From Leptolyngbya ohadii IS1 (GTDB taxonomy: Bacteria; Cyanobacteriota; Cyanobacteriia; Elainellales; Elainellaceae): 64,000 nucleotides of DNA. Made by a program: the position numbers and the translations under genes. Shown piece by piece: positions 1 through 64,000 of the stretch. Below the pieces are notes generated by a model. It saw only the letters and a list, made by a program, of their open reading frames with translations, was not told the DNA's origin and searched no databases. The stretch is taken from positions 2,943,080-3,007,079 of the forward strand of contig NZ_NKFP01000006.1 in the NCBI RefSeq assembly GCF_002215035.1. Direction: 5' to 3'. Numbering within the stretch: the first letter of the stretch is position 1; each line of letters begins with the position of its first letter.

Positions 1-477
1 AATTCGGTGAATCCCTCTGGGCTGAAGCAGTGCCGCTGTGAACTGGGCATTTTCTTCGGTGGTGCGGGAGCAGGGTTCACCGTCGATCGCAGATTCGGGA
101 ATGCCTTTTGCTTTCAGCATCTCCGCAATTTCGATCGCATCGCCTGTGCCGCTAGCAAAAATGAGGGGAGCCTTTCCGTCTGACTGGTTCTTTTGCGCCT
201 GCCAGAGAGCGATCGCAGTTTCGACGCGCTGCGGTCTGAGTTCCGTGCCGCGACCCAGAATCACAATTGCCTGGGTGGATTGTCCGGAGTCTGGAGGCAG
301 CGATCGGGCTAAAAAACGTTCTCCCAGATTAATCGTGAGGGGTGATCCTAGGAATCCATAGGCTAACAGCAGCAGAACCCCCGTGCCGCTATAGAGCCAT
401 TTGCGTCGCTGAATTTTGAGCAGCCAGGGCAGAACAATCCAGGCTAGCAGGAGCGGCAGAACCCACTGAGGGTGCAT
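1..477 (-). CDS. YdcF-like (DUF218) membrane protein, partial
   Basis: The minus strand is open from an ATG at 475-477 to the window edge, giving 159 codons without a stop; the C-terminus lies outside. The N-terminus has two hydrophobic segments (about residues 4-20 and 30-46) separated by a basic stretch (KIQRRKW). A region like the DUF218/YdcF fold follows, with AIVILGRGTE near residue 70, the conserved R-x2-R-x2-T-A segment after it, and PLIFASGTGD near residue 105. YdcF-type proteins are membrane-anchored with a Rossmann-like domain and poorly defined roles in envelope metabolism. Family assignment rests on the partial N-terminal part only, so the call is good but not certain. Confidence 0.7.
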   Translation of the reverse strand, partial: MHPQWVLPLLLAWIVLPWLLKIQRRKWLYSGTGVLLLLAYGFLGSPLTINLGERFLARSLPPDSGQSTQAIVILGRGTELRPQRVETAIALWQAQKNQSDGKAPLIFASGTGDAIEIAEMLKAKGIPESAIDGEPCSRTTEENAQFTAALLQPRGIHRI

Positions 478-1925
<1,448 letters not shown>

Positions 1926-2179
1926 GAAGCGGGGGAGCAGGGGAGCAAGGGAGATGGGGGAATGCGGGGATGGAGAGAAACCTTGCCTACCACTGGATTT
2001 CACCGTTGCTTCGTCTAGATTGCATCTCTGTTTCAATGCACTGATTCCCTTTTGAGTTGATAAAAGAAAATAGAAAAATGGCTCGGTTGCGTTGGCGATC
2101 GTTTCCTTCAGGTCTAGCTAGAGGGGAGCGGTTGTGAGGGCGATCGAGCCAATTTTGATTTCTGGCTGTGGAGTGATGG

Positions 2180-3340
2180 GTGGATGTTGGCAGACCGATA
2201 AACTCTGGAAGTCCGGCTTTCAGACCTGGGAAGACGTTGCGCTGGAGCGATGTGGTGACTGATCTAAGAGATCTAACTAATCTGAGAGAGACTCTCTCGA
2301 CCATTCTCAATAACAAAGCTCAGGATCGGGATGTTGCAGGAGTGGCGGTTGTCCTAAGTCCAGGGATGAAACCTGAAGCGGTCTGGCATCCTGGCTCGAA
2401 TGCCGCTGAGCCTGCATTTCTGGCATATAGCATTACCAAGACGTTTACGGCGGTTTTGCTGCTGTTGCTTCAGGAGGAGGGTTTGCTGAATCTTGAAGAT
2501 CCGCTGGTGCGGTGGTTTCCGACGATCGATCGCGCTGATTACATTTCGCTGCGCCAACTCCTGAATCATACGGCGGGCATTCCGGATTACGGTGGGCTGC
2601 GGGATTATCACGAGGCGGTACGGGCTACGCCATCAATCCCCTGGTCGTTTGAACAGTTTGCCGCGATGACGTTCGATCGGGGGCTAAGTTTTGCACCGGG
2701 TTCAGGCTGGGCATATTCCAATCCGGGCTACCTGCTGCTAAAGCAAATTGCGGAAGCCGTCACGGGAATTTCCTACCGCGATCTCATCCACGATCGCATT
2801 ATTCGTCCGCTGGGACTGCGACGAACCTTTGTGCCGGAATCGATCGAAGACCTTGCATCCCTTATGCTTGCGCGATCGCGTTTCCTAGCCACAGATGGAA
2901 CCCCGCGAGATGTGCGCCACTTTTACCATCCCGGCTGGGTGTCTCATGGCGTGATTGCTTCAACCCCTTCTGAGATTGCCCTTTTTCTGAGTAGTTTGTT
3001 TGGCGATCGTCTCCTGCCTCGACCCTCCTTGGACGAAATGATGGAGCTTGTGCCTGTCCCAATTCCGGAGGGCGATCGATCGGATACAGAGCCATTGCGC
3101 TGGGTGAAGCCGAGTTACGGACTGGGATTAATGGCAGATCCGGCATCCGCGTGGGGCACGATCCTGGGTCACAATGGCGGCGGTCCAGGCTATAGTGCCA
3201 GTGTGTTCTATGCTCCTGATCTGGGAGGGATTACTGTCTGTGCAATGAGTGCAGTTGAGGAAGGTCTTCAGGCGGAGGAAATTGTGTTTGCTGTTCTGGA
3301 TTGGATCGCATCTCCGTCAGCTCATTCTTCGACCCGCTAA
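2180..3340 (+). CDS. Beta-lactamase-fold serine hydrolase (class C-like)
   Basis: This 386-residue protein belongs to the PF00144 beta-lactamase/esterase family. The active-site S-x-x-K is S84-I-T-K87. The second motif Y-S-N starts at Y179 in WAYSNPGY. A C-terminal HNGGGPG (near residue 331) takes the place of the KTG-like element. There is no clear signal peptide, so it may be cytoplasmic; the substrate is unknown (esterase, D-aminopeptidase or peptidase are all possible). The first 25 residues look unlike the family, and GTG codons at 2252 and 2255 are alternative starts. The 3' end overlaps the convergent MFS gene by 4 bp. Confidence 0.85.
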   Translation: MDVGRPINSGSPAFRPGKTLRWSDVVTDLRDLTNLRETLSTILNNKAQDRDVAGVAVVLSPGMKPEAVWHPGSNAAEPAFLAYSITKTFTAVLLLLLQEEGLLNLEDPLVRWFPTIDRADYISLRQLLNHTAGIPDYGGLRDYHEAVRATPSIPWSFEQFAAMTFDRGLSFAPGSGWAYSNPGYLLLKQIAEAVTGISYRDLIHDRIIRPLGLRRTFVPESIEDLASLMLARSRFLATDGTPRDVRHFYHPGWVSHGVIASTPSEIALFLSSLFGDRLLPRPSLDEMMELVPVPIPEGDRSDTEPLRWVKPSYGLGLMADPASAWGTILGHNGGGPGYSASVFYAPDLGGITVCAMSAVEEGLQAEEIVFAVLDWIASPSAHSSTR

Positions 3341-4725
3341 TTCCGCAGCAGAAAGGTCAGAACTGCCGCCAGTAAACAAATTCCCGCTAACCCGATCAAC
3401 AGCGGTGGAACCCCGATCGCCCCCTGTAAAATCGGTAAGCCAAAGGCTCCAACGACGGCTCCCGCTTTCGCAACCGCAGCAGCAAACCCGGCTCCGCTGG
3501 CACGAATCGACGTAGGAAAAACCTCCCCAGACAGCAGAAAGGTAGTCGAATTGGGTCCGGCATTCATTGTCAGGTTAAACACAAAAAATCCCAGAAACAC
3601 GATCGCCGTATTCCACACCGTTCCTGAACTTACCCAGCCCGAACCTGCCAGAATCAGCAGCCCGATCGCCATTCCCACAAAGCCGAGAATTTGCAGCCGA
3701 ATCCGTCCGACTCGCTCCACGCAAACTACAGCAATCAGAAAGCCTGCGATTAGAAACAAATCCACGATCGCCGCTCCCGTTGCCGATGCCAGTTCTCGCC
3801 CCAGCAGATCGGTCTGATTTGCGAAAGCCAGAGCCGCGATAATCGTGGGGGTAAAAATGCCGATGCCGTAGGTGGCAATGTCCTGCAAAAACCAGGGAAT
3901 CGAGGCAAGCAGCGTCCGACGACGGTAGGAACTGGAGAAGAGATCGCCATAGGATAAGGGCGTTTCCGTTTCCGGTGGATCGGTTTCTGGCGTCAGGGCG
4001 ATCGGCATTTCCAGGAGGGTAGAAGCTGCCTTTGATGCTGCCTCATAGTCTCCCCGTGCCAGGTAGTAGCTCGGACTTTCCAGCAAAAAATTGAGCCGCA
4101 ATAGCCCCACCGCGATCGCCAGCCCCAACCCCACGCCCAGCATCCACCGCCATCCGTAATGAATTACAGGCTGCACCGAATCGGGCAAAAAGGTCTGAAA
4201 CGCCGCAATGATGCCAATTCCCGTGATTGCGCCCAGCAGTGCCCCCACCGCCTGAAAGGTAAACGCTCCAATCACCATGCGTCCGCGCAGCCGCGCTGGA
4301 ACATTCTCCGTAATGTAGGACACGCTAATCGGATAATCCGCCCCGATCGCCACTCCCACCAGAAACCGAAACCCAATCAGCGACAGAGCATCCCATGCCA
4401 GCGCCGTCCCCGCCGAAGCAATGACAAACAGCGCCACATCGATTAGCAGCATCCGCTGTCGCCCAATCCGATCGGTCAACGGTCCCAGCGTGAGTGAACC
4501 CACCAGCGAACCGACGATCGCCGCCACCGCCACCGCCCCAATTTCCGTCGGACTCAGGCTAAAGTCCCGCTGAAGGAAAGGCAGCGCCACGCCAATAATA
4601 AAAAAGTCAAAGCCGTCCAGCGCAATCAGCCCCGCCGACAAAGCCCACAGCAGCCACATCACCCGCGTGAGGTCAGACTCATCGAGCCGCTGTTCAAACG
4701 ATCGAACCTGGGGAGGGGCAACCAT
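3337..4725 (-). CDS. MFS transporter, sugar/metabolite porter type
   Basis: This 462-residue protein has about 12 hydrophobic segments. The MFS motif A, LTDRIGRQRM, lies between TM2 and TM3, and a related VERVGRIRLQ lies in the second half. The N-terminal DGFDFFIIGVALP helix resembles the sugar porter/MHS subfamilies, which are inner-membrane proton symporters for sugars or organic acids. The substrate cannot be read from the sequence. The gene is convergent with the serine hydrolase (4-bp overlap). A 175-bp piece of its own 5' coding region is repeated upstream at 4922-5096. Confidence 0.88.
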   Translation of the reverse strand: MVAPPQVRSFEQRLDESDLTRVMWLLWALSAGLIALDGFDFFIIGVALPFLQRDFSLSPTEIGAVAVAAIVGSLVGSLTLGPLTDRIGRQRMLLIDVALFVIASAGTALAWDALSLIGFRFLVGVAIGADYPISVSYITENVPARLRGRMVIGAFTFQAVGALLGAITGIGIIAAFQTFLPDSVQPVIHYGWRWMLGVGLGLAIAVGLLRLNFLLESPSYYLARGDYEAASKAASTLLEMPIALTPETDPPETETPLSYGDLFSSSYRRRTLLASIPWFLQDIATYGIGIFTPTIIAALAFANQTDLLGRELASATGAAIVDLFLIAGFLIAVVCVERVGRIRLQILGFVGMAIGLLILAGSGWVSSGTVWNTAIVFLGFFVFNLTMNAGPNSTTFLLSGEVFPTSIRASGAGFAAAVAKAGAVVGAFGLPILQGAIGVPPLLIGLAGICLLAAVLTFLLRN

Positions 4726-4921
4726 AGCACTGATGCAAAAAAACTAATGCAGAATAAACCGATGCAAAATCTCCCCTCCAGTATCCCTGTTTCCCGAACG
4801 CCCCAAATGCGCCAAAAGGACAAAAAAATCCCCGAACGCCAAAAAAGGTGTCCGGGAAATTGAAATCAGGGTGCATCTACCACTTCACTCTTCCAGCCAT
4901 CCATAACCCGTCCGGAAACTT

Positions 4922-5096
4922 CGCCCCAATTTTTGTCGGACTCAGGCTAAAGTCCCGCTGAAGGAAAGGCAGCGCCACGCCAATAATAAAAAAGTCAAAG
5001 CCGTCCAGCGCAATCAGCCCCGCCGACAAAGCCCACAGCAGCCACATCACCCGCGTGAGGTCAGACTCATCGAGCCGCTGTTCAAACGATCGAACC
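4922..5096 (-). repeat. Truncated duplicate of the MFS gene 5' region
   Basis: Bases 4922-5096 repeat 4534-4708 at a constant offset of 388 bp, with only two adjacent mismatches near the left end (CC versus TT). The copied piece covers roughly residues 6-64 of the transporter but lacks the start codon, so it is not expressible as such. The rest of the 585-bp gap (4726-5310) has no convincing gene. It includes short A-rich tracts and a twice-used CCCGAACGCC motif (about 4793-4838). Confidence 0.9.
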
Positions 5097-5310
5097 GGGC
5101 AAGGCGAAAAGGTGCCCCGATGCAGCGATCGATCCTCAGGGGGGAAATTCGCAGCGGATTGCTAAAAACTCTCCTGGGCATCGCTCAGGCAGGAGAACAA
5201 TGGATAAGGATAAGCTAGGAAATTAGCAGAATTGTCGTAGGTCGATCGTCGGTTGTTCGGTTGATGCAGGTGTATATCAGTTGAGCGAATAGCAGGAGCG
5301 CACGGGTAAG

Positions 5311-7917
5311 GTGACTCAGGAATTTCATTTATCTGTAACCCCGGTGGGGAACGACGAGTATCTGGTGCGGACAGAGCGGGTTGCTCCGGGAGTGCCGCTG
5401 GCAGAAGAACAGTTGGTTTTGCCTTTGGAGTCCTGGCTGGCTCAGGCGAGGCAACTGATGAGTGATCCGCTGCTGGGCATTTTGCAGGGCGATCGCTCGT
5501 TTACGCCAGACCCCGCAAATCCCAGTGTTTTGCAGCCGTCCCTCAGTCTAGTGGAGCTAGGGCAGCAGCTTTATCACCATCTGTTTCAGGGCACGCTGCG
5601 CGATAGCTGGCTGATGGCTCAGGGCGTGGCACAAAATCGGCGACAGGCATTGCGGCTGCGGCTAGGGCTGAAGGGCGATCGGCTGCCTCGGCTCCCGTGG
5701 GAGGTGCTGTACGGCTGTGATACCCCAATTGAACGAATGCGGCAGGGTCAGGCGGCGCGTCCGCTGGCAACGGGAATTCAGGTGATTTTCTCCCGCTATC
5801 GTCCTGCCACTCGCCTGGCGGAAGAAGGCGTAGCGCTGGCGATCGAACCGGGTCAGCCGCTCAAAATCCTCATGGTCGTGGCATCTCCCAGCGATCGGGA
5901 ACAGCTTCAGCTTTATCGGGAAGCCACCCAACTCCAGCAGGAATTGCGCCTTGCATCCGGTGGAGCAAACGAGTCCGATATTCAGTTGACGATTTTGAGC
6001 CAGCCCGGACGGGAGGAGTTAACCCAGGCGCTCGAACAGGGGCAGTATCAGGTACTTCACTATGCCGGACACAGCGATTCCAGCAGCGGCGGCGGTTCCC
6101 TCTATTTAGTTAACAACCGCACCGGACTGACGGAACTGATGAGCGGTCAAGACCTGGCGGGTCTGCTGGTGAATAACGGCATTCGTCTCGCGGTGTTTAA
6201 TTCCTGTCGCGGAGCGTACACACCAACTTATATTACGGCAACCACCGCCACCGCCACCGCAGCAGAAGGAACGGGGCACAATCTGGCAGAGGCACTGGTG
6301 AATCGCGGCATTCCGGCAGTCCTGGCAATGGCAGAGGAAATTCCCGACGAGGTTGCCCTGAATCTGACGCGGCTGTTCTATCGCAACCTGAAGCAGGGCT
6401 ATCCGATCGATCTCAGCCTCAGTCGTGCCCGCCAGGGACTCATTTCCTCCTACGGCTCCGATCAGCTCTACTGGGCATTGCCGATTCTCTATCTGCACCC
6501 AGAGTTCGACGGCTATCTGATCTCGCCCGATCGCTCCCAGGAAGATCCCGCCGATCGCCTGCTGTTTACGCCGCCCACCTACGAAGTGATGCCGCTGCCG
6601 CCGGGAGAGGAAGCCATTTTTCCACCTGCGCTGCTCGTGGATGCCGAAGCGATCGATTCTTCCTACGCAGAAGACCTGATCGACACAGAAGAAGCCGACC
6701 TGATCGCCCAGGCTGTTCTCGCCGACGATGCCGATTGGCTGGATGCCCTGGAAGAAGCAGGCGCGACCGAAGACGATGATTTTGCCGTCGCCGATATGAT
6801 CCGGGAGTTAATCCCCCCGGCTTCCAGCGATCCAACCCCGCCCCCTGCCGTTACCCTTCCTCCTGTCGATCTTAATCCGGTGTCTACTCCGCGATCGTCT
6901 GACCCAGCATCCAGCGAACAGAACAGACCTCCGGCGACCGCTGCGGCTTCCAGCAGAACGGCTGATTCTAATCCATCCAGACCCCCAGCAAACGAGGAGC
7001 GATCGATTCCGTCTAACCGTCCGGCATCCCCGTCACCCGCCGCAGAAGTGGCGCTGCCTAATAGAGGCAATTCCAGTCAGCGTGCCCGCCAACGACAGCA
7101 AAAGGCAATTCTGCTTCCCCTCCTGGGTGCAGTTGGAGCGATCGGGGTGGGTCTGCTGGGCTACTTTGCCGTCCCGCGTCTGGCATCCTGGTTTGATGTG
7201 TCGGGCAGTCAAACTGCAACCCAAACCCCCGCTTCTCCCCAGGCAGAACTGGCAGCAAAATCAACCGGGGATCTGCAAAAGCTGGCGATCGATAGCTTCT
7301 CGCAAAACCGCTTTAACCGGGGACAGCAGGCAGTCGAAGCATTGCTGAATCGAGGGGCATTTACGGAGGCAGAAGCTGCCATTGCCGCCATTCCCGCCGA
7401 TCGCCGCAACGATGCTACCACTCATTTTCTTCAGGGTCGATTAGCGTGGCAGGCAGCCAAACAGGGCAACAGTCAGTACACGATCGCTAATGCACGTCAA
7501 AGTTGGCAGAGAGCGATCGCCGCTGATCCGGATAATCCCAAATACTATGAGGCGATCGGCTTTGCGGACTACCAGGCGGGCAAGCCGGATCAGGCAATTC
7601 AGTCCTGGGTCAGGGCACTCTCGCTCCAGGAGCAGCCCAAAGCACAGGAAGCTTCTAATCCCCCTGCTATGAACGACAGCGTTCTGACCAGCTATGCCGG
7701 AATTGCCCTGGCACTCTGGAAGACCTCCACAAATCCCAATGCCTCGCAGCCGGGAGAACTGCTGAGCAAGGCGGTGAAGACCTACCAGATGGTGGAGGCG
7801 ATGGATGCGACAAACTTCCAGCCCGATGCGCTGAATCAAAACTGGCTCTGGACTCCAAAGGCGGTGCAGGATTGGCAGAGCTTGGCGGGGGCGACGCCGG
7901 AGGCAAATGGGGGGTAG
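5311..7917 (+). CDS. CHAT-domain protein with membrane segment and TPR-like tail
   Basis: An 868-residue protein starting at GTG 5311, with an AGGAG-like site at 5292-5296. Residues about 100-410 form a CHAT (caspase HetF-associated with TPRs) domain. The candidate catalytic dyad is His254 in HYAGHSDS and Cys299 in FNSCRGA, both intact. A long acidic then Pro/Ser-rich low-complexity linker covers about 430-590. One hydrophobic segment (AILLPLLGAVGAIGVGLLGY, about 600-620) comes next. The C-terminal ~230 residues contain TPR-like helices (WQRAIAADPDNPKYYEAIG). Cyanobacterial CHAT proteins include HetF and are caspase-like proteases. The layout suggests a cytosolic protease domain and a repeat domain on the other side of the membrane. 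The target is unknown. Confidence 0.88.
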   Translation: MTQEFHLSVTPVGNDEYLVRTERVAPGVPLAEEQLVLPLESWLAQARQLMSDPLLGILQGDRSFTPDPANPSVLQPSLSLVELGQQLYHHLFQGTLRDSWLMAQGVAQNRRQALRLRLGLKGDRLPRLPWEVLYGCDTPIERMRQGQAARPLATGIQVIFSRYRPATRLAEEGVALAIEPGQPLKILMVVASPSDREQLQLYREATQLQQELRLASGGANESDIQLTILSQPGREELTQALEQGQYQVLHYAGHSDSSSGGGSLYLVNNRTGLTELMSGQDLAGLLVNNGIRLAVFNSCRGAYTPTYITATTATATAAEGTGHNLAEALVNRGIPAVLAMAEEIPDEVALNLTRLFYRNLKQGYPIDLSLSRARQGLISSYGSDQLYWALPILYLHPEFDGYLISPDRSQEDPADRLLFTPPTYEVMPLPPGEEAIFPPALLVDAEAIDSSYAEDLIDTEEADLIAQAVLADDADWLDALEEAGATEDDDFAVADMIRELIPPASSDPTPPPAVTLPPVDLNPVSTPRSSDPASSEQNRPPATAAASSRTADSNPSRPPANEERSIPSNRPASPSPAAEVALPNRGNSSQRARQRQQKAILLPLLGAVGAIGVGLLGYFAVPRLASWFDVSGSQTATQTPASPQAELAAKSTGDLQKLAIDSFSQNRFNRGQQAVEALLNRGAFTEAEAAIAAIPADRRNDATTHFLQGRLAWQAAKQGNSQYTIANARQSWQRAIAADPDNPKYYEAIGFADYQAGKPDQAIQSWVRALSLQEQPKAQEASNPPAMNDSVLTSYAGIALALWKTSTNPNASQPGELLSKAVKTYQMVEAMDATNFQPDALNQNWLWTPKAVQDWQSLAGATPEANGG

Positions 7918-7988
7918 AGGGTGGATGAGTAGATGAGTAGAGGGGTGGATGGGTAGGGGAGAAGCGGGGCAGGGAGCAGGGGGGTGGG
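7918..7988. repeat. G-rich low-complexity intergenic tract
   Basis: The 70 bp between the convergent CHAT and dnaB genes consist almost entirely of GGGTGGATGAGTAGATGAG-like units followed by GGGGCAGGGAGCAGGGG. It belongs to the same purine-rich filler seen in other intergenic gaps of the window. Confidence 0.6.
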
Positions 7989-10820
7989 TTAGGGGCGGGT
8001 GGGGGCGGCTAGGTTGCGGAAACGGGTGAATTGGGGTTCAAAGAGGAGTTTGACGGTACCGACGGGTCCGTTTCGGTGTTTGGTGAGGATGACTTCGGCA
8101 ATGCCGCGATCGGGGGTGTCGGGGTTATAGTATTCCTCCCGGTAAAGCATCATGACTAGGTCTGCATCTTGCTCAATTGAACCGCTTTCTCTTAAATCTG
8201 ACATCATCGGGCGTTTATTGGTTCTTGATTCTACGCCCCGACTCAACTGGGACAGGGCAATAATCGGAACCTGTAATTCTCGCGCTAAGCCTTTGAGCGA
8301 TCGCGTCATTTTAGAAAGTTCCTGCACCCGGTTATCGCCGGAACCTTCCATGAGCTGCAAATAATCGATCAAAATCAGACCCATTGCCCCGCCCTGCTCC
8401 GCCTGCAAACGACGGGCTTTCGATCGCATCTCCGTCACCGAAATATTGGGCGTATCGTCAATAAAAATCGGCAGTTGGGACAGGGTACTGATCGCGTGAC
8501 CCAGTGGCTCCCATTCCGTTTGGGCAATCCGACCCGATCGCAGTCTGCCGCTTTCGATCTGTGCCTCGCTGGACAGCAGACGATAAACGAGCTGCTCTTT
8601 GGACATTTCCAGGCTGAAAACGGCGATCGGGAGCTTATGGAAAGCCGCAATATTGCGGGCAATATTCAACACAAAACTGGTGTTGTGGACGCAGATGTCG
8701 TTGGCGACAAAGTTGTGAGTTTTCGGGATGGTCAGGTCGTACACCTGCTTGTAGCCCGTTAGCTCGATCGTAAGGATTTCGTCCCAGTAAATGTCGGATG
8801 TTGCAAGCGCCTGTAAATCTGGAGATTCTAGAGCCGTTGCCAGTGACAGGAGACGATCGCGGGTTGGAGCACGTTTGCCCACATGAATATTGGAACCTGA
8901 AATTCCGGCTTTGACCGCAATAGCTTTCCAGGACTGCGAGCCTTTAGCCTCAGCTAGTTCAGACCAGACTTCTAGCGAAATCAGATCGCGATTGGTTTGA
9001 TACCGCTTGCCCTGAAGTGCGGCTCTAACGGCTGAAATGGCGGCTTCCTTCCCAAAAATTCCGATCTGACTGATAAAAGTCCCGATCGATCGGGCATCGG
9101 TGATATCAAGCTGCCAGCAAGGGCGACGCTCATCCCGATATTTCACAGAACGCTGTTTCAGAGCGGCGATGATGCCAAACCGCAGCAGCAAATGTTGAAT
9201 CTGCCGAACCAATTTCTCGCTAACGCTGGCAAACCCAAGCTGTGCCTGTCCACTCGCCAGAACCGTCGCCCAACCATCTGTTGCAAATAGCCGATTAAGA
9301 AATAGGGCAACCTGCGATCGCTCAAGCTGGAAAACTTGAGACGGAATGATTTTCGCGTGAGCGTCTTTCCCCCAAAGCTGAAGCTGTTTGAGCCAGTCGG
9401 TTAGCGGATTGCGGGCTCCAATGCTGGAAAAACCACCGGACACAAGTTCCTCGGCTGACACCTGCAATGTGTCGCAAAGGGCGGTAAAGGTTCCCAGGTT
9501 AGGGGCGCAAACGCCTTGCTGCCATTGACTAACCAGGGACGGGCTGACGTTAAGCTGCTTCGCTAACTGACAAACGCCGATCGATCGATCAGCAAGCTTC
9601 TGCCGTAATGCATGCCCGAACTGCTGACGACGACTTGCCAGTTTCGCAAAATCAGTCGCAATGTAAAAGCTAGGGGCACGCTGTCCCTCTAAGGTTTCGA
9701 CTCGGATACTCAGATTGCCAAACTGCTGGATTGCCTCAACGAAATCCTGCTGAATCTGCGGATTGGTGTTGGTAAAGCTGGGGCAGGTGTGGGTAAGGCA
9801 ACCATCGCCAATTAAGTAGGCAAGCAGTTTGACTTGGTGTTCGGGCAGTTTTTCTTGACCAAAGCAGGGAATTTGGCGCGGGACGGCAATTTTATCGCCT
9901 GGTTGCAGTTCTGCTAGTTGCCGCCAGCCTTCTACAGTCAGGAACGGATGGGTCAGCGTCGTTTCGATCGATCGCCCCAAACGAGTGACCACTCGAAACA
10001 CAGGTTTAATGCCGTCATCAACAAAGGCAGAGGGCTGCGTCCAGCTTAGCTTCCAATCGTCGCCCAGCGTGAGCAGATTTGCCTGTTGCCGCTCGTACAG
10101 TTCTTGAATCGTGGCAATGGAGCCATCCTGTAAAACGATTTCTGCATCGTAGGCAAGACATTTGCCCATCGACGGACGACCCGCTGCAATAATCAAATCC
10201 GATCGCTGAAATCCCTGAGTCATTGCATCCAGATCGTAGAAGCCGCAGGAAATTCCCGGCAGCACCAGACCGAGCGATCGGCTTTCAATATCAGAAAAGG
10301 TGGAAGTCAGAATATCCGAAGTGGCGACGAGTGCTTGACTGGGGCGAACCTGGGTGATGCTAAAAACCTTCTGCTCCGCCTGATCCAGAACCTTCTCGAC
10401 CGGGGAAGCGATGTCGTATCCGAGCTGAGCCACCTCCGTTCCCACATGGATCAGCCTGCGGCGCAGATACTTATCCATCACCAGATGGGCGTACTGATCA
10501 ATATTGACGGCGCTCACCGTGCGATCGACCAGTTCGGCTAAACGGCTCTGTCCGCCGACTTTCTCCAGTAATCCGTGGTCGTAGAGCCAGGTGGTGATGC
10601 TCATCAGATCGGTCGGTTTGCCCTGTGCCTGGAGCGTGGTTGCCGCCCGATAGATTTCCTGATGGGCACTGATGTAAAACGCCTCTGGACGCAGAATCTC
10701 CAGCACCCGCCCGATCGCCTCTGGATCAAGCAAAATGCCGCCCAGAATCGCCTCTTCTGCGTCAATATTTTGGGGCGGAACCCGATCGCTGTAGCCCTGG
10801 AAATTGAGTTCGTGAACCAT
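7989..10820 (-). CDS. dnaB: Replicative DNA helicase DnaB with intein
   Basis: The 943-residue precursor is DnaB interrupted by an intein. The N-extein (220 residues, 10161-10820) has the DnaB N-terminal start [14 protein letters not shown]. The Walker A GRPSMGK ends exactly at the intein, and the C-extein (230 residues, 7989-8681) resumes with [10 protein letters not shown]. Later motifs are [10 protein letters not shown] (Walker B) and LSQLSRGVE. Spliced, the protein is 450 residues, the usual DnaB length. It forms the hexameric 5'-3' helicase of the replication fork. The intein breaks the ATP-binding P-loop between Lys and Thr, so activity requires splicing. This is a known DnaB intein insertion site in cyanobacteria. 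The divergence from rplI across the gap is only apparent: both genes lie on the minus strand, with rplI upstream. Confidence 0.97.
8682..10160 (-). mobile_element. DnaB intein with LAGLIDADG endonuclease and HTH insert
   Basis: A 493-residue in-frame insertion at the P-loop. It begins with Cys1 ([10 protein letters not shown]), has a block-B-like TLTHPF with His71, and ends VANDICVHN followed by Thr, as expected for a class 1 intein. A LAGLIDADG-type motif LLAYLIGDG lies at intein residues 112-120, and a second, LFATDGW, near 291-297. Between them, about 183-240, is an XRE-like helix-turn-helix ([15 protein letters not shown]). Another HTH-like stretch ([19 protein letters not shown]) lies near 414-432. 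Intein endonucleases home into empty alleles of the same site. Both endonuclease motifs keep their acidic residue, so homing activity is possible but untested. Confidence 0.93.
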
Positions 10821-10983
10821 CAGACCCGGCTGGATAAGGAACGACTAAACAAACGACTAAACAGCAAGAAAAAAATCAGTACTTTCGTACTAAGCTGACT
10901 TGGTACTCAGTATTCTATCCTTACTCAGCCCGTCTGAATGCGATCGATCTGGAAATTCATTAAAACTCTGACAAACAGCACAA

Positions 10984-11003
10984 AACAAGGGGCACTAGCC
11001 CCC
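10984..11003 (-). terminator. Rho-independent terminator of rplI
   Basis: Read on the minus strand after rplI, GGGGC-TAGT-GCCCC forms a short GC stem and is followed by TTGTTTTG. It lies 35 bp beyond the rplI stop and separates rplI from dnaB. Confidence 0.65.
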
Positions 11004-11037
11004 CGTCTCATTCGATTCAAATAATCTCTCAATTGCC

Positions 11038-11499
11038 CTACCGCAGGGGAACCACCTGAATCTCGACCGTCGCGGTCACTTCCGGGTGCAGGCGGATTTC
11101 CACCTTGTAGGTTCCCAGCGAGGAAATGTCGGGCACGTTGATGCTGCGGCGATCGATTTCCAGATTCAGATTGCTTTGCAGCAGATCTGCCACTTCCTGA
11201 GCCGTCACCGTTCCAAAGATTGCATCGGCTTCGCCCACCTGCTTCGAGATTGCCAGACGGCTGGACTTCTCCAGGGTTGCCTTCTGGGTTTCTGCTTCTT
11301 TCTTGAGTTCGAGCAGTCTTAGCCGCTCTGCTTCCCGACGACGCTCCACCTGCTTCAGGATGCCGGGAGTGGTGCGAACCGCAAATCCCTGCGGCAGCAG
11401 ATAGTTCCGAGCATAGCCGGGAGCGACTTCTACCACATCGCCAGCCCGACCGAGTTTGCTAACGTCTTTGTTCAAGACCAATTGAATACGCTTTGCCAT
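11038..11499 (-). CDS. rplI: 50S ribosomal protein L9
   Basis: A 153-residue protein with the L9 N-terminal domain signature [22 protein letters not shown] (the conserved G-x2-x-V-x2-G-Y-x-N-x-L-x-P pattern). A long charged connecting helix (about 45-80) and a C-terminal domain ending in EIQVVPLR follow. L9 binds 23S rRNA domain V near the base of the L1 stalk. The length is close to the family norm. A terminator-like hairpin follows the gene, and dnaB lies downstream, an order common in bacteria. Confidence 0.97.
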
Positions 11500-11724
11500 A
11501 GCCTTCCCTGTACGCTTGCCGTACCCTCAATTCCGATTAAAAGTTTGCCAGCATACTATAGTAGCGAACCGAGATAACCGATCGCAAGTTATTTCCTGTT
11601 CCTGACTGCCAATTTTCGCTGAAATTCCTGTTATCTGGACGTCAGCAGTTCCCATTACAAATCGCCCTATAATGCGGAGGGTTAGTGACGATTCGCCTCT
11701 CTCAAAACCTTTCTAATCCCATCT

Positions 11725-12306
11725 ATGAGCTACGTTCCCAAAATTCTGGCATTCTCCGGCAGTGCCCGCAAAGATTCATTCAATCAGCGTGTGGTTCAGA
11801 TTGCTGCAAACGGTGCAAAGGCAGTCGGAGCCGAGGTTACGGTTCTCAACTTTCGCGATCTGCCCCTGCCGCTCTACGACCAGGATTTAGAGGCGGAGCA
11901 GGGTATTCCTCCCAATGTCATGAAACTGAAGGAAATCATGCGGGCACACCACGGCTTGCTGATTGCCTCGCCCGAATACAACAGTTCCGTGACGCCCTTA
12001 CTGAAGAATGCGATCGACTGGGCATCGCGTCCGGTGGATGGAGAACCCCCGCTGGGATGCTTTGATGGTCGGGTGGCAGCCATTATGAGCGCCTCTCCGG
12101 GAGGGCTGGGCGGACTGCGTGGGTTGATTCACTTGCGATCGATTCTAGGAAACCTTCGGGTAATTATGCTGCCCGATCAGGTTGCCGTCACCAAAGCACA
12201 AGAGGCATTTAACCTGGACGGCACGCTAAAAGATGCAGGCGTACAGCGATCGGTTGAGCAACTGGGCGAAAAGGTGGCGACAATCGTGGCAAAACTGAAT
12301 CTGTAG
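11725..12306 (+). CDS. NADPH-dependent FMN reductase-like flavoprotein
   Basis: A 193-residue flavodoxin-fold protein of the PF03358 family. The N-terminal phosphate-binding loop is FSGSARKDSFNQ (about 10-21). The typical motif SPEYNSSVTPLLKNAIDW (about 88-105) and a glycine-rich SASPGGLGGLRG segment (about 118-130) follow. Relatives reduce FMN, quinones, chromate or azo dyes with NAD(P)H in the cytoplasm, and the exact substrate cannot be inferred. It is monocistronic, reading away from rplI. Confidence 0.88.
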   Translation: MSYVPKILAFSGSARKDSFNQRVVQIAANGAKAVGAEVTVLNFRDLPLPLYDQDLEAEQGIPPNVMKLKEIMRAHHGLLIASPEYNSSVTPLLKNAIDWASRPVDGEPPLGCFDGRVAAIMSASPGGLGGLRGLIHLRSILGNLRVIMLPDQVAVTKAQEAFNLDGTLKDAGVQRSVEQLGEKVATIVAKLNL

Positions 12307-12387
12307 CAACTTCAAGGCAGCGACAATCCAGCGGCAATCCAGCGACGAAGAGATTCCATCATTGAAGAGGTAGACCGGATAACCGTA

Positions 12388-12418
12388 GGATGTGTTAGCG
12401 CAGCGTATCGCGTTATCC
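12388..12418 (+). repeat. Dispersed palindromic repeat, family C (GCGTTA type)
   Basis: The core GTTAGCGCAGCGTATCGCG lies between the FMN reductase and crr6. Related copies are at 45157-45182 and, inverted, at 29327-29351. Each is an imperfect palindrome of the form TGCGTTA-N8-TAACGCA. Confidence 0.65.
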
Positions 12419-12457
12419 CAAATTTGAGACACCGCCACAGAAGGCAAGCAAAGCCGC

Positions 12458-12937
12458 ATGAGTACCACTATCAAAGTTGACGCAAACCATCTCAACGGAC
12501 TGGATCTCTCGCCAGCCCAAGCCGTGATCGACAAATGGATATCCGAGGGATCGATCGCCGCGCAGGGGCAGCAAATCCGGTTTGAGATCGACTTTCCGCG
12601 TGAGCCAGAAGATCCGCGTGAGCTGTCTGAAATTCCGGAAGTGCGGCTGTGGTTTATCCGCCTGGATGCGCGATATCCCTGGTTGCCCTATTTGCTGGAC
12701 TGGGAAGCGGGCGAACTGGGACGCTATACCGCGATGCTTGTGCCCCATCAGTTCAGTCCCACCGAGGGAATTCAGTTTAACCCGGAGGCGCTGGAGATCT
12801 TTGTGATGGGCAAGGTCTTTGTGCTGATTGACTGGCTCCAGCAGCAGAACAGCTTTAGCCGCACGAAGGTCAAATTCCTGACGCAGATGGTGGGCTACGA
12901 AATCGACGATGCCTTTTTTGATTTGATTGGCGCGTAG
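12458..12937 (+). CDS. CRR6-like NDH-1 assembly protein (DUF1817)
   Basis: A 159-residue soluble protein matching, by recognition, the cyanobacterial/plant CRR6 family. In plants CRR6 is needed to assemble the hydrophilic arm (NdhI maturation) of the photosynthetic NDH complex. Visible features are the start IKVDANHLNGLDLSPA, an RFEIDFPREPEDPRELSEIPE segment split here across about 44-64 and rich in acidic residues, a Trp-rich middle (DARYPWLPYLLDW), and the C-terminal GYEIDDAFFDLIG. There are no membrane segments. Length and composition fit the family. Confidence 0.75.
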   Translation: MSTTIKVDANHLNGLDLSPAQAVIDKWISEGSIAAQGQQIRFEIDFPREPEDPRELSEIPEVRLWFIRLDARYPWLPYLLDWEAGELGRYTAMLVPHQFSPTEGIQFNPEALEIFVMGKVFVLIDWLQQQNSFSRTKVKFLTQMVGYEIDDAFFDLIGA

Positions 12938-12972
12938 CTCAGGAAGCGATCGTTTTTGAGGCAATTCCTCCT

Positions 12973-13085
12973 GGTGTCCAGGCTCCTGCCTGGATATAAC
13001 TCGGATACGGCTCTGCCGCTCGTTCATCGGATCTGGAGGCAGAGCCTCCTACCAACATTCCAACGCAGAGCATTGGAACGAGGAA
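12973..13085 (+). repeat. Composite palindromic repeat, family B
   Basis: Three adjacent inverted repeats occur: CCAGGCTCCTGCCTGG, GGAGGCAGAGCCTCC and TTCCAACGCAGAGCATTGGAA, the last followed by CGAG. A related unit is at 26355-26404. The pattern resembles dispersed REP-like elements common in filamentous cyanobacterial genomes. It fills most of the gap between crr6 and the VWA gene. Confidence 0.7.
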
Positions 13086-13151
13086 ACAACGAGGAAAGCG
13101 GGAAAATTTTACAAATTCGCTGCTTGAGGAGAAAGGGATTTGGCTGTGGGG

Positions 13152-14390
13152 TCAGGAAATAACTGTTTTTGAGACAATTCGCGTCTTTTTGCGATCGGCT
13201 TCGCTGAGTTCCTCGCCAGACTGAAGCCGGGTTGCGGTTTCCTGAAGGACGGTTGCGGCTCCCTGATCGCCCATTTGCAGTGCCGTTTTTGCCGCCGATT
13301 GGAGCAGGGTTGCGGCTCCCGCCCGATCGCCCATTTGCAGCTTGGTCTCTGCGATCTGCGTCTGCCGATATTTTGCTAGTGCCAGGATATGCTGCTGTAC
13401 CTGATCATTTGGGACAGGCTGGTAATTCTGCTGCGCGATCGCCTCCACAGGAATTCGTTCCGACAGTAAGCCCGATGCGCCAATCAGCGGATCGTCGTAG
13501 CGGATTTGAACTTCTGCGATCGTCTGTATCCCTTCTGTAAGTCCGCCAATATAAAGATTCGCCAGCACCACACGCGGTACATCAATCATCAGATCGCCGA
13601 GCCTTACGACCCACTGATCTCCTTCCTGGGTCACAGGCAATTCGATCGTGTCGGGAATCACCTGGGCGATCGGCTTCATTTCTGCCAGTCTTGCCTGGGG
13701 CTTGAGCGATAGCAGCAGATAGGCATTGGTTAACCCCACCGATTGAATGCGGGTGAACAGACGGCTAAACTCACTCACCGCCGTTTCCGGTCGCTGAATA
13801 TAGGAGAGCGTTCCCCCCGCTGCATCGGCAATTCGTTCCAGCACATCCTGATTCCATCGATCGCCAAAGCCCAGCGTATTCAACGTCAGGTTATAGCCTG
13901 CGGCAAGCTGCGCCAGTTTCAAACAGCGATCGTTATCGCCATGCTCATTTTCCCCGTCCGTCAGCAGAAACGCTTGGGAGATCGTATCTTTCTTACCCTT
14001 CGCCAGTTCCTCAATACCGAGCCGCATCCCTTCATCGATCGCCGTGCCGCCGCTGGCTTTAATCCGGCTAATTTCTCCTTTCGCGGTTTCCGGACTATGG
14101 ATCGTCTGGTTGGGAATGAGCACCTTTGCCTTGTGATCAAACATCACCACTGAGAGGCGATCGCCCGGCGACAAACTATCCACAATTCGATGTGCCGCCT
14201 GCTTCACCGTATCCAGCGGTCGTCCCTCCATCGAACCACTGTGATCCAGAATCAGACAAAGATTCAGCGGAGCTGTCCGCCCCTGAGATTCAAGCAGGGC
14301 AGAAATCGAAACCGCCAACTGCCGCTGATTAGATGCCTGCGCCAGGTTCAGATGGGCATCGCTAAGGGCTGCCTTTAGACCCACTCGCAT
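13152..14390 (-). CDS. von Willebrand factor A domain protein
   Basis: A 412-residue protein. Residues about 43-215 are a VWA domain with an intact metal-ion-dependent adhesion site: D49-x-S51-x-S53 in LDHSGSM, a Thr in ASGGTAIDEGM (about 112-122), and the Asp in LLTDGENEHGDND. The C-terminal ~200 residues contain a beta-rich region and an end with helical repeats (AATLLQSAAKTALQMGDQGAA, two similar units near 360-390). There is no signal peptide. VWA proteins of this kind bind partners through a divalent metal. The role is unknown. The gene is divergent from the clp cluster. Confidence 0.88.
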   Translation of the reverse strand: MRVGLKAALSDAHLNLAQASNQRQLAVSISALLESQGRTAPLNLCLILDHSGSMEGRPLDTVKQAAHRIVDSLSPGDRLSVVMFDHKAKVLIPNQTIHSPETAKGEISRIKASGGTAIDEGMRLGIEELAKGKKDTISQAFLLTDGENEHGDNDRCLKLAQLAAGYNLTLNTLGFGDRWNQDVLERIADAAGGTLSYIQRPETAVSEFSRLFTRIQSVGLTNAYLLLSLKPQARLAEMKPIAQVIPDTIELPVTQEGDQWVVRLGDLMIDVPRVVLANLYIGGLTEGIQTIAEVQIRYDDPLIGASGLLSERIPVEAIAQQNYQPVPNDQVQQHILALAKYRQTQIAETKLQMGDRAGAATLLQSAAKTALQMGDQGAATVLQETATRLQSGEELSEADRKKTRIVSKTVIS

Positions 14391-14566
14391 AGACGATCGC
14401 TCCTGAGGTGAGAGGAAGGGAACAGTAGATGACTCCAGTAGATGATTCCCATATTACGGAATTTGAGTGATCGGTTATCCCTAACTCGCTACAATCCCAG
14501 GGCTGAGTCGATCCCCAGAGGTTCACGATACTATGGTAGAAATAAAGCCGCGCTCAACTGCACGCT

Positions 14567-15256
14567 ATGTCACCGATTAAAGCTGTTCAATCGACCTATT
14601 ACGGAGGAGGAGATTCCTTTTACCGGACTCCGCCGCCAGACCTGCCTTCCCTGCTGCTGAAGGAGCGAATCATTTATCTCGGCTTGCCCCTGGTGTCGTC
14701 GGACGATTTCAAGCGGCAGATGGGCGTAGACGTGACGAAGCTGATTATTGCCCAGTTGCTCTATCTGCAATTTGACGACCCAGATAAGCCGATCTACTTC
14801 TACATCAACTCTACCGGAACCTCCTGGTACACCGGAGACGCGATCGGCTACGAGACTGAGGCGTTTGCCATCTGCGACACGATCGGCTACATCAAACCCC
14901 CGGTTCACACCATCTGCATCGGTCAGGCAATGGGAACTGCAGCGATGATCCTCTCCGCAGGCACTAAGGGCTTCCGCGCCAGCTTGCCCCACGCCACGAT
15001 CGTTCTGAACCAGCCGCGTACAGGCGCACAGGGTCAGGCAACCGATATTCAGATTCGGGCGAAGGAAGTGCTGGTGAACAAAGCCGCGATGCTCGACATT
15101 CTGGCTCACAACACCGGACAGACCCCCGAAAAGATCGCCAAAGATACCGATCGGATGTTCTACATGACTCCGGCAGAAGCGAAGGAGTACGGACTGATCG
15201 ATCGCGTTCTGGAAAGCGTGAAAGATCTGCCCAAGCCAATTCCCGCCCTCACCTAA
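14567..15256 (+). CDS. clpR: ClpR, catalytically inactive ClpP-like subunit (first copy)
   Basis: A 229-residue ClpP-family protein starting MSPIKAVQS. All three catalytic positions are changed. The Ser of GxAxSxG is Gly in GQAMGTAAM, the His in the IHQP motif is Asn (VLNQPRTG), and the Asp position in DTDRMFYM is Met. In cyanobacteria and plastids, ClpR subunits form mixed rings with ClpP3 and work with ClpC. It is followed by a second ClpR-like gene and an active ClpP in the same direction, forming a three-gene unit. The intergenic gap to the next gene (82 bp) carries a family A repeat. Confidence 0.9.
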   Translation: MSPIKAVQSTYYGGGDSFYRTPPPDLPSLLLKERIIYLGLPLVSSDDFKRQMGVDVTKLIIAQLLYLQFDDPDKPIYFYINSTGTSWYTGDAIGYETEAFAICDTIGYIKPPVHTICIGQAMGTAAMILSAGTKGFRASLPHATIVLNQPRTGAQGQATDIQIRAKEVLVNKAAMLDILAHNTGQTPEKIAKDTDRMFYMTPAEAKEYGLIDRVLESVKDLPKPIPALT

Positions 15257-15278
15257 TCAAAAACCTGTTTGGACAAAT

Positions 15279-15307
15279 TTCTTGTGGGGTGGGCATCTTG
15301 CCCGCCC
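15279..15307 (+). repeat. Dispersed palindromic repeat, family A
   Basis: The core CTTGTGGGGTGGGCATCTTG is followed by CCCGCCC, an imperfect palindrome GGGCATCTTGCCC. It lies between the two clpR genes. Further copies are at 16653-16681 (+), 26433-26461 (-) and 62908-62934 (-), all intergenic. Confidence 0.8.
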
Positions 15308-15338
15308 GGTTCCCCGGAAACCTAACTGAAATAGCCAT

Positions 15339-16004
15339 ATGTCCGTAGATCCTATTTTGCGCGTTCCCTATAACATTCCGGGCAGTCAATCCTGGCAGTG
15401 GGTCAATGTCTACACGCGCATGAGCCAGGAGCGAATCATCTTCCTGAATCAGCCAATTACGGACGGTTTAGCGAACTCGATTATTTCTGCTCTGCTTTAC
15501 CTGGAGTCCGACGACCAGAATAAGCCCATCTACCTCTATATCAACTCCCTGGGTGACCCGCTTGCCGCAGGCATGGCTTCGATTACCGCAGGCATGATTT
15601 CCGTGACGGCAGGGCTGGCAATCTACGATACGATGCAGCACATCAAGTCCGAGATCATCACGATCTGCATGGGTCAATCCCTCGGTATGGCAACCCTGCT
15701 GCTGTCCTCCGGCTCAAAAGGCAAGCGAGCTAGCCTACCCAATGCCTCGATCGCCCTCATGCCCAACCGGACGGGAACTCAGGGACAGGCAACCGATATT
15801 GAAGTCACGGCGCGAGAAATCCTGGGCAAACAGTCGCTGATTCTGGACATTCTCTCAAAGAACACCGGACAGCCGATCGAAAAACTCATCAAAGACACCG
15901 ATCGCATGTTCTACATGACTCCCCAGGAAGCAAAGGAGTACGGACTGATCGATCGCGTCGTCGAAAGCCCCAAAGTCTCCCAGCCTGCTGCGGCAACCGT
16001 GTAA
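15339..16004 (+). CDS. ClpP-like subunit, inactive, with repeat insert (second ClpR)
   Basis: A 221-residue ClpP-family paralogue that also lacks the triad. The nucleophile loop is [10 protein letters not shown] (Gly at the Ser position), the His position is Pro (ALMPNRTG), and the Asp position is Met (DTDRMFYM). Compared with the neighbouring ClpP it carries about 16 extra residues after YINS, with a repeating xTAGM pattern ([18 protein letters not shown], about 71-88), next to the axial/handle region. It is 23 bp upstream of clpP and probably co-transcribed. It likely enters a mixed ring with the two neighbours, which is inference. Confidence 0.88.
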
Positions 16005-16027
16005 TCATCTACATACCCACAAAAACT

Positions 16028-16633
16028 ATGCCAATTGGAATTCCCAGCGTCCCCTATCGCCTTCCCGGCAGTACCTACGAGCAGTGGATTAGTATCTACG
16101 AGCGGCTGTTCCGGGAGCGCATTATCTTCCTGGCTGAAGAGGTCGATGACGGTATTGCCAATGCGATCGTCGCCTATATGCTGTACCTTGACTCGGAAGA
16201 CCAGAGTAAGCCGATCTACTTGTATATCAACTCGCCCGGTGGCTCTGTGACCGCAGGCATGGCGATCTACGATACGATGCAGCACATCAAGTCGGAAGTG
16301 GTGACTATCTGTGTCGGTCTTGCCGCTTCGATGGGCGCATTCCTTCTGACCGCAGGCAGCAAAGGCAAGCGTCTATCACTGCCCCACGCCCGCATCATGA
16401 TCCACCAGCCCCTCGGCGGCACGGGTCGCAGACAGGCAACCGATATCGACATCGAGGCAAGGGAAATTCTCCGAACTCGAGAGCGTTTGAATGGTTTGAT
16501 GGCATATCACACGGGCAAAACCGTAGAGCAGATCGAGCGTGACACCGATCGTGATAACTTCATGTCTGCTCAGGAAGCCAAGGAGTACGGACTGATCGAT
16601 CAGGTGATCGAAAGTCAGGCACTCGTCCGATAG
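16028..16633 (+). CDS. clpP: ATP-dependent Clp protease proteolytic subunit
   Basis: A 201-residue serine peptidase with a complete triad: Ser in [11 protein letters not shown], His in MIHQPLGG, and Asp in [10 protein letters not shown]. The N-terminus [14 protein letters not shown] is typical of cyanobacterial ClpP3-type subunits. It forms the proteolytic chamber that degrades unfolded proteins handed over by a Clp ATPase. It is the last gene of the clpR-clpR2-clpP unit, 23 bp after the second ClpR, and is followed by a family A repeat. Confidence 0.95.
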
Positions 16634-16652
16634 ACCCTCCGTCGAGAAGTGA

Positions 16653-16681
16653 TTCTTGTGGGGCGGGCATCTTGCCTGCCC
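16653..16681 (+). repeat. Dispersed palindromic repeat, family A
   Basis: The second copy of the CTTGTGGGG-GGGCATCTTGCC element, 20 bp after clpP. It differs from the copy at 15279 by only two substitutions in 29 bp. Confidence 0.8.
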
Positions 16682-16834
16682 TTCGAGATCTGTGTCACTC
16701 CTCCAGGCGATCGCTCTCAAGAAATAAAAAGCGGAATCTGACTATCAAGGTCTATCCATTTCCCGCAGTCAATGGCAGAATCGTGGTTATTCTGCCTTTT
16801 TCTGTATCTTTTTCACTGCAATATTTTTACGTCG

Positions 16835-17575
16835 ATGGAATTGGCTGACTGCTATCGATTGTTGGGCTTGCGGAAGGGTGCGTCTCACGATGAAATTAAG
16901 TCGTCCTATCGGCGGCTGGCGAGACAGTACCACCCAGATGCCAATCCGAGTGATCTGATCTTTGCAAAAGAGAAGTTCATTCAGCTTACGAATGCCTATC
17001 GACAGCTCATTAACACAGTTCCCCCCATCCAGCCCGATACCCCCACGATCGATTTAACGCAGGAGCGCGAATCCCGCCGCGAATCCCCCAAAAATTTTCA
17101 TCGCAAAGAGCCTGCTACCCGGCAACCCAATCGCACGGCTCAATCTAAAGCTCCATCGGCGCAGTCTGCCAAATCTTCTACCGTACCGAACGATCGACCT
17201 GCCCAAGCACAGCCTAAACCGTCCGCCGCCAAGCCGCCCGCGCCGCTCCAGAACGATCCGAGCCTGACGGTGGTCGATCGCAAACTTAAAGAGCGGATTT
17301 ACGAGCAGCTTCAGCAGCTTTTGCGCGAGAATCGCTTTGCGATGGCAGTGACGGTAATCGAAGGCTTGGCGCAGCGCTTGCCCAACGATCGAGAGGTACG
17401 GCAGTGGCAGGCAATTACCTATCAGCGATTTGGGCGGCATCTCATCAACGAAAGACAGCTCGACAAAGCCCGGATTTATCTGCAAAAGGCACTCCGCACC
17501 GACCCGCAAAACAAATCTCTCTGGTATGAGGTCGATCGCGAGATGCGCCGCCTGGATCAGATTGAAGTCCTCTAA
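16835..17575 (+). CDS. J-domain protein with C-terminal TPR-like helices
   Basis: A 246-residue protein. An N-terminal J domain (residues 1-62) has the HPD motif in QYHPDANP, which stimulates DnaK ATPase. A Pro/Gln/Arg-rich disordered linker (about 70-145) comes next. The C-terminal helical part (about 150-246) has TPR-like units (FGRHLINERQLDKARIYLQK). It lacks the zinc-finger and substrate domains of classical DnaJ, so it is a specialised co-chaperone. I chose ATG 16835 because the J domain starts there; an upstream ATG at 16772 would add 21 hydrophobic, non-conserved residues. It is convergent with the next gene (12 bp apart). Confidence 0.87.
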   Translation: MELADCYRLLGLRKGASHDEIKSSYRRLARQYHPDANPSDLIFAKEKFIQLTNAYRQLINTVPPIQPDTPTIDLTQERESRRESPKNFHRKEPATRQPNRTAQSKAPSAQSAKSSTVPNDRPAQAQPKPSAAKPPAPLQNDPSLTVVDRKLKERIYEQLQQLLRENRFAMAVTVIEGLAQRLPNDREVRQWQAITYQRFGRHLINERQLDKARIYLQKALRTDPQNKSLWYEVDREMRRLDQIEVL

Positions 17576-17587
17576 GTTTCGCCGCCT

Positions 17588-18712
17588 TTAAACCTCGCCC
17601 CTGGACTTCTGCTCAAACACCAGTCCGCTGTAGAGCTGAAACGCCGTATCCCAGGCACTCGGCTCTGTCCGCAGTAAATCAATATGGGACGGCAAATCCT
17701 GGACGATCGCCATCAGATCTAGTGCCCCTTCGCCAAAGGCAGGAAAGTCACCCCAGACGGGCACCCCTGAAAGATAATCATCCATCGATCGCACCAGCTG
17801 ATTCCACTTCAGACGATTGCTCATTGCAGGGGGTGCAGCGACTTCAGACCCCTGATCAAAGCTGCGATCGAACTGATAGCTCCAGTCGGCAAAGCGCAAA
17901 ATGCTGCTGCGGCGCGGCAGATGTACATCAAATACCTGAGCATAGTCCTGGGTTTGCTCCTTACGGATGAGCTGATTTCGCACCCCCGTATCGACCACTC
18001 GTTCAAAAATCGGCAGTCTGCCCTCCACCCGACCTGCCACCTCAGACCACTGAAAGCGCAGCGAGCCTTTCTGATTCGTTTCGCTATAGCAAATTGCCGT
18101 TGCTCCAGCGTCATCTAACTCAAGCGACCCCACCCGAAAGACTCGAATTCGCTGAATCGCAGTGAGCGGTAGCCAGAAAGCAGGAATTTCGGCGGCAATC
18201 AGCTGTTTTCCAATCGGTTTAAGTTCAGCGATCGTCCCCAATCGATACAGCCGCCAACCGCGTCCAGGCAATAGCAGCCGTGCTGCGTAGGTATCTAACC
18301 CCATGATTTGGGCAAATTTGTGAGCAGCGGTCTGTCGCATTTCCGGGGAGACAGGTTCCAGCACCAGCACCCCCATCGCAGTCTGGTTTCCAGCCCCTTG
18401 TATTGCCTCTTTCGCCTGGGCAGCAGACGGATGAGCGGAATCTTGAGCGGTATCTGGCGATCGTCGGGTTTGGGCTTCTAAACGGTGTAAACCCTGCCGC
18501 GCCTGGAGCGCAATTTTTGGGGAAGGGGTGTTCCGCAGCAGTGTTCGATAGGTTTGTTCGGCTGAGGCAAACTGACCGCTGACTTCCTGGAGTCGTCCCA
18601 CGTAAAGCTTCAGCCAGGGACTATCGGGCGATTCTTGCTGAAGCTGCTTCACCAAAAGGGCAGCCGTTTTGTAATCCTGACGGGCAAAGGCATCGGCAAT
18701 TTGGTCAAGCAT
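17588..18712 (-). CDS. TPR-containing cyanobacterial protein of unknown function
   Basis: A 374-residue protein. The N-terminal ~75 residues form TPR-like helices (AALLVKQLQQESPDSPWLKLYVGRLQ split over about 18-44, then FASAEQTYRTLLRNTP). A low-complexity linker (about 85-110) follows, and then a mixed alpha/beta domain with no motif I can name (LLLPGRGWRLYRLG near 160). There is no signal peptide or membrane segment. Nothing in the context gives a function. Confidence 0.75.
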   Translation of the reverse strand: MLDQIADAFARQDYKTAALLVKQLQQESPDSPWLKLYVGRLQEVSGQFASAEQTYRTLLRNTPSPKIALQARQGLHRLEAQTRRSPDTAQDSAHPSAAQAKEAIQGAGNQTAMGVLVLEPVSPEMRQTAAHKFAQIMGLDTYAARLLLPGRGWRLYRLGTIAELKPIGKQLIAAEIPAFWLPLTAIQRIRVFRVGSLELDDAGATAICYSETNQKGSLRFQWSEVAGRVEGRLPIFERVVDTGVRNQLIRKEQTQDYAQVFDVHLPRRSSILRFADWSYQFDRSFDQGSEVAAPPAMSNRLKWNQLVRSMDDYLSGVPVWGDFPAFGEGALDLMAIVQDLPSHIDLLRTEPSAWDTAFQLYSGLVFEQKSRGEV

Positions 18713-18857
18713 GGGAAGCGTGGGGTGACAGGTTTCAGGGCTGGCGCACCCTACTAGCAGTTTAGCGAAGGCGATCGAGATTCCCCTAAGAATTCCCCCG
18801 AACGGTTAATTCGTTTCCTTAATTCGTTTCCCTGATTCATTTCTTTAATTCATGTCC

Positions 18858-19616
18858 CTAGTTCACGTCGTCCAGGACTGCCCCCACCAGAGCCAGAGCC
18901 GCGATCGGAGCTGTAACCGCGCGGAGGATTCGTTTTCCCAACGAAACGGGCTGATACCCTACCGCGATCGCCTCCTCCACTTCCGCTTCAGTCCAGCCTC
19001 CTTCAGGACCCACTGCCAGCGTTACAGGAAGCCAGTTTGCCCGATCGATCAATTTTGCTTTCAGACAGGTCAGCAATGGGGGACGATCGCCTCGCGCCTC
19101 ACATAAATATAAACAGCAGCCTGAATCACAGCCTGGATCACAGCCCGTATCCTGCCCGATTTGAAGTGCTTCCTGCCAGCGATGGGGCGGTAAAACCGCA
19201 GGAACAATCTGCCGTTCTGACTGCTCAGCGGCTTCCTGGGCAATGCGCTGCCAGCGATCGAGCTTCTGGGGGCTGGGATTGAGCAAACTGCGGGCACTCA
19301 GTACCGGGACAATTTGGCTCACGCCCAGTTCAGTTGCCTGTCGCACAATGTCATCCATTCCATTCTTGGGCAGGGCAATCAGTAATGTAACGGCGATCGG
19401 CAGTTCGGTTTGGGTGGAAATTGGCTCCAGCAAAACGGCTTCCCTACCCTGCAAGGCAGCCATCCAGCCGTGACCCGCCCCATCCAGGGCAATAAAGCGA
19501 TCGCCCGTCTGCAAACGCAATACTCGCATCAGGTAATGCTGCTGTCGATCGGTGAGCTGGAGGCGATCGGCTTCAATCTGGCTGGGCGAAACGGCTAGGC
19601 GCTGAAGCTGGCTCAT
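18858..19616 (-). CDS. rsmE: 16S rRNA (uracil(1498)-N(3))-methyltransferase
   Basis: A 252-residue SPOUT methyltransferase that methylates U1498 of 16S rRNA in the 30S subunit. Signature segments are ALPKNGMDDIVRQATELGVS, the knot-forming AVGPEGGWTEAEV, and the C-terminal LGKRILRAVTAPIAAL. I chose the ATG at 19614-19616 (MSQLQRLAVS) because the family PUA-like domain starts there; an upstream ATG at 19697 would add 27 basic residues of no conserved type. A glycine/cysteine-rich stretch (TGCDPGCDSGCCLYLCEARG, about 165-184) is unusual for the family and may be a strain-specific loop insertion. Confidence 0.93.
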   Translation of the reverse strand: MSQLQRLAVSPSQIEADRLQLTDRQQHYLMRVLRLQTGDRFIALDGAGHGWMAALQGREAVLLEPISTQTELPIAVTLLIALPKNGMDDIVRQATELGVSQIVPVLSARSLLNPSPQKLDRWQRIAQEAAEQSERQIVPAVLPPHRWQEALQIGQDTGCDPGCDSGCCLYLCEARGDRPPLLTCLKAKLIDRANWLPVTLAVGPEGGWTEAEVEEAIAVGYQPVSLGKRILRAVTAPIAALALVGAVLDDVN

Positions 19617-19875
19617 AATTCTGTGTCTAATAAGCCTATGTCTAACAAGTCTATGAGCTCTACCACGAAAAAAATTTTCATGCAAGAAGTGTTGCAATTC
19701 TGTAATATTTAGCTTAATATTTATTTACAGACATAAACAGCAGGCGATCGAACCTAACAGAAGCTGAATCTCATCACCGTTTCTGACCTACTTCCGTAAG
19801 TCGTTCTGTGCCTGCGTTGCTCCGGCTCTGGAGTATCTGTCTGAGTGATTCACGGAAAAGTTAAGGGGTACTGCA

Positions 19876-20106
19876 ATGACAATTTTATTGACGCTGATTG
19901 TTCTGGGCTGGGTTGCGGCTGCGCTGCTGGGTACCCAGGCATACTTTCGGGGAGAGCAGTCCAAACCCATTCATGAGCGCAACTGGCGATCGCAATCCTT
20001 TGAGCAAATCTCGGTTGCTGTCACAGGCGCAGAAATTAACTACGGCGATCGGATTCCTGCCTATCGGGGAGATGCCTACTCCAGCAATCTGCTCCCGGAT
20101 GCCTAA
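19876..20106 (+). CDS. Small membrane protein, Psb35-like
   Basis: A 76-residue protein with one N-terminal transmembrane helix (ILLTLIVLGWVAAALLGTQ, residues 3-21) and a polar tail starting YFRGEQSKPIHERNW. I recognise this pattern as the cyanobacterial family annotated Psb35-related, linked to photosystem II/CP47 assembly modules. That name is from memory and not certain. A strong rho-independent terminator follows at 20170, so it is probably a single-gene transcript. Confidence 0.6.
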   Translation: MTILLTLIVLGWVAAALLGTQAYFRGEQSKPIHERNWRSQSFEQISVAVTGAEINYGDRIPAYRGDAYSSNLLPDA

Positions 20107-20169
20107 CTTGAAGAAGGGGCGTTCCTGACCCTCTTTATCTAATCTAATTTCGATTTCCTTCTGTCCTTT

Positions 20170-20193
20170 AACCGACGTAACAGTCGGTTTTTT
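20170..20193 (+). terminator. Rho-independent terminator
   Basis: AACCGAC-GTAACA-GTCGGTT forms a perfect 7-bp stem with a 6-nt loop and runs directly into six T residues. It ends the transcript of the Psb35-like gene. Confidence 0.85.
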
Positions 20194-20328
20194 GCTTTCT
20201 AGCTTTCCGGCGGCGTTCAACCCACCCCTGCGATCGCGCTTACTCCGACTCCATAAACCTGCTCTATCACCTGATCGGAGAAAAAGCAAATGCGGGTACA
20301 TTGAGCTTACGCTCCTTTTGTACTCGAA

Positions 20329-23235
20329 ATGGCGCATCGGAGATGTGACGATGTAGTGATGTCCTGGGTTGAAAGCGTCATGACTTCCCTGAAGCCCCAA
20401 ATCGGAAGTATTTTTCCGAAAGGCACTGCCCTGTTCTCCCTGGCTTCTGCCTTAACGTCTAAGGTGTTTGGGAGGGGCAAGCGGCTGGGGTTTCGACCTT
20501 CCCTATCGGACTCCCTGCCAGATCAGGTCAAAATTCCGCTATCGCGACTGCTGAGACGATCGTTCCTGAAGACTGCGCTGATTCCACTTGTTGCAGTGGA
20601 AGTGATTCTGGTACTGGCGTTTCTGGTGACGCATCAAGTTTCTACGGCTTCGCAGGTTGCGGTGCAGCGGGTTGCCGCAGAGGAAAACCTGGCTCGGCTC
20701 GTGCAGGCTCAAGCAGAGGTCTTAAACCAGGAACTCAATTCTGTCACCTTTGCCACCAAAACCTTTCAGCGTCAAGCTCTCCATGCGCTCACCAAGTCGG
20801 TGCAACCGGATGCCGAGGAGCAATCCCGCTATAGCAAAACGTCAGGAGGAGGGTTTGCAACGCTGCGGGACAACGGTGGCGCTGCTGCTTTCTATAGCAA
20901 TCGCACGACGGTCGGAGCCGTTGAGCTGCAAAAAGTGTGGAAAACGGTGCAGCTGGACAGTGTGATGAAAGATCTGGTTGAAACCCAACCCCTGCTCACG
21001 CAAATCTATTTCAACAGTTTTGATTCCTACAATCGCATCTACCCCTACCGCGATGTGGTGCGGCAGTATGCGCCCGATCTAGACATTCCCAGCTATAACT
21101 TCTACTACCTGGCAGATGCCCTTCATAATCCCAGCCGAGGAACCGTCTGGACAGATGCTTACCTTGATCCGGCGGGGCAGGGTTGGATGGTGTCCTGTAT
21201 TGCGCCCGTTTATAACCAGAACTTTCTAGAGGGTGTGGTTGGCAGCGACATCACAGTGGAGGTGCTGATCAACCAAGTTCTGTCTACCCGCGTTCCCTGG
21301 CATGGATACGCCCTGCTGCTGGCAAAGGATGGCACGATCCTGGCACTGCCGCCCTCTGCGGAACAGGAATGGGGTCTGCGGGAAAGAACCATCCATCACT
21401 ACACAGACTTTGTGCAGGAGGACACATTTAAGCCAGAGGAGTTTAATCTGTTTCGTCGTCCCGAAATGCAGACCTTCAGCGAGGCGATTCAGCAGCAGTT
21501 TACCGCAGTGCAAACCCTGGAATTATCCGGCGTCAAAAAACTGGCTGCCTGGTCTCACATTCCCGATACGGGCTGGACTTACGTCGTGATTGTGCCGGAG
21601 GAAGAAGTGTTTGCCCGCACCCAGCAGTTAGGACAGCGGTTGCTGCTGCTTGGTAAAGCCATGATTGTGGGGATGATTGTTTTCTATGTGCTGTTTGTGA
21701 TTTACCTGATTCGATCGGGGGAGCAGATGAGCCGCCGCGTCGCTGAACCGCTGGTGGAAATTGAGCAGCTTGTGAATGCCATTGCTACTGGGCAGTATAA
21801 CCAGCCCCTACCTGCCATGCCGATCGCCGAACTCGATCATGCTGCGACCCAGGTTGTGGAAATGGGCAACACGCTGGGAGAACGCACCGAGGCGCTAATG
21901 AAGGCACTGAAGGTGAAGTCTGACTTCTTAGGGATCATTAGCCATGAACTGCGTACCCCAATGAACGGCATCCTGGGCATGGGCGAACTGCTGCGGCAAA
22001 CCGATCTCAACCTCGCCCAGCAGGATTATGTCGATACGATGATGGTTTCCAGCGAGAATTTGCTGCGCCTGCTGAATGACATTTTGGATATGTCAAAACT
22101 GGAGGCACGATCGCTGACCCTCACCCCAACCCAGTTTGATCTGTCTAGCTTTCTTCAGGAAAAGGCAATGCTGTGGCAGCGGCGGATCGAGCAAAAGGGC
22201 TTGCAGTTTGAGTGGCAGCTATCCCCCGACCTACCGAGGCAGGTGATTGGCGATCGGGAAAGGCTACGGCAGATGCTCAACAACTATCTCAACAATGCCC
22301 TCAAGTTTACGGCGACGGGGCACATCTGTTTGCAGGTCATTCGGGCAACCTCTCCGTTAGATGCTGTCCCACAGTCTCCCTATGGCAATACCAAAAATGG
22401 TGACAGCATAGCGACAGATCCCTCGGCTGTAGATTCCTCAGCGGTGGATTCCTCGGCTGTAGATTCCCCAATGGTCGATTCCTTCAAGACACTGTCTCAG
22501 ATAGACTGCCCGGAAGGAAGCTGTGCGATTCGGTTTGCGGTCAGTGATACGGGTATTGGAATTCCAGCGACGTCCCTGTCCCAGCTGTTTCGCCCCTTTA
22601 GCCAGGTCGATAACTCCCTTCAACGCTCCTACGATGGGGCAGGGCTGGGGTTGAGTATTGTCAAAGAGTTGGCGGGGCTAATGGACGGAACCGTCGGTGC
22701 TGACAGTATTGAAGGTCAAGGCTCGACCTTCTGGTTTGAGGTGTGCCTCCAGTCTATAGATGGCTGCCAGTCCCAGTCTCCCACCAGTCTAACCAGTCCA
22801 GTTTCGTCCAGCCCCCTCCAGGAAGCATCGCTTGCCAATCTTAAGATTTTGCTGGCGGAGGACAATCAGGTGAACCAGAAATTTGCCCTGCTCTGCCTCA
22901 AGCAAATGGGCATTACCTGCGACATTGCCTCCAACGGACGAGAGGCGATCGATCGATTCACTCAGCAGCCCTACGACCTGGTGTTGATGGATATTCATAT
23001 GCCAGAGGTCGATGGTATCTGTGCCCTGCAAGCCATTCGCAAAATCGACCCGACAGCCCTGGTCGTTGCTGTAACCGCAGATGCATTGCCCGAAGCTCGC
23101 GATCGTCTGCTGGAGGCAGGATTTAACGACTTTTTAGAGAAGCCATTCCGCGTCAAGGAAATGAAAGCGCTGCTGCTGAAACTGGACTGTTCCAGACTGA
23201 ACGGCTCCAGCTTAAACGGCTCGCCATGGGTCTGA
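20329..23235 (+). CDS. Hybrid sensor histidine kinase with receiver domain
   Basis: A 968-residue protein. TM1 is near 82-100, followed by a large extracytoplasmic Cache-like sensor (about 105-430), TM2 near 437-460, and a HAMP-like linker. The dimerisation domain carries the phosphoacceptor His539 in ISHELRTPMNGILG. A HATPase domain has NNALKFT, DTGIGIP and GAGLGLSI boxes. The C-terminal receiver has the phosphoacceptor Asp888 in LVLMDIHMP and the acidic pair in LLAEDNQ. An insertion of repeating SAVDS units (about 695-717) sits between the N box and the DTGIG box. No partner regulator is adjacent. The signal is unknown. ATG 20359 is an alternative start. Confidence 0.93.
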   Translation: MAHRRCDDVVMSWVESVMTSLKPQIGSIFPKGTALFSLASALTSKVFGRGKRLGFRPSLSDSLPDQVKIPLSRLLRRSFLKTALIPLVAVEVILVLAFLVTHQVSTASQVAVQRVAAEENLARLVQAQAEVLNQELNSVTFATKTFQRQALHALTKSVQPDAEEQSRYSKTSGGGFATLRDNGGAAAFYSNRTTVGAVELQKVWKTVQLDSVMKDLVETQPLLTQIYFNSFDSYNRIYPYRDVVRQYAPDLDIPSYNFYYLADALHNPSRGTVWTDAYLDPAGQGWMVSCIAPVYNQNFLEGVVGSDITVEVLINQVLSTRVPWHGYALLLAKDGTILALPPSAEQEWGLRERTIHHYTDFVQEDTFKPEEFNLFRRPEMQTFSEAIQQQFTAVQTLELSGVKKLAAWSHIPDTGWTYVVIVPEEEVFARTQQLGQRLLLLGKAMIVGMIVFYVLFVIYLIRSGEQMSRRVAEPLVEIEQLVNAIATGQYNQPLPAMPIAELDHAATQVVEMGNTLGERTEALMKALKVKSDFLGIISHELRTPMNGILGMGELLRQTDLNLAQQDYVDTMMVSSENLLRLLNDILDMSKLEARSLTLTPTQFDLSSFLQEKAMLWQRRIEQKGLQFEWQLSPDLPRQVIGDRERLRQMLNNYLNNALKFTATGHICLQVIRATSPLDAVPQSPYGNTKNGDSIATDPSAVDSSAVDSSAVDSPMVDSFKTLSQIDCPEGSCAIRFAVSDTGIGIPATSLSQLFRPFSQVDNSLQRSYDGAGLGLSIVKELAGLMDGTVGADSIEGQGSTFWFEVCLQSIDGCQSQSPTSLTSPVSSSPLQEASLANLKILLAEDNQVNQKFALLCLKQMGITCDIASNGREAIDRFTQQPYDLVLMDIHMPEVDGICALQAIRKIDPTALVVAVTADALPEARDRLLEAGFNDFLEKPFRVKEMKALLLKLDCSRLNGSSLNGSPWV

Positions 23236-23240
23236 AGCTT

Positions 23241-23852
23241 CTAGCGGGGCTTATTCATAAACTGTCCGGCTACGCGCAGCGCATCACTGATATCCACATC
23301 CCCATCGCGATCGGCATCCAGAAAAGCATTCAGCACAGGGTTTGCGCCTGCCTGGTTCATTCCCCCGAAGTTGGGATTGCCCATATTGCCTCCCATATTG
23401 CCCATATTGCCCCCCATATTCCCCATATTGGGATTGCCCGCTGAGGAGTTCATCGCGCCAGATTTCAGGAGATTCAGCACGACCGGAACCAGGAGCGGCA
23501 GCAGAGATTGGATCATTTGTGGATTCATGCCTGTGCGCTGGGCGATCGCTTCAACGACCTGGGGAATCTGTCCCGCACCAAAGACTGCCTGTACTGCCTG
23601 GGGGTTGGGCTGCGTGCCGCCATACTGATTGACGATTGCCGCCGGATTGCTGTTTCCACCAGAAGCTTGCTGCTGAAGGGACGATCGCACAAAACCGCCC
23701 AAAATCGACATCATCGACTGAGTTTGAGAAGGATTGATGCCCTGCTGGTTAGAAACCTGATTCACGGTATTCAGGATGCTGCCGATCTGATCCATGTTGC
23801 CCTGCTGGGCTGGATTGTTAACTGCGCCCAAAATTTGATCGAAAAGTCCCAT
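23241..23852 (-). CDS. DUF937 protein with Asn/Gly/Met repeats and calcium-loop-like motif
   Basis: A 203-residue protein. The N-terminal DUF937-like helical region starts MGLFDQILGAVNNP and continues to about 130 (IAQRTGMNPQMIQSLLPLLV). A low-complexity stretch of GNMGG-type repeats (about 143-165) follows. The C-terminal DADRDGDVDISDAL is an EF-hand/dockerin-type loop with Asp at positions 1, 3 and 5 that could bind calcium. There is no signal peptide. The function of DUF937 is unknown. It is convergent with the kinase gene, 5 bp apart. Confidence 0.8.
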   Translation of the reverse strand: MGLFDQILGAVNNPAQQGNMDQIGSILNTVNQVSNQQGINPSQTQSMMSILGGFVRSSLQQQASGGNSNPAAIVNQYGGTQPNPQAVQAVFGAGQIPQVVEAIAQRTGMNPQMIQSLLPLLVPVVLNLLKSGAMNSSAGNPNMGNMGGNMGNMGGNMGNPNFGGMNQAGANPVLNAFLDADRDGDVDISDALRVAGQFMNKPR

Positions 23853-24060
23853 AGATTCCTCCGCTGCAAATCAGCTATTGCAAATCAAATGATGAGAGTG
23901 ATGAGAGGTCAGCCAGGAACAACCCTGTCCGATCTGACTTCCTCCGAAAGAATAAAGGGTGTCGGGCGGTCGCCTCATCCCAACAGAGAAGTAGAAATGA
24001 AATAGAAATCCCGGAAAACAGAAAGACAGGAGCACTGAAATTCAGCTTCCTGCCTTGTTA

Positions 24061-24135
24061 GATGACTGTTGACCAGATGACTGTTCACCGAATGACTGCT
24101 GATCGGATGACTGTTGAGCAGATGACTGTTGAGAA
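24061..24135. repeat. Five tandem 15-bp repeats
   Basis: Five consecutive 15-mers of consensus GATGACTGTTGANCA run from 24061 to 24135, each with no more than a few changes and no spacers. They lie in the 343-bp gap (23853-24195) between the divergently transcribed start of the DUF937 gene and the stop of the BON gene. The rest of that gap holds no ORF I can support. Confidence 0.92.
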
Positions 24136-24195
24136 AAAGTTTCCCTAGGTCAACGACTTTAAGACAATCACCCTGATTCAGCGGCAGGAGGGCGT

Positions 24196-24528
24196 CTAGC
24201 CGATCGTCACCTGGCTGGTATCGACTTCGGTTGCGCCGCTCACACCGCTGGCAACGCTCACCATTTTATTAAGGCTTCCCTGGTCAGGAACCTTGCCCTT
24301 CAGCACTACTTTGCTACCTGTCTGTGCCACCCACAGCGTCTCAATATCCGTGATGGAGGCGTCGTTGTCGAACGCGAGAGCCACCCGTTTTGCCAGTCCG
24401 CTCTGGTCGTATTCTCCGTTAATGCCGACTCTCTCAGGCGGAATCGTTTCACCCGGAGCGGGAGCGGGAGCAGCTTCAGCAGGGGCGGCATCATTCTTCT
24501 TGCCGAAAAGTCTATCAAACCATCCCAT
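24196..24528 (-). CDS. BON-domain protein
   Basis: A 110-residue protein. A short N-terminus (MGWFDRLFGKKND), an Ala/Pro/Glu-rich linker (about 14-30), and a BON domain (about 42-110) with the pattern GLAKRVALAFDND, then VVLKGKVPDQGSLNKMVSVA and GATEVDTSQVTI. BON domains are thought to bind phospholipid or other small ligands and often occur in OsmY-like proteins. No signal peptide is seen, so it may be cytoplasmic. The role is unknown. Confidence 0.83.
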   Translation of the reverse strand: MGWFDRLFGKKNDAAPAEAAPAPAPGETIPPERVGINGEYDQSGLAKRVALAFDNDASITDIETLWVAQTGSKVVLKGKVPDQGSLNKMVSVASGVSGATEVDTSQVTIG

Positions 24529-25277
<749 letters not shown>

Positions 25278-25335
25278 ACAACTCTGTTACGCCTGCTATT
25301 TTTGCGTTTTTCAATACATCTGGGTCTAATTTTAA

Positions 25336-25358
25336 GTGGGGGGCTACCCCCTTTTTTT
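25336..25358 (+). terminator. Rho-independent terminator of psaC
   Basis: GGGGG-(GCTA)-CCCCC followed by seven T residues, 60 bp after the psaC stop. The presence of this hairpin argues against a start codon at 25336 for the next gene. Confidence 0.88.
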
Positions 25359-25383
25359 ATGGCAGGGCTTGCTTCAACTTCTT

Positions 25384-26142
25384 ATGGTTTCTATGACTTC
25401 TGACCTATGGCTAAAAACCAGCGGCACCTGGATCAATGTAGCGACAATTCTCCTCGGAACGCTCTTTGGACTATTGCTGAAGGGACGGTTGCCGATCGCC
25501 ATGCAGCGAATTATTACCCAGGGAGTAGGATTGATAACGCTGTTTGTGGGTTCCAGTATGGCAGCCAGCCTGAGCAAGGCAACGGTCGGGGCAATCGATG
25601 GTGTCATTCTGGGTTTGGTGGCGCTCGTCCTGGGTGGATTACTGGGGGAAGTGCTGCGAATTGAAGCCGCGCTAGAAGGAGTTGGGAATTGGCTGAAGTA
25701 TCGCTTTAAGGGACAGGGCAGCTTTACGGAAGGCTTTGTTGCTGCCAGTCTTTTGTTTTGCGTGGGACCGATGGCGCTCATTGGCAGTCTGAATAATGGA
25801 TTAACGGGAGACGGTACTCTGGTTGTAATTAAAGCTGCAATGGATGGGTTGGCGTCGATCGCCCTGACCAGCAGTTACGGCATGGGTGTTGGGTTTTCTG
25901 CCCTCCCGGTTTTGCTCTACCAGGGATTGTTGTCCCTTGCGGCAGGGGGGCTGGCACAGCTCATTCCCGATCCGGCAACGGCTCCCCCCGTCATGCTTTC
26001 CACTGGTGTTGGTGGGTTGATGATTCTGGGTCTGGGCTTAAATCTGCTGGAAGTTGCCCAGGTCAAAGTTGCCTCTTTCTTGCCGGGTTTGTTTCTTGCG
26101 CCCCTGCTCTACTGGCTTGCCGCCCGCCTTGCTGGAGGCTAA
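25384..26142 (+). CDS. DUF554 membrane protein
   Basis: A 252-residue integral membrane protein with about six or seven hydrophobic helices. It matches the DUF554 pattern: TWINVATILLGTLFGLLLKG at the start, then ITLFVGSSMAAS, LCVGPMALIGSLNNGLTGD-like residues (here FCVGPMALIGSLNNG), and a C-terminal GLGLNLLEVAQVKVASFLPG. DUF554 proteins may be transporters, but no substrate is established. I chose ATG 25384 (or 25393) because the alternative at 25336 lies inside the psaC terminator. Confidence 0.88.
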   Translation: MVSMTSDLWLKTSGTWINVATILLGTLFGLLLKGRLPIAMQRIITQGVGLITLFVGSSMAASLSKATVGAIDGVILGLVALVLGGLLGEVLRIEAALEGVGNWLKYRFKGQGSFTEGFVAASLLFCVGPMALIGSLNNGLTGDGTLVVIKAAMDGLASIALTSSYGMGVGFSALPVLLYQGLLSLAAGGLAQLIPDPATAPPVMLSTGVGGLMILGLGLNLLEVAQVKVASFLPGLFLAPLLYWLAARLAGG

Positions 26143-26354
26143 TAGGGGAACGTCTCAATCGCCTGAACCTGGTTTTCCAGTTACCTTACGAGCTGTAGTC
26201 TACGCAGAATAAAAAATCTGGAGAACAGAAGCGATACAATTCCAATCAAAGGTTCGATCGGAGGCAACCCTCGAGCCTGATTCCAGCACGGCAAGCTGAT
26301 GTCCAACCTCCCATACTCTGCTGTCTGGTGCAGCGTTTCCGCTCCTGTCATCCA

Positions 26355-26461
26355 AAGGTAGAGCCTCTAACGGGCATTCCAATACAGACCATTAGAACGA
26401 GGAGACCCCGGCGGAGTGGCGAAAATCCGGTCGAGCAGGCAAGATGCTCACCATACAAGAA
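26355..26461. repeat. Adjacent family B and family A repeats
   Basis: GCATTCCAATACAGACCATT and AGAACGAG (about 26376-26404) match the family B unit at 13052-13083. About 30 bp on, CAGGCAAGATGCTCACCATA (26433-26461 with flanks) is an inverted, degenerate copy of family A. The wider gap 26143-26600 also contains a C-rich low-complexity tract and no supported gene. Confidence 0.65.
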
Positions 26462-26506
26462 ATACAGCCCATTCACTTCCTAATCCAGGAAGAAAAAGTC
26501 TCCCCT

Positions 26507-26590
26507 GCTCCCTGCTCCCACTCCCTTGCTCCCCTGCTCTCCCCTCCTTCCCCGCTGACCCATCCACTTACCTCCCCATCCACCCCTAAA
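26507..26590. repeat. C-rich low-complexity tract (CCCCTGCTC units)
   Basis: About 80 bp of CCCCTGCTCCC and CCCTTGCTCCCC-like units directly before the response regulator. Similar tracts lie at about 1930-1975, 29300-29440, 42860-42900, 49117-49175 and 63042-63072, all intergenic. The response regulator's ribosome-binding site (AAAGGAG at 26588) abuts the tract. Confidence 0.6.
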
Positions 26591-26600
26591 GGAGCCACCC

Positions 26601-27254
26601 ATGACCGCCAATGCAAAGCCGATCCGGGTTCTAATTGTCGAAGATGACCCAATGATGCAGCTTGGACTGGAACAATCCCTCTCCAGCGCAACAGGAATTA
26701 CAGTTGTGGGGCAGGCAGAAGACGGCTATACCGCCGTGGAGGAAGCGCTGAAGCTGAAGCCGGATGTTGTTGTGATGGATATTGGGCTACCTCGTCAGGA
26801 CGGCATTGCGGCAACCCAGCAAATTAAAGAAGCAATGCCATCCGTGCATATTGTCATGCTGACTTCTCATACCACCGAAAATGAGGTGATTGGGGCACTG
26901 TCAAGCGGAGCGGATGCTTACTGCGTTAAGGGAACCAGCGTCGATCGCCTGTTGACTGCGATTGAAGCAGCCCAGGAAGGAGCTAGCTATCTCGACCCTC
27001 AAATTGCACGACAGGTGATGGAACATCTGAAGCCCGCCGTTGCCGTAGAACCAAACATTGTTGGGCAACTGTCTCAGCGGGAGCTAGAAGTTTTAAAGCT
27101 GATGGTTGAAGGACGCAGCAACCCTGAAATTGCCACTGCGCTGTATCTCAGCCCGAATACCGTCAAAACCCATGTGCGCGGCATTATGAATAAGCTAGCG
27201 GTAGACGATCGTGTTCAGGCAGCTGTTGTCGCTCTGCGGGCAGGGTTGGTGTAA
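26601..27254 (+). CDS. NarL/FixJ-family response regulator
   Basis: A 217-residue protein. Receiver domain (about 7-125): acidic pair in VEDDP, phosphoacceptor Asp in VVVMDIGLPRQDG (about residue 57), and Thr/Lys positions in MLTSHT and YCVKGT. The C-terminal LuxR-type HTH (about 150-215) has LSQRELEVLKLMVEGRSN and LSPNTVKTHVRGIMNKL. A clear AGGAG precedes the ATG. Such regulators bind DNA after phosphorylation by a sensor kinase. No kinase is adjacent, and the hybrid kinase at 20.3 kb is not obviously its partner. Confidence 0.93.
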   Translation: MTANAKPIRVLIVEDDPMMQLGLEQSLSSATGITVVGQAEDGYTAVEEALKLKPDVVVMDIGLPRQDGIAATQQIKEAMPSVHIVMLTSHTTENEVIGALSSGADAYCVKGTSVDRLLTAIEAAQEGASYLDPQIARQVMEHLKPAVAVEPNIVGQLSQRELEVLKLMVEGRSNPEIATALYLSPNTVKTHVRGIMNKLAVDDRVQAAVVALRAGLV

Positions 27255-28138
27255 CCGGAATCTTGGGCAGGAGAGGAGTGTTGGTAGGAGTTTAGTTAGG
27301 GGGGGTGTAGGAGCGTTTTTACTCCGGGTCGATCGCAGATATGGGTACTTTAGGGGTAGTAGTCCGGCAGCTTAACCCCGTTTCTTTATACGAATATTAA
27401 GATTTATTAAAAAATGATCGATGAAAAGTGCTTAAAATAGGACGTTGATAGAATTAAGTACGCTAGATATAGCGTAGCTGCTACAGCGCAGGGAATTCAA
27501 GCAATCATTAAGGTCTGTGATTGCGTCCTAGCGATAGTGTCAACTAAATCCCCTTGAGCGAAAACAGACAATTTATCTTGAGGTGTCTACAATTGATTAT
27601 TATCTGGTAGGAAGCAATCTACTCCTTAAGATGAACAGCTCGTTGGACAATTTCCGCAGGTGGATCGCGCAGCAAACTGGCTCCGTTCCTGGCTAACCTA
27701 ACGGCTCCTGTGCAAATTGACTCATCGCAGCCCAAACAAGTATTACTGCTAGCTTTAGCTACTGGTCATCAGTATTCCTTTCGTGCATCTCAGACCTTTA
27801 AGCAAGTTTGTTCACTGTGAAACACCTCGCCATACGCTCCAAACATCAGTGTTAATTCAGTGTTGTTGGCGCTGAGTTTATGTCATTTTGAGCATAAGCT
27901 TGTTCGTCTCAAAATGCTGGTCTCGAAATTGAATTCAGATGGATTTTCACTTTAAAGATGGCTGGAAAGTGTGCCGGAGTGCGAGTTGCAGCAGACGTTG
28001 CTGGAGGTACGGAAAAATGCGCTGAGGAGTTGAGTTACGCCTGAAGCGAGATGTCTGCTAGGCTAAGCAGCAGCTTGATTGGGCAACTAGCTGGGAAACT
28101 GCCAGCATTTAATAGATTCGCTGAGTTATGGGATCACT
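27255..28138. other. 884-bp non-coding region with several hairpins
   Basis: No ORF with coding character is found on either strand; the longest plus-strand candidate noted (27631-27696) is 21 codons. Inverted repeats include ACGCTA-GATA-TAGCGT (27460-27475), overlapped by GTAGC-T-GCTAC (27474-27484), and CATTTTGAG ... CTCAAAATG (27884-27892 / 27908-27916). AT-rich promoter-like sequence is near 27380-27450. It could hold an unannotated RNA or a decayed gene. I cannot tell which. Confidence 0.45.
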
Positions 28139-28501
28139 ATGACGACATTCGACGAAATTTACCAATTTTTCAGAAATCCCCCGCCATTTTACCTGAATAA
28201 GGAACTGGCAGTCTGTTATGTGCTAGCCGTTTTACTGCGGCGGGATTCCTACGGTACAGAGTTAATTAGCTTACTGGAACACGAGTACCCGAACTATCGG
28301 CTCTCTGACACGGTTCTCTACAGCGCCCTGAAGTTTCTAGAAGACGCAAACGCCATTACCGGATACTGGAAAAAAGTCGAAGGACGGGGTCGTCCCAGAC
28401 GAATGTACCAGATTTGCCCGGACTGGCAACAGCAGGCACAGGAACTTTCCCGCCTCTGGTACGGCTATGCGGGTCGTCCAGCGCAGGTTTCGCAGCAATA
28501 G
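28139..28501 (+). CDS. PadR-family transcriptional regulator
   Basis: A 120-residue winged-helix protein of PadR type. The DNA-binding part (about 22-95) has AVCYVLAVLLRRDSYGTELISLL, here broken at about 25-47, the LSDTVLYSALKFLEDANAI recognition region, and the wing VEGRGRPRRMYQI. PadR proteins usually repress genes in response to small molecules. The long non-coding stretch upstream and the CCB1-like gene downstream give no clear target. Confidence 0.87.
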   Translation: MTTFDEIYQFFRNPPPFYLNKELAVCYVLAVLLRRDSYGTELISLLEHEYPNYRLSDTVLYSALKFLEDANAITGYWKKVEGRGRPRRMYQICPDWQQQAQELSRLWYGYAGRPAQVSQQ

Positions 28502-28633
28502 CTTCTCTAAGAACCTTTCTGCGAAAGTTCCATTCGTCACGGAGTTGGGCGATACTCAAAAAGCGTAGCGGTCATCTGGTCTCAGGTGATGCTGTCGTTT
28601 TAGATGAGTGATTACCCACTCCGTTGCTAGATT

Positions 28634-29161
28634 ATGCAAACGTCAATTCTGTCTTCTACTGCCCTACTGACTCTGTTGCTTGCAGTGGGGCTGTTTTTCT
28701 TTATCCGTGCCTCGACAAAAGACCGTATCGAAGTCGCCAAACTTATGAGCGACCAATCTGAAGAGTCCCTGCTCGACGGGCTAAAGCAGTATTTTGGCGA
28801 TCGCGCCTACCGGGTGATTGCTTTGGATGCGGAGCAAAATCAGGTAACGTTTGAAGGTTTTGTGCGTCCTAGTCTCTTCCTGGCAATTTTCCTCAGTTCA
28901 CTGGCGGCGATCGGCATTTTTTGCCTGGTGCTGGTGCTGTCCTACCTGTTTCCCAACGCCGGAAACGTGCTGCTGCTGTTACTGCTGCTGGCTCCTGGCG
29001 CAGGCGTTTTCTACTGGAAAAAATCAGCTCGTCTGGAACAGGTCGCCGTTAAAGTGGAACCCGATCAGGTCAATCAACCCCATCGTTTCCTCACCGTCAC
29101 TGGTCACCGGGATGAACTGGCAGAACTTCAGCGATCGCTTAATTTGAAGGCGGCAGAGTGA
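28634..29161 (+). CDS. CCB1-like factor for cytochrome b6f haem attachment
   Basis: A 175-residue membrane protein. TM1 is at about 6-24 (LLTLLLAVGLFFFIRAST), with two further helices at about 82-103 and 108-128. The FFFIRASTKDR signature and the soluble stretch between helices 1 and 2 (LLDGLKQYFGDRAYRV) match what I recall of the CCB1 family (cofactor assembly of complex C subunit B). In chloroplasts CCB1 helps attach haem ci to cytochrome b6. The family call is from pattern memory. It is on the same strand as the PadR gene, 132 bp downstream. Confidence 0.7.
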   Translation: MQTSILSSTALLTLLLAVGLFFFIRASTKDRIEVAKLMSDQSEESLLDGLKQYFGDRAYRVIALDAEQNQVTFEGFVRPSLFLAIFLSSLAAIGIFCLVLVLSYLFPNAGNVLLLLLLLAPGAGVFYWKKSARLEQVAVKVEPDQVNQPHRFLTVTGHRDELAELQRSLNLKAAE

Positions 29162-29443
29162 ACTGGGCGGGGGAGTAGGGGAGAGGGTTTTGTTGTAGGG
29201 CACTCTTCATTGCGCGGCAAGCGGTCTTGCTTGAGCGGTATTGCCTTGAGCTGAGTACAGCTTGACCGAATCTGGAGCAATTTTCCTTTAACGATCGCCC
29301 TGCTCCCTGTCCCCTACCCGGAAGTCATGCGTTACGCTGCGTTAACCCATCTCCCTAACGTCCCCCCCTGATCCCCTGCTCCCCTGCTTCTCATCCTCCC
29401 ATTCCCCACTGCCCATTCCCCACTCCCCACTCCCTACTCCCCT
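29162..29443. repeat. Low-complexity tract with family C repeat
   Basis: The gap between the CCB1-like gene and the tyrA stop holds CCCCTGCTCCCC / CCCATTCCCCACTCCC-type units from about 29300 to 29440. At 29327-29351 is an inverted copy of the family C palindrome (core ATGCGTTACGCTGCGTTAAC). No gene is supported. Confidence 0.6.
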
Positions 29444-30286
29444 CTACTCCACAAATCCCCCTCTCCCTTCCTGCGTCTCAATTAACCGCTGCTCAATTTC
29501 CTCCCAGTTGCTTTGCTCAATTTGGTTAATCAGGCGATCGAGCTGATGACGATATTCGGTAAGGGCACGTAGCAGGGCGGGCTGGTTGTACTTTGCCATC
29601 ATGGCTCCCAGTTCGGGGTTGCCTCCTCCGACACGACTGGTGTCCCGGAAGCCGGAGCTAGCTAATTTTTGCGCGAGGTCTAATACGGCGGCATCGGGCT
29701 CGCTGAGGCAGGCAGCAATCAGGCTGGCGCTCACCATAACGGGCAGGTGGGAAATCCAGGCAACGGCACGATCGTGTTCGTCTGGCTGGCACTGATACAG
29801 GCGACACTGGAGGGACTGCACCAGGCTTGCAACGGTCTCCAGGGCGGCAGATGGCGTGGAGTTGATCGGCGTCAGGACATAGGGACGATCGACAAATAGA
29901 TCAGCTTGAGCGGCATCAAGCCCACTTTCGGCGGTGCCTGCCATGGGGTGTCCGCCCACAAAATTGCGCCAGCGAGGAGCGATCGTTTCCACCACGGAGG
30001 CTTTTACCGACCCCACATCGGTCAGAATCGTGTTCGGGTTCAGGTGGGGAATGAGCTGATTGACCGTCTCTTCGATCGCGCCCAGGGGCGTACACAGAAA
30101 TACCACCTCGGCTGCCGTCATTAGACCCAGATCCTGGCTGGCGTTATCTACAATGCCCCGCGCTACAGCCTGACGACAGGTTTCCCCACGACGGCTGACT
30201 CCTAATAGCGTATGCTCCGGAAACCGCTGGAAATCGATCGCCAGCGACCCGCCAATTAGCCCTAACCCGACAATGCCAATTCTCAT
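29444..30286 (-). CDS. tyrA: Prephenate/arogenate dehydrogenase
   Basis: A 280-residue protein for the last steps of tyrosine synthesis: NADP-dependent oxidative decarboxylation of arogenate (usual in cyanobacteria) or prephenate. The N-terminal dinucleotide-binding motif is GIVGLGLIGGS (4-14). FLCTPLGAI follows, then the substrate-binding GGHPMAGTAESG (about 113-124) with the catalytic His. SNSTPS-like and HDRAVAWISHLP segments also match the family. The length is normal. The gene stands alone. Confidence 0.93.
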   Translation of the reverse strand: MRIGIVGLGLIGGSLAIDFQRFPEHTLLGVSRRGETCRQAVARGIVDNASQDLGLMTAAEVVFLCTPLGAIEETVNQLIPHLNPNTILTDVGSVKASVVETIAPRWRNFVGGHPMAGTAESGLDAAQADLFVDRPYVLTPINSTPSAALETVASLVQSLQCRLYQCQPDEHDRAVAWISHLPVMVSASLIAACLSEPDAAVLDLAQKLASSGFRDTSRVGGGNPELGAMMAKYNQPALLRALTEYRHQLDRLINQIEQSNWEEIEQRLIETQEGRGGFVE

Positions 30287-30485
30287 GCGCGACCCATTAC
30301 AGTTTGCTAGACTTTAGACTTCAGGCTTTCAGACTTTAGATTCCCTGACCCAATCCACAGACTTCAGATTCGGACACTCGACTTTAGAGGCAAAAATTAA
30401 CATCCTGGTCTTAGTGCTGCTAGTCAGCGGTCTGATGTTGATGTCCTGCAATTCCCGATTTGCGGTTTATCGTGGAATGACTGTC

Positions 30486-30620
30486 AACAGTGTAGGGTTT
30501 AACAGCGTAGGGTTTAACAGCCTATTGTCCCCTGTTTCCAACCGGCGATCGACTGACGATCGCAAATCCACAAGCCAAATTACAAGCCAAATTACAAGCT
30601 AAATCACAAGCCATAATCGC
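30486..30620. repeat. Short tandem repeats in tyrA-helicase gap
   Basis: Two direct copies of GTAGGGTTTAACAGC (about 30492-30521) and four copies of a 12-bp unit AAGCCAAATTAC (30572-30620, last two degenerate). The surrounding gap 30287-30711 also has degenerate AGACTTTAGA/AGACTTCAG motifs at 30308-30386 and no supported gene. Confidence 0.75.
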
Positions 30621-30711
30621 AAGCATTAAAAGTTTCTAGCCCCCATCCTCCTGAGTTATCTGCGATTCCCCTAGCTCACGAAGTCCATTACCTGGGAGAA
30701 GTTCGACTTTT

Positions 30712-32253
30712 GTGATTGAAGTAGAAGTCCACCAACAACTGCGGGCATTTCTGCGAGAGCAGGGCGAACCCTACTGGCAGCACCATCTGACCATGGCAAG
30801 GCTGGTGGCACGGGCGCTGCGTCTGGGTAGAAGTGCCTTAATTCAAGCAGGTGCGCCTTCCGGCTATCACGGGCGGTATCGGTTGAGCTATCTCATGCCT
30901 CTGCTGCTCTGGGAAGGATCGGCAATTCTGGTGGCAACGGAAGCAGTTCAGCAGCGTTTGCTCATGGTGGAAATTCCGCGCCTTCAGCAGTGGATTCCAG
31001 CGCAGAAAGAAATCCGCACGGGCGATCGCTGGTTGGGCGAGGGATTTGAAGGTCTGTTGCTAACCTCGCCCCAGTCCTGGCTATCCGATCGGTTTCATGG
31101 AACTGGACGATTCCCGCAAAATATTCTGACGGTGATCGATGGGGCGGACGATCTGGAGCAATGGGCAAGCGACGAGTTAACCGTCAGCCTTCAGCCGCAG
31201 GACTGGGAAACGCTGATGCAGACCTATCCCCAGCAGGCGGATCTGATCCGGGATGCGCGGGTGCAGCTCACGCGCTCGATCTTCCAGCATCCAGCAAATC
31301 CCTACGATCGCTATTTGAGCGAATCCTCGGAAGAATCCATTCTCGGCGAGCTTTACTATCGGCTGACCACCGGCATTGAGCAGCCCCTTCCCACGCAGTG
31401 GCAGGTGTTCTGGCAGTCTTCCCAGAGGGTAAACCAGCTCCAGTGGGCAGAGGTGGCGCGATCCCAGGGACAGTTCTCCCTGCTGACGGCTCCCGCAGAG
31501 GTGGCGAATTTCCTTCAGCCCGTCTGGGAACAGCAGCCGATCGTCCTGATTGGTGGGGCGCTGGATCTGGATACAGAAGCCACCATTTACCGCCAGCGGC
31601 TCGGACTCCCCGATCTCACCTGCCTTAAATTCTCGCCCGATCGCCAGCACGAGCTAATCCAGCTCTATTTGCCCGACGGCTTGCCTATGCCCAATACCCC
31701 TCAGTTTCAGCCTGTGCTGATGCAGGAACTCCGTGCCCTGCTGGGAGCTACCCAAACTGCAAATCAGGGGCTGACGGTGATTCTAATTGGCGATACGCCC
31801 CTGAAGGCACAGGTGGGTTCAATGCTGGCGGCGGAGTTTGGCTCTCGCGTACAGGTAGAGCGAACCTGCCCAGACGATCACGGCATTTTGGTGGCGGGCT
31901 GGGACTACTGGCGTACCCATCAGGCAGTTTTGCCTGCCCCCCATCTGCTGGTGATCGCGACTTTACCTTTTCCCTCCCTGGAAGATCCGCTGGTTGCCGG
32001 ACGGGTGGCGCACTACAAGCGATCGCGGCAGGACTGGTTCCGTTTGTTTTTGCTGCCGGAAGCTTTGAGTGAGCTGCAAAGAGCGGTTGCCCCGGTTCGG
32101 GACGCGCAGGGTGTGGTGGCACTACTGGACAATCGGGTAAATCACCGCAGCTATGGTCAGCAGATTCTTACCTCTCTCAGTCCCCTTGCCCGCATTAACT
32201 ATGTAGATGCCAGCCTATTTGCTACCCTGGAAGGATTTGGCATCGGCGAATAA
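30712..32253 (+). CDS. DinG-like helicase paralogue with degenerate motifs
   Basis: A 513-residue protein from GTG 30712. The overall order resembles DinG/XPD helicases, especially the C-terminus: LLVIATLPFPSLEDPLVAGR, an FRLFLLPEALSELQRA helix and VALLDNRVNHRSYGQQIL. The catalytic motifs are gone. The Walker A region reads AGAPSGYHGRYRL (46-58) with no GKS/T. The DEAH position reads DGADD (143-147). Motif VI reads QRAVAPVRDAQG without the usual GRxxR. No four-cysteine FeS cluster is visible. It is probably a non-hydrolysing structural relative, or one that binds DNA only. It is a single gene, and the role is unknown. Confidence 0.75.
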   Translation: MIEVEVHQQLRAFLREQGEPYWQHHLTMARLVARALRLGRSALIQAGAPSGYHGRYRLSYLMPLLLWEGSAILVATEAVQQRLLMVEIPRLQQWIPAQKEIRTGDRWLGEGFEGLLLTSPQSWLSDRFHGTGRFPQNILTVIDGADDLEQWASDELTVSLQPQDWETLMQTYPQQADLIRDARVQLTRSIFQHPANPYDRYLSESSEESILGELYYRLTTGIEQPLPTQWQVFWQSSQRVNQLQWAEVARSQGQFSLLTAPAEVANFLQPVWEQQPIVLIGGALDLDTEATIYRQRLGLPDLTCLKFSPDRQHELIQLYLPDGLPMPNTPQFQPVLMQELRALLGATQTANQGLTVILIGDTPLKAQVGSMLAAEFGSRVQVERTCPDDHGILVAGWDYWRTHQAVLPAPHLLVIATLPFPSLEDPLVAGRVAHYKRSRQDWFRLFLLPEALSELQRAVAPVRDAQGVVALLDNRVNHRSYGQQILTSLSPLARINYVDASLFATLEGFGIGE

Positions 32254-32378
32254 GTTAAAATACTCATTGTTGAAGAATCTGACCAATCCCCATTCTGATG
32301 TTCACACGGTATCATCGGAAAATGGTCATATAGCAGTTCGTACCGATATCTGCCGGGGAAAGATTTGGGAGGAAGACG

Positions 32379-32591
32379 ATGGGTGATTCAAAACGACGTA
32401 AGGAAATTTTAGGCGACCAGTACGGGCAGGAAGAAAACGTTTACCCCTGGTTGCCGCTTAAAAAGAGTCAGGCGCAAAAGTTTGTGCAATGGACGACCCA
32501 AGGAGCCTGGATTGGCATCGGTGCGCTGGTTGCCTACTGGGTTATTGTGCGATTTATTGGTCCGGCGTTTGGCTGGTGGGAAGTGATTTAA
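32379..32591 (+). CDS. DUF2839 small membrane protein
   Basis: A 70-residue protein with a charged N-terminus (MGDSKRRKEILGDQYGQE, 1-18) and one transmembrane helix (about 44-61: IGIGALVAYWVIVRFIGPAF). It matches the cyanobacteria-specific DUF2839 pattern by recognition. Upstream GGGAGGAAGACG is a good ribosome-binding site. Function unknown. Confidence 0.8.
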   Translation: MGDSKRRKEILGDQYGQEENVYPWLPLKKSQAQKFVQWTTQGAWIGIGALVAYWVIVRFIGPAFGWWEVI

Positions 32592-33100
32592 ACGACCCCC
32601 TTAGATTTGCAAGGTCACGATCGTCCCGGAGACTGGTTCAACGACCGTAAAGGGGATCGCGATCGCCCTTTCAAGTCTTATTTGTTCAGGGGCATTCCTG
32701 TTAAAGACTTTTGCTTCACGCTGATAAAAATCTCTTTTAACAAAGATTCTTTTCCTAAATATCACTGAAAGCGAAGGAGCGTCTAAATTTTTACAAACAA
32801 GTTGGGCTTAATTGGAACAGGAATCTAAAGGAAATCTTCAGTAATCTAGAAGTGTTGTTGTGAATACTCCTATAGAGGGAGTTTAGGCACTACCCTTTGC
32901 TAGATGTAAAAAATTCTTTAAATTCCTACGCTCTGAATCACGTTTGTTTTTCCTACTCGTTTCGCTTTCTTGGTTCACCGTTCAGGCAACTCGTTATTTC
33001 CCTTACCTAAGGGAAAAGACCTGACCACCTGAGGCAAATCTTAAGAAATTCTAAAGATAAAAGATTTTGTGGTAAGTGTGGTGATAGGAGGTCAAGTTCA
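32592..33100. other. Non-coding region before the DUF1815 gene
   Basis: A 509-bp AT-rich gap. It holds a perfect hairpin TTCCCTTA-CC-TAAGGGAA (32998-33015), a smaller ACTCC-TATAGAG-GGAGT (about 32866-32882), and a HIP1-rich stretch at 32655-32672. The hairpin lies about 85 bp upstream of the next start and could be an operator or leader element. Confidence 0.45.
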
Positions 33101-33445
33101 ATGTTCCTTAGACTTGCAGAACAGCATCGACAATTCGTTCAAGATCTGGTTATGAATCTTCAGGCTCTGGCAACCGTGCTGGAGCAACGCGGTTATCTGG
33201 CGTCCTGCTATACCTGCGGCGGGCAATTGAATAGTGCCTCGTTTATGGTAAGCCTGGGGGAGAATCACCTGATTCGCTTTCTGGTTTCCGACTATGGGAT
33301 CACCTGGACGGAAATGCGGGACGATCGTGAACTGATGAAGCTAGAGGGTGCAGAAGCTATCAGTCAGCTTCAGGAACTCGCCAACCTGGTGAAATATCAA
33401 ATTAAGCCGTCCGACTACCGTCTGGCAGCTCTTCAGGCATCGTAG
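33101..33445 (+). CDS. DUF1815 protein
   Basis: A 114-residue soluble protein with the cyanobacterial DUF1815 pattern: MFLRLAEQHRQFVQDLVMNL, split here at 1-20, a CYTCGG motif with two cysteines (about 42-47), and VSDYGITWTEMRDD. A very strong Shine-Dalgarno AGGAGGT sits 9 bp before the ATG, suggesting high translation. Function unknown. Confidence 0.78.
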   Translation: MFLRLAEQHRQFVQDLVMNLQALATVLEQRGYLASCYTCGGQLNSASFMVSLGENHLIRFLVSDYGITWTEMRDDRELMKLEGAEAISQLQELANLVKYQIKPSDYRLAALQAS

Positions 33446-33511
33446 GGTCTTTTGTCAGTCAGGTTTGTCAGTCAGGCGTTCAGGCTCGCACCGTTTTCAG
33501 GGTTGGTCGAA

Positions 33512-35119
33512 TTACCTGCACGATTCACCCTGCAACAGCATCACAATTCCATCGATCGTCTGTCGAATTTCTCCTGGTGGTGTGTTTGCCTGATTGACGA
33601 TAATGCTGAAAGCGATCGGAGGACGATCTCCTCGATTCAGGTAGCCTGATAGAGCGGCAGTTCCCGTCAGTGCACCAGTTTTACCCTGTAATTGCCCCTG
33701 CACGGTCGTATCGCGAAAACGGTTCTGTAGCGTTCCTGAAATACCCGCCACTGAGAGCGATGTGCGATAGGGCAGTGCGTTTGTCGTTCGTGTCATTGCC
33801 TGAAGAGTCTCCACAATCGCCGCCGGACTCACCCAATTGCGCCGGGACAAGCCTGAGCCATCTGCCAGTTCGTATCCGTCTGGATTAACTCCCAGGCGTG
33901 CCAGGGTTTCTTTAAGTACCCTGATTCCGGCTGCTAATGCCGATTCAGACTCATCTACGCGATTTGCTTCAGAATTCTCCCTAGAATTCTCCCTAAAATT
34001 TATTCCTAGCGATCGCAGTAGTGCTTCGGCGTGGAGGTTATTGCTGAACCGATTAGTTTCGATCAGGAGTTCCCCCAGGGGAGGGGAGTCAACGGCAGCG
34101 ATTTCCGCAGGGGTGGCGAACTGAGAGCCTCGGTCAGGATTTCCATCTGTAAGATTTCCATCTGTAATAAGCTGGGTGCGATCGACGGGAACTCCAGCAG
34201 TCCTCAAGGTTTCGGCAAACTGCTGCAAAAAATTCTGTCCGGGTTGCGGGATCGAAACGGCAACGGGTTCGGAGGCGGAGCCAACGCGCAACTGTCCTGC
34301 CACTGTCAGAATCGGCTGCCCCAAGTCTCGTCCGACAGAGACAAATTCCGGCGCGTCTGCGGCTACGGTTTGCGATCGGTTCACAATTTGCCATCCCTGC
34401 GCTTCCGAAGGCTGATCCCAGGTCACGCCTAATGGCTCTCCGGTCTGCTGCGGCACGAGCGTCAGTCCGATTGCGTTCTGGTTCAGAATCAAACTATTAA
34501 TGGGCGCACCGTAGCCCGCCTGGATGTCTTCCCATTCCCAGGAGGGGTTGACTGCATCGCCGCGAAAATAGCGATCGTCGCCTATCAGACTGGCGATTCG
34601 AGTGATCCCGCGATCGCGAATCTGCTGCGCCAGAACCTGAAGCTGTTCATTCGTCAGGCTGGGATCGCCTCTGCCTACGACTCGCAAAACGGCACCCTCC
34701 GGGGTGGTTCGCTCCAGATAAACCGACGTGCGAATCCGAAAATCTGCGCCGAGTTGGGTCAGGGCTGCTGCGGTGGTCAATAGCTTGACGTTGGAAGCCG
34801 GGACGAGAAAGCGCTCGGCATTGCGGGCATAGAGGGTCTGGGGGCGGGAACCAATCGTTTGCGCCAGAATCCCCCACTGGGATCGCTGATACTCTGGACG
34901 ATCGATCGCCTGATCGATTTGCTGGGAGAGATTGGCAGCACAGGTCGATTGGGCAATGGGCGTGGTGGAATTGGGCGCAGGATTGGCAAAGGTTGGTCGG
35001 GTTCCGGTGGCGAGGCTAAGGATTAAACAGGCTGTGAGGGCAGTGCGGGCTTTATGAGTTAGGGGATGGGCGGTTTGGGGAGGGCTGGATGGAGAAACTG
35101 GGTTCAGGTGGTTTCGCAT
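33512..35119 (-). CDS. dacB: D-alanyl-D-alanine carboxypeptidase/endopeptidase (PBP4 type)
   Basis: A 535-residue S13-family peptidase that trims or cleaves peptidoglycan cross-links in the periplasm. The signal peptide has a hydrophobic core TALTACLILSLATG (about 26-40) with a likely cleavage near ANPA. Catalytic motifs are S109-N-V-K112 (SxxK), SGLSRRN (SxN type) and QGKTGALTG (KTG). The large insertion domain between SxxK and SxN is present, as in DacB. A row of ENSREN repeats (about 380-388) sits in that domain. Confidence 0.93.
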   Translation of the reverse strand: MRNHLNPVSPSSPPQTAHPLTHKARTALTACLILSLATGTRPTFANPAPNSTTPIAQSTCAANLSQQIDQAIDRPEYQRSQWGILAQTIGSRPQTLYARNAERFLVPASNVKLLTTAAALTQLGADFRIRTSVYLERTTPEGAVLRVVGRGDPSLTNEQLQVLAQQIRDRGITRIASLIGDDRYFRGDAVNPSWEWEDIQAGYGAPINSLILNQNAIGLTLVPQQTGEPLGVTWDQPSEAQGWQIVNRSQTVAADAPEFVSVGRDLGQPILTVAGQLRVGSASEPVAVSIPQPGQNFLQQFAETLRTAGVPVDRTQLITDGNLTDGNPDRGSQFATPAEIAAVDSPPLGELLIETNRFSNNLHAEALLRSLGINFRENSRENSEANRVDESESALAAGIRVLKETLARLGVNPDGYELADGSGLSRRNWVSPAAIVETLQAMTRTTNALPYRTSLSVAGISGTLQNRFRDTTVQGQLQGKTGALTGTAALSGYLNRGDRPPIAFSIIVNQANTPPGEIRQTIDGIVMLLQGESCR

Positions 35120-35279
35120 TCAGGCAACAAACTCGATGCAGCTTTTACGAGTATCTGATTATTTGACCCTCGTGGATCGATGTGGATTTGGGAGACTGCA
35201 CGCAATAGCTTGATTCCCCCCAGGATTGTGGGACTAGGGGGGCGGTTCGGATTAGACAAATCTCTTTGCAAATGAGTTT

Positions 35280-36554
35280 CTAAAGGTCGCTCAAAATTGC
35301 CGCCAAATTCTGATAAACCCACTCTAATTCCCCTTCCGTAATACAGTAGGGCGGCATCAGGTAAACCACATTGCCGAGCGGACGCAGCACCATCCCGCGA
35401 TCGATCGCCTGAGTGCGAATTTTGCTCGCCATTTGATTCAGGTATCCGGGCTGATCGGTAATGACATCGAAGGCGGCGATCGTGCCTGTGACGCGTAGTT
35501 TTTCCACGTTAGGAAGGGTCTTTAAGGGTTCCAGGAATTGCCGATGCAGTGCGTCCATGCCGCGAAACTTTGGCTCGTTTTCCTGCATGAGTTCCAGGGA
35601 AGCCAGAGCTGCCGCACAGCCCAATGGATTCGCCGTATAGCTGTGACCGTGGAAGAAGGTTTTGGTGAGATCGTCGCTGTAAAAGCCCTGATAAATCTCC
35701 TCGGAACTGATAGTGACGGAAAGGGGCAAAAATCCGCCTGTGATCCCTTTTGAGAGGCAGAGAATATCAGGTTCTACTCCGGCTTTAACGCAGGAAAACC
35801 ATTCTCCGGTGCGCCCAAATCCGGTCATGATTTCATCAAAAATCAGCAGCGTTCCAGCATCTTTTGCCAGTCGAGCCAGCTTTTGCAGGAAGATCGATCG
35901 ACACATTCGCATTCCGCCCGCACCCTGAACCAGCGGCTCAATCAAGATTCCGGCGTAGCGTTCCGGCTGCTGAAGCTTTTGCTGAATTGCAAACAGAATT
36001 TTGTCTTCTTTCTCTTCGATGCGATCGTCTTCCCAGTAGGTTTCTGGATAGTCAACAAATTCGACCTGAAACAGTAAATCGTCAAAGGGCTGGGTAAAGA
36101 TCGATCGCGCCCCTACTGCCATCGCGCCAAAGGTATCCCCGTGATAGGCTCCTTCAAAGGCAATAAAAGTAGAGCGCTTTTGCTGCTGGTTTGCCCAATA
36201 TTGGTACGCCATTTTTAGCGCTACTTCGATCGCCGTCGAGCCGTTATCTGAGAAGAAAACGCGATTTGATTTTGGAGGCAGCTTTTCAATCAGTTTGGTG
36301 GCAATTTGTTCCGCTGGGTCGTGGGTGAATCCGGCAAATATCACCTGCTCTAGCTGTTTTGCCTGCTGATAGATTGCCTCCGCAATTTTAGGATGAGCGT
36401 GACCATGAATATTCACCCACCAGCTTGAGATACAGTCCAGCAATCGCTGACCATTTTCTAACTCTAACCAAACGCCCTGCGCCGATTTAACTTTCAGCGG
36501 ATCGGGCGCGAGTTTTGCCTGGGTGAAAGGATACCAGAGATGCGGATGTGCCAT
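35280..36554 (-). CDS. bioA: Adenosylmethionine-8-amino-7-oxononanoate aminotransferase
   Basis: A 424-residue PLP-dependent class III aminotransferase that converts KAPA to DAPA using SAM as amino donor, the third step of the biotin ring pathway. Visible motifs are HLWYPFTQ (4-11), SWWVNIHGHAHP, the GAYHGDTFGAM substrate loop, DEIMTGFGRTG with the PLP-binding Asp, and the Schiff-base Lys in CLSKGITGG. The length is normal. It is the last gene of the bioF-bioH-like-bioC-bioD-bioA run, 122 bp after bioD. Confidence 0.95.
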   Translation of the reverse strand: MAHPHLWYPFTQAKLAPDPLKVKSAQGVWLELENGQRLLDCISSWWVNIHGHAHPKIAEAIYQQAKQLEQVIFAGFTHDPAEQIATKLIEKLPPKSNRVFFSDNGSTAIEVALKMAYQYWANQQQKRSTFIAFEGAYHGDTFGAMAVGARSIFTQPFDDLLFQVEFVDYPETYWEDDRIEEKEDKILFAIQQKLQQPERYAGILIEPLVQGAGGMRMCRSIFLQKLARLAKDAGTLLIFDEIMTGFGRTGEWFSCVKAGVEPDILCLSKGITGGFLPLSVTISSEEIYQGFYSDDLTKTFFHGHSYTANPLGCAAALASLELMQENEPKFRGMDALHRQFLEPLKTLPNVEKLRVTGTIAAFDVITDQPGYLNQMASKIRTQAIDRGMVLRPLGNVVYLMPPYCITEGELEWVYQNLAAILSDL

Positions 36555-36676
36555 GAATTAAAGGGATGAAAATAATAGTTTAGTTCCCCCCACTCGTTCC
36601 TCAGGAGCGGAAAGAGATAATTGGGGGCTAGGGGGCAGTTCGGATCTGGAAATTTTATATTTAACGATCCTGATCT

Positions 36677-37330
36677 CTAGCGATGAATCTCTAATCGATC
36701 GTAGGCACCTTTAAGTGTCTCTGGATCAATCGCCTCCAAAGAATCAACTTCCCCTAAAATTGGAACCTGCCCATAGTGTTCGATCGCTGCCCGATTACCG
36801 GGATTCTTTTTGCCGTTGATAATGACGCCCAAAACGGGAATATTTTCGCGTCGTAGTTGTGCTAGCGATAGTAATGTGTGATTGATTGTCCCCAACGCAC
36901 TTCGCGAGACCAGACAAACGGGCAATTCAAAATATTTAATCAGGTCAATAATGTAATGACGATCGTTTAAAGGAACCATTAATCCGCCTGCACCTTCCAC
37001 AATGAGGTGAGAGTGATTGGTTGTTTTGGGCAGCTCAAAATCGCTGAGGTGAATTTCAACGCCATCGATCGCGGCAGAGGCATGGGGCGATAGGGGTTCG
37101 TTCAGGCGAAACCGCTCCGGTAGAAAATGGGTATCGTCTAATCCAGTGACTTGCTTGACGTATTCTGTGTCGGTAATGGTGTCTAACCCGGATTGAATGG
37201 GTTTCCAGTAGGTTGCGTTTAAGCCAAGGGTCAGCATTGCGGAAGTAACGGTTTTTCCGACATTCGTATCGGTTCCCGTCACAAAGAATTGCTCTGGAAA
37301 TTGAAAGTTTTCTTGAATGAAATTTGGCAT
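36677..37330 (-). CDS. bioD: Dethiobiotin synthase
   Basis: A 217-residue ATP-dependent carboxylase that closes the ureido ring of dethiobiotin from DAPA and CO2. The P-loop is GTDTNVGKT (18-26). The substrate lysine region is YWKPIQSG, and VEGAGGLMVPLND is the second conserved motif. The length fits. It lies 82 bp after bioC and before bioA. Confidence 0.94.
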   Translation of the reverse strand: MPNFIQENFQFPEQFFVTGTDTNVGKTVTSAMLTLGLNATYWKPIQSGLDTITDTEYVKQVTGLDDTHFLPERFRLNEPLSPHASAAIDGVEIHLSDFELPKTTNHSHLIVEGAGGLMVPLNDRHYIIDLIKYFELPVCLVSRSALGTINHTLLSLAQLRRENIPVLGVIINGKKNPGNRAAIEHYGQVPILGEVDSLEAIDPETLKGAYDRLEIHR

Positions 37331-37412
37331 CGCGTCGTTGACAGAATGAGAACCCAGTGGGGCTTTTGGAGATCACAATTGATGCGTTACTGTTTTTCTA
37401 ACACACCTGACG

Positions 37413-38270
37413 TTAGTCAAGTCTCTGAATCGCCCAATAAGCGATCGAATGACTGGCAATTATTTTGTCATAATTTCTGACATGATTTGCGTTGCTGTTT
37501 TGCAATTTCCAGGCTGCGGATAGCTGCTTTAACTGACGAATTGTCAACTGTTTTCCGGTCAGGCTTGATCCTGCTCCGATCGTCTTAAGGCTTCTCAAGA
37601 AATCGATCGCGTCTGTGTGGAAAGTTTGGCTAATCATTTCATTCGTCAGACAGCGAACGGGAAGGGTTTGAAGTGTTTCGAGCAGGGCATCCGCATTGGG
37701 CAAGGGATTGAGGGTCAGCGGTAGATTCAACTCCTGGCAAACGTGCCGCCACTCTGGAAAACTGCGATCGGTTGGAAAGGAAATCAGCAGCCACCCGCCC
37801 GGTTGAGTTGCTTTGATCCATCGATCGATCGTTTGCAGGGGGCGATCAAACCACTGAAGGGCAAAACCGCTGGCAATCAGGGCGTAGGGCTTTTCGGGTA
37901 GGGGCAACTGTTCACCGTCGAGCTGCTGAAACTTAACGCGATTTTCTCCTGGCGGCAAAGATAAATGGAACTGACAAAATGCCAGCATCTCTGATGATAG
38001 GTCTGTAATCAGAATCGCTCGATCGCGAAATCGATTGACTAATTCCTGGGTCAAAAATCCTGTGCCGCAGCCAATTTCCAGGAGATTTCCTTGAGGAAGC
38101 TGAAATCCATTCTTTTGTGTGAATGATATTAGATGCTTTGCGCCTGCTTGCTGTACCGTTGCGGACTGATGGTAGATCGAAGCAGCCTGACCAAATCGAT
38201 CGGCAATTTGAGATTTATTTGTAGATGTATCTAGGGGTTGATTTGTGGCGCTGAGGCGGGGCGGAATCAT
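37413..38270 (-). CDS. bioC: Malonyl-ACP O-methyltransferase
   Basis: A 285-residue SAM-dependent methyltransferase that masks the malonyl carboxyl group to start pimeloyl synthesis. It has RFGQAASIYHQSA typical of BioC, motif I LLEIGCGTGFLTQ, and LIASGFALQWFDRP. I chose ATG 38270 because it overlaps the stop of the upstream gene as ATGA (38267-38270), a classic coupling arrangement. An earlier in-frame ATG at 38315 would sit inside the upstream gene. Confidence 0.92.
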   Translation of the reverse strand: MIPPRLSATNQPLDTSTNKSQIADRFGQAASIYHQSATVQQAGAKHLISFTQKNGFQLPQGNLLEIGCGTGFLTQELVNRFRDRAILITDLSSEMLAFCQFHLSLPPGENRVKFQQLDGEQLPLPEKPYALIASGFALQWFDRPLQTIDRWIKATQPGGWLLISFPTDRSFPEWRHVCQELNLPLTLNPLPNADALLETLQTLPVRCLTNEMISQTFHTDAIDFLRSLKTIGAGSSLTGKQLTIRQLKQLSAAWKLQNSNANHVRNYDKIIASHSIAYWAIQRLD

Positions 38271-38956
38271 CGGGAGATTGCAGGAGAACGAATAGATTGA
38301 AGCATAGACCAGCACTCACCCGCATGGGTGAACGGCAGACCATGCTCAGCATTCAGGATGCTAAAGAATTCACAGGATTGGGGGAAAAGAGTAATAAATT
38401 CTTGGGTTTGAGAGGCGGCAACAATGCGATCGTTTGCGCTGTGAAATACAACGATTTTAGCGATCGAATTCAGATAGCTTGAATCAAGAATAGCAACGTT
38501 TAATTGCTGCAAGTCTTCCAGTAGAAGCTGACTGTTATTTTTTGGATGCCTTCCGAGACGACTTTCAAGAGAATATGAGTATCCGGCTTGAGTATAAAAG
38601 TTCTCTAATACAAGATCTGGTGTTTGTTCAAATTGACGGATCATTTGCTGTAGCACAAGCTGCGATCGTCTCTTCTCAGCTCTCGATTCAGGATGAAACG
38701 ACAAAAAACTATTAAACGCAATCAATACATCGGCTTGCTGAAGTAAATCGATCGGGCAAAGATGCAGCCCAAAGGAATGCGCCAGAATAATTTTTCGTGT
38801 ATCAGAATCAGTGAAACTGGGTTGATAGGAATTTCCGAAATAGCCGCGATCGAATGCCTGGAATTGATAGCCTAATTCTGTAAATCTTTCCTGCCAGAAC
38901 TGCCAGCAGTGGCGATCGAATCCCCAACCGTGAAAGGCGAGAACTTCAGTGAACAT
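38267..38956 (-). CDS. Alpha/beta hydrolase, probable BioH-type esterase
   Basis: A 229-residue alpha/beta hydrolase with nucleophile elbow AHSFG, an oxyanion-type FHGWGFDRHCW start and a late His in NAEHGLPFTH. It lies between bioF and bioC and is translationally coupled to both (overlaps 11 bp with bioF and 4 bp with bioC). By position it should hydrolyse pimeloyl-ACP methyl ester. It is divergent from E. coli BioH, and cyanobacteria are known to use varied non-orthologous enzymes here. I chose MFTEVLAF at 38956; an ATG at 38974 is possible. Confidence 0.8.
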   Translation of the reverse strand: MFTEVLAFHGWGFDRHCWQFWQERFTELGYQFQAFDRGYFGNSYQPSFTDSDTRKIILAHSFGLHLCPIDLLQQADVLIAFNSFLSFHPESRAEKRRSQLVLQQMIRQFEQTPDLVLENFYTQAGYSYSLESRLGRHPKNNSQLLLEDLQQLNVAILDSSYLNSIAKIVVFHSANDRIVAASQTQEFITLFPQSCEFFSILNAEHGLPFTHAGECWSMLQSIRSPAISR

Positions 38957-40139
38957 ACGCCTCCAATGCCTCAAACAATCTCTCTAAATGCTCCTCCTGA
39001 TGCTGACTCGAAAGGGCAAGCCGAATTCTGGCAGAACCTTCTGGAACCGTGGGCGGACGAATTGCTACTGCCAGAATGTCCTTCGCCTCCAAAGCCTGGG
39101 AAAGTTCCAGCGTTCGGGCAGATTCTCCCACCACGATCGGTACAATTTGCGTATCCGAATTCAGCGTACTGTAGCCCATTGCCTGAAGTCGATCGCGTAG
39201 ATTCTGCGACTGTTTTGTTAAATGCTGTCGTTCTGTGTCCAGATTGGGAATCAGATCCAGGGCAGCATCGATCGCCCCAATTACAGCAGGAGGCAAAGCC
39301 GTCGTGTAGATAAATCCGGGGCAGCAGTTAATTAAGTAATCGCGCAGCTTTCGCGAACAGGCAACAAACGCCCCAAATGCTCCAAACGCCTTGCCAAACG
39401 TCCCCACCACCAGATCCACGTCCGGCTGAAATGCTGCCAGTCCCATCCCCCGTTTCCCCAACACGCCGATCGCATGGGCATCATCCAGGTACAGGATCGC
39501 GCCATACCGATTCGCCAGCCGAATCAAGGCATCCACATCGCTGCGATCGCCATCCATACTAAACACGGTCTCGGTGACAATCATCAGACGATCGAAGGAC
39601 TGCGAACTGGCTTTCTTCAGCAGCCGTTCAAGCTGATCCAGATCACTGTGGGCATAGCGATAAAACCTTGCCCCACTCGCCCGAATGCCCTGAATTAAGC
39701 TGCTGTGAATCAGACGATCGCAGAACACGCAGGACTGCGGATTTAGCAGTGCCCCCAGTATGGTCATATTTGCCTGAAAGCCTGAACTGAACAGAAGAGC
39801 CGATTCCCGACCACAGGCGGCAGCTAACTTTTCCTCAAGCTGGTGATGAATGTCATAGTTGCCTGCCACAAGCCGCGATGCCGTTGCCCCGGTTCCATAT
39901 CGGTGAGTATAGGTTTGGGCTGCTTCAATCAGTACCGGATGCTTGGACAGACCCAGATAATCATTCGCGCTAAAGTTCAGCAGTTTGCGTCCCTGCTTCC
40001 AGACCCACACTCCGTCTATGGGCACCACGGATTGAAGCGATCGAAACCGCTGCTGCTCGACCCGTTCCGCCAGGGCACGATCGACGAAATCAAATTTGTC
40101 TGCTTTGCTATTTTCTATGCTCATACCGTTTCCCATCAT
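38946..40139 (-). CDS. bioF: 8-amino-7-oxononanoate synthase
   Basis: A 397-residue PLP enzyme that condenses pimeloyl-ACP with alanine to give KAPA. Key segments are FSANDYLGLSKHP, the GTGATASRLVAGN loop, YLDDAHAIGVLG with the PLP Asp/His, and the Schiff-base Lys in VGTFGKAFGAFG. The length is standard. It is the first gene of the bio operon. The gap upstream (40140-40343) has two direct copies of TGGCAGATAACC but no operator I can identify. Confidence 0.95.
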   Translation of the reverse strand: MMGNGMSIENSKADKFDFVDRALAERVEQQRFRSLQSVVPIDGVWVWKQGRKLLNFSANDYLGLSKHPVLIEAAQTYTHRYGTGATASRLVAGNYDIHHQLEEKLAAACGRESALLFSSGFQANMTILGALLNPQSCVFCDRLIHSSLIQGIRASGARFYRYAHSDLDQLERLLKKASSQSFDRLMIVTETVFSMDGDRSDVDALIRLANRYGAILYLDDAHAIGVLGKRGMGLAAFQPDVDLVVGTFGKAFGAFGAFVACSRKLRDYLINCCPGFIYTTALPPAVIGAIDAALDLIPNLDTERQHLTKQSQNLRDRLQAMGYSTLNSDTQIVPIVVGESARTLELSQALEAKDILAVAIRPPTVPEGSARIRLALSSQHQEEHLERLFEALEAYVH

Positions 40140-40180
40140 ACGAGCCAGGGGGGACAGCAGGAATGGCTGAATAAATGACT

Positions 40181-40204
40181 TGGCAGATAACCTGGCAGAT
40201 AACC
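40181..40204. repeat. Direct repeat upstream of bioF
   Basis: TGGCAGATAACC occurs twice in tandem, followed by a degenerate third unit CGGCAAACGACT. It lies about 40 bp upstream of the bioF start, in the shared promoter region with the divergent FAD oxidoreductase gene. Confidence 0.6.
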
Positions 40205-40343
40205 CGGCAAACGACTGAGCAAGAGTAAATTAACTGCATCCAGATTGACCGATTCCAGGGAAAGCAGTTTTTAATATGGGAAAGGCAGTTAAGCTTTTCG
40301 TTATTTTCTGCGTTTCTTTCACTTATTTCCGGAGACTCCCAGC

Positions 40344-41714
40344 ATGACGGTTGCGGAAGCACGTTCGATCGATTGGAATGCGATCGTAGCTGAACTAGAG
40401 GGCATTGAAATGATTCGCGATGCCGCCCAGGTTGCCAAGCTATCTAAGGACTACTACACCTACAGTCCTCTGCTTCAGGCGGAACTGAACGATAAGGTCG
40501 GGGACATTGTAATTCGTCCAGCCAATGAAGCCGAAGTCATGCGGGTGGCTGCCGTCTGTGCGAAGCATCAAATTCCGCTTACGGTACGCGGGGCAGGAAC
40601 GGGTAACTATGGGCAATGTGTGCCCCTTAAGGGCGGCGTCATTCTGGAAATGACCAAAATGCAGGCGGTCAAATGGGTAAAACCGGGAATTGCCTGCGTG
40701 GAAGCCGGGGCAAAACTGGCGGCGATCGATAAGCAGACCCGCGAAATGGGCTGGGAAATTCGCATGGCTCCCTCGACCTACAGAACCGCTTCGATCGGCG
40801 GATTCATTGGCGGCGGCAGCGGCGGCATTGGCTCCATCACCTACGGACTGATTGCCGATCGAGGGAATCTGCTGGCAATGCGGGTGGTCACGGTAGAGGA
40901 AAATCCGCGGGTGATTGAGCTGCGCGGCGATGATGTCTACAAAGTCGCCCATGCCTGGGGCACGAACGGCATTATTACGGAACTGGAAATCCCGCTGGCA
41001 CCCGCCTATCCCTGGGCAGAACTAATCGTCACTTTCCCGGACTTCATGACCGCAGCCCGATTTGGTCAGACCTTGGGCGATTCCGATGGCATTATTAAAA
41101 AGCTGATTACCATCTTTGCTGCCCCCATCCATCAATACTTTGCCGCTCTGCGAAACGTTTTGAACGCCGAACAGCACTCCGCCTTCGTCCTGATCGCGGA
41201 ACCCTGTCTGGAATCCTTTGGTGAACTGGTGAAAGAATTTGGCGGCACGATCGTTTACCAGAAATCGGCGCAGGAAGCCACGAAAGGCTTAGCCCTGGGC
41301 GAATTTACCTGGAACCACACGACCCTCCACGCCCGCAGCATCGACCCCTCGATTACCTATCTGCAAACCATCTTCCCGGCGGACAAGGAGCTAAAGCTGG
41401 TTGAGCATCTGTATCACCACTTCGGTGACGAGGTGATTATGCACCTGGAATTTATCCGATCGAAGGGAACGGTGATTCCTGCTGCATTGCAGCTCGTTCG
41501 CTATACTACCGCCGATCGCCTCAACGAAATCATTCGCTACCACGAGGAACAGGGGGCATTCATCGCCAATCCCCATACCTACATCATTGAAGAGGGCGGC
41601 AGAAAGACGATCGATCCAATGCAGCTTCAGTTCAAAGAGATGGTTGATCCCACCGGACTATTGAATCCCGGCAAAATGCGAACCTGGGATGAACGCAAAG
41701 CGCACGCAAAGTAA
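40344..41714 (+). CDS. FAD-binding oxidoreductase (GlcD/BBE-type fold)
   Basis: A 456-residue protein. The FAD_binding_4 domain (about 48-215) has IPLTVRGAGTGNYGQCVPLKGGVILEM split here around 75-100, and a GGGSGGIGSITYG glycine-rich loop near 155. The C-terminal domain ends with the NPHTYIIEEGG and DPTGLLNPGKM elements typical of D-lactate/glycolate-type oxidoreductases. The substrate is unknown. It is cytoplasmic, with no membrane segment. The gene is divergent from bioF. Confidence 0.88.
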   Translation: MTVAEARSIDWNAIVAELEGIEMIRDAAQVAKLSKDYYTYSPLLQAELNDKVGDIVIRPANEAEVMRVAAVCAKHQIPLTVRGAGTGNYGQCVPLKGGVILEMTKMQAVKWVKPGIACVEAGAKLAAIDKQTREMGWEIRMAPSTYRTASIGGFIGGGSGGIGSITYGLIADRGNLLAMRVVTVEENPRVIELRGDDVYKVAHAWGTNGIITELEIPLAPAYPWAELIVTFPDFMTAARFGQTLGDSDGIIKKLITIFAAPIHQYFAALRNVLNAEQHSAFVLIAEPCLESFGELVKEFGGTIVYQKSAQEATKGLALGEFTWNHTTLHARSIDPSITYLQTIFPADKELKLVEHLYHHFGDEVIMHLEFIRSKGTVIPAALQLVRYTTADRLNEIIRYHEEQGAFIANPHTYIIEEGGRKTIDPMQLQFKEMVDPTGLLNPGKMRTWDERKAHAK

Positions 41715-41798
41715 AGCTTTGATTTCTTAAAAGAAAAAGCGGTGACAGGGGCGAGCAAAACCGTTTGAATAGAGGCACCCTGATTCAAAAAACCTGAT

Positions 41799-42185
41799 TC
41801 ATACTAGCGATCGTCTTGTTGGGCGATCGTTTTTTCTGTCTTCTTTGGTGATTTCTGAGTCGCTGGAAACCCGTTTGGAATACCACCACTCCTTCAGTTC
41901 CGGCGATAGTTTCACGGAGTAGAGCGTAATTACCGATCGCCCCGAATATTCCTGTCCCAGCACTTCTACCGCATAGGATGGGCTGCTTCTAACTGCCAGG
42001 TCGGGCACAAACCGTTTGCCAATTCGCCGCCAGCTCGGTTCCTTGCCGCGCCACTGAATCCGACAGCAGGGCCAGGGCAACTCTTCGCGATCGAACAGCC
42101 GACAGCAGGGACCAATCACGCGATAGGTAAAGTGTCCACCGGAGCTATAGAAGATTTGTCCATGTTCAAACGGGTGTTGCATCAT
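41799..42185 (-). CDS. Conserved hypothetical protein, Cys/Trp-rich
   Basis: A 128-residue protein I cannot name. It has paired cysteines in GPCCRLF and PWPCCRIQW, a Trp-rich middle, and a basic C-terminal tail. There is no signal peptide or membrane helix. Codon use resembles neighbouring genes. The C-terminus overlaps the terminator of the convergent FAD oxidoreductase gene. It could be a cyanobacteria-specific protein. Confidence 0.65.
   Translation of the reverse strand: MMQHPFEHGQIFYSSGGHFTYRVIGPCCRLFDREELPWPCCRIQWRGKEPSWRRIGKRFVPDLAVRSSPSYAVEVLGQEYSGRSVITLYSVKLSPELKEWWYSKRVSSDSEITKEDRKNDRPTRRSLV
41806..41835 (+). terminator. HIP1-based terminator after the FAD oxidoreductase
   Basis: AGCGATCG (41806-41813) pairs with CGATCGTT (41824-41831) and runs into six T residues. 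The stem uses the HIP1-type GCGATCG sequence, and it overlaps the last codons of the convergent hypothetical gene. Confidence 0.6.
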
Positions 42186-42455
42186 TGCGTGGCTAGGGGC
42201 TACGAATCGGGAAGGGGCTGCCGGATTCTCTGGACTCTATTTTCTGGTCTAATAGCGTAGCAAAGGATTAATTAATTGAAAATCTGAGATCCCGAATTTT
42301 GGATTTCAAGTCTGAGATCCCCAAATCTGAAATCTTGGAAATGGCAAAAGAGCGATCGTTTTGACGCGATCGCCCTCCTGTAAATAAATCCGATGAACAT
42401 AGGATCGATTGAACTGGACTGGCAAAAACCAGTCTGAAGCGTAGCCGATCGTCGC

Positions 42456-42758
42456 CTACCAGCTTGACTTGACCACACCGGGCAGCAAACCCTGGTGTGC
42501 CATTTCCCGCAAAACGTGGCGAGACAAACCAAAATCCCGATAGTACCCTCTGGGGCGACCCGTCATCCAGCAGCGATTGTGAAGGCGCACAGGCGCACTG
42601 TTGCGAGGAAGCTGTTGAATCTGGCGGTGGATTTCCAGCTTTTCCTGCTGAGAGGTCGCTTTTGAAAATTGTTCGAGCAGTTCTTCACGTTTTTGAGCGT
42701 ATTTCGCCACGAGCTTCTGGCGCTTTTTCTCACGCTCAATCATGCCTTTCTTAGCCAT
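42456..42758 (-). CDS. rpsN: 30S ribosomal protein S14
   Basis: A 100-residue protein of the longer, zinc-free S14 type used in cyanobacteria and plastids. It has [20 protein letters not shown] at the start and the C-terminal [20 protein letters not shown], with the conserved G-R-P-R-G-x2-R-x-F pattern, ending in GVVKSSW. There is no CxxC zinc motif. S14 sits in the 30S head. The gene stands alone. Confidence 0.97.
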
Positions 42759-42877
42759 GAAAGAATTTCGTTATCCCTGTTTAGACAGCATTTACTATAC
42801 TACCGCAGTGATCGCCTGTTTGGACACTGTTAAAAACGATGAGCGAATCCTCTCTGCTCTTCCCCACTGCCCACTCC

Positions 42878-43603
42878 CTACTCCCTACTCCCCACTTCTA
42901 CCTGTCCCGGCGGCACAAACCCTACTACAGGCAAAGGCGGCGGCGTGATCTTAGTGCGATCGACCGAGGGACACAGATCCGCCAAGGCGCAGTTCTGGCA
43001 GGCAGGATTGCGGGCATTACAGACGGCGCGACCGTGATAAATCAGCCGAATCGACCAGTTCTCCCAGTCTGGCTGGGGCAATAGCTTCATTAAGTCCCGC
43101 TCGATCTTTAGCGGTTCCGTTTCCTTCGTCAGTCCCAGGCGTCCGCTGAGGCGCTTAACGTGGGTATCGACGGTGACTCCCGCATGGATGCCAAAGGCAT
43201 GAGCCAGGACCACATTCGCTGTCTTGCGGGCAACCCCCGGCAGAGTCAGCAGGTCTTCCATCTTTTGAGGCACTTCCCCGCCGTATTCCGTCATGATTCG
43301 GCGACAGGCTGCCTGGATATTCTTGGCTTTATTACGGTAAAAACCAGTCGATCGCACCAGGGATTCAATTTCAGCTAGATCGGCATTGGCAAACGCTTCG
43401 GCATCTGGAAAGCGGCGGAACAGGGCAGGCGTCACCTGATTCACTCGCTCGTCGGTACATTGGGCGGACAGAATCGTGGCAACCATGAGCTGCACAGGCG
43501 TCTCATAGTCGAGGGTGCAGGGGGCTTCCGGGTAGAGCCGCTTTAGACGCACCAAAATCTCTAGCGCCTGCTGTTTTCGGGCGGAAAGGCTGCGAAGTCT
43601 CAC
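42878..43603 (-). CDS. nth: Endonuclease III
   Basis: A 241-residue base-excision repair glycosylase/AP lyase for oxidised pyrimidines. It has the helix-hairpin-helix LPGVARKTANVVL with the catalytic Lys, the catalytic Asp in VDTHVKRL, and the 4Fe-4S loop C-x6-C-x2-C-x5-C (CNARNPACQNCALADLC). There is a short C-terminal tail after the cluster. The length is slightly above the usual ~215 because of that tail and an N-terminal extension. Confidence 0.96.
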   Translation of the reverse strand: MRLRSLSARKQQALEILVRLKRLYPEAPCTLDYETPVQLMVATILSAQCTDERVNQVTPALFRRFPDAEAFANADLAEIESLVRSTGFYRNKAKNIQAACRRIMTEYGGEVPQKMEDLLTLPGVARKTANVVLAHAFGIHAGVTVDTHVKRLSGRLGLTKETEPLKIERDLMKLLPQPDWENWSIRLIYHGRAVCNARNPACQNCALADLCPSVDRTKITPPPLPVVGFVPPGQVEVGSRE

Positions 43604-43718
43604 GGTTGGAAGAGATTAGAAGGAGAGGGGTCTACGTCAGCTCTGATCCTAGCGAAATTGCGGCGCTGTAGGCGATCGTTCAGGGCGATCGGGGGATCAA
43701 GCAAAGATTGTGAGCAGA

Positions 43719-44660
43719 CTACTGGAAGAGACGCTGGAAGATGGCAAGCTGGGTCGTATCGCGAACGATCAGGAAGATCCCCAAGCCCAGCAGCAGCACC
43801 AGTCCGGTTTGCATCACGTTTTCCTGAATCCGGTTAGGCAGGGGTTTGCCCCGTAGTCCTTCCAGCAGCAGGAATACGAGCTGACCGCCATCCAGCGCCG
43901 GGAGTGGCAGGATGTTGATGATTGCCAGGTTGATGCTGATAATTGCTGTGAAGGGAAACAGACTGCCCGCATTGGCGGCTACCAGTCCTGCGCCCTGCTC
44001 CACAATTTTGACGGGTCCAGCAACCTGCCCTGCCATTGAGGAGAAGTTGGTGATCAGGCTGACAAATCCTTTCACCGTTGCCATAAACATTCCCTGAAAT
44101 TGAAGTGCTGCCAGTCGTAGCACCTCAAAGACGCCGTTTGGACGACGGTATTGAGTCGCAGCCACGTTGGGGGCAAGCTGTACACCGATCTTGGCAATAC
44201 CATCTTCCCCAGCTCTGGGCGTGACGCTGAGGTCAACCTGACGATCGCCCCGCTGTACGGTCAAGCCAACGGGATTATCTGCATTGTCGCGAATTGTCTG
44301 CATCAACGACTTCACTGCATCCTGGGATGCGCCGAGCGGCTGATCATTCACCGCCACAATAATATCGCCCGCCTGAATGCCCGCTTGGGCTGCCGGAGAC
44401 TGCTGCGAAATAATCTCTGGGACAACTACGCCCGCCTGATAATCAAACTTTTCCGGAATGCCGATCGTCGAAAACTGCGCCACGAATACCAGATAGGCAA
44501 AGATCAGGTTGGCAATCACCCCGGCGCTGATCACAATGGCGCGATCGAGGACGGGACGGTTTTTCAGCAGGTTAGGATCGTTGGGCGGAATGGTGCTGTC
44601 TGGGTCATCGTCAGGGAAGCCAACAAAACCACCGAGCGGGATCGCCCGCAGTGCATATTC
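43719..44660 (-). pseudogene. Site-2 metalloprotease RseP, N-terminus missing
   Basis: The reading frame runs from the stop at 43719 to 44660, giving 313 residues. It starts with [15 protein letters not shown] and includes [16 protein letters not shown], the PDZ domain ([19 protein letters not shown]) and the C-terminal NILPLPALDGGQ motif that supplies the third zinc ligand. An in-frame stop lies three codons upstream (44667-44669). The first ~50 residues, which should carry the HExxH zinc site and TM1, are absent. Upstream DNA is the scrambled mosaic. The gene therefore either has been broken by rearrangement or is misassembled. A GTG at 44534 cannot rescue the active site. Confidence 0.85.
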
Positions 44661-45133
44661 GTGCGCTCAGCACTCTCCGGCAGCCCAAGCGGGCATTCAG
44701 GCGGGCGATATTATTGTGGCGGTGAATGATCAGCCGCGCGGCTGATCATTCACCGCCACAATAATATCGCCCGCCTGAATGCCCGCTTGGGCTGCCGGAG
44801 ACTGCTGCGAAATAATCACTGCGGGCGATCCCGCTCGGTGGTTTTGTTGGCTTCCCTGACGATGACCCAGACAGCACCATTCCGCCCAACGATCCTATCC
44901 TGCTGAGCGGGTTTACTTCCTCCAGAAGGGCGCAGTCAAACTCTCCCATCAGGCAATTGCAGAGGCGATCGGCTCGTTGTCCTGTAATCAGGGAGAGGAC
45001 GCCGAATACACTGTTTTCCCGCAGCAGTGCTACCGTAATTTCCTCGCCTGCTTCGTACACGCGGGAGAGTTTGAGGTCGATCGTGATGCCGTCTGCGGTC
45101 GGGATGCCAAAGTCGCGGCAGAGGATGAGCAGG
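44661..45133. other. Scrambled mosaic of rseP and ntcA fragments
   Basis: Blocks, in order: 44674-44737 is an inverted copy of 44336-44399; 44738-44817 a direct copy of 44336-44415; 44817-44897 an inverted copy of 44573-44653; 44897-44947 an inverted copy of ntcA 45739-45789; 44936-44975 an inverted copy of 45351-45390; 44965-45074 a direct copy of 45641-45750; 45063-45133 a direct copy of 45379-45449. Alignment is exact as far as I can read it. Three junctions share 11-12 bp (TCAAACTCTCCC, GCGATCGGCTC, GGGAGAGTTTGA). Any ORFs read here are chimeric. Confidence 0.92.
44674..44801. repeat. Perfect 128-bp palindrome
   Basis: Two 64-bp arms with no spacer, centred between 44737 and 44738 at GATCAGCCGCGCGGCTGATC. 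Both arms derive from the PDZ-coding part of rseP. Long spacerless palindromes are normally unstable in bacteria, which supports a recent or artefactual origin. Confidence 0.92.
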
Positions 45134-45156
45134 GAGCAAGGAAGAGAATAGGGGCA

Positions 45157-45182
45157 GGATGCGTTAGCGGAGTGTAACGCAT
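45157..45182 (+). repeat. Dispersed palindromic repeat, family C
   Basis: GGATGCGTTAGCGGAGTGTA followed by ACGCAT, between the mosaic and the ntcA stop. It resembles the copies at 12388-12418 and 29327-29351, so the native downstream region of ntcA appears to begin by here. Confidence 0.65.
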
Positions 45183-45232
45183 GGCATTTGAGATTTGGAG
45201 GGGTAATGCGGGGGATCGGGGCGAGCCTCGCC

Positions 45233-45904
45233 TCAGGTGAACTGCTGGCTGAGGGTGACGGGGTTGTGGACGGTAATTCTTTTCTTGTGAATGGAAATCA
45301 TCTGATCCTGGCGGAGATCGCCTAGCAGGCGCGTGACCGTAACCCGTGTAGAGCCGATCGCCTCTGCAATTGCCTGATGGGAGAGTTTGAGGTCGATCGT
45401 GATGCCGTCTGCGGTCGGGATGCCAAAGTCGCGGCAGAGGATGAGCAGGAAGCTGACCAATCGCGAACCCATATCCCGGTGTGCCAGGGTTTCGATCATC
45501 ATCTCGGTTTGCAGAATCCGCGAGGACAGACCTTGCAGCATCAGCATACAAAGCTCTGGGTTTTCCTTCAGGGCTTTCTCAACCTGCTCGATCGGCACTG
45601 ACAGCAGTTCTACCGGGGTAAAGGCAACGGCATGATAGAAGCGATCGGCTCGTTGTCCTGTAATCAGGGAGAGGACGCCGAATACACTGTTTTCCCGCAG
45701 CAGTGCTACCGTAATTTCCTCGCCTGCTTCGTACACGCGGGAGAGTTTGACTGCGCCCTTCTGGAGGAAGTAAACCCGCTCAGCAGGATCACCAGGAAAG
45801 AAGATTGTCTTGCCGCGATCGTAGGTTTCAACGACAGGCGGAAAAGCTGTTCCGCTCAGTTGACGAAAGACGTTTGCCAACGGTTTGTTCGGTGCAGCTA
45901 CCAT
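45233..45904 (-). CDS. ntcA: Global nitrogen regulator NtcA
   Basis: A 223-residue CRP/FNR-family activator that responds to 2-oxoglutarate and controls nitrogen assimilation genes in cyanobacteria. A cyclic-nucleotide-binding-like domain (about 20-135) includes [22 protein letters not shown], here split at 35-56. The C-terminal HTH has [21 protein letters not shown] (about 172-192), the near-invariant NtcA recognition region. The length is typical. The gene is intact even though fragments of it are copied into the mosaic downstream. A perfect NtcA box lies upstream, consistent with autoregulation. Confidence 0.97.
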
Positions 45905-46114
45905 ATCCCTTTCCCCAGCCCGCCTTTGTATAAGAATCCATCTTATCGTCGTCAGCCGCTCAGGAGATCGTATGTTCTACCCATTCTTTGCTAAGCCGCG
46001 CTGTTTCAACACAAGGGTTATAAGTTGCCGAGCTTAAGTTCAGTAGGGTAGCCAGACTTCTGTGATGGCTTTCTGACTTTTAAATTACTAAACTTAACTC
46101 TGCGCTGATTTTTT

Positions 46115-46128
46115 GTATAACGTATTAC
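46115..46128 (-). promoter_or_regulatory. NtcA-binding site upstream of ntcA
   Basis: GTATAACGTATTAC fits the consensus GTA-N8-TAC exactly. It lies 211-224 bp upstream of the ntcA start. On the ntcA strand a TAAGTT (TAN3T type) -10-like hexamer follows about 18 bp later. NtcA autoregulation is established in cyanobacteria; use of this particular site is inferred. Confidence 0.7.
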
Positions 46129-46268
46129 ACATTAAAGCCTATCTTGGTTATGGGTAGGCTAAAATCCGGAATTTGGGTCAAAAAATTAGGAAACACAGCG
46201 CAAAAGCAATCCAATGGGGAGATTCTATCTGAGGAATTTTCTGCTAGAGGCAGAGCCATAACGGCAAC

Positions 46269-46928
46269 CTAGCAGGCACCCCGTCGGCACAGCACAACCT
46301 GAATTGTTTTGAGAATGAGCCGCAGATCGTAAGCGATCGACCAGCGTTCCTGATAGCGCCGATCCAGCCGGACAATTTCCTCGAAATCCGTGACCGTTGA
46401 GCGACCGTTTGCCTGCCATTCGCCCGTGATCCCCGGTTTGACCTCTAACCGTTGCCAGTGGTGGGGCTGGTACCGCTTGACTTCCTCCAGCGTGGGTGGA
46501 CGAGTTCCCACTAGGCTCATGTCGCCGCACAGCACGTTCCAGAACTGGGGTAGCTCATCCAGACTGGTGCGCCGCAGGAATTGACCCACCCGCGTAATGC
46601 GGGGATCGCGATCGTTCTTAAAAATCTGCCCCTGTGCCTGATTTTCGACCAGATGCTGAAGTCGCTCTGCATTGACCACCATCGATCGAAACTTCCAGAT
46701 TCGGAAGGTCTGCCCGCGAAAGCCACATCGAATTTGGGAGTAGAAAATGGGACCGGGATCGCTGAGGTAAATTGCCAGGGCGATCGGCAGGAAAACCAGA
46801 GCGGTCAGCGCCAGACCGACGATTGCGCCCAGGATGTCGATCGATCGTTTTGCTTTGCTGCGGACAGAGAGATGGATTGCCAGAGCCGGGGAGGGGAGAG
46901 CGGGAGCAGATTTGGAATGACTGAGCAT
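46269..46928 (-). CDS. Bacterial sugar transferase (priming glycosyltransferase)
   Basis: A 219-residue PF02397 enzyme that transfers a sugar-phosphate to undecaprenyl phosphate to begin exopolysaccharide or capsule repeat synthesis. It has KRSIDILGA at the start, one transmembrane helix (about 35-57), IWKFRSMVVNA, RRTSLDELPQFWNVL and MSLVGTRPP. The catalytic Asp/Glu pair is in the SLDELPQ region. It is a single gene rather than part of a polysaccharide cluster. The last residues (VVLCRRGAC) are the usual end. The 364-bp gap to ntcA (45905-46268) otherwise holds only the NtcA box. Confidence 0.93.
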   Translation of the reverse strand: MLSHSKSAPALPSPALAIHLSVRSKAKRSIDILGAIVGLALTALVFLPIALAIYLSDPGPIFYSQIRCGFRGQTFRIWKFRSMVVNAERLQHLVENQAQGQIFKNDRDPRITRVGQFLRRTSLDELPQFWNVLCGDMSLVGTRPPTLEEVKRYQPHHWQRLEVKPGITGEWQANGRSTVTDFEEIVRLDRRYQERWSIAYDLRLILKTIQVVLCRRGAC

Positions 46929-47129
46929 AGGGGTAGATGACGGGGGAGGCTGTTTTCGGACAGCTTGGAGTGCCGCTAAACCCAGAATGGACTTCTATCC
47001 GGAGACAAATAGCAGAGCCAGTTTCGCTTTACCAACACTTCAAGGACAGCTTCAGAAATCGGATTGGTCTGCGGGAAAATCACACCGCAATTTCCACAGG
47101 GTGACGCCATCCCTGGTTAAGATGCTGGT

Positions 47130-47990
47130 ATGGAGATTCAGTCCGCTACGCTGTACATCGTGGGAACGCCGATCGGCAATCTGGAGGATATGACCTTCCG
47201 GGCAATTTCGGTTTTGCAGCAGGTCGATTTTATTGCCGCAGAGGATACCCGTCACACCGGAAAGCTACTTCAGCACTTCCAGGTCAAGACGCCCCAGATT
47301 AGCTATCACGACCACAATCGTCGGAGCCGCCAGGACGACCTATTGCGCCGCCTTCAGCAGGGACATTCGATCGCGCTAGTTACCGATGCCGGGATGCCGG
47401 GGATTTCCGATCCGGGCTATGAGCTGGTGAAAGCCTGTGTAGAAGAAGGAATTCCGGTTGTGCCGATTCCGGGAGCCTCTGCCGTGGTGACTGCCCTCAG
47501 TGCCGCCGGACTGCCCACCGATCGCTTTGTGTTTGAGGGATTTCTGCCTGCTAAAGGGACGGAGCGTCAGGCACGCCTCACTGCCCTCCAGACCGAAACT
47601 CGAACGATCGTTTGCTATGAGGCACCCCATCGGCTGCGGCAAACCCTAAAGGACTTACGGGAGGCATTTGGGGACGATCGGGCGATCGTGCTGGCGCGGG
47701 AACTGACCAAACTGCATGAGCAATTCTGGCGCGGCACCCTGGCGGAAGCTGAACAGCACTACCAGACCCAGGAAGCCTACGGCGAATTTACCCTGGTGAT
47801 TGCGGGGGGTGAACCTGCGGCGCGAATTCTGTCCGAAAGTGCCCTGAGAGCCGAACTTCAGGAACTTCTACGACAGGGGATGTCCCGCTCCCAGGCGAGT
47901 CGTCAGCTTGCTACCCAGACCCATTTACCGAGACGCGAACTCTATCAGCTTGCGCTTTCTCTGGAAGACCTGCCGCTAGAAAATTTGTAG
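47130..47990 (+). CDS. rsmI: 16S rRNA (cytidine(1402)-2'-O)-methyltransferase
   Basis: A 286-residue tetrapyrrole-methylase-fold enzyme that 2'-O-methylates C1402 in 16S rRNA. Family marks are LYIVGTPIGNLEDMTFRA (8-25), AAEDTRHTGKLLQ, SYHDHN, ALVTDAGMPGISDPG, and the C-terminal helical domain with LARELTKLHEQFWRG. The length is standard. The ATG at 47130 is close to the conserved N-terminus. Confidence 0.96.
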   Translation: MEIQSATLYIVGTPIGNLEDMTFRAISVLQQVDFIAAEDTRHTGKLLQHFQVKTPQISYHDHNRRSRQDDLLRRLQQGHSIALVTDAGMPGISDPGYELVKACVEEGIPVVPIPGASAVVTALSAAGLPTDRFVFEGFLPAKGTERQARLTALQTETRTIVCYEAPHRLRQTLKDLREAFGDDRAIVLARELTKLHEQFWRGTLAEAEQHYQTQEAYGEFTLVIAGGEPAARILSESALRAELQELLRQGMSRSQASRQLATQTHLPRRELYQLALSLEDLPLENL

Positions 47991-48157
47991 CCGGACAGCC
48001 GTACAAAACACTTCAGCAAAATCGATTCGGTGGAGCAGCGTAGAGATACGGGCAAGTTTGGTAAAAGCTGCGATCGTCTTTCCCTCAACCCTCGATCGCG
48101 AATGTTATGCTGGCAGTCCAGCCCGCTCTCCTGTCGAGTTGTCCTTCGTAAACTTCT

Positions 48158-48892
48158 ATGGTTTCTTCTTCTCCGCTCAAATCTCCCCTCAAAATCGGCT
48201 CTGTTTTCCTCAGCGCGGCTTTGCTGCTATCCGGCTGTAACGGTTCTGGCAGCGTTTCGACCTCTGCGTCCCCGGATGCCAGTCCTTCGATCGCTGCTTC
48301 TCCTGCGCCTGCCAGTCCGACCGCGAGTGCCAGTCCTGCTGAGTCTCCGACAGTGACGGCTGAAAATACCACCATTACTGAAAAAGGCGTTGGGGCGGCT
48401 CAGCTGGGGATGACGCTGGGTGAACTGAAACAGGTTTTGGGCGAGACGGCGACCTTCACGGAAAAATCACCGTTTATGGTGGACTTTGATGCGCTCGAAG
48501 TGAGTCAGTCGGGAGAAGTACAGTTTTACCTGCTGCATCTGGCAAAGCAGCCCCTCCAGGACAGCGATTTAATTCAGGGCATTCTGGTGAGAAATCCCAA
48601 GTTTCGTACCGCAGAAGGGGTGGGAGCTGGAACGACGATCGCTCAGGCAGAGCAGGCATACGGTAAGGTAACGCTCTCCTACAACACGCAGAACGAGTCC
48701 CGCGAATACGCCCGCTTTGAGCGACAGCCCTCCCCGAATATTTCCTTTGCGACGGGCAACGGTAGCCAAAATCCGGCAGGAATTTATCCCGCTGCTACCA
48801 GCGAATACAACGAAACGAGCCAGTTCCGCCCGGATGCCAAAATTCAGTCTATTCTGGTGGTGTGTTTGACGGATGCTTGTTCTGCCCGTTAG
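48158..48892 (+). CDS. Putative lipoprotein
   Basis: A 244-residue exported protein. The N-terminus has basic residues, a hydrophobic segment and the lipobox LLSGC (Cys27), so it is predicted to be lipid-anchored. A Ser/Ala/Pro/Thr-rich linker (about 30-68) is followed by a soluble domain with no motif I recognise (GVGAAQLGMTLGELKQVLG, about 76-95, resembles repeated units of some cyanobacterial surface lipoproteins). It is followed after 24 bp by the LapA-like gene. Function unknown. Confidence 0.82.
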   Translation: MVSSSPLKSPLKIGSVFLSAALLLSGCNGSGSVSTSASPDASPSIAASPAPASPTASASPAESPTVTAENTTITEKGVGAAQLGMTLGELKQVLGETATFTEKSPFMVDFDALEVSQSGEVQFYLLHLAKQPLQDSDLIQGILVRNPKFRTAEGVGAGTTIAQAEQAYGKVTLSYNTQNESREYARFERQPSPNISFATGNGSQNPAGIYPAATSEYNETSQFRPDAKIQSILVVCLTDACSAR

Positions 48893-48916
48893 GTCAGTTT
48901 TATCAACAGCAACCCT

Positions 48917-49120
48917 ATGGCAAAAGTATTGATTCCCCTTCTTACGGCAGTCTGGATCGGCGTCGTCGCCCTGATTGCGATCCAGAACGCTGCCCCGATT
49001 ACGTTTCAATTTCTGGGCTTCCAGACAATTCAGATTCCGATCGGCTTAGTGCTGGCATTTAGTGTGGCGATCGGGATGGCGGGGACGGCGTTGTTTTTGC
49101 CGCTGGGAGGGCGGGATTAG
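48917..49120 (+). CDS. LapA-like (DUF1049) small membrane protein
   Basis: A 67-residue protein with two transmembrane segments (about 4-22 and 40-60) and the typical connecting stretch IAIQNAAPITFQFLGFQTIQ (20-39), which resembles LapA/DUF1049 (AxQNxxPVxxxF pattern). It lies 24 bp after the lipoprotein gene and may be co-transcribed. The role is unknown; E. coli LapA relates to LPS assembly. Confidence 0.78.
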   Translation: MAKVLIPLLTAVWIGVVALIAIQNAAPITFQFLGFQTIQIPIGLVLAFSVAIGMAGTALFLPLGGRD

Positions 49121-49175
49121 GGAGCAGGGGGTAGGGGAGCAGGGGGGCAGGGAGTAGAGTGTAGGGGAGTAGGGA
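49117..49175. repeat. G-rich low-complexity tract
   Basis: GGGGGTAGGGGAGCAGGGG-type units directly after the LapA-like gene. It belongs to the same intergenic filler family as 7918-7988 and 26507-26590 (complement). Confidence 0.6.
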
Positions 49176-49257
49176 GTCAGTGAATTATTAGAAATTGGAG
49201 TTTGGGTAGAGGTGGGGAAAGGGGAACTCCGCTAGGGTAAAGCGAGAGTTTGAGAGG

Positions 49258-50082
49258 ATGAACAGCATGACTGTGACTGCTCCACCAAAGCCGAAATCTA
49301 TGAATCGACCGATTTTTTTGACGCTGTGGCTTGCCGGAATTTTTGGGTCGATCGCCCTCATTCCGTATGCGCTGACTCTGCAAGGGGCAAAGCTGGGGAC
49401 GATTCAGCTTCCTTTTTCGCTGCCGGTAGTGCTGGCGCTGCAAATTGGGCAGTCGGCGATCGTTTTAGCCATTGCGATCGCGGCGGGCTTATTTTTTGCG
49501 AATCGGACGGGATTGGGGACACCTGTTTTAAGCGCCTGGTTTGAGGGAGAGGCGATTGGGGAGCGGGTGAGAAAATTTCTGGTTCCGGCGATCGGCTGGG
49601 GGGTGGTGGCAGCGGTTGCCATTTTGCTGCTCGATCGGTTTGTGTTTGCGCCTGCGTTAGTGCCGCAGATCAGTCAGGCAAGCAGTCCGGTTGCGCCCGC
49701 GATTCAGCCTCCGGTGTGGCAGGGTTTGCTGGCGGCGTTTTATGGTGGCATCAATGAGGAAATTTATCTGCGGCTACTGGTGCTGTCGCTGCTTGTGTTT
49801 ATCGGTAAGTTTATTGCCCATCGGGCGAACGGTGAGCCGACCTCAGTGGTGCTGTGGATTGCGGCGATCGGGGCTGCGGTTCTGTTTGGGTTGGGACATT
49901 TGCCTGCAACGGCTGCAATTTTGCCGCTCACGCCTGCGGTAATTACCAGAGCGCTCGTGCTGAATGGCTTAGCCGGAATTGGGTTTGGCTATCTCTATTT
50001 CACGTTTGGGCTGGAGGCGGCGATGCTGTCCCATTTTGTAGGCGATATTGTGCTGCATGGAGTTGCGCCACTGTTTTTGTAG
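49258..50082 (+). CDS. CPBP-family intramembrane metalloprotease
   Basis: A 274-residue polytopic membrane protein of the CPBP/Abi family. The conserved glutamate pair and Arg are in GGINEEIYLRLLVLS (about 162-176). FGLGHLPAT supplies a His (motif 2), and SHFVGDIVLHG near the C-terminus supplies another. Hydrophobic helices span most of the length. Members cleave membrane peptides such as prenylated or bacteriocin precursors. The target here is unknown. Confidence 0.88.
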   Translation: MNSMTVTAPPKPKSMNRPIFLTLWLAGIFGSIALIPYALTLQGAKLGTIQLPFSLPVVLALQIGQSAIVLAIAIAAGLFFANRTGLGTPVLSAWFEGEAIGERVRKFLVPAIGWGVVAAVAILLLDRFVFAPALVPQISQASSPVAPAIQPPVWQGLLAAFYGGINEEIYLRLLVLSLLVFIGKFIAHRANGEPTSVVLWIAAIGAAVLFGLGHLPATAAILPLTPAVITRALVLNGLAGIGFGYLYFTFGLEAAMLSHFVGDIVLHGVAPLFL

Positions 50083-50190
50083 ATTGCTCCTTGGAGAGAT
50101 TACGTTTGTGGACTGCTAATCCCTCTGATGATGCACAGGGAGTTCTCTGCCGATCGCTATCATGGGTAAGGTCTATTTTGGTTCGCTGCT

Positions 50191-51123
50191 TTGACTCGAT
50201 CGCATTCTGCCACCCTTTCTGCGGGTTCCCTGTACGCAATCCTGGCTTACACGTCCTGGGGACTGCTGCCCATTTACTGGAAGCTGTTTGGACAAACGCC
50301 GCCCGTGGAGGTGCTGAGCCATCGGATTGTCTGGTCAATGGTGTTTCTCACCGGAATTTTGCTTCTACAGCAGCGGCGATCAGAACTGGTGCAGCTCTGG
50401 CATACGCCGAAGTCGATCGCGATTCTGCTAGGCACGGCTTTGCTGCTGTCCTTTAACTGGGGACTGTATATTTACGGCGTCAATACCGATCGGGTCATTG
50501 AAACCAGTCTGGGCTATTTTATCAATCCTCTGGTGAATGTGTCGCTGGGGTTTTTGTTTCTAAAGGAGCGGCTGAACCGGGGACAAAAACTGGCGGTACT
50601 GCTGGCGGCGATCGGCGTAGGGTATTTCATCCTGAAATTGGGTCAGGTGCCCTGGATTGCGCTGCTGCTGGCGTTCACCTTTGCCTTTTATGGCCTGCTG
50701 CGAAAAATTGTTCCGGTCGCGCCGATGGTGGGCTTGGCGGTGGAAACGCTGTTAGTAACGCCTGTAGCACTGCTGATTATCGGCTGGGAATCGGTCACTG
50801 GGATTAGCCACCTGGGGAGCGATTTGCTGATTACGCTGCTGTTTATCGGCTCTGGCGTGATGACCTCCATGCCGCTGCTCTGGTTCAACAATGCGGCAAA
50901 ACGGCTGCGGCTGTCCACACTGGGATTTTTTCAGTACCTTGCGCCCTCAATCCAGCTTTCTCTGGGAGTTTTTCTCTATCGCGAACCGTTTACCCCCACC
51001 CACGCGATTACCTTTGGCTTTATCTGGACGGCGATCGCCCTTTACGTTTACAGCTCTACAGAAAGAGCAAACATTCGCTCAGCGACAGACCCAGCAGGGA
51101 CAGAATCATTACCGAAAAAATAA
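50191..51123 (+). CDS. rarD: RarD-type EamA-family transporter
   Basis: A 310-residue protein starting at TTG 50191, with ten predicted transmembrane helices in two EamA repeats. It matches the RarD subfamily: YAILAYTSWGLLPIYWKLFG split here around 12-31, SHRIVWS, LNWGLYIYGVNTDRVIETSLGYFINPL-like segments (residues about 85-110), and FLWTAIALYV-like C-terminus. RarD was named for chloramphenicol sensitivity, and physiological substrates are not settled. A G-rich tract lies upstream of its neighbour, and it appears monocistronic. Confidence 0.9.
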   Translation: MTRSHSATLSAGSLYAILAYTSWGLLPIYWKLFGQTPPVEVLSHRIVWSMVFLTGILLLQQRRSELVQLWHTPKSIAILLGTALLLSFNWGLYIYGVNTDRVIETSLGYFINPLVNVSLGFLFLKERLNRGQKLAVLLAAIGVGYFILKLGQVPWIALLLAFTFAFYGLLRKIVPVAPMVGLAVETLLVTPVALLIIGWESVTGISHLGSDLLITLLFIGSGVMTSMPLLWFNNAAKRLRLSTLGFFQYLAPSIQLSLGVFLYREPFTPTHAITFGFIWTAIALYVYSSTERANIRSATDPAGTESLPKK

Positions 51124-51326
51124 GGTAGTCTCCAATCGGCGTTTCGTTTTGTCTCAGCATGATCTTTAGCGTGACTCATCATGCCTTTACGCTAAATTTT
51201 GCGCTATCAAATCACCTCCTTCAGAAGTGGAACAGCGATCGTCGATCGAGTCCTTCCGATTGTTGAGATTGCGTTAATGATTTGCTCAATTCCGTATCGA
51301 ATAAAGTAGGTCGATCGGGGGACGAG

Positions 51327-51878
51327 CTAGGCTGACTGGCGCTGCTTTTTGCGATATTCCCACGGTTTCAGGGCATTGGGGTATTTCCAGACGCCCTGCT
51401 TCAATTTTTGGGCGGTGGCTTCTGCCTGCTCTAGCTGTGCTCCGTGGGGGCATTTGGAGGCGTATTGCCTGTAGAAATAGGCGTTGCCGCTTCGGATCTG
51501 CTCGACGTTGAACACTTTACCCGTGGGACTGGAAACCTCTGCTACCTCTCGCCCATAGCGATCGACATCCACAACGGTAATTCTGACCCGATTATTCGCC
51601 TGGTTCACCAGCGATCGCAAGTTATCGCGGCTGGACTCTCCAAGTCGCTGTTTCAGTTCCGGTGCATCAATCCCGCAGAGCCGAATCCGTTCCTGTTTGC
51701 CGTTCAGGGAGACGCGAATTGTATCTCCGTCGTGGACATTCACCACCTCCACAAGTTTGCTTTGAGCTTGAACCGATCGGGACAATAACGAATCGGTCTG
51801 CGTGTAGAGAAGCTGACAGCCCCCCAGGGCGATCGCCAGGGTGAGCAACAGCAAGGGTAAAGGCTTGAAATACGTCAT
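51327..51878 (-). CDS. Lipoprotein thermonuclease (SNase-like)
   Basis: A 183-residue PF00565 nuclease. The N-terminal hydrophobic segment ends in a lipobox-like ALGGC (Cys21), suggesting a lipid-anchored periplasmic enzyme. The SNase core has VVNVHDGDTIRV, RLCGIDAPELKQ and DVDRYGREVAEV, including the Asp and Arg positions that coordinate calcium and the phosphate. It cleaves DNA and RNA, possibly for nutrient recovery or defence against free DNA. It is followed by a peptidoglycan-binding protein on the same strand. Confidence 0.9.
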   Translation of the reverse strand: MTYFKPLPLLLLTLAIALGGCQLLYTQTDSLLSRSVQAQSKLVEVVNVHDGDTIRVSLNGKQERIRLCGIDAPELKQRLGESSRDNLRSLVNQANNRVRITVVDVDRYGREVAEVSSPTGKVFNVEQIRSGNAYFYRQYASKCPHGAQLEQAEATAQKLKQGVWKYPNALKPWEYRKKQRQSA

Positions 51879-51911
51879 TGTATTTCCCTCAAATCAGGGT
51901 ATTTCCTCGAA

Positions 51912-52463
51912 TCAGGTTGATCTGCTCAAGCGATTGCGGGCGCGATCGAAGAGGGAAGGTTTGCCCAGTTTGGGGGGTTCCTTGCGTCCTTGCAGAAGCG
52001 TCCACATGACACCCGTTACAATGCCGTCTTCTTTCAGGTGATGGTGTCGCTGAAACTGCCTGACCCGTTCATAGGTTGCCGTATCGAAATAGCCAGAGCG
52101 ATCGACCGGATAGCCGTTTACCTGCAAGAGTCCCTGAAGCTCTGCCACATCTGCCCCAATGAGTCCCTGTTTCAGAATCCGGGTTCCCGGCTCTACGGTT
52201 GCCCTTAATGTATTCCAGGTTTGTCTGCCCACAATTCCATCAATGCGGAGTCCGTGCCTGCGCTGGAAGGCTTTCACCAGCATCTCGGTTTTCCACCCAA
52301 AGTCCCCATCCACTCGCAGCGAGTAGCCGTGTGCCCGCAGCAAATCCTGCATTTCCGCCACAGCGGGACCGACATCCCAGGGGTAGAGGTCGGGCGGCTG
52401 GGAGAATTGAGGCGAGCGGGAAGAGGCAGAGAGTTCAGGAGACATTTTGCAGAGGGGCGGCAA
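51912..52463 (-). CDS. Peptidoglycan-binding protein with two PG_binding_1 domains
   Basis: A 183-residue protein of two tandem PF01471 repeats: GPAVAEMQDLLRAHGYSLRV (from about 31) and GADVAELQGLLQVNGYPVDR (from about 104). Each is followed by the typical VDGDFGWKT or SGYFDTATY loop and a VKAFQRRHGL or VRQFQRHHHL helix. No enzymatic domain or obvious signal peptide is visible. It sits 33 bp upstream of the nuclease gene and may be co-transcribed with it. Confidence 0.9.
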   Translation of the reverse strand: MPPLCKMSPELSASSRSPQFSQPPDLYPWDVGPAVAEMQDLLRAHGYSLRVDGDFGWKTEMLVKAFQRRHGLRIDGIVGRQTWNTLRATVEPGTRILKQGLIGADVAELQGLLQVNGYPVDRSGYFDTATYERVRQFQRHHHLKEDGIVTGVMWTLLQGRKEPPKLGKPSLFDRARNRLSRST

Positions 52464-52508
52464 AACGACCGGGAGAAATTTCCGCAGAGGATTTCTACTG
52501 AGAATTTC

Positions 52509-52805
52509 CTACATCACCAGTGTATAGCGGCGAATCTCCAGCGGCGCAGCAATTAAACTTTCTCCTTCTAGAAAAGCCTCCTGCACATGGGTCGATTCCA
52601 GGTGTTGCAGCATTGCCGCTTCGCTTTCCCATTCCTCAACGAAGGCAAAATGGGTAGGGGCAGTGGCATCCTGTAGTAGTTCGTAGCGAATGCACCCCGA
52701 CTCCGATCGCGTGGGTTCCAGCAGTTCCAATAATAAGCTTTTTAACTCCGCTTCTTTTCCCGGTTGTGCCGTCACCTGAGCAATAACACGAATTGAGTCA
52801 GCCAT
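52509..52805 (-). CDS. Antibiotic biosynthesis monooxygenase-like (ABM) protein
   Basis: A 98-residue ferredoxin-fold protein of the PF03992 ABM family. It has IRVIAQVTAQPGKEAELKSL (5-24), RSESGCIRYELLQDA (about 34-48) and the C-terminal FVEEWESEAAML segment with Trp. Such small dimeric proteins act as quinol oxygenases or haem-degrading enzymes. Substrate and partners are unknown. It is 45 bp before the peptidoglycan-binding protein on the same strand. Confidence 0.85.
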   Translation of the reverse strand: MADSIRVIAQVTAQPGKEAELKSLLLELLEPTRSESGCIRYELLQDATAPTHFAFVEEWESEAAMLQHLESTHVQEAFLEGESLIAAPLEIRRYTLVM

Positions 52806-53097
52806 AGAATTACTTCACTCCTCAAATCTCAAGGCTTTAATTCGATCGCAAGAATCGGGTAGAACCTTTCCCCATGCCGCATCTAATCTAAAAGCAGCTT
52901 ACAAAATCAAATCATGGGAATGCTACCTTTTCCAGTTCGATCGGCGCACGGGTTCTGAGGATTATCGTTCTAAAAGAGTCGGTACAGTGGACAGAAATTG
53001 CAGGCATGAGTCTAATTTTTGCAGGACGGGCAGCGATCGATGGTCGGATTTTTTCAAAAGAACAGCTTGCACAATGAGTCAGGGGAAGGGTTTCTAA

Positions 53098-54219
53098 ATG
53101 GACAATGTGACTGCAACGCGATCGATCGATACCGAAGAGATGCTCTGGCAGGCAGTTTTACAGCGGGATTCTGCCTTTGAAGGACTGGTCTTCTACGGCG
53201 TGCGTTCGACAAAAATTTACTGTCGTCCCACCTGCCCCAGCCGCAAGCCAAACCGCGATCGGGTTTGTTTTTTCGATTCCGTCCAATCTGCCGAAGCCGC
53301 CGGATATCGTCCCTGTAAACGCTGCTTGCCCCAGGAGGCAACTCTACCAAACTCAAACCTGGCAAAAGTTCTGGTGATCTGTCGCTATCTGGATTCCCAC
53401 AGCGAAACGATTCCCTCATTGGCAGAGTTGGGCAGTTCTGTCAAAATGAGTCCGGCGCATTTGCAGCGCACCTTCAAGCAAATCATGGGTGTCACCCCGT
53501 TTCAGTATGCCGATGCACGACGGCTCGATCGCTTTAAGCAGCAGATCCGCCACGGGAAACCGATTGCCAATGCCCTTTATCACACTGGATATGGAGCGAG
53601 CAGCCGCTTGTACGAGAAAGCCCCCAAACAGCTTGGCATGACCCCTGCCGCCTATCAGCGATCGGGTCGGGGAGAACTGATTCGCTATGCGATCGTGGAA
53701 TCGCCTCTCGGATATCTGTTAGTAGCAGCAACCGATCGGGGTTTGTGCAGTGTACGGCTGGGCGGAGGTGCGGCGGAACTGGAAGCGGAACTGCACCAGG
53801 AATTCAAAAACGCTCAGTTTCAGGCGGATGATCGACAGCTTCAGGAATGGGTACAGCCGATCGTGAACTATCTGAGCGGACTGAATTCCCTGCCGCAATT
53901 GCCGATCGATATTCAAGCCACTGCCTTTCAGCGTCAGGTCTGGGAAGCCCTGCAAGCCATCCCCCTCGGTACCACCGCCACCTACAGCGACATTGCCGAT
54001 CGCATCGGGCAACCCAAAGCCGTCCGAGCCGTTGCGCGAGCCTGTGCCACCAACCCGATCGCCCTGGTGATCCCCTGCCATCGGGTCATTCAAAAAAGCG
54101 GCGGTTTGAGCGGCTATCGTTGGGGAATCGATCGCAAACGGGAATTGCTGGATCTGGAGCAGCGGTTGAGTCAATTAGAGGTCGGCGATCGGGCTAGCGA
54201 AACGGAGTCGCGGGATTGA
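53098..54219 (+). CDS. ada: Ada: DNA alkylation-repair methyltransferase and regulator
   Basis: A 373-residue protein with all Ada domains. The N-terminal zinc site is Cys42, Cys46, Cys73 and Cys76 (YCRPTCPSRK and RPCKRC). An AraC-type HTH (about 85-185) follows. The O6-methylguanine transferase domain has active-site Cys327 in IPCHRVIQ. It repairs O6-methylguanine and phosphotriesters and self-activates when methylated. The ATG has a good AGGGGAAGG ribosome-binding site. No alkB is next to it. Confidence 0.95.
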   Translation: MDNVTATRSIDTEEMLWQAVLQRDSAFEGLVFYGVRSTKIYCRPTCPSRKPNRDRVCFFDSVQSAEAAGYRPCKRCLPQEATLPNSNLAKVLVICRYLDSHSETIPSLAELGSSVKMSPAHLQRTFKQIMGVTPFQYADARRLDRFKQQIRHGKPIANALYHTGYGASSRLYEKAPKQLGMTPAAYQRSGRGELIRYAIVESPLGYLLVAATDRGLCSVRLGGGAAELEAELHQEFKNAQFQADDRQLQEWVQPIVNYLSGLNSLPQLPIDIQATAFQRQVWEALQAIPLGTTATYSDIADRIGQPKAVRAVARACATNPIALVIPCHRVIQKSGGLSGYRWGIDRKRELLDLEQRLSQLEVGDRASETESRD

Positions 54220-54246
54220 GATTCCTGCTATGAGCTTGAATGAAAG

Positions 54247-55062
54247 CTATTGCACTGTGCCTGGAGAGATCGGGCTGGATGGCTTCTGGAAGATCATTAA
54301 GTGCTGCTGCGGAAGAAAGTCCTGGGTTTCTTGCCAGACTAAACCGACTGCCTGCATTTCTTTCCTTGCCTGCCGCTGGCTCAGCTTGTGCAGCCGCTTG
54401 ATTGAGATAAACGGATTCTCGCCGCGATATTCCACCAGTGCCACCCGTCCCCCCGGTTTGAGCGATCGCACAATGCCCTGCATCATTTCGTAGGGGTAGG
54501 CGAATTCGTGGTAGGCATCCACCATTAGCGCCAGATCGATCGTCTCTGGGGGCAGGTGGGGGTCGGTTTCTTCACCCAAGACCAGTTCGATGTTTTCTGC
54601 CTCGTTCTCTTCCTTCAGGAAGTCCAGCATGTCCAGCATTTCTGGCTGAATATCGACGGCATAGACTTTGCCCTGGGGAACTTTTGCACTCAGGCGAAAG
54701 CTAAAGTAGCCTGTGCCCGCGCCTACGTCTGCTACCACGTCATCCGGTTCCAGGTTTAATGCCTCAACCACTGCATCGGGCTGTTCTTCGATCGATCGTC
54801 CAGGACGCTCCAGCCATCCGGCTCCCTGGTGTCCCATAACCTGAGCGATTTCGCGCTTAAAGTAGAACTTGCCAATGCCGTCCGGGTCGTGGATGACTTT
54901 TTCCTGATAGATGTTTTCGGGGTCGATCGGTTGGGGAGCAGGTTGGGCAAACGGATTATCCGCCCAGGCGACACCGCTCAAGAGAATGCTGCCCATCAGA
55001 CAGAAGGATAGACAAACGAGAAGAAGCCCAACGCTACGCCGCAGATATTGCATCGATCGCAT
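54247..55062 (-). CDS. Exported class I SAM-dependent methyltransferase
   Basis: A 271-residue protein. Residues 1-34 form a clear signal peptide (core VGLLLVCLSFCLMGSILL, cleavage after VAWA). The rest is a Rossmann methyltransferase with motif I VVADVGAGTGYFS (109-121), post-I VYAVDIQPEMLDML, and GGRVALVEYRG. A periplasmic or thylakoid-lumen location is odd because SAM is cytosolic, so either it acts before export, the leader is really a membrane anchor, or SAM reaches the compartment. Substrate unknown. It is convergent with ada. Confidence 0.85.
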   Translation of the reverse strand: MRSMQYLRRSVGLLLVCLSFCLMGSILLSGVAWADNPFAQPAPQPIDPENIYQEKVIHDPDGIGKFYFKREIAQVMGHQGAGWLERPGRSIEEQPDAVVEALNLEPDDVVADVGAGTGYFSFRLSAKVPQGKVYAVDIQPEMLDMLDFLKEENEAENIELVLGEETDPHLPPETIDLALMVDAYHEFAYPYEMMQGIVRSLKPGGRVALVEYRGENPFISIKRLHKLSQRQARKEMQAVGLVWQETQDFLPQQHLMIFQKPSSPISPGTVQ

Positions 55063-55258
55063 CCCATGAACTGCTTGCTAAACTTGCTTTCTAACCTGGG
55101 TTATCTAGACCGGAGGATTGTCCGAGTTCCAGTATGTCTAGCTTATGCGGTTTACTGGGTGGGACGGAAGAGTATTGGCTGCTTTTTACAGGTCAGCCAG
55201 CCATCGGGCAATGGTGCTAACGTGGCAAATAGCGTTTTGAATAAGACGAATCTGCATT

Positions 55259-55783
55259 ATGGCTGAGCAGGGGATCGAACTCTACATCGTGCGGCACGGA
55301 TTGGCAGGCGAACACGGCAGCTATGCCAACGACAATGAGCGTCCGTTAACCGAAGAGGGAGTTCGCAAAACGCGCAAGGTGGCAAAACAGCTGAAAGAAT
55401 TCGGTCTGAAATTTGATTTGATTCAGACGAGTCCCCTCGTTCGGGCAAAGCAGACGGCAGAGATTTTGCAGGCGATCGGGTTAGGGAAATCTTTGGAGGA
55501 GTTTGCGGAGCTTGCCCCAGGCGGGAACTTTGAGCAGTGGATCAACTGGCTTCAGGGTTGGGGAGCGTCACAAGAAGCACGGAAGGGCAACTGCTTAGCG
55601 ATCGTCGGACATGAGCCGGACTTAAGTGATTGGGCGCAGCGGTTAGTTTGGGGGGAGGCGCGGCAGCAGATCGTCCTAAAGAAGGCAGGCGTGATTGGGA
55701 TTCAGTTGCCCACTGAGGGTTCGCCGATCGGTCGCAGTGAGCTATTTTGGCTGACCCCGCCGAAGTTTTTGATTGCAGATTAA
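55259..55783 (+). CDS. sixA: SixA-type phosphohistidine phosphatase
   Basis: A 174-residue histidine phosphatase with the RHG active-site motif YIVRHGLAGEH (9-19), the second phosphate ligand region DLIQTSPLVRAKQTA (about 53-67) and the catalytic His in IVGHEPDLSDW. SixA dephosphorylates phosphohistidine, for example on HPt or NPr domains, and so tunes phosphorelays. It is 13 bp before the NhaC gene and probably co-transcribed. Confidence 0.88.
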   Translation: MAEQGIELYIVRHGLAGEHGSYANDNERPLTEEGVRKTRKVAKQLKEFGLKFDLIQTSPLVRAKQTAEILQAIGLGKSLEEFAELAPGGNFEQWINWLQGWGASQEARKGNCLAIVGHEPDLSDWAQRLVWGEARQQIVLKKAGVIGIQLPTEGSPIGRSELFWLTPPKFLIAD

Positions 55784-55796
55784 AGACATTTCTTGA

Positions 55797-57152
55797 ATGG
55801 ATATTTTGGGTGCGCTGATTGGTTCCTTTGCGCTGCTGGTGATCAGCGTGACGCATGGGGTATTTGTTGCCTATCCGCTGCTGATCACGCTGGGTTTGCT
55901 GGTGGCGGTTCTGGCTCGGCGCGGGTTTGCCCTTCGGAATTTGATGGGGATGGCGATCGCGGGAAGTCGCAAATCCTTTTCGGTGATTGGCATTTTGCTG
56001 ATTATTGGCGCAGTCACCGCCGTTTGGATGGCAGCGGGAACCGTTCCGGCGATCGTCTACTACGGCATTCAATTAATCAATCCCAATTTGTTTGTTCTGT
56101 GTGCCTTTTTGCTGACGAGTTTTGTATCGTTTTTGATTGGTACATCCTTTGGAGCCGCCAGCACGATCGGCACGGCACTCATGATCATGGCGCGGGGCAG
56201 CAGCGTTGATCCTCACTTGGTGGCAGGAGCGGTTATTGCGGGAGCATATTGGGGCGATCGCTGTTCTCCCATGTCCTCCAGTGCAAATCTGGTGGCAGCC
56301 GTGACGAAAAGCGATTTGTATCAGAACATCCAGAATATGCTGGCGACGGGATGGTTGCCGACTGCGTTAGCCTGCGTCATTTATGCGGTCATTTCTTTCT
56401 TCTATCCGGTTCAGAATACGAGCAGCTCCCTTTCTGCGGAGCTAGCCAAGTTATTTGATCTGAATTTAATCACCTTCTTACCCGCGATCGTCATTCTGGT
56501 CCTGGCGCTGCTGAAACTTCCGGTGAAACAGGCAATGCTCTGGAGTATCGCTGCGGGTGTTGTTTTGGCGTTCACGTTACAGCACTACACATTGCTTCAA
56601 ATTTTGCAGTTTTCGTTCACCGGATTTCATCTGGAGCAGGAAAGTTCGATTCGATCGATTCTGGCGGGTGGCGGGATTGTCTCGATGATGCGCGTCTGTG
56701 CGATCGTGATTGTCTCGACGGCAATTTCCGGCGTTTTAACGGGAACGAATGCGCTGGGATTGGTGCAGAAATTCCTCCAGTCCTTTCGATCGCGCAGCGG
56801 TTTGTTTGTGGGAACAACGTTGGTCAGCATTGGGGCTTCGGCGTTTGGCTGTACCCAGGCGATCGCGATTTTGCTCACGGCAGAGCTGGTGAAACCGCAG
56901 TACGAAGCTCACTATAAAACCCCAGAAATAGCAGCAGATCGGCTGGCGATCGATCTGGAAAATACGGCTGTGGTCATTGCGCCGCTGATTCCCTGGAATA
57001 TTGCCGGACTGGTTCCTGCCACCGTTCTGATGAGCGATAGCGGCTTTATTCCGTTTGCGGTCTATCTCTATTTAATTCCGCTCTGTTATTGGGTTGTGCT
57101 GCGATCGGGGCGAGAAGCGATCGGAAGCGCTGAATTTTCTCAAAAATCCTAA
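55797..57152 (+). CDS. NhaC-family Na+/H+ antiporter or related transporter
   Basis: A 451-residue membrane protein with about 11-12 helices. It has the NhaC-type segments IGTSFGAASTIGTALM (about 117-132), AGAVIAGAYWGDRCSPMSSS (about 144-163) and ENTAVVIAPLIPWN near the C-terminus. NhaC relatives exchange Na+ for H+ or transport malate/lactate or amino acids. The exact substrate is not clear. It shares a promoter region with sixA. Confidence 0.88.
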   Translation: MDILGALIGSFALLVISVTHGVFVAYPLLITLGLLVAVLARRGFALRNLMGMAIAGSRKSFSVIGILLIIGAVTAVWMAAGTVPAIVYYGIQLINPNLFVLCAFLLTSFVSFLIGTSFGAASTIGTALMIMARGSSVDPHLVAGAVIAGAYWGDRCSPMSSSANLVAAVTKSDLYQNIQNMLATGWLPTALACVIYAVISFFYPVQNTSSSLSAELAKLFDLNLITFLPAIVILVLALLKLPVKQAMLWSIAAGVVLAFTLQHYTLLQILQFSFTGFHLEQESSIRSILAGGGIVSMMRVCAIVIVSTAISGVLTGTNALGLVQKFLQSFRSRSGLFVGTTLVSIGASAFGCTQAIAILLTAELVKPQYEAHYKTPEIAADRLAIDLENTAVVIAPLIPWNIAGLVPATVLMSDSGFIPFAVYLYLIPLCYWVVLRSGREAIGSAEFSQKS

Positions 57153-57248
57153 CGAACTTAGACGAAGTATAAAAGGAGTCTGGCGAGGTCGGGCAATTGG
57201 GCTAGGATGCTCTCATTGTGACCCATGACATACGGTAAAAGACTCCCC

Positions 57249-57620
57249 ATGATTCCCGGCGAAATTCTGACTGAAGCAGGCGAAATCGAACTCAATGCCG
57301 ATCGTCCTACCGTGACGCTGACCGTTGCTAATACAGGCGATCGACCGATTCAGATTGGTTCCCATTTTCATTTTTATGAGGTGAATAGAGCTTTGTCATT
57401 CGATCGGGAGCAGGCAAGGGGAATGCGGCTGGATATTCCGGCGGGAACGGCGGTGCGATTTGAGCCGGGAGATGAGCGGGAAGTTACGCTGGTTCCGTTT
57501 GTGGGCAGTCGGCAGGTTTATGGCTTTAATGGATTAATCAACGGTGCCTTGGATGGCGAAAAGCCGGAATCGAAGCACAAAGACGCGAAGCACAAGAAAG
57601 ACAAGAAAAAGAAGAAGTAA
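57249..57620 (+). CDS. ureB: Urease beta subunit, lone gene with Lys-rich tail
   Basis: A 123-residue protein beginning [16 protein letters not shown], the canonical UreB start. It has the conserved [17 protein letters not shown] and [10 protein letters not shown] segments and ends the core at [10 protein letters not shown]-terminal tail of about 20 residues is almost all Lys, His, Asp and Glu ([16 protein letters not shown]). I chose ATG 57249; an in-frame ATG at 57225 would add 8 residues. No ureA, ureC or accessory genes are adjacent, which is common in cyanobacteria where urease genes are scattered. Coq4 follows after 18 bp. Confidence 0.93.
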
Positions 57621-57638
57621 TCGAAGCAGAAGGGCACT

Positions 57639-58313
57639 ATGAAGCTCAAAGATCGGAACAAGCTGCAAGTAGACTGGATCTCGACGCTGAAAGGAATTAC
57701 CAGCCTGCTGCGCGATCCGGGCAATACGGATTCGGTGTATGACGTAGAGGACGGCTTGAAGAACATCAAAGCAACTCAGCTTGCCGTCGATTATGTGAAA
57801 TCGCAGCCCGGTGTTGCCGAGTTGTTTGAGCAACGCTACCTGGCTCCTTCTCCCGATCTGTCTGCTCTGTTGCAGCTTTCGCCGGATTCGTTGGGCTATG
57901 CCTACGCAAAGTATTTGACTGATTCAGGCTTTGATGCGGAGTTTTATCGCAAAGAGGTCGTAGACAGCGACATCACCTACTTTTTCATGCGCGTCCGCCA
58001 GACCCACGACATCTGGCATATTCTGGGCGGATTCTCCACCGATCCGCTAGGCGAACTGTCGCTAAAAGCCTTTGAACTTGCCCAAATCCGTCGCCCGATC
58101 GCCGCTATTTTTGTTGCCGGAGGACTGCTGCAAACCCTCCTAAAAGCCCCGGATCAGATGGGCAACTTTCTAGAGCAGATTGCGATCGGCTATCGGATGG
58201 GCGCAAAGGCAAAACCCCTGCTGGCTCAAAAATGGGAGGAACAGTGGGAAAAGCCTCTTGCAGAATGGCGATCGGAGTTGGATGTGGAGCCGATGACGAC
58301 TTATGTTCCCTAA
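57639..58313 (+). CDS. Coq4-family protein
   Basis: A 224-residue protein with the invariant Coq4 metal motif HDxxH-x11-E, seen as HDIWHILGGF with Glu 11 residues after the second His. It also has the DSDITYFFMRVRQTHD lead-in. In eukaryotes Coq4 acts in ubiquinone synthesis, with an oxidative decarboxylation role reported. Cyanobacteria make plastoquinone rather than ubiquinone, so a plastoquinone or related isoprenoid-quinone role is possible. It lies between ureB and a GST gene, all on the plus strand with short gaps. Confidence 0.88.
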   Translation: MKLKDRNKLQVDWISTLKGITSLLRDPGNTDSVYDVEDGLKNIKATQLAVDYVKSQPGVAELFEQRYLAPSPDLSALLQLSPDSLGYAYAKYLTDSGFDAEFYRKEVVDSDITYFFMRVRQTHDIWHILGGFSTDPLGELSLKAFELAQIRRPIAAIFVAGGLLQTLLKAPDQMGNFLEQIAIGYRMGAKAKPLLAQKWEEQWEKPLAEWRSELDVEPMTTYVP

Positions 58314-58340
58314 GGGTCTAACGCCCTAACGTGCTAGCCA

Positions 58341-58961
58341 ATGTATAAACTCTACGATTTTCTACCGTCCGGTAACGGCTACAAAGTGCGCTTGCTCCTG
58401 ACCCAGCTAGGCATTCCCTTTGAGCTAATTTTGCTGGATATTCTCAAAGGCGAAACCCGCACCCCCGAATTTCTGGCAAAGAATCCTAACGGACGTATCC
58501 CGCTTTTGGAACTCTCGCCGGGGGAATTCCTCTCCGAGTCGAACGCGATTCTAATTTACCTCAGTCAGGGTACAGAGTTTTTGCCGCTTTCCCCTCTCGA
58601 ACACGCCAGAGTGATGCAGTGGCTCTTTTTTGAGCAGTACAGCCACGAACCCTTTATCGCCACCTCTCGCTTCTGGCTTCAGCACGACATGGCAGAAACC
58701 AAAAAACAGGCACTTGAGGAAAAACAGGCTCCTGGCTATGCCGCATTAGGCGTAATGGAACAGCGGCTCAAAGACCATCCTTTTCTGGTGAACGATCGCT
58801 ATACGATCGCCGATATTGCCCTGTACGCCTACACCCATGTCGCCCACGAAGGGAATTTCGATCTGAGCGGTTTCTCCGGTATCTTGCAGTGGATCGATCG
58901 GGTTAAAAGTCAGCCCAATCATATTTTGATTACCGATGAGGCGATCGGGCAGGATTCTTAA
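58341..58961 (+). CDS. Glutathione S-transferase
   Basis: A 206-residue GST. The N-terminal thioredoxin-like domain has YDFLPSGNGYKVRLLLTQLG and the cis-Pro element GRIPLLEL, followed by SESNAILIYLSQG. The C-terminal all-helical domain has DRYTIADIALYAYTHV. Ser in PSGNG is the likely glutathione-activating residue. Cytosolic; substrate unknown. It is 27 bp after coq4 and convergent with the EamA transporter (4-bp overlap). Confidence 0.9.
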   Translation: MYKLYDFLPSGNGYKVRLLLTQLGIPFELILLDILKGETRTPEFLAKNPNGRIPLLELSPGEFLSESNAILIYLSQGTEFLPLSPLEHARVMQWLFFEQYSHEPFIATSRFWLQHDMAETKKQALEEKQAPGYAALGVMEQRLKDHPFLVNDRYTIADIALYAYTHVAHEGNFDLSGFSGILQWIDRVKSQPNHILITDEAIGQDS

Positions 58962-59908
58962 CCCTGCTTTCCAGCCTTCAATTCCCGACTCAGCAACGCC
59001 ACACTCAGCGTCACGATCAAAATGCCCACAATCTGAATAGTGTTCAGCCGCTCCTGAATCGTGAACCATGCCAGCAGTGCTGTTAACGCCGGATTCGTGG
59101 CAGCCACGATCGATGCAGCCGTCGCCCCCAGATAGCGAATGCCAAAGTTATTGGTCAAGTGACCGCCAAAGGAGACGATCGCAGACAGTAAACCCGCGAC
59201 CCAAAGCGCAGCCCAGGGTAACTGCTGGGTATGGAAATTGAGCACCAGTAAACTGATGCCGGAGAGAATCATGGTCGTGCCGAAGCTGATCCAGGTGTAG
59301 GAAAAGGGATGAATTCGCTCGAAGCTCTTTTGGGCGATCACGGCGTAGAAAGCATAGGTGACACCCGATCCCAATCCGGTGAGAATGCCCACGAGACTGG
59401 CGTGATCTATCTGGGCGTTAATGACGGGCATCGTCAAATAGCTGCCCACAAGCACAAAGCCCATGACAATCCAGCTTAAGGAACTGGGACGGCTGCCAAA
59501 CCACTTCCAGGAGAGCAGTGCCGTAAAAACGGGATAGGTGAAAAATAACGTCATTGCGATCCCCGTGGGAATCGAGCCGATTGCAATATAGAGCAGTGCC
59601 AGATAGAGAAACATCAATCCTCCCCCGACTAAGGATTGCCAGAGGAGAGAACGATTGGAGCGATCGCGCAGATAATGCAGATCAGACCAGATTCCCGGAT
59701 GCAAAACAGGCGCAGCCGATGAGGTGAGAGGAATGACCAGCAGCGTCCGCATGAACATCAGCAGGAATGAGCTGGCGAGCGTGGGGGTGACGAATCCACC
59801 CGTTGTAAAAAGACCTAAGACATCGTGTTCCTTAAATAGAACTCTGACCAATACATTTTGAAAACAGAAAAATACAGAGGACAGTAAAACAATCAGTAAA
59901 CCAAACAT
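58958..59908 (-). CDS. EamA/DMT-family transporter
   Basis: A 316-residue protein with ten hydrophobic helices in two EamA repeats, for example LLIVLLSSVFFCFQNVLVRV at the N-terminus, TYPVFTALLSWKWFG mid-protein, and AATNPALTALLAWFTIQERLN near the end. DMT transporters export amino acids, metabolites or drugs. It reads away from the cupin gene 52 bp upstream, so both could be one operon (cupin first). Confidence 0.9.
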   Translation of the reverse strand: MFGLLIVLLSSVFFCFQNVLVRVLFKEHDVLGLFTTGGFVTPTLASSFLLMFMRTLLVIPLTSSAAPVLHPGIWSDLHYLRDRSNRSLLWQSLVGGGLMFLYLALLYIAIGSIPTGIAMTLFFTYPVFTALLSWKWFGSRPSSLSWIVMGFVLVGSYLTMPVINAQIDHASLVGILTGLGSGVTYAFYAVIAQKSFERIHPFSYTWISFGTTMILSGISLLVLNFHTQQLPWAALWVAGLLSAIVSFGGHLTNNFGIRYLGATAASIVAATNPALTALLAWFTIQERLNTIQIVGILIVTLSVALLSRELKAGKQG

Positions 59909-59960
59909 TCGTTAGCTGAATTGATATGAGGGAACCTATCTTTCAGGAGATTAACACCAT

Positions 59961-60314
59961 TCACGCTGCCACCGAGGGAAAGCGAACCGTGAGAATCGTT
60001 GAGTCCTCTTCTGCCTCCCAGCAATGCTCCACGCCTGGAAGCCACATGACATAGTCTCCCTGCTGCGATAAGACAATCGATCGCTCTGGAAACTCCACCC
60101 GAAATCGTCCGTCAATCAGAATCGAGAGGGTCGTGACCTGAGTATTAGTTGTCCAAGCAGTGCGGCGATCGCCCCTGGGATGGCTTGCCCATTTGAGTTC
60201 AACGGCATCGGTCGATCGGGGATCATCTGCTGGCGTAATGAAATGACCCATAAACCAGCCGCGATAGTGATTACCTTCTAGAGAAGCATTTCCCGTAATA
60301 ATTTCTAAGGGCAT
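59961..60314 (-). CDS. Small cupin-like protein
   Basis: A 117-residue beta-rich protein. A cupin-type barrel is suggested by EGNHYRGWFMGHF early and GDYVMWLPGVEHCWEAEEDS later, which carry His and Glu at metal-ligand-like positions, though the first motif is not a full match. No membrane segment is seen. I chose MPLEIITG at 60314; ATG 60332 adds six residues. It is probably the first gene of an operon with the EamA transporter. Confidence 0.7.
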   Translation of the reverse strand: MPLEIITGNASLEGNHYRGWFMGHFITPADDPRSTDAVELKWASHPRGDRRTAWTTNTQVTTLSILIDGRFRVEFPERSIVLSQQGDYVMWLPGVEHCWEAEEDSTILTVRFPSVAA

Positions 60315-60332
60315 TGTTTTATCTTTAAGCAA

Positions 60333-60884
60333 AATAATTTGCTGCTAATGTCAGTGTTTGAATCCCATCGGGTCATCCTGATGCAATCGTCAGAATCAGA
60401 AGAATCTTTTTCTAAAATCTGCTTAATATTAGTCACGGATAGCAAATTTTACACGCAACCCTTAGAACTAAAGAAGATAAAACTTTGATGAATCTGTCTT
60501 ATTGCGGTTGGTGACAGGCGTCGGAAAGAACTAAAGTTTTATTTAGCAATAGAAATACTGTGTAAATTCGTTTATCAAATCTCCCAGTATTTGAGGTTGT
60601 CATCTAACTTAAGAATGATTCAGTATGAAGGAGTATGACGGCAGCTTTGCTTGCTAGTGTTTTGTTTTTTTAAGCGAATTGACTGTAAGGAAACCGTCGT
60701 AGACACTCACAAAACTCACAAATTCGTGGGAGCGGGAGTTTGGGGATTCTGTCCCCGTACCCCATTTCAACCCAATGGGATGGCTGTCGTCTCTCTTCTT
60801 TTCGTTCTGCTAAAGAAATCACCCCCAGATCTTCTTTTCCCTCAACGAAAGCACAGCAGATCTTTGAGTTACTAGGATTCAAGT
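60333..60884. other. Divergent promoter region, cupin versus GH2
   Basis: A 552-bp AT-rich gap. No ORF is convincing; a possible 74-codon frame at 60651-60875 shows no coding pattern. No strong hairpin or known riboswitch core is visible. Both promoters of the flanking genes should lie here. Confidence 0.4.
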
Positions 60885-62900
60885 TTGATGCAACTACTGG
60901 GTAGAGATTTGAAGAATCAGAACCCCTCTGATTCTATTTCGATATCGATGTTCCGACAGCTCGAAATGGGGTATCCGCGTCCGCAGCTTCAGCGACCGAA
61001 CTGGATGAATCTCAACGGCACCTGGCGATTTGCCTTCGACGATGCTGGACAGTGGCATCAGCCCGAAGATGTGACCGAATGGACTCATGCGATCGAAGTT
61101 CCCTTTGCGCCGGAGGCTCCGCAGAGCGGCATTGGCGATACGGGCTTCCATCCCAACTGCTGGTACGAGCGCGAGTTTTCTGTCCTGGTTCAGGAACACT
61201 GCGACCTGCCCGATCCAGCCCAAATTAATGAGCCGACCTGTCTTACCCTGCGTCCTGGCGGTCGGGTGCTGCTGCACTTTGGCGCAGTCGATTATCACGC
61301 TCGTGTCTGGGTGAACGGTCACTATCTGGGGGAGCATGAGGGCGGACATACCCCCTTCAGCTTCGACATTACCGCTGCCCTGAATCCGGGGGAAGTTCAG
61401 CGAGTTACCGTTTGGGCACAGGACGATCCGCAGGAGTTAGATAAACCGCGAGGCAAGCAGGACTGGCTGCTGGATGCCCATAGCATCTGGTATCCGCGCA
61501 CCAGCGGCATCTGGCAAACCGTGTGGCTGGAGAGCGTCCCGGAAACCTACATTCGTCAAATTCGCTGGACACCCCACTTTGAACGCTGGGAAATTGGCAC
61601 TGAGGCATTTTTGGCAGGTTCGCTGCAAGGCGATCTTCAGCTACGGGTGCGGCTCACGGTGGATAATCGCCTGCTGGTGAGCGATATCTATGAGGTGATT
61701 AATTCTGAAGTTCATCGCCGCATTGCCCTCTCCGATCCGGGAATCGATGACTACCGAAACGCCCTGCTGTGGAGTCCCGAAAAGCCAACCCTGATCGATG
61801 CTCAGGTACAGCTCTGGCGCGGCGGCGAACTGATCGACGAAGTGAAATCCTACACGGCAATGCGAACGGTGGGGATTCAACGCGATCGTTTTATGCTGAA
61901 CGGTCATCCCTACTATCTGCGGCTGGTGCTGGATCAGGGCTACTGGACAGAAACGCTGATGACTCCGCCCTCCGACGAGGCGCTCCGTCGCGATATCGAA
62001 CTGACGAAGCGGATGGGCTTTAACGGCGTTCGCAAACACCAGAAGATCGAAGACCCGCGTTTCCTTTACTGGGCGGACGTAATGGGCTTGCTGGTCTGGG
62101 AGGAAATGCCGAGCGCCTACCGCTTTACCCACAAAGCAGTCGAACGCATTACGAAAGAATGGACAGAAGTGCTGGAGCGAGACAGCAGTCATCCCTGTAT
62201 TGTGGCTTGGGTGCCGTTTAACGAATCCTGGGGTGTGCCTAACTTGACGGAGAACGCCGCCCACCGCTACTACGTCCAGGCACTCTACTACCTGACCAAA
62301 ACCCTCGACCCAACCCGTCCGGTCATTGGCAACGACGGCTGGGAAAGCACCACGACGGACATCCTGGCGATCCACGACTACGATAGTCAACCCCAGCGAC
62401 TCGCCAAGCGATACGGCTCCGATGTGAAGCTGTCCGACCTGTTCCAGAATCAGCGTCCGGGCGGTCGCATCCTCACCCTCGACGGTTACCCGCACCAGGG
62501 ACAGCCCATTATGCTGACGGAGTTTGGCGGCATTGCCTACACGCGCCCCGAAGAGTCTGCCCATACCTGGGGCTATGCCCGATCGCAGGATGCCTCGGAC
62601 TTCCAAAAGCAATACAGCTCCCTGCTGCTGGCAGTGAACCGGGTCGAAATGTTTGCCGGATTCTGCTATACCCAGCTGACCGACACTTTCCAAGAAGCCA
62701 ACGGACTCCTCTACGCCGATCGCACTCCCAAGTTTCCCCTCGAAGCGATCGCCGCCGCCACCCTGGCGAGAGAAGAACTCCCCGTCGCCGGAATGATCGC
62801 CCCCCTCCCCGACGGACATGGCGGAACCCCTGCCTGGTGCGACCAAAACCAGATGGAGCAGATGCCCCAGTGCAGCGGACACCCAGGACAGCCGTGGTAG
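60885..62900 (+). CDS. Glycoside hydrolase family 2 (beta-galactosidase/glucuronidase type)
   Basis: A 671-residue GH2 enzyme. The sugar-binding jelly roll is at the N-terminus (WMNLNGTWRFAFDD near 40-54, then VWVNGHYLGEHEGGHTPFSFDI). An Ig-like domain and a TIM barrel follow. The acid/base Glu447 is in FNESWG and the nucleophile Glu546 in LTEFGG. There is no signal peptide, so it is probably cytoplasmic. Residues before about 25 are unlike the family, and ATG 60948 (MFRQLEMG) is an alternative start. The next plus-strand gene is galT, which suggests galactoside metabolism. Confidence 0.9.
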   Translation: MMQLLGRDLKNQNPSDSISISMFRQLEMGYPRPQLQRPNWMNLNGTWRFAFDDAGQWHQPEDVTEWTHAIEVPFAPEAPQSGIGDTGFHPNCWYEREFSVLVQEHCDLPDPAQINEPTCLTLRPGGRVLLHFGAVDYHARVWVNGHYLGEHEGGHTPFSFDITAALNPGEVQRVTVWAQDDPQELDKPRGKQDWLLDAHSIWYPRTSGIWQTVWLESVPETYIRQIRWTPHFERWEIGTEAFLAGSLQGDLQLRVRLTVDNRLLVSDIYEVINSEVHRRIALSDPGIDDYRNALLWSPEKPTLIDAQVQLWRGGELIDEVKSYTAMRTVGIQRDRFMLNGHPYYLRLVLDQGYWTETLMTPPSDEALRRDIELTKRMGFNGVRKHQKIEDPRFLYWADVMGLLVWEEMPSAYRFTHKAVERITKEWTEVLERDSSHPCIVAWVPFNESWGVPNLTENAAHRYYVQALYYLTKTLDPTRPVIGNDGWESTTTDILAIHDYDSQPQRLAKRYGSDVKLSDLFQNQRPGGRILTLDGYPHQGQPIMLTEFGGIAYTRPEESAHTWGYARSQDASDFQKQYSSLLLAVNRVEMFAGFCYTQLTDTFQEANGLLYADRTPKFPLEAIAAATLAREELPVAGMIAPLPDGHGGTPAWCDQNQMEQMPQCSGHPGQPW

Positions 62901-62907
62901 TCAACTT

Positions 62908-62934
62908 GGCAGGCGAGACGCCTACCCCACAAGA
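62908..62934 (-). repeat. Dispersed palindromic repeat, family A
   Basis: GGCAGGCGAGACGCCTACCC followed by CACAAGA, the inverted and more diverged copy of the family A element, directly after the GH2 stop. Confidence 0.65.
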
Positions 62935-63003
62935 TGATTTGCAGATCGAATTCTGTCTTTAAGGACGATCGAATTCCGACTTAAAAATCCAATCTGGAAA
63001 CGA

Positions 63004-63026
63004 GGGGGCAAACCGTCCCCTTTTTT
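63004..63026 (+). terminator. Rho-independent terminator after GH2
   Basis: GGGGGC-AAACC-GTCCCC forms a 6-bp stem (one G-U pair) with a 5-nt loop and runs into six T residues. It suggests that GH2 and galT are separate transcripts. Confidence 0.82.
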
Positions 63027-63185
63027 CACGCCAAAAAACCCTCCCCTGCTCCCCACTCCCCTACTCCCTCACAAATTCCGCCTCCGGTGTCTGCCTCTTT
63101 AGACAGGGGTTTCCTGATGACTGGGGCGTTATCCTCTGGCTTATAGGTCGTAGCTCTGTAGACGCAGCGTGGTGGCTTCTTAGTA

Positions 63186-64000
63186 ATGGCTCCTCAAATG
63201 CATTCCCAGGAATTAACCAAGCCCGATGGTCGAAAACTGACGCTCTATAGCCGTCAGCCCATTTCCTCAGAAATTCAGGCTCCCAGTCCGGGCAGCGATC
63301 CGATTCAGGCTAATCCCCATTTGCGCTGGCATCCGCTGCGGGGTGAATGGGTCGCCTACGCGAGTCACCGTCAGGGACGGACGTTTATGCCGCCGCCGGA
63401 GTATAATCCGCTGGCTCCCACAACCAATCCCCAGTTCCCCACCGAACTGCCCCAGGGACGCTACGACGTGGCGGTGTTTGACAATCGCTTTCCCTCCATG
63501 ATTCCCTCGGCGCACGATGCTCCTGAAACGATCGTCGATACAATCCCTGCCAATGGAGCCTGCGAGGTCGTTGTCTTTACCCAAGATCCCAACACATCTT
63601 TGAGTCAGCTTCCGCTGGATCACTTGGATCTCCTGCTGCAAGTGTGGGGCGATCGCACCCGTGCGTTGGGCAATCAGTCACAAATTCAGTATGTGCTGCC
63701 GTTTGAAAATAAGGGTGTAGAAGTCGGCGTAACGCTGCACCATCCCCACGGACAAATCTATGCCTATCCCTTCGTCCCACCCGTTCCCGCCCGAATGCTG
63801 GAGCAGCAGCAAAGCTATCATCAGCAGCATCAACGCGGCTTACTTCAAGATTTAATTCAGCAGGAAATCAACGATAACCAGCGCATTCTCTATTCAGATA
63901 ACGAAGCGATCGCCTTTGTCCCCGTTTGTGCCCGTTATCCCTATGAGGTGTGGGTTGCGCCGATTCAGCCCGTTGCGACGTTCATGGATTTGTCTGCCGC
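63186..64000 (+). CDS. galT: Galactose-1-phosphate uridylyltransferase, partial
   Basis: The frame is open from ATG 63186 to the window end (271 codons), so the C-terminus is missing. It has RWHPLRGEWVAYASHRQGR (about 43-61), FDNRFPSM, and the active-site HPHGQIY at residues 186-192, whose second His is the uridylylated nucleophile. GalT converts galactose-1-phosphate and UDP-glucose to UDP-galactose and glucose-1-phosphate (Leloir pathway). It is followed in the fragment by YPYEVWVAPIQP, also conserved. The GH2 enzyme upstream could supply galactose. Confidence 0.93.
   Translation, partial: MAPQMHSQELTKPDGRKLTLYSRQPISSEIQAPSPGSDPIQANPHLRWHPLRGEWVAYASHRQGRTFMPPPEYNPLAPTTNPQFPTELPQGRYDVAVFDNRFPSMIPSAHDAPETIVDTIPANGACEVVVFTQDPNTSLSQLPLDHLDLLLQVWGDRTRALGNQSQIQYVLPFENKGVEVGVTLHHPHGQIYAYPFVPPVPARMLEQQQSYHQQHQRGLLQDLIQQEINDNQRILYSDNEAIAFVPVCARYPYEVWVAPIQPVATFMDLSA

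What the first reader, a model, noticed from the sequence alone, without database searches (positions are those of the whole stretch)
44661..45133. Scrambled mosaic of rseP and ntcA fragments between the two genes
Seven blocks of the flanking rseP and ntcA genes are repeated here in mixed orientation, with 11-12 bp of shared sequence at three junctions. The arrangement is consistent with microhomology-mediated template switching, but also with amplification (MDA) chimeras or a misassembled repeat graph. The N-terminal part of rseP is lost exactly where the mosaic begins.
Basis: seen in the sequence. Interest (0 to 1): 0.85.

Follow-up and report, generated by a model that had tools for sequence, protein, structure and literature searches.

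The report
Spurious assembly filler between two genes
The scrambled stretch between rseP and ntcA is really in this genome record, but similar scrambles occur at many other places in the record and break genes the cell should need, so it is most likely a gap filled with wrong sequence during assembly rather than a biological rearrangement.

Summary
Seven exact blocks of rseP and ntcA fill 460 of 473 bases of 44661-45133 in mixed orientation, with 12, 11 and 12 nt shared at three junctions. The first 50 or so codons of rseP, with the HExxH motif, have no good match in the 7.9 Mb record, while the same-genus genome G001 has intact rseP (364 aa) beside ntcA.

The locus is not unique. In 2.06 Mb of the same record, about a quarter, I found 20 loci with exact inverted repeats and 57 block-to-block junctions; in 1.36 Mb of control sequence 2 such loci (one a small natural palindrome) and 2 junctions. 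The scrambles leave no intact rseP, purH or hslO. Pieces are local, strand orientation is mixed (17 same, 13 switched, 5 ambiguous of 35 collapsed junctions) and overlaps peak at 10 nt. This fits gaps closed from a pool of flanking reads better than phi29 chimeras, which were about 97% inverted locally in one E. coli study. I estimate artefact at about 0.91 and a real in vivo rearrangement at about 0.06. Raw reads, which I could not see, would decide.

The parts
43719..44660 (-). rseP remnant (RIP metalloprotease), about 315 codons open; first ~50 codons missing
   Evidence: TIGR00054 E 1.2e-56 for the 271-aa ORF 43719-44534; 315-codon open frame; G001 has 364 aa
44661..44673 (.). left edge of the mosaic; one base missing relative to G001 and one mismatch to the block source
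   Evidence: read from sequence
44674..44737 (-). block 1: inverted copy of 44336-44399 (rseP)
   Evidence: exact over 64 nt
44738..44817 (+). block 2: direct copy of 44336-44415 (rseP); with block 1 a 128-bp spacerless palindrome
   Evidence: exact over 80 nt
44817..44897 (-). block 3: inverted copy of 44573-44653 (rseP)
   Evidence: exact over 81 nt
44897..44947 (-). block 4: inverted copy of 45739-45789 (ntcA)
   Evidence: exact over 51 nt
44936..44975 (-). block 5: inverted copy of 45351-45390 (ntcA); 12-nt overlap with block 4
   Evidence: exact over 40 nt
44965..45074 (+). block 6: direct copy of 45641-45750 (ntcA); 11-nt overlap with block 5
   Evidence: exact over 110 nt
45063..45137 (+). 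block 7: direct copy of 45379-45453 (ntcA); 12-nt overlap with block 6; one mismatch near its right end
   Evidence: exact to 45133; 99% over 75 nt
45138..45232 (.). spacer between the mosaic and the end of ntcA, no local repeat; no significant match to the G001 spacer either
45233..45904 (-). ntcA, intact (223 aa), source of blocks 4-7
   Evidence: TIGR03697 E 1.5e-117

Best explanation
The mosaic is an assembly artefact. The true DNA here (the start of rseP and the intergenic spacer; 467 nt in the same-genus relative find no match in the window) was not recovered, and the gap was closed with a false path. The path was built from flanking reads of both strands, joined at overlaps of about 10-12 nt or at imperfect overlaps. 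Shown: the mosaic, its recurrence in this record, the overlap lengths, the mixed strand orientation and the missing coding starts. Inferred: the software step, since neither reads nor methods for this genome were available.
For: (1) Recurrence: 20 loci with exact inverted repeats (arms 32 nt or more, within 3 kb) in 2.064 Mb of the same record, against 0 in 600 kb of G003, 2 in 200 kb of G008 (one a natural 32-bp palindrome, one a 214-bp pair 1.3 kb apart) and 0 in 564 kb of relatives' rseP loci. (2) Gene damage a living isolate should not tolerate: purH residues 1-42 not found, rseP residues 1-50 not found, hslO only as 23-306 and, inverted, 2-207; the same-genus G001 has all three intact. 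(3) The blocks come from within about 0.65 kb of the mosaic, from both flanks. (4) Strand orientation at 35 collapsed junctions: 17 same, 13 switched, 5 ambiguous, as a pool of reads of both strands would give. (5) Overlaps have mode 10 nt (9 of 35) and 17 of 35 are 10 nt or longer, which looks like a minimum-overlap rule. (6) The blocks tile 460 of 473 bases without an interior mismatch, so there is no sign of age. (8) At the left edge a base is missing from a GG run and a base is wrong next to the junction, as in a poor read end.
Against: The sequencing method, reads and depth were not seen. Three of the six block-block junctions in the window share only 0-1 nt exactly, and 18 of the 35 collapsed junctions share fewer than 10 nt, so a strict 10-nt rule does not cover every join. 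Not every scramble destroys a gene or its spacer: trmB has an intact copy beside its partial copies, and part of the G001 trmB spacer is recognisable there. The genome is rated 100% complete, so losses are confined to short stretches.
Confidence: 0.6

Rival explanations
1. Still an artefact, but made in the tube: whole-genome amplification (phi29 MDA) or library-preparation chimeras entered the assembly where true coverage was poor.
For: MDA chimeras join local segments, mostly inverted, at 2-21 complementary nt (PMC1855051, passages). Human-data studies give an overlap peak at 6 nt and a distance peak at 250-300 nt (PMC4595205, passages), or a peak at 7 nt with over 95% at 3-13 nt and distances peaking at 80-280 nt (PMC5372508, passages). 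Here 27 of 35 overlaps are 3-13 nt, and several loci are simple inverted repeats with spacers of about 30-260 nt. Spacerless palindromes fit fold-back or end-to-end priming (inference).
Against: For segments under 10 kb apart MDA chimeras in E. coli were 337 inverted against 11 direct (Table 1), whereas 13 of 35 junctions here switch strand clearly. The mode of overlap is 10 nt, longer than the published peaks. There is no evidence that this DNA was amplified.
Confidence: 0.31
2. A real in vivo rearrangement: replication stalled in the spacer and restarted by repeated microhomology-mediated template switching between nearby strands, deleting the start of rseP.
For: The block pattern, junction microhomology and deletion are what template switching gives (recalled). 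In G001 the corresponding spacers at 4 of 5 compared loci hold a G-quadruplex-like G tract, a plausible fork barrier. A polyploid cyanobacterium could carry such alleles beside intact ones.
Against: About ten such loci per Mb in this record (20 in 2.064 Mb), almost none in the controls. purH, rseP and hslO left without an intact copy in the record. No interior mismatch in the blocks here. G-quadruplex-like tracts are common and present elsewhere in the record (234 in 2.064 Mb).
Confidence: 0.06
3. A mobile or repeat element, or selected regulatory DNA, lies between the genes.
For: Long palindromes and inverted repeats can belong to mobile elements (recalled).
Against: All seven blocks of the window mosaic are copies of the immediate flanks. 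Outside this locus the region finds only two matches in the genome, 80-83% over under 60 nt. The arrangement differs between the loci looked at.
Confidence: 0.01

Closest known systems
False gap closure or local misassembly in scaffolded draft genomes (recalled as a general error class; no paper read for it)
   Same: Missing native DNA, filler of local flank sequence, short joins, recurrence across one assembly.
   Different: The responsible program and its overlap rule are not known; three joins in the window have almost no exact overlap.
phi29 MDA chimeras (PMC1855051, PMC4595205, PMC5372508; passages read)
   Same: Local segments, inverted joins, short complementary overlaps, multi-part chimeras.
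   Different: Only 13 of 35 joins here clearly switch strand; overlap mode 10 nt rather than 6-7.
Microhomology-mediated template switching (MMBIR/FoSTeS; recalled)
   Same: Several short templated blocks in mixed orientation with microhomology and a deletion.
   Different: Expected as rare single events; here about ten loci per Mb with loss of needed genes.

Membership tests
False gap closure / misassembly | The same type of scramble recurs in the assembly and not in comparable genomes | tested here: met
   20 inverted-repeat loci in 2.064 Mb against 2 in 1.364 Mb of controls; 57 junctions against 2
False gap closure / misassembly | Native DNA present in a close relative is missing at the site | tested here: met
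   Coding starts of rseP, purH and hslO missing or separated; 467, 324 and 481 nt of G001 sequence without a match at the rseP, L131:9678 and purH loci. At trmB part of the spacer is present. Spacers diverge, so only the coding losses are firm.
False gap closure / misassembly | No raw read spans the joins at normal depth | not testable with these tools
   no reads available
phi29 MDA chimera | Local joins predominantly inverted (337 of 348 under 10 kb in E. coli) | tested here: not met
   13 switched, 17 same, 5 ambiguous of 35; with looser collapsing 18, 20, 4 of 42
phi29 MDA chimera | Overlaps mostly 3-13 nt, peak 6-7 nt | tested here: inconclusive
   27 of 35 at 3-13 nt, but mode 10 nt
phi29 MDA chimera | DNA was amplified with phi29 polymerase | not testable with these tools
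   strain and method not identified
In vivo template switching (MMBIR) | Junctions with microhomology and templated local blocks | tested here: met
In vivo template switching (MMBIR) | Compatible with a viable genome | tested here: inconclusive
   no intact purH, rseP or hslO found in the record, which speaks against it; intact alleles on other chromosome copies cannot be excluded without reads

The most novel reading that the evidence does not exclude
The scrambles are real: this cyanobacterium carries genome-wide scars of replication template switching, perhaps at G-tract-bearing intergenic regions, with intact alleles kept on other chromosome copies.
Probability: 0.04. Interest if true: 0.9.

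Novelty: not a real feature. Interest (0 to 1): 0.15.

Why it matters
If it is an artefact, the record's apparent loss of the rseP active site, of the purH start and of hslO should not be used as biology, and roughly 75 such places may exist in this assembly (20 per 2.064 Mb, scaled to 7.9 Mb: an extrapolation). The signature (exact local inverted repeats joined at about 10 nt, absent in a close relative) could serve as a simple screen for false gap closures in other drafts.

Tried and rejected
Strain identity: the genome contigs answer notes that records of the window's own genome may be left out, and none of the 80 loci kept is it. A paper search for amplified cyanobacterial filaments found 0 papers with all five terms.

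Hairpin-prone native DNA as the cause of the gaps: folding of five G001 stretches showed nothing stronger than background (-0.090 to -0.120 against a mean of -0.128 per nt); rejected. G-quadruplex-like tracts: present in 4 of 5 G001 stretches, but they are common in intergenic DNA (recalled) and 234 occur in 2.064 Mb of this record; kept only as a lead. Two more comparisons with G001 (L140 and L148) showed split matches but the missing part was not fetched; L148 maps to two G001 contigs.

My first repeat scans used a complexity filter that wrongly dropped repeats longer than about 140 nt; one search corrects this and its counts are used. The 57 junctions include joins listed more than once and joins seen from the source side (for instance window 45379 and 45739). 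One search gives 46 distinct coordinates and 39 after collapsing by overlap string; one search gives 42 coordinates without self-palindromes, still with source-side views; collapses these to 35, the figures used here. Not all 20 loci were examined by eye, and some may be ordinary repeats. In drafting I had taken the trmB spacer as missing; one search shows that part of it is present, and I mended that.

Full report
What is there. The stretch 44661-45133 is filled (460 of 473 bases) by seven blocks copied from the flanking genes: three from rseP, four from ntcA, four inverted and three direct. The blocks were sought as exact matches, so the zero mismatches over their summed 497 nt are by construction; the point is that they tile the stretch. 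Blocks 1 and 2 form a 128-bp palindrome without spacer. Three junctions share 12, 11 and 12 nt; the 12-mer of two of them occurs natively twice in ntcA (45379-45390 and 45739-45750). The other three block-block junctions share 0-1 nt exactly. 364 of 454 20-mers are shared with the flanks, against at most 0 in 200 shuffles.

What is missing. The same-genus genome G001 has rseP of 364 aa, a 320-nt spacer and ntcA in the same order. Its contig length and place equal those of Cyanobacteria bacterium FACHB-502, JACJNZ010000061.1. Of the 59 relatives searched besides the own genome, 53 have an rseP frame of 359 codons or more (two of them, G009 and G015, with a TAA inside the matched stretch); three (G021, G026, G035) have partial or split matches and three (G005, G011, G029) none or only weak ones (counted by me from the table). 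In the window the frame ends at the mosaic. 467 nt of G001 sequence between the last match in rseP and the end of ntcA find no match in 43000-47000, and rseP residues 1-50 find no good match in the 7.9 Mb genome. HExxH as the active-site motif is recalled; the G001 protein shows HELGH.

It recurs. I took 100 further stretches of 20 kb from the same record, 2.064 Mb with the window, about a quarter of the genome. A scan for exact inverted repeats (arms of 32 nt or more, within 3 kb) found 20 loci. The same scan found 0 in 600 kb of the single-contig genome G003, 2 in 200 kb of the single-contig genome G008, and 0 in 99 rseP loci of relatives (564 kb, some loci held twice). The two in G008 are a natural 32-bp palindrome and a 214-bp pair 1.3 kb apart. 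Block-to-block junctions numbered 57 against 0, 0 and 2. One place holds a 1020-bp perfect palindrome (L131:9678-10697). Not every locus was examined by eye.

Genes are broken. At L131 the purH frame starts only at about residue 47 of the G001 protein, behind a 78-bp palindrome and a 218-bp copy of the upstream gene, and purH residues 1-42 were not found elsewhere in the genome. PurH makes the last two steps of IMP synthesis (recalled; family by TIGR00355). hslO was found only as residues 23-306 and, inverted, 2-207; G001 has 306 aa. Against this, trmB has an intact copy beside its partial copies: there the scramble lies between two divergent genes without loss of trmB, and part of the G001 spacer is still recognisable. 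At L131:9678-10697 the 324 nt that lie in G001 between the flanking matches find no match in L131:7000-12000; spacers diverge, so this alone does not prove loss.

Which kind of artefact. Collapsed to 35 junctions in own-genome stretches, 17 keep the strand, 13 switch and 5 are ambiguous; overlaps run from 0 to 14 nt with mode 10 (9 of 35), and 17 are 10 nt or longer. In MDA of a single E. coli cell joins of segments under 10 kb apart were 337 inverted and 11 direct, with 2-21 complementary nt (PMC1855051, passages). In human MDA data the overlap peak was 6 nt (PMC4595205, passages) or 7 nt (PMC5372508, passages). The strand balance and the longer overlaps here speak for joining of reads of both strands under a minimum-overlap rule, though 18 of 35 joins are shorter than 10 nt; MDA or library chimeras remain possible. 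The base lost from a GG run and the mismatch at the left edge resemble a poor read end; this is inference.

Could it be real? Template switching in vivo would give similar blocks. It would have to occur at about ten loci per Mb and leave no intact copy of purH and rseP in the record. Polyploidy could hide intact alleles, so a small probability stays. G-tracts in 4 of 5 compared G001 stretches would suit both fork stalling and sequencing dropout; they are common elsewhere, so I give them little weight.

Verdict. Observation confirmed; best read as an artefact of gap closure (0.6) or of amplification/library chimeras (0.31), together about 0.91; in vivo event about 0.06. Interest low, except as a warning about this record.

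Noticed in passing
L131:9678-10697 (own genome, C6:309678-310697): A 1020-bp perfect palindrome without spacer, next to a 316-bp inverted repeat; 324 nt of the corresponding G001 sequence find no match there.
   Followed up: partly
L131:4686-4984 (own genome, C6:304686-304984): purH has lost its first 42 or so codons behind a 218-bp copy of the upstream gene and a 78-bp palindrome.
   Followed up: yes
L159:3986-5314 (own genome, C6:463986-465314): hslO is present as an inverted copy of residues 2-207 and a direct copy lacking the first 22 residues.
   Followed up: yes
L173:13259-15503 (own genome, C6:753259-755503): Between trmB and a gene that looks by eye like a phosphoesterase lie scrambled copies of both, while intact trmB remains.
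   Followed up: partly
L116:12722-13082, L162:15212-15662, L163:11021-13038, L196:683-1190: Runs of 361 and 451 N and stretches with many short N runs: unresolved or withheld parts of the record.
   Followed up: no
window 4534-5109: Two copies of 188 nt, 96% identical, 388 nt apart start to start; diverged, unlike the blocks of the mosaic.
   Followed up: no
window 14849-16614: Three neighbouring copies of related coding sequence, 66-86% alike to the reference copy; by eye they look like clpP paralogues (not tested).
   Followed up: no
window 7942-8005, 26502-26561, 49105-49152 and others: 15 G-quadruplex-like G- or C-tracts in the window, all outside the mosaic.
   Followed up: no
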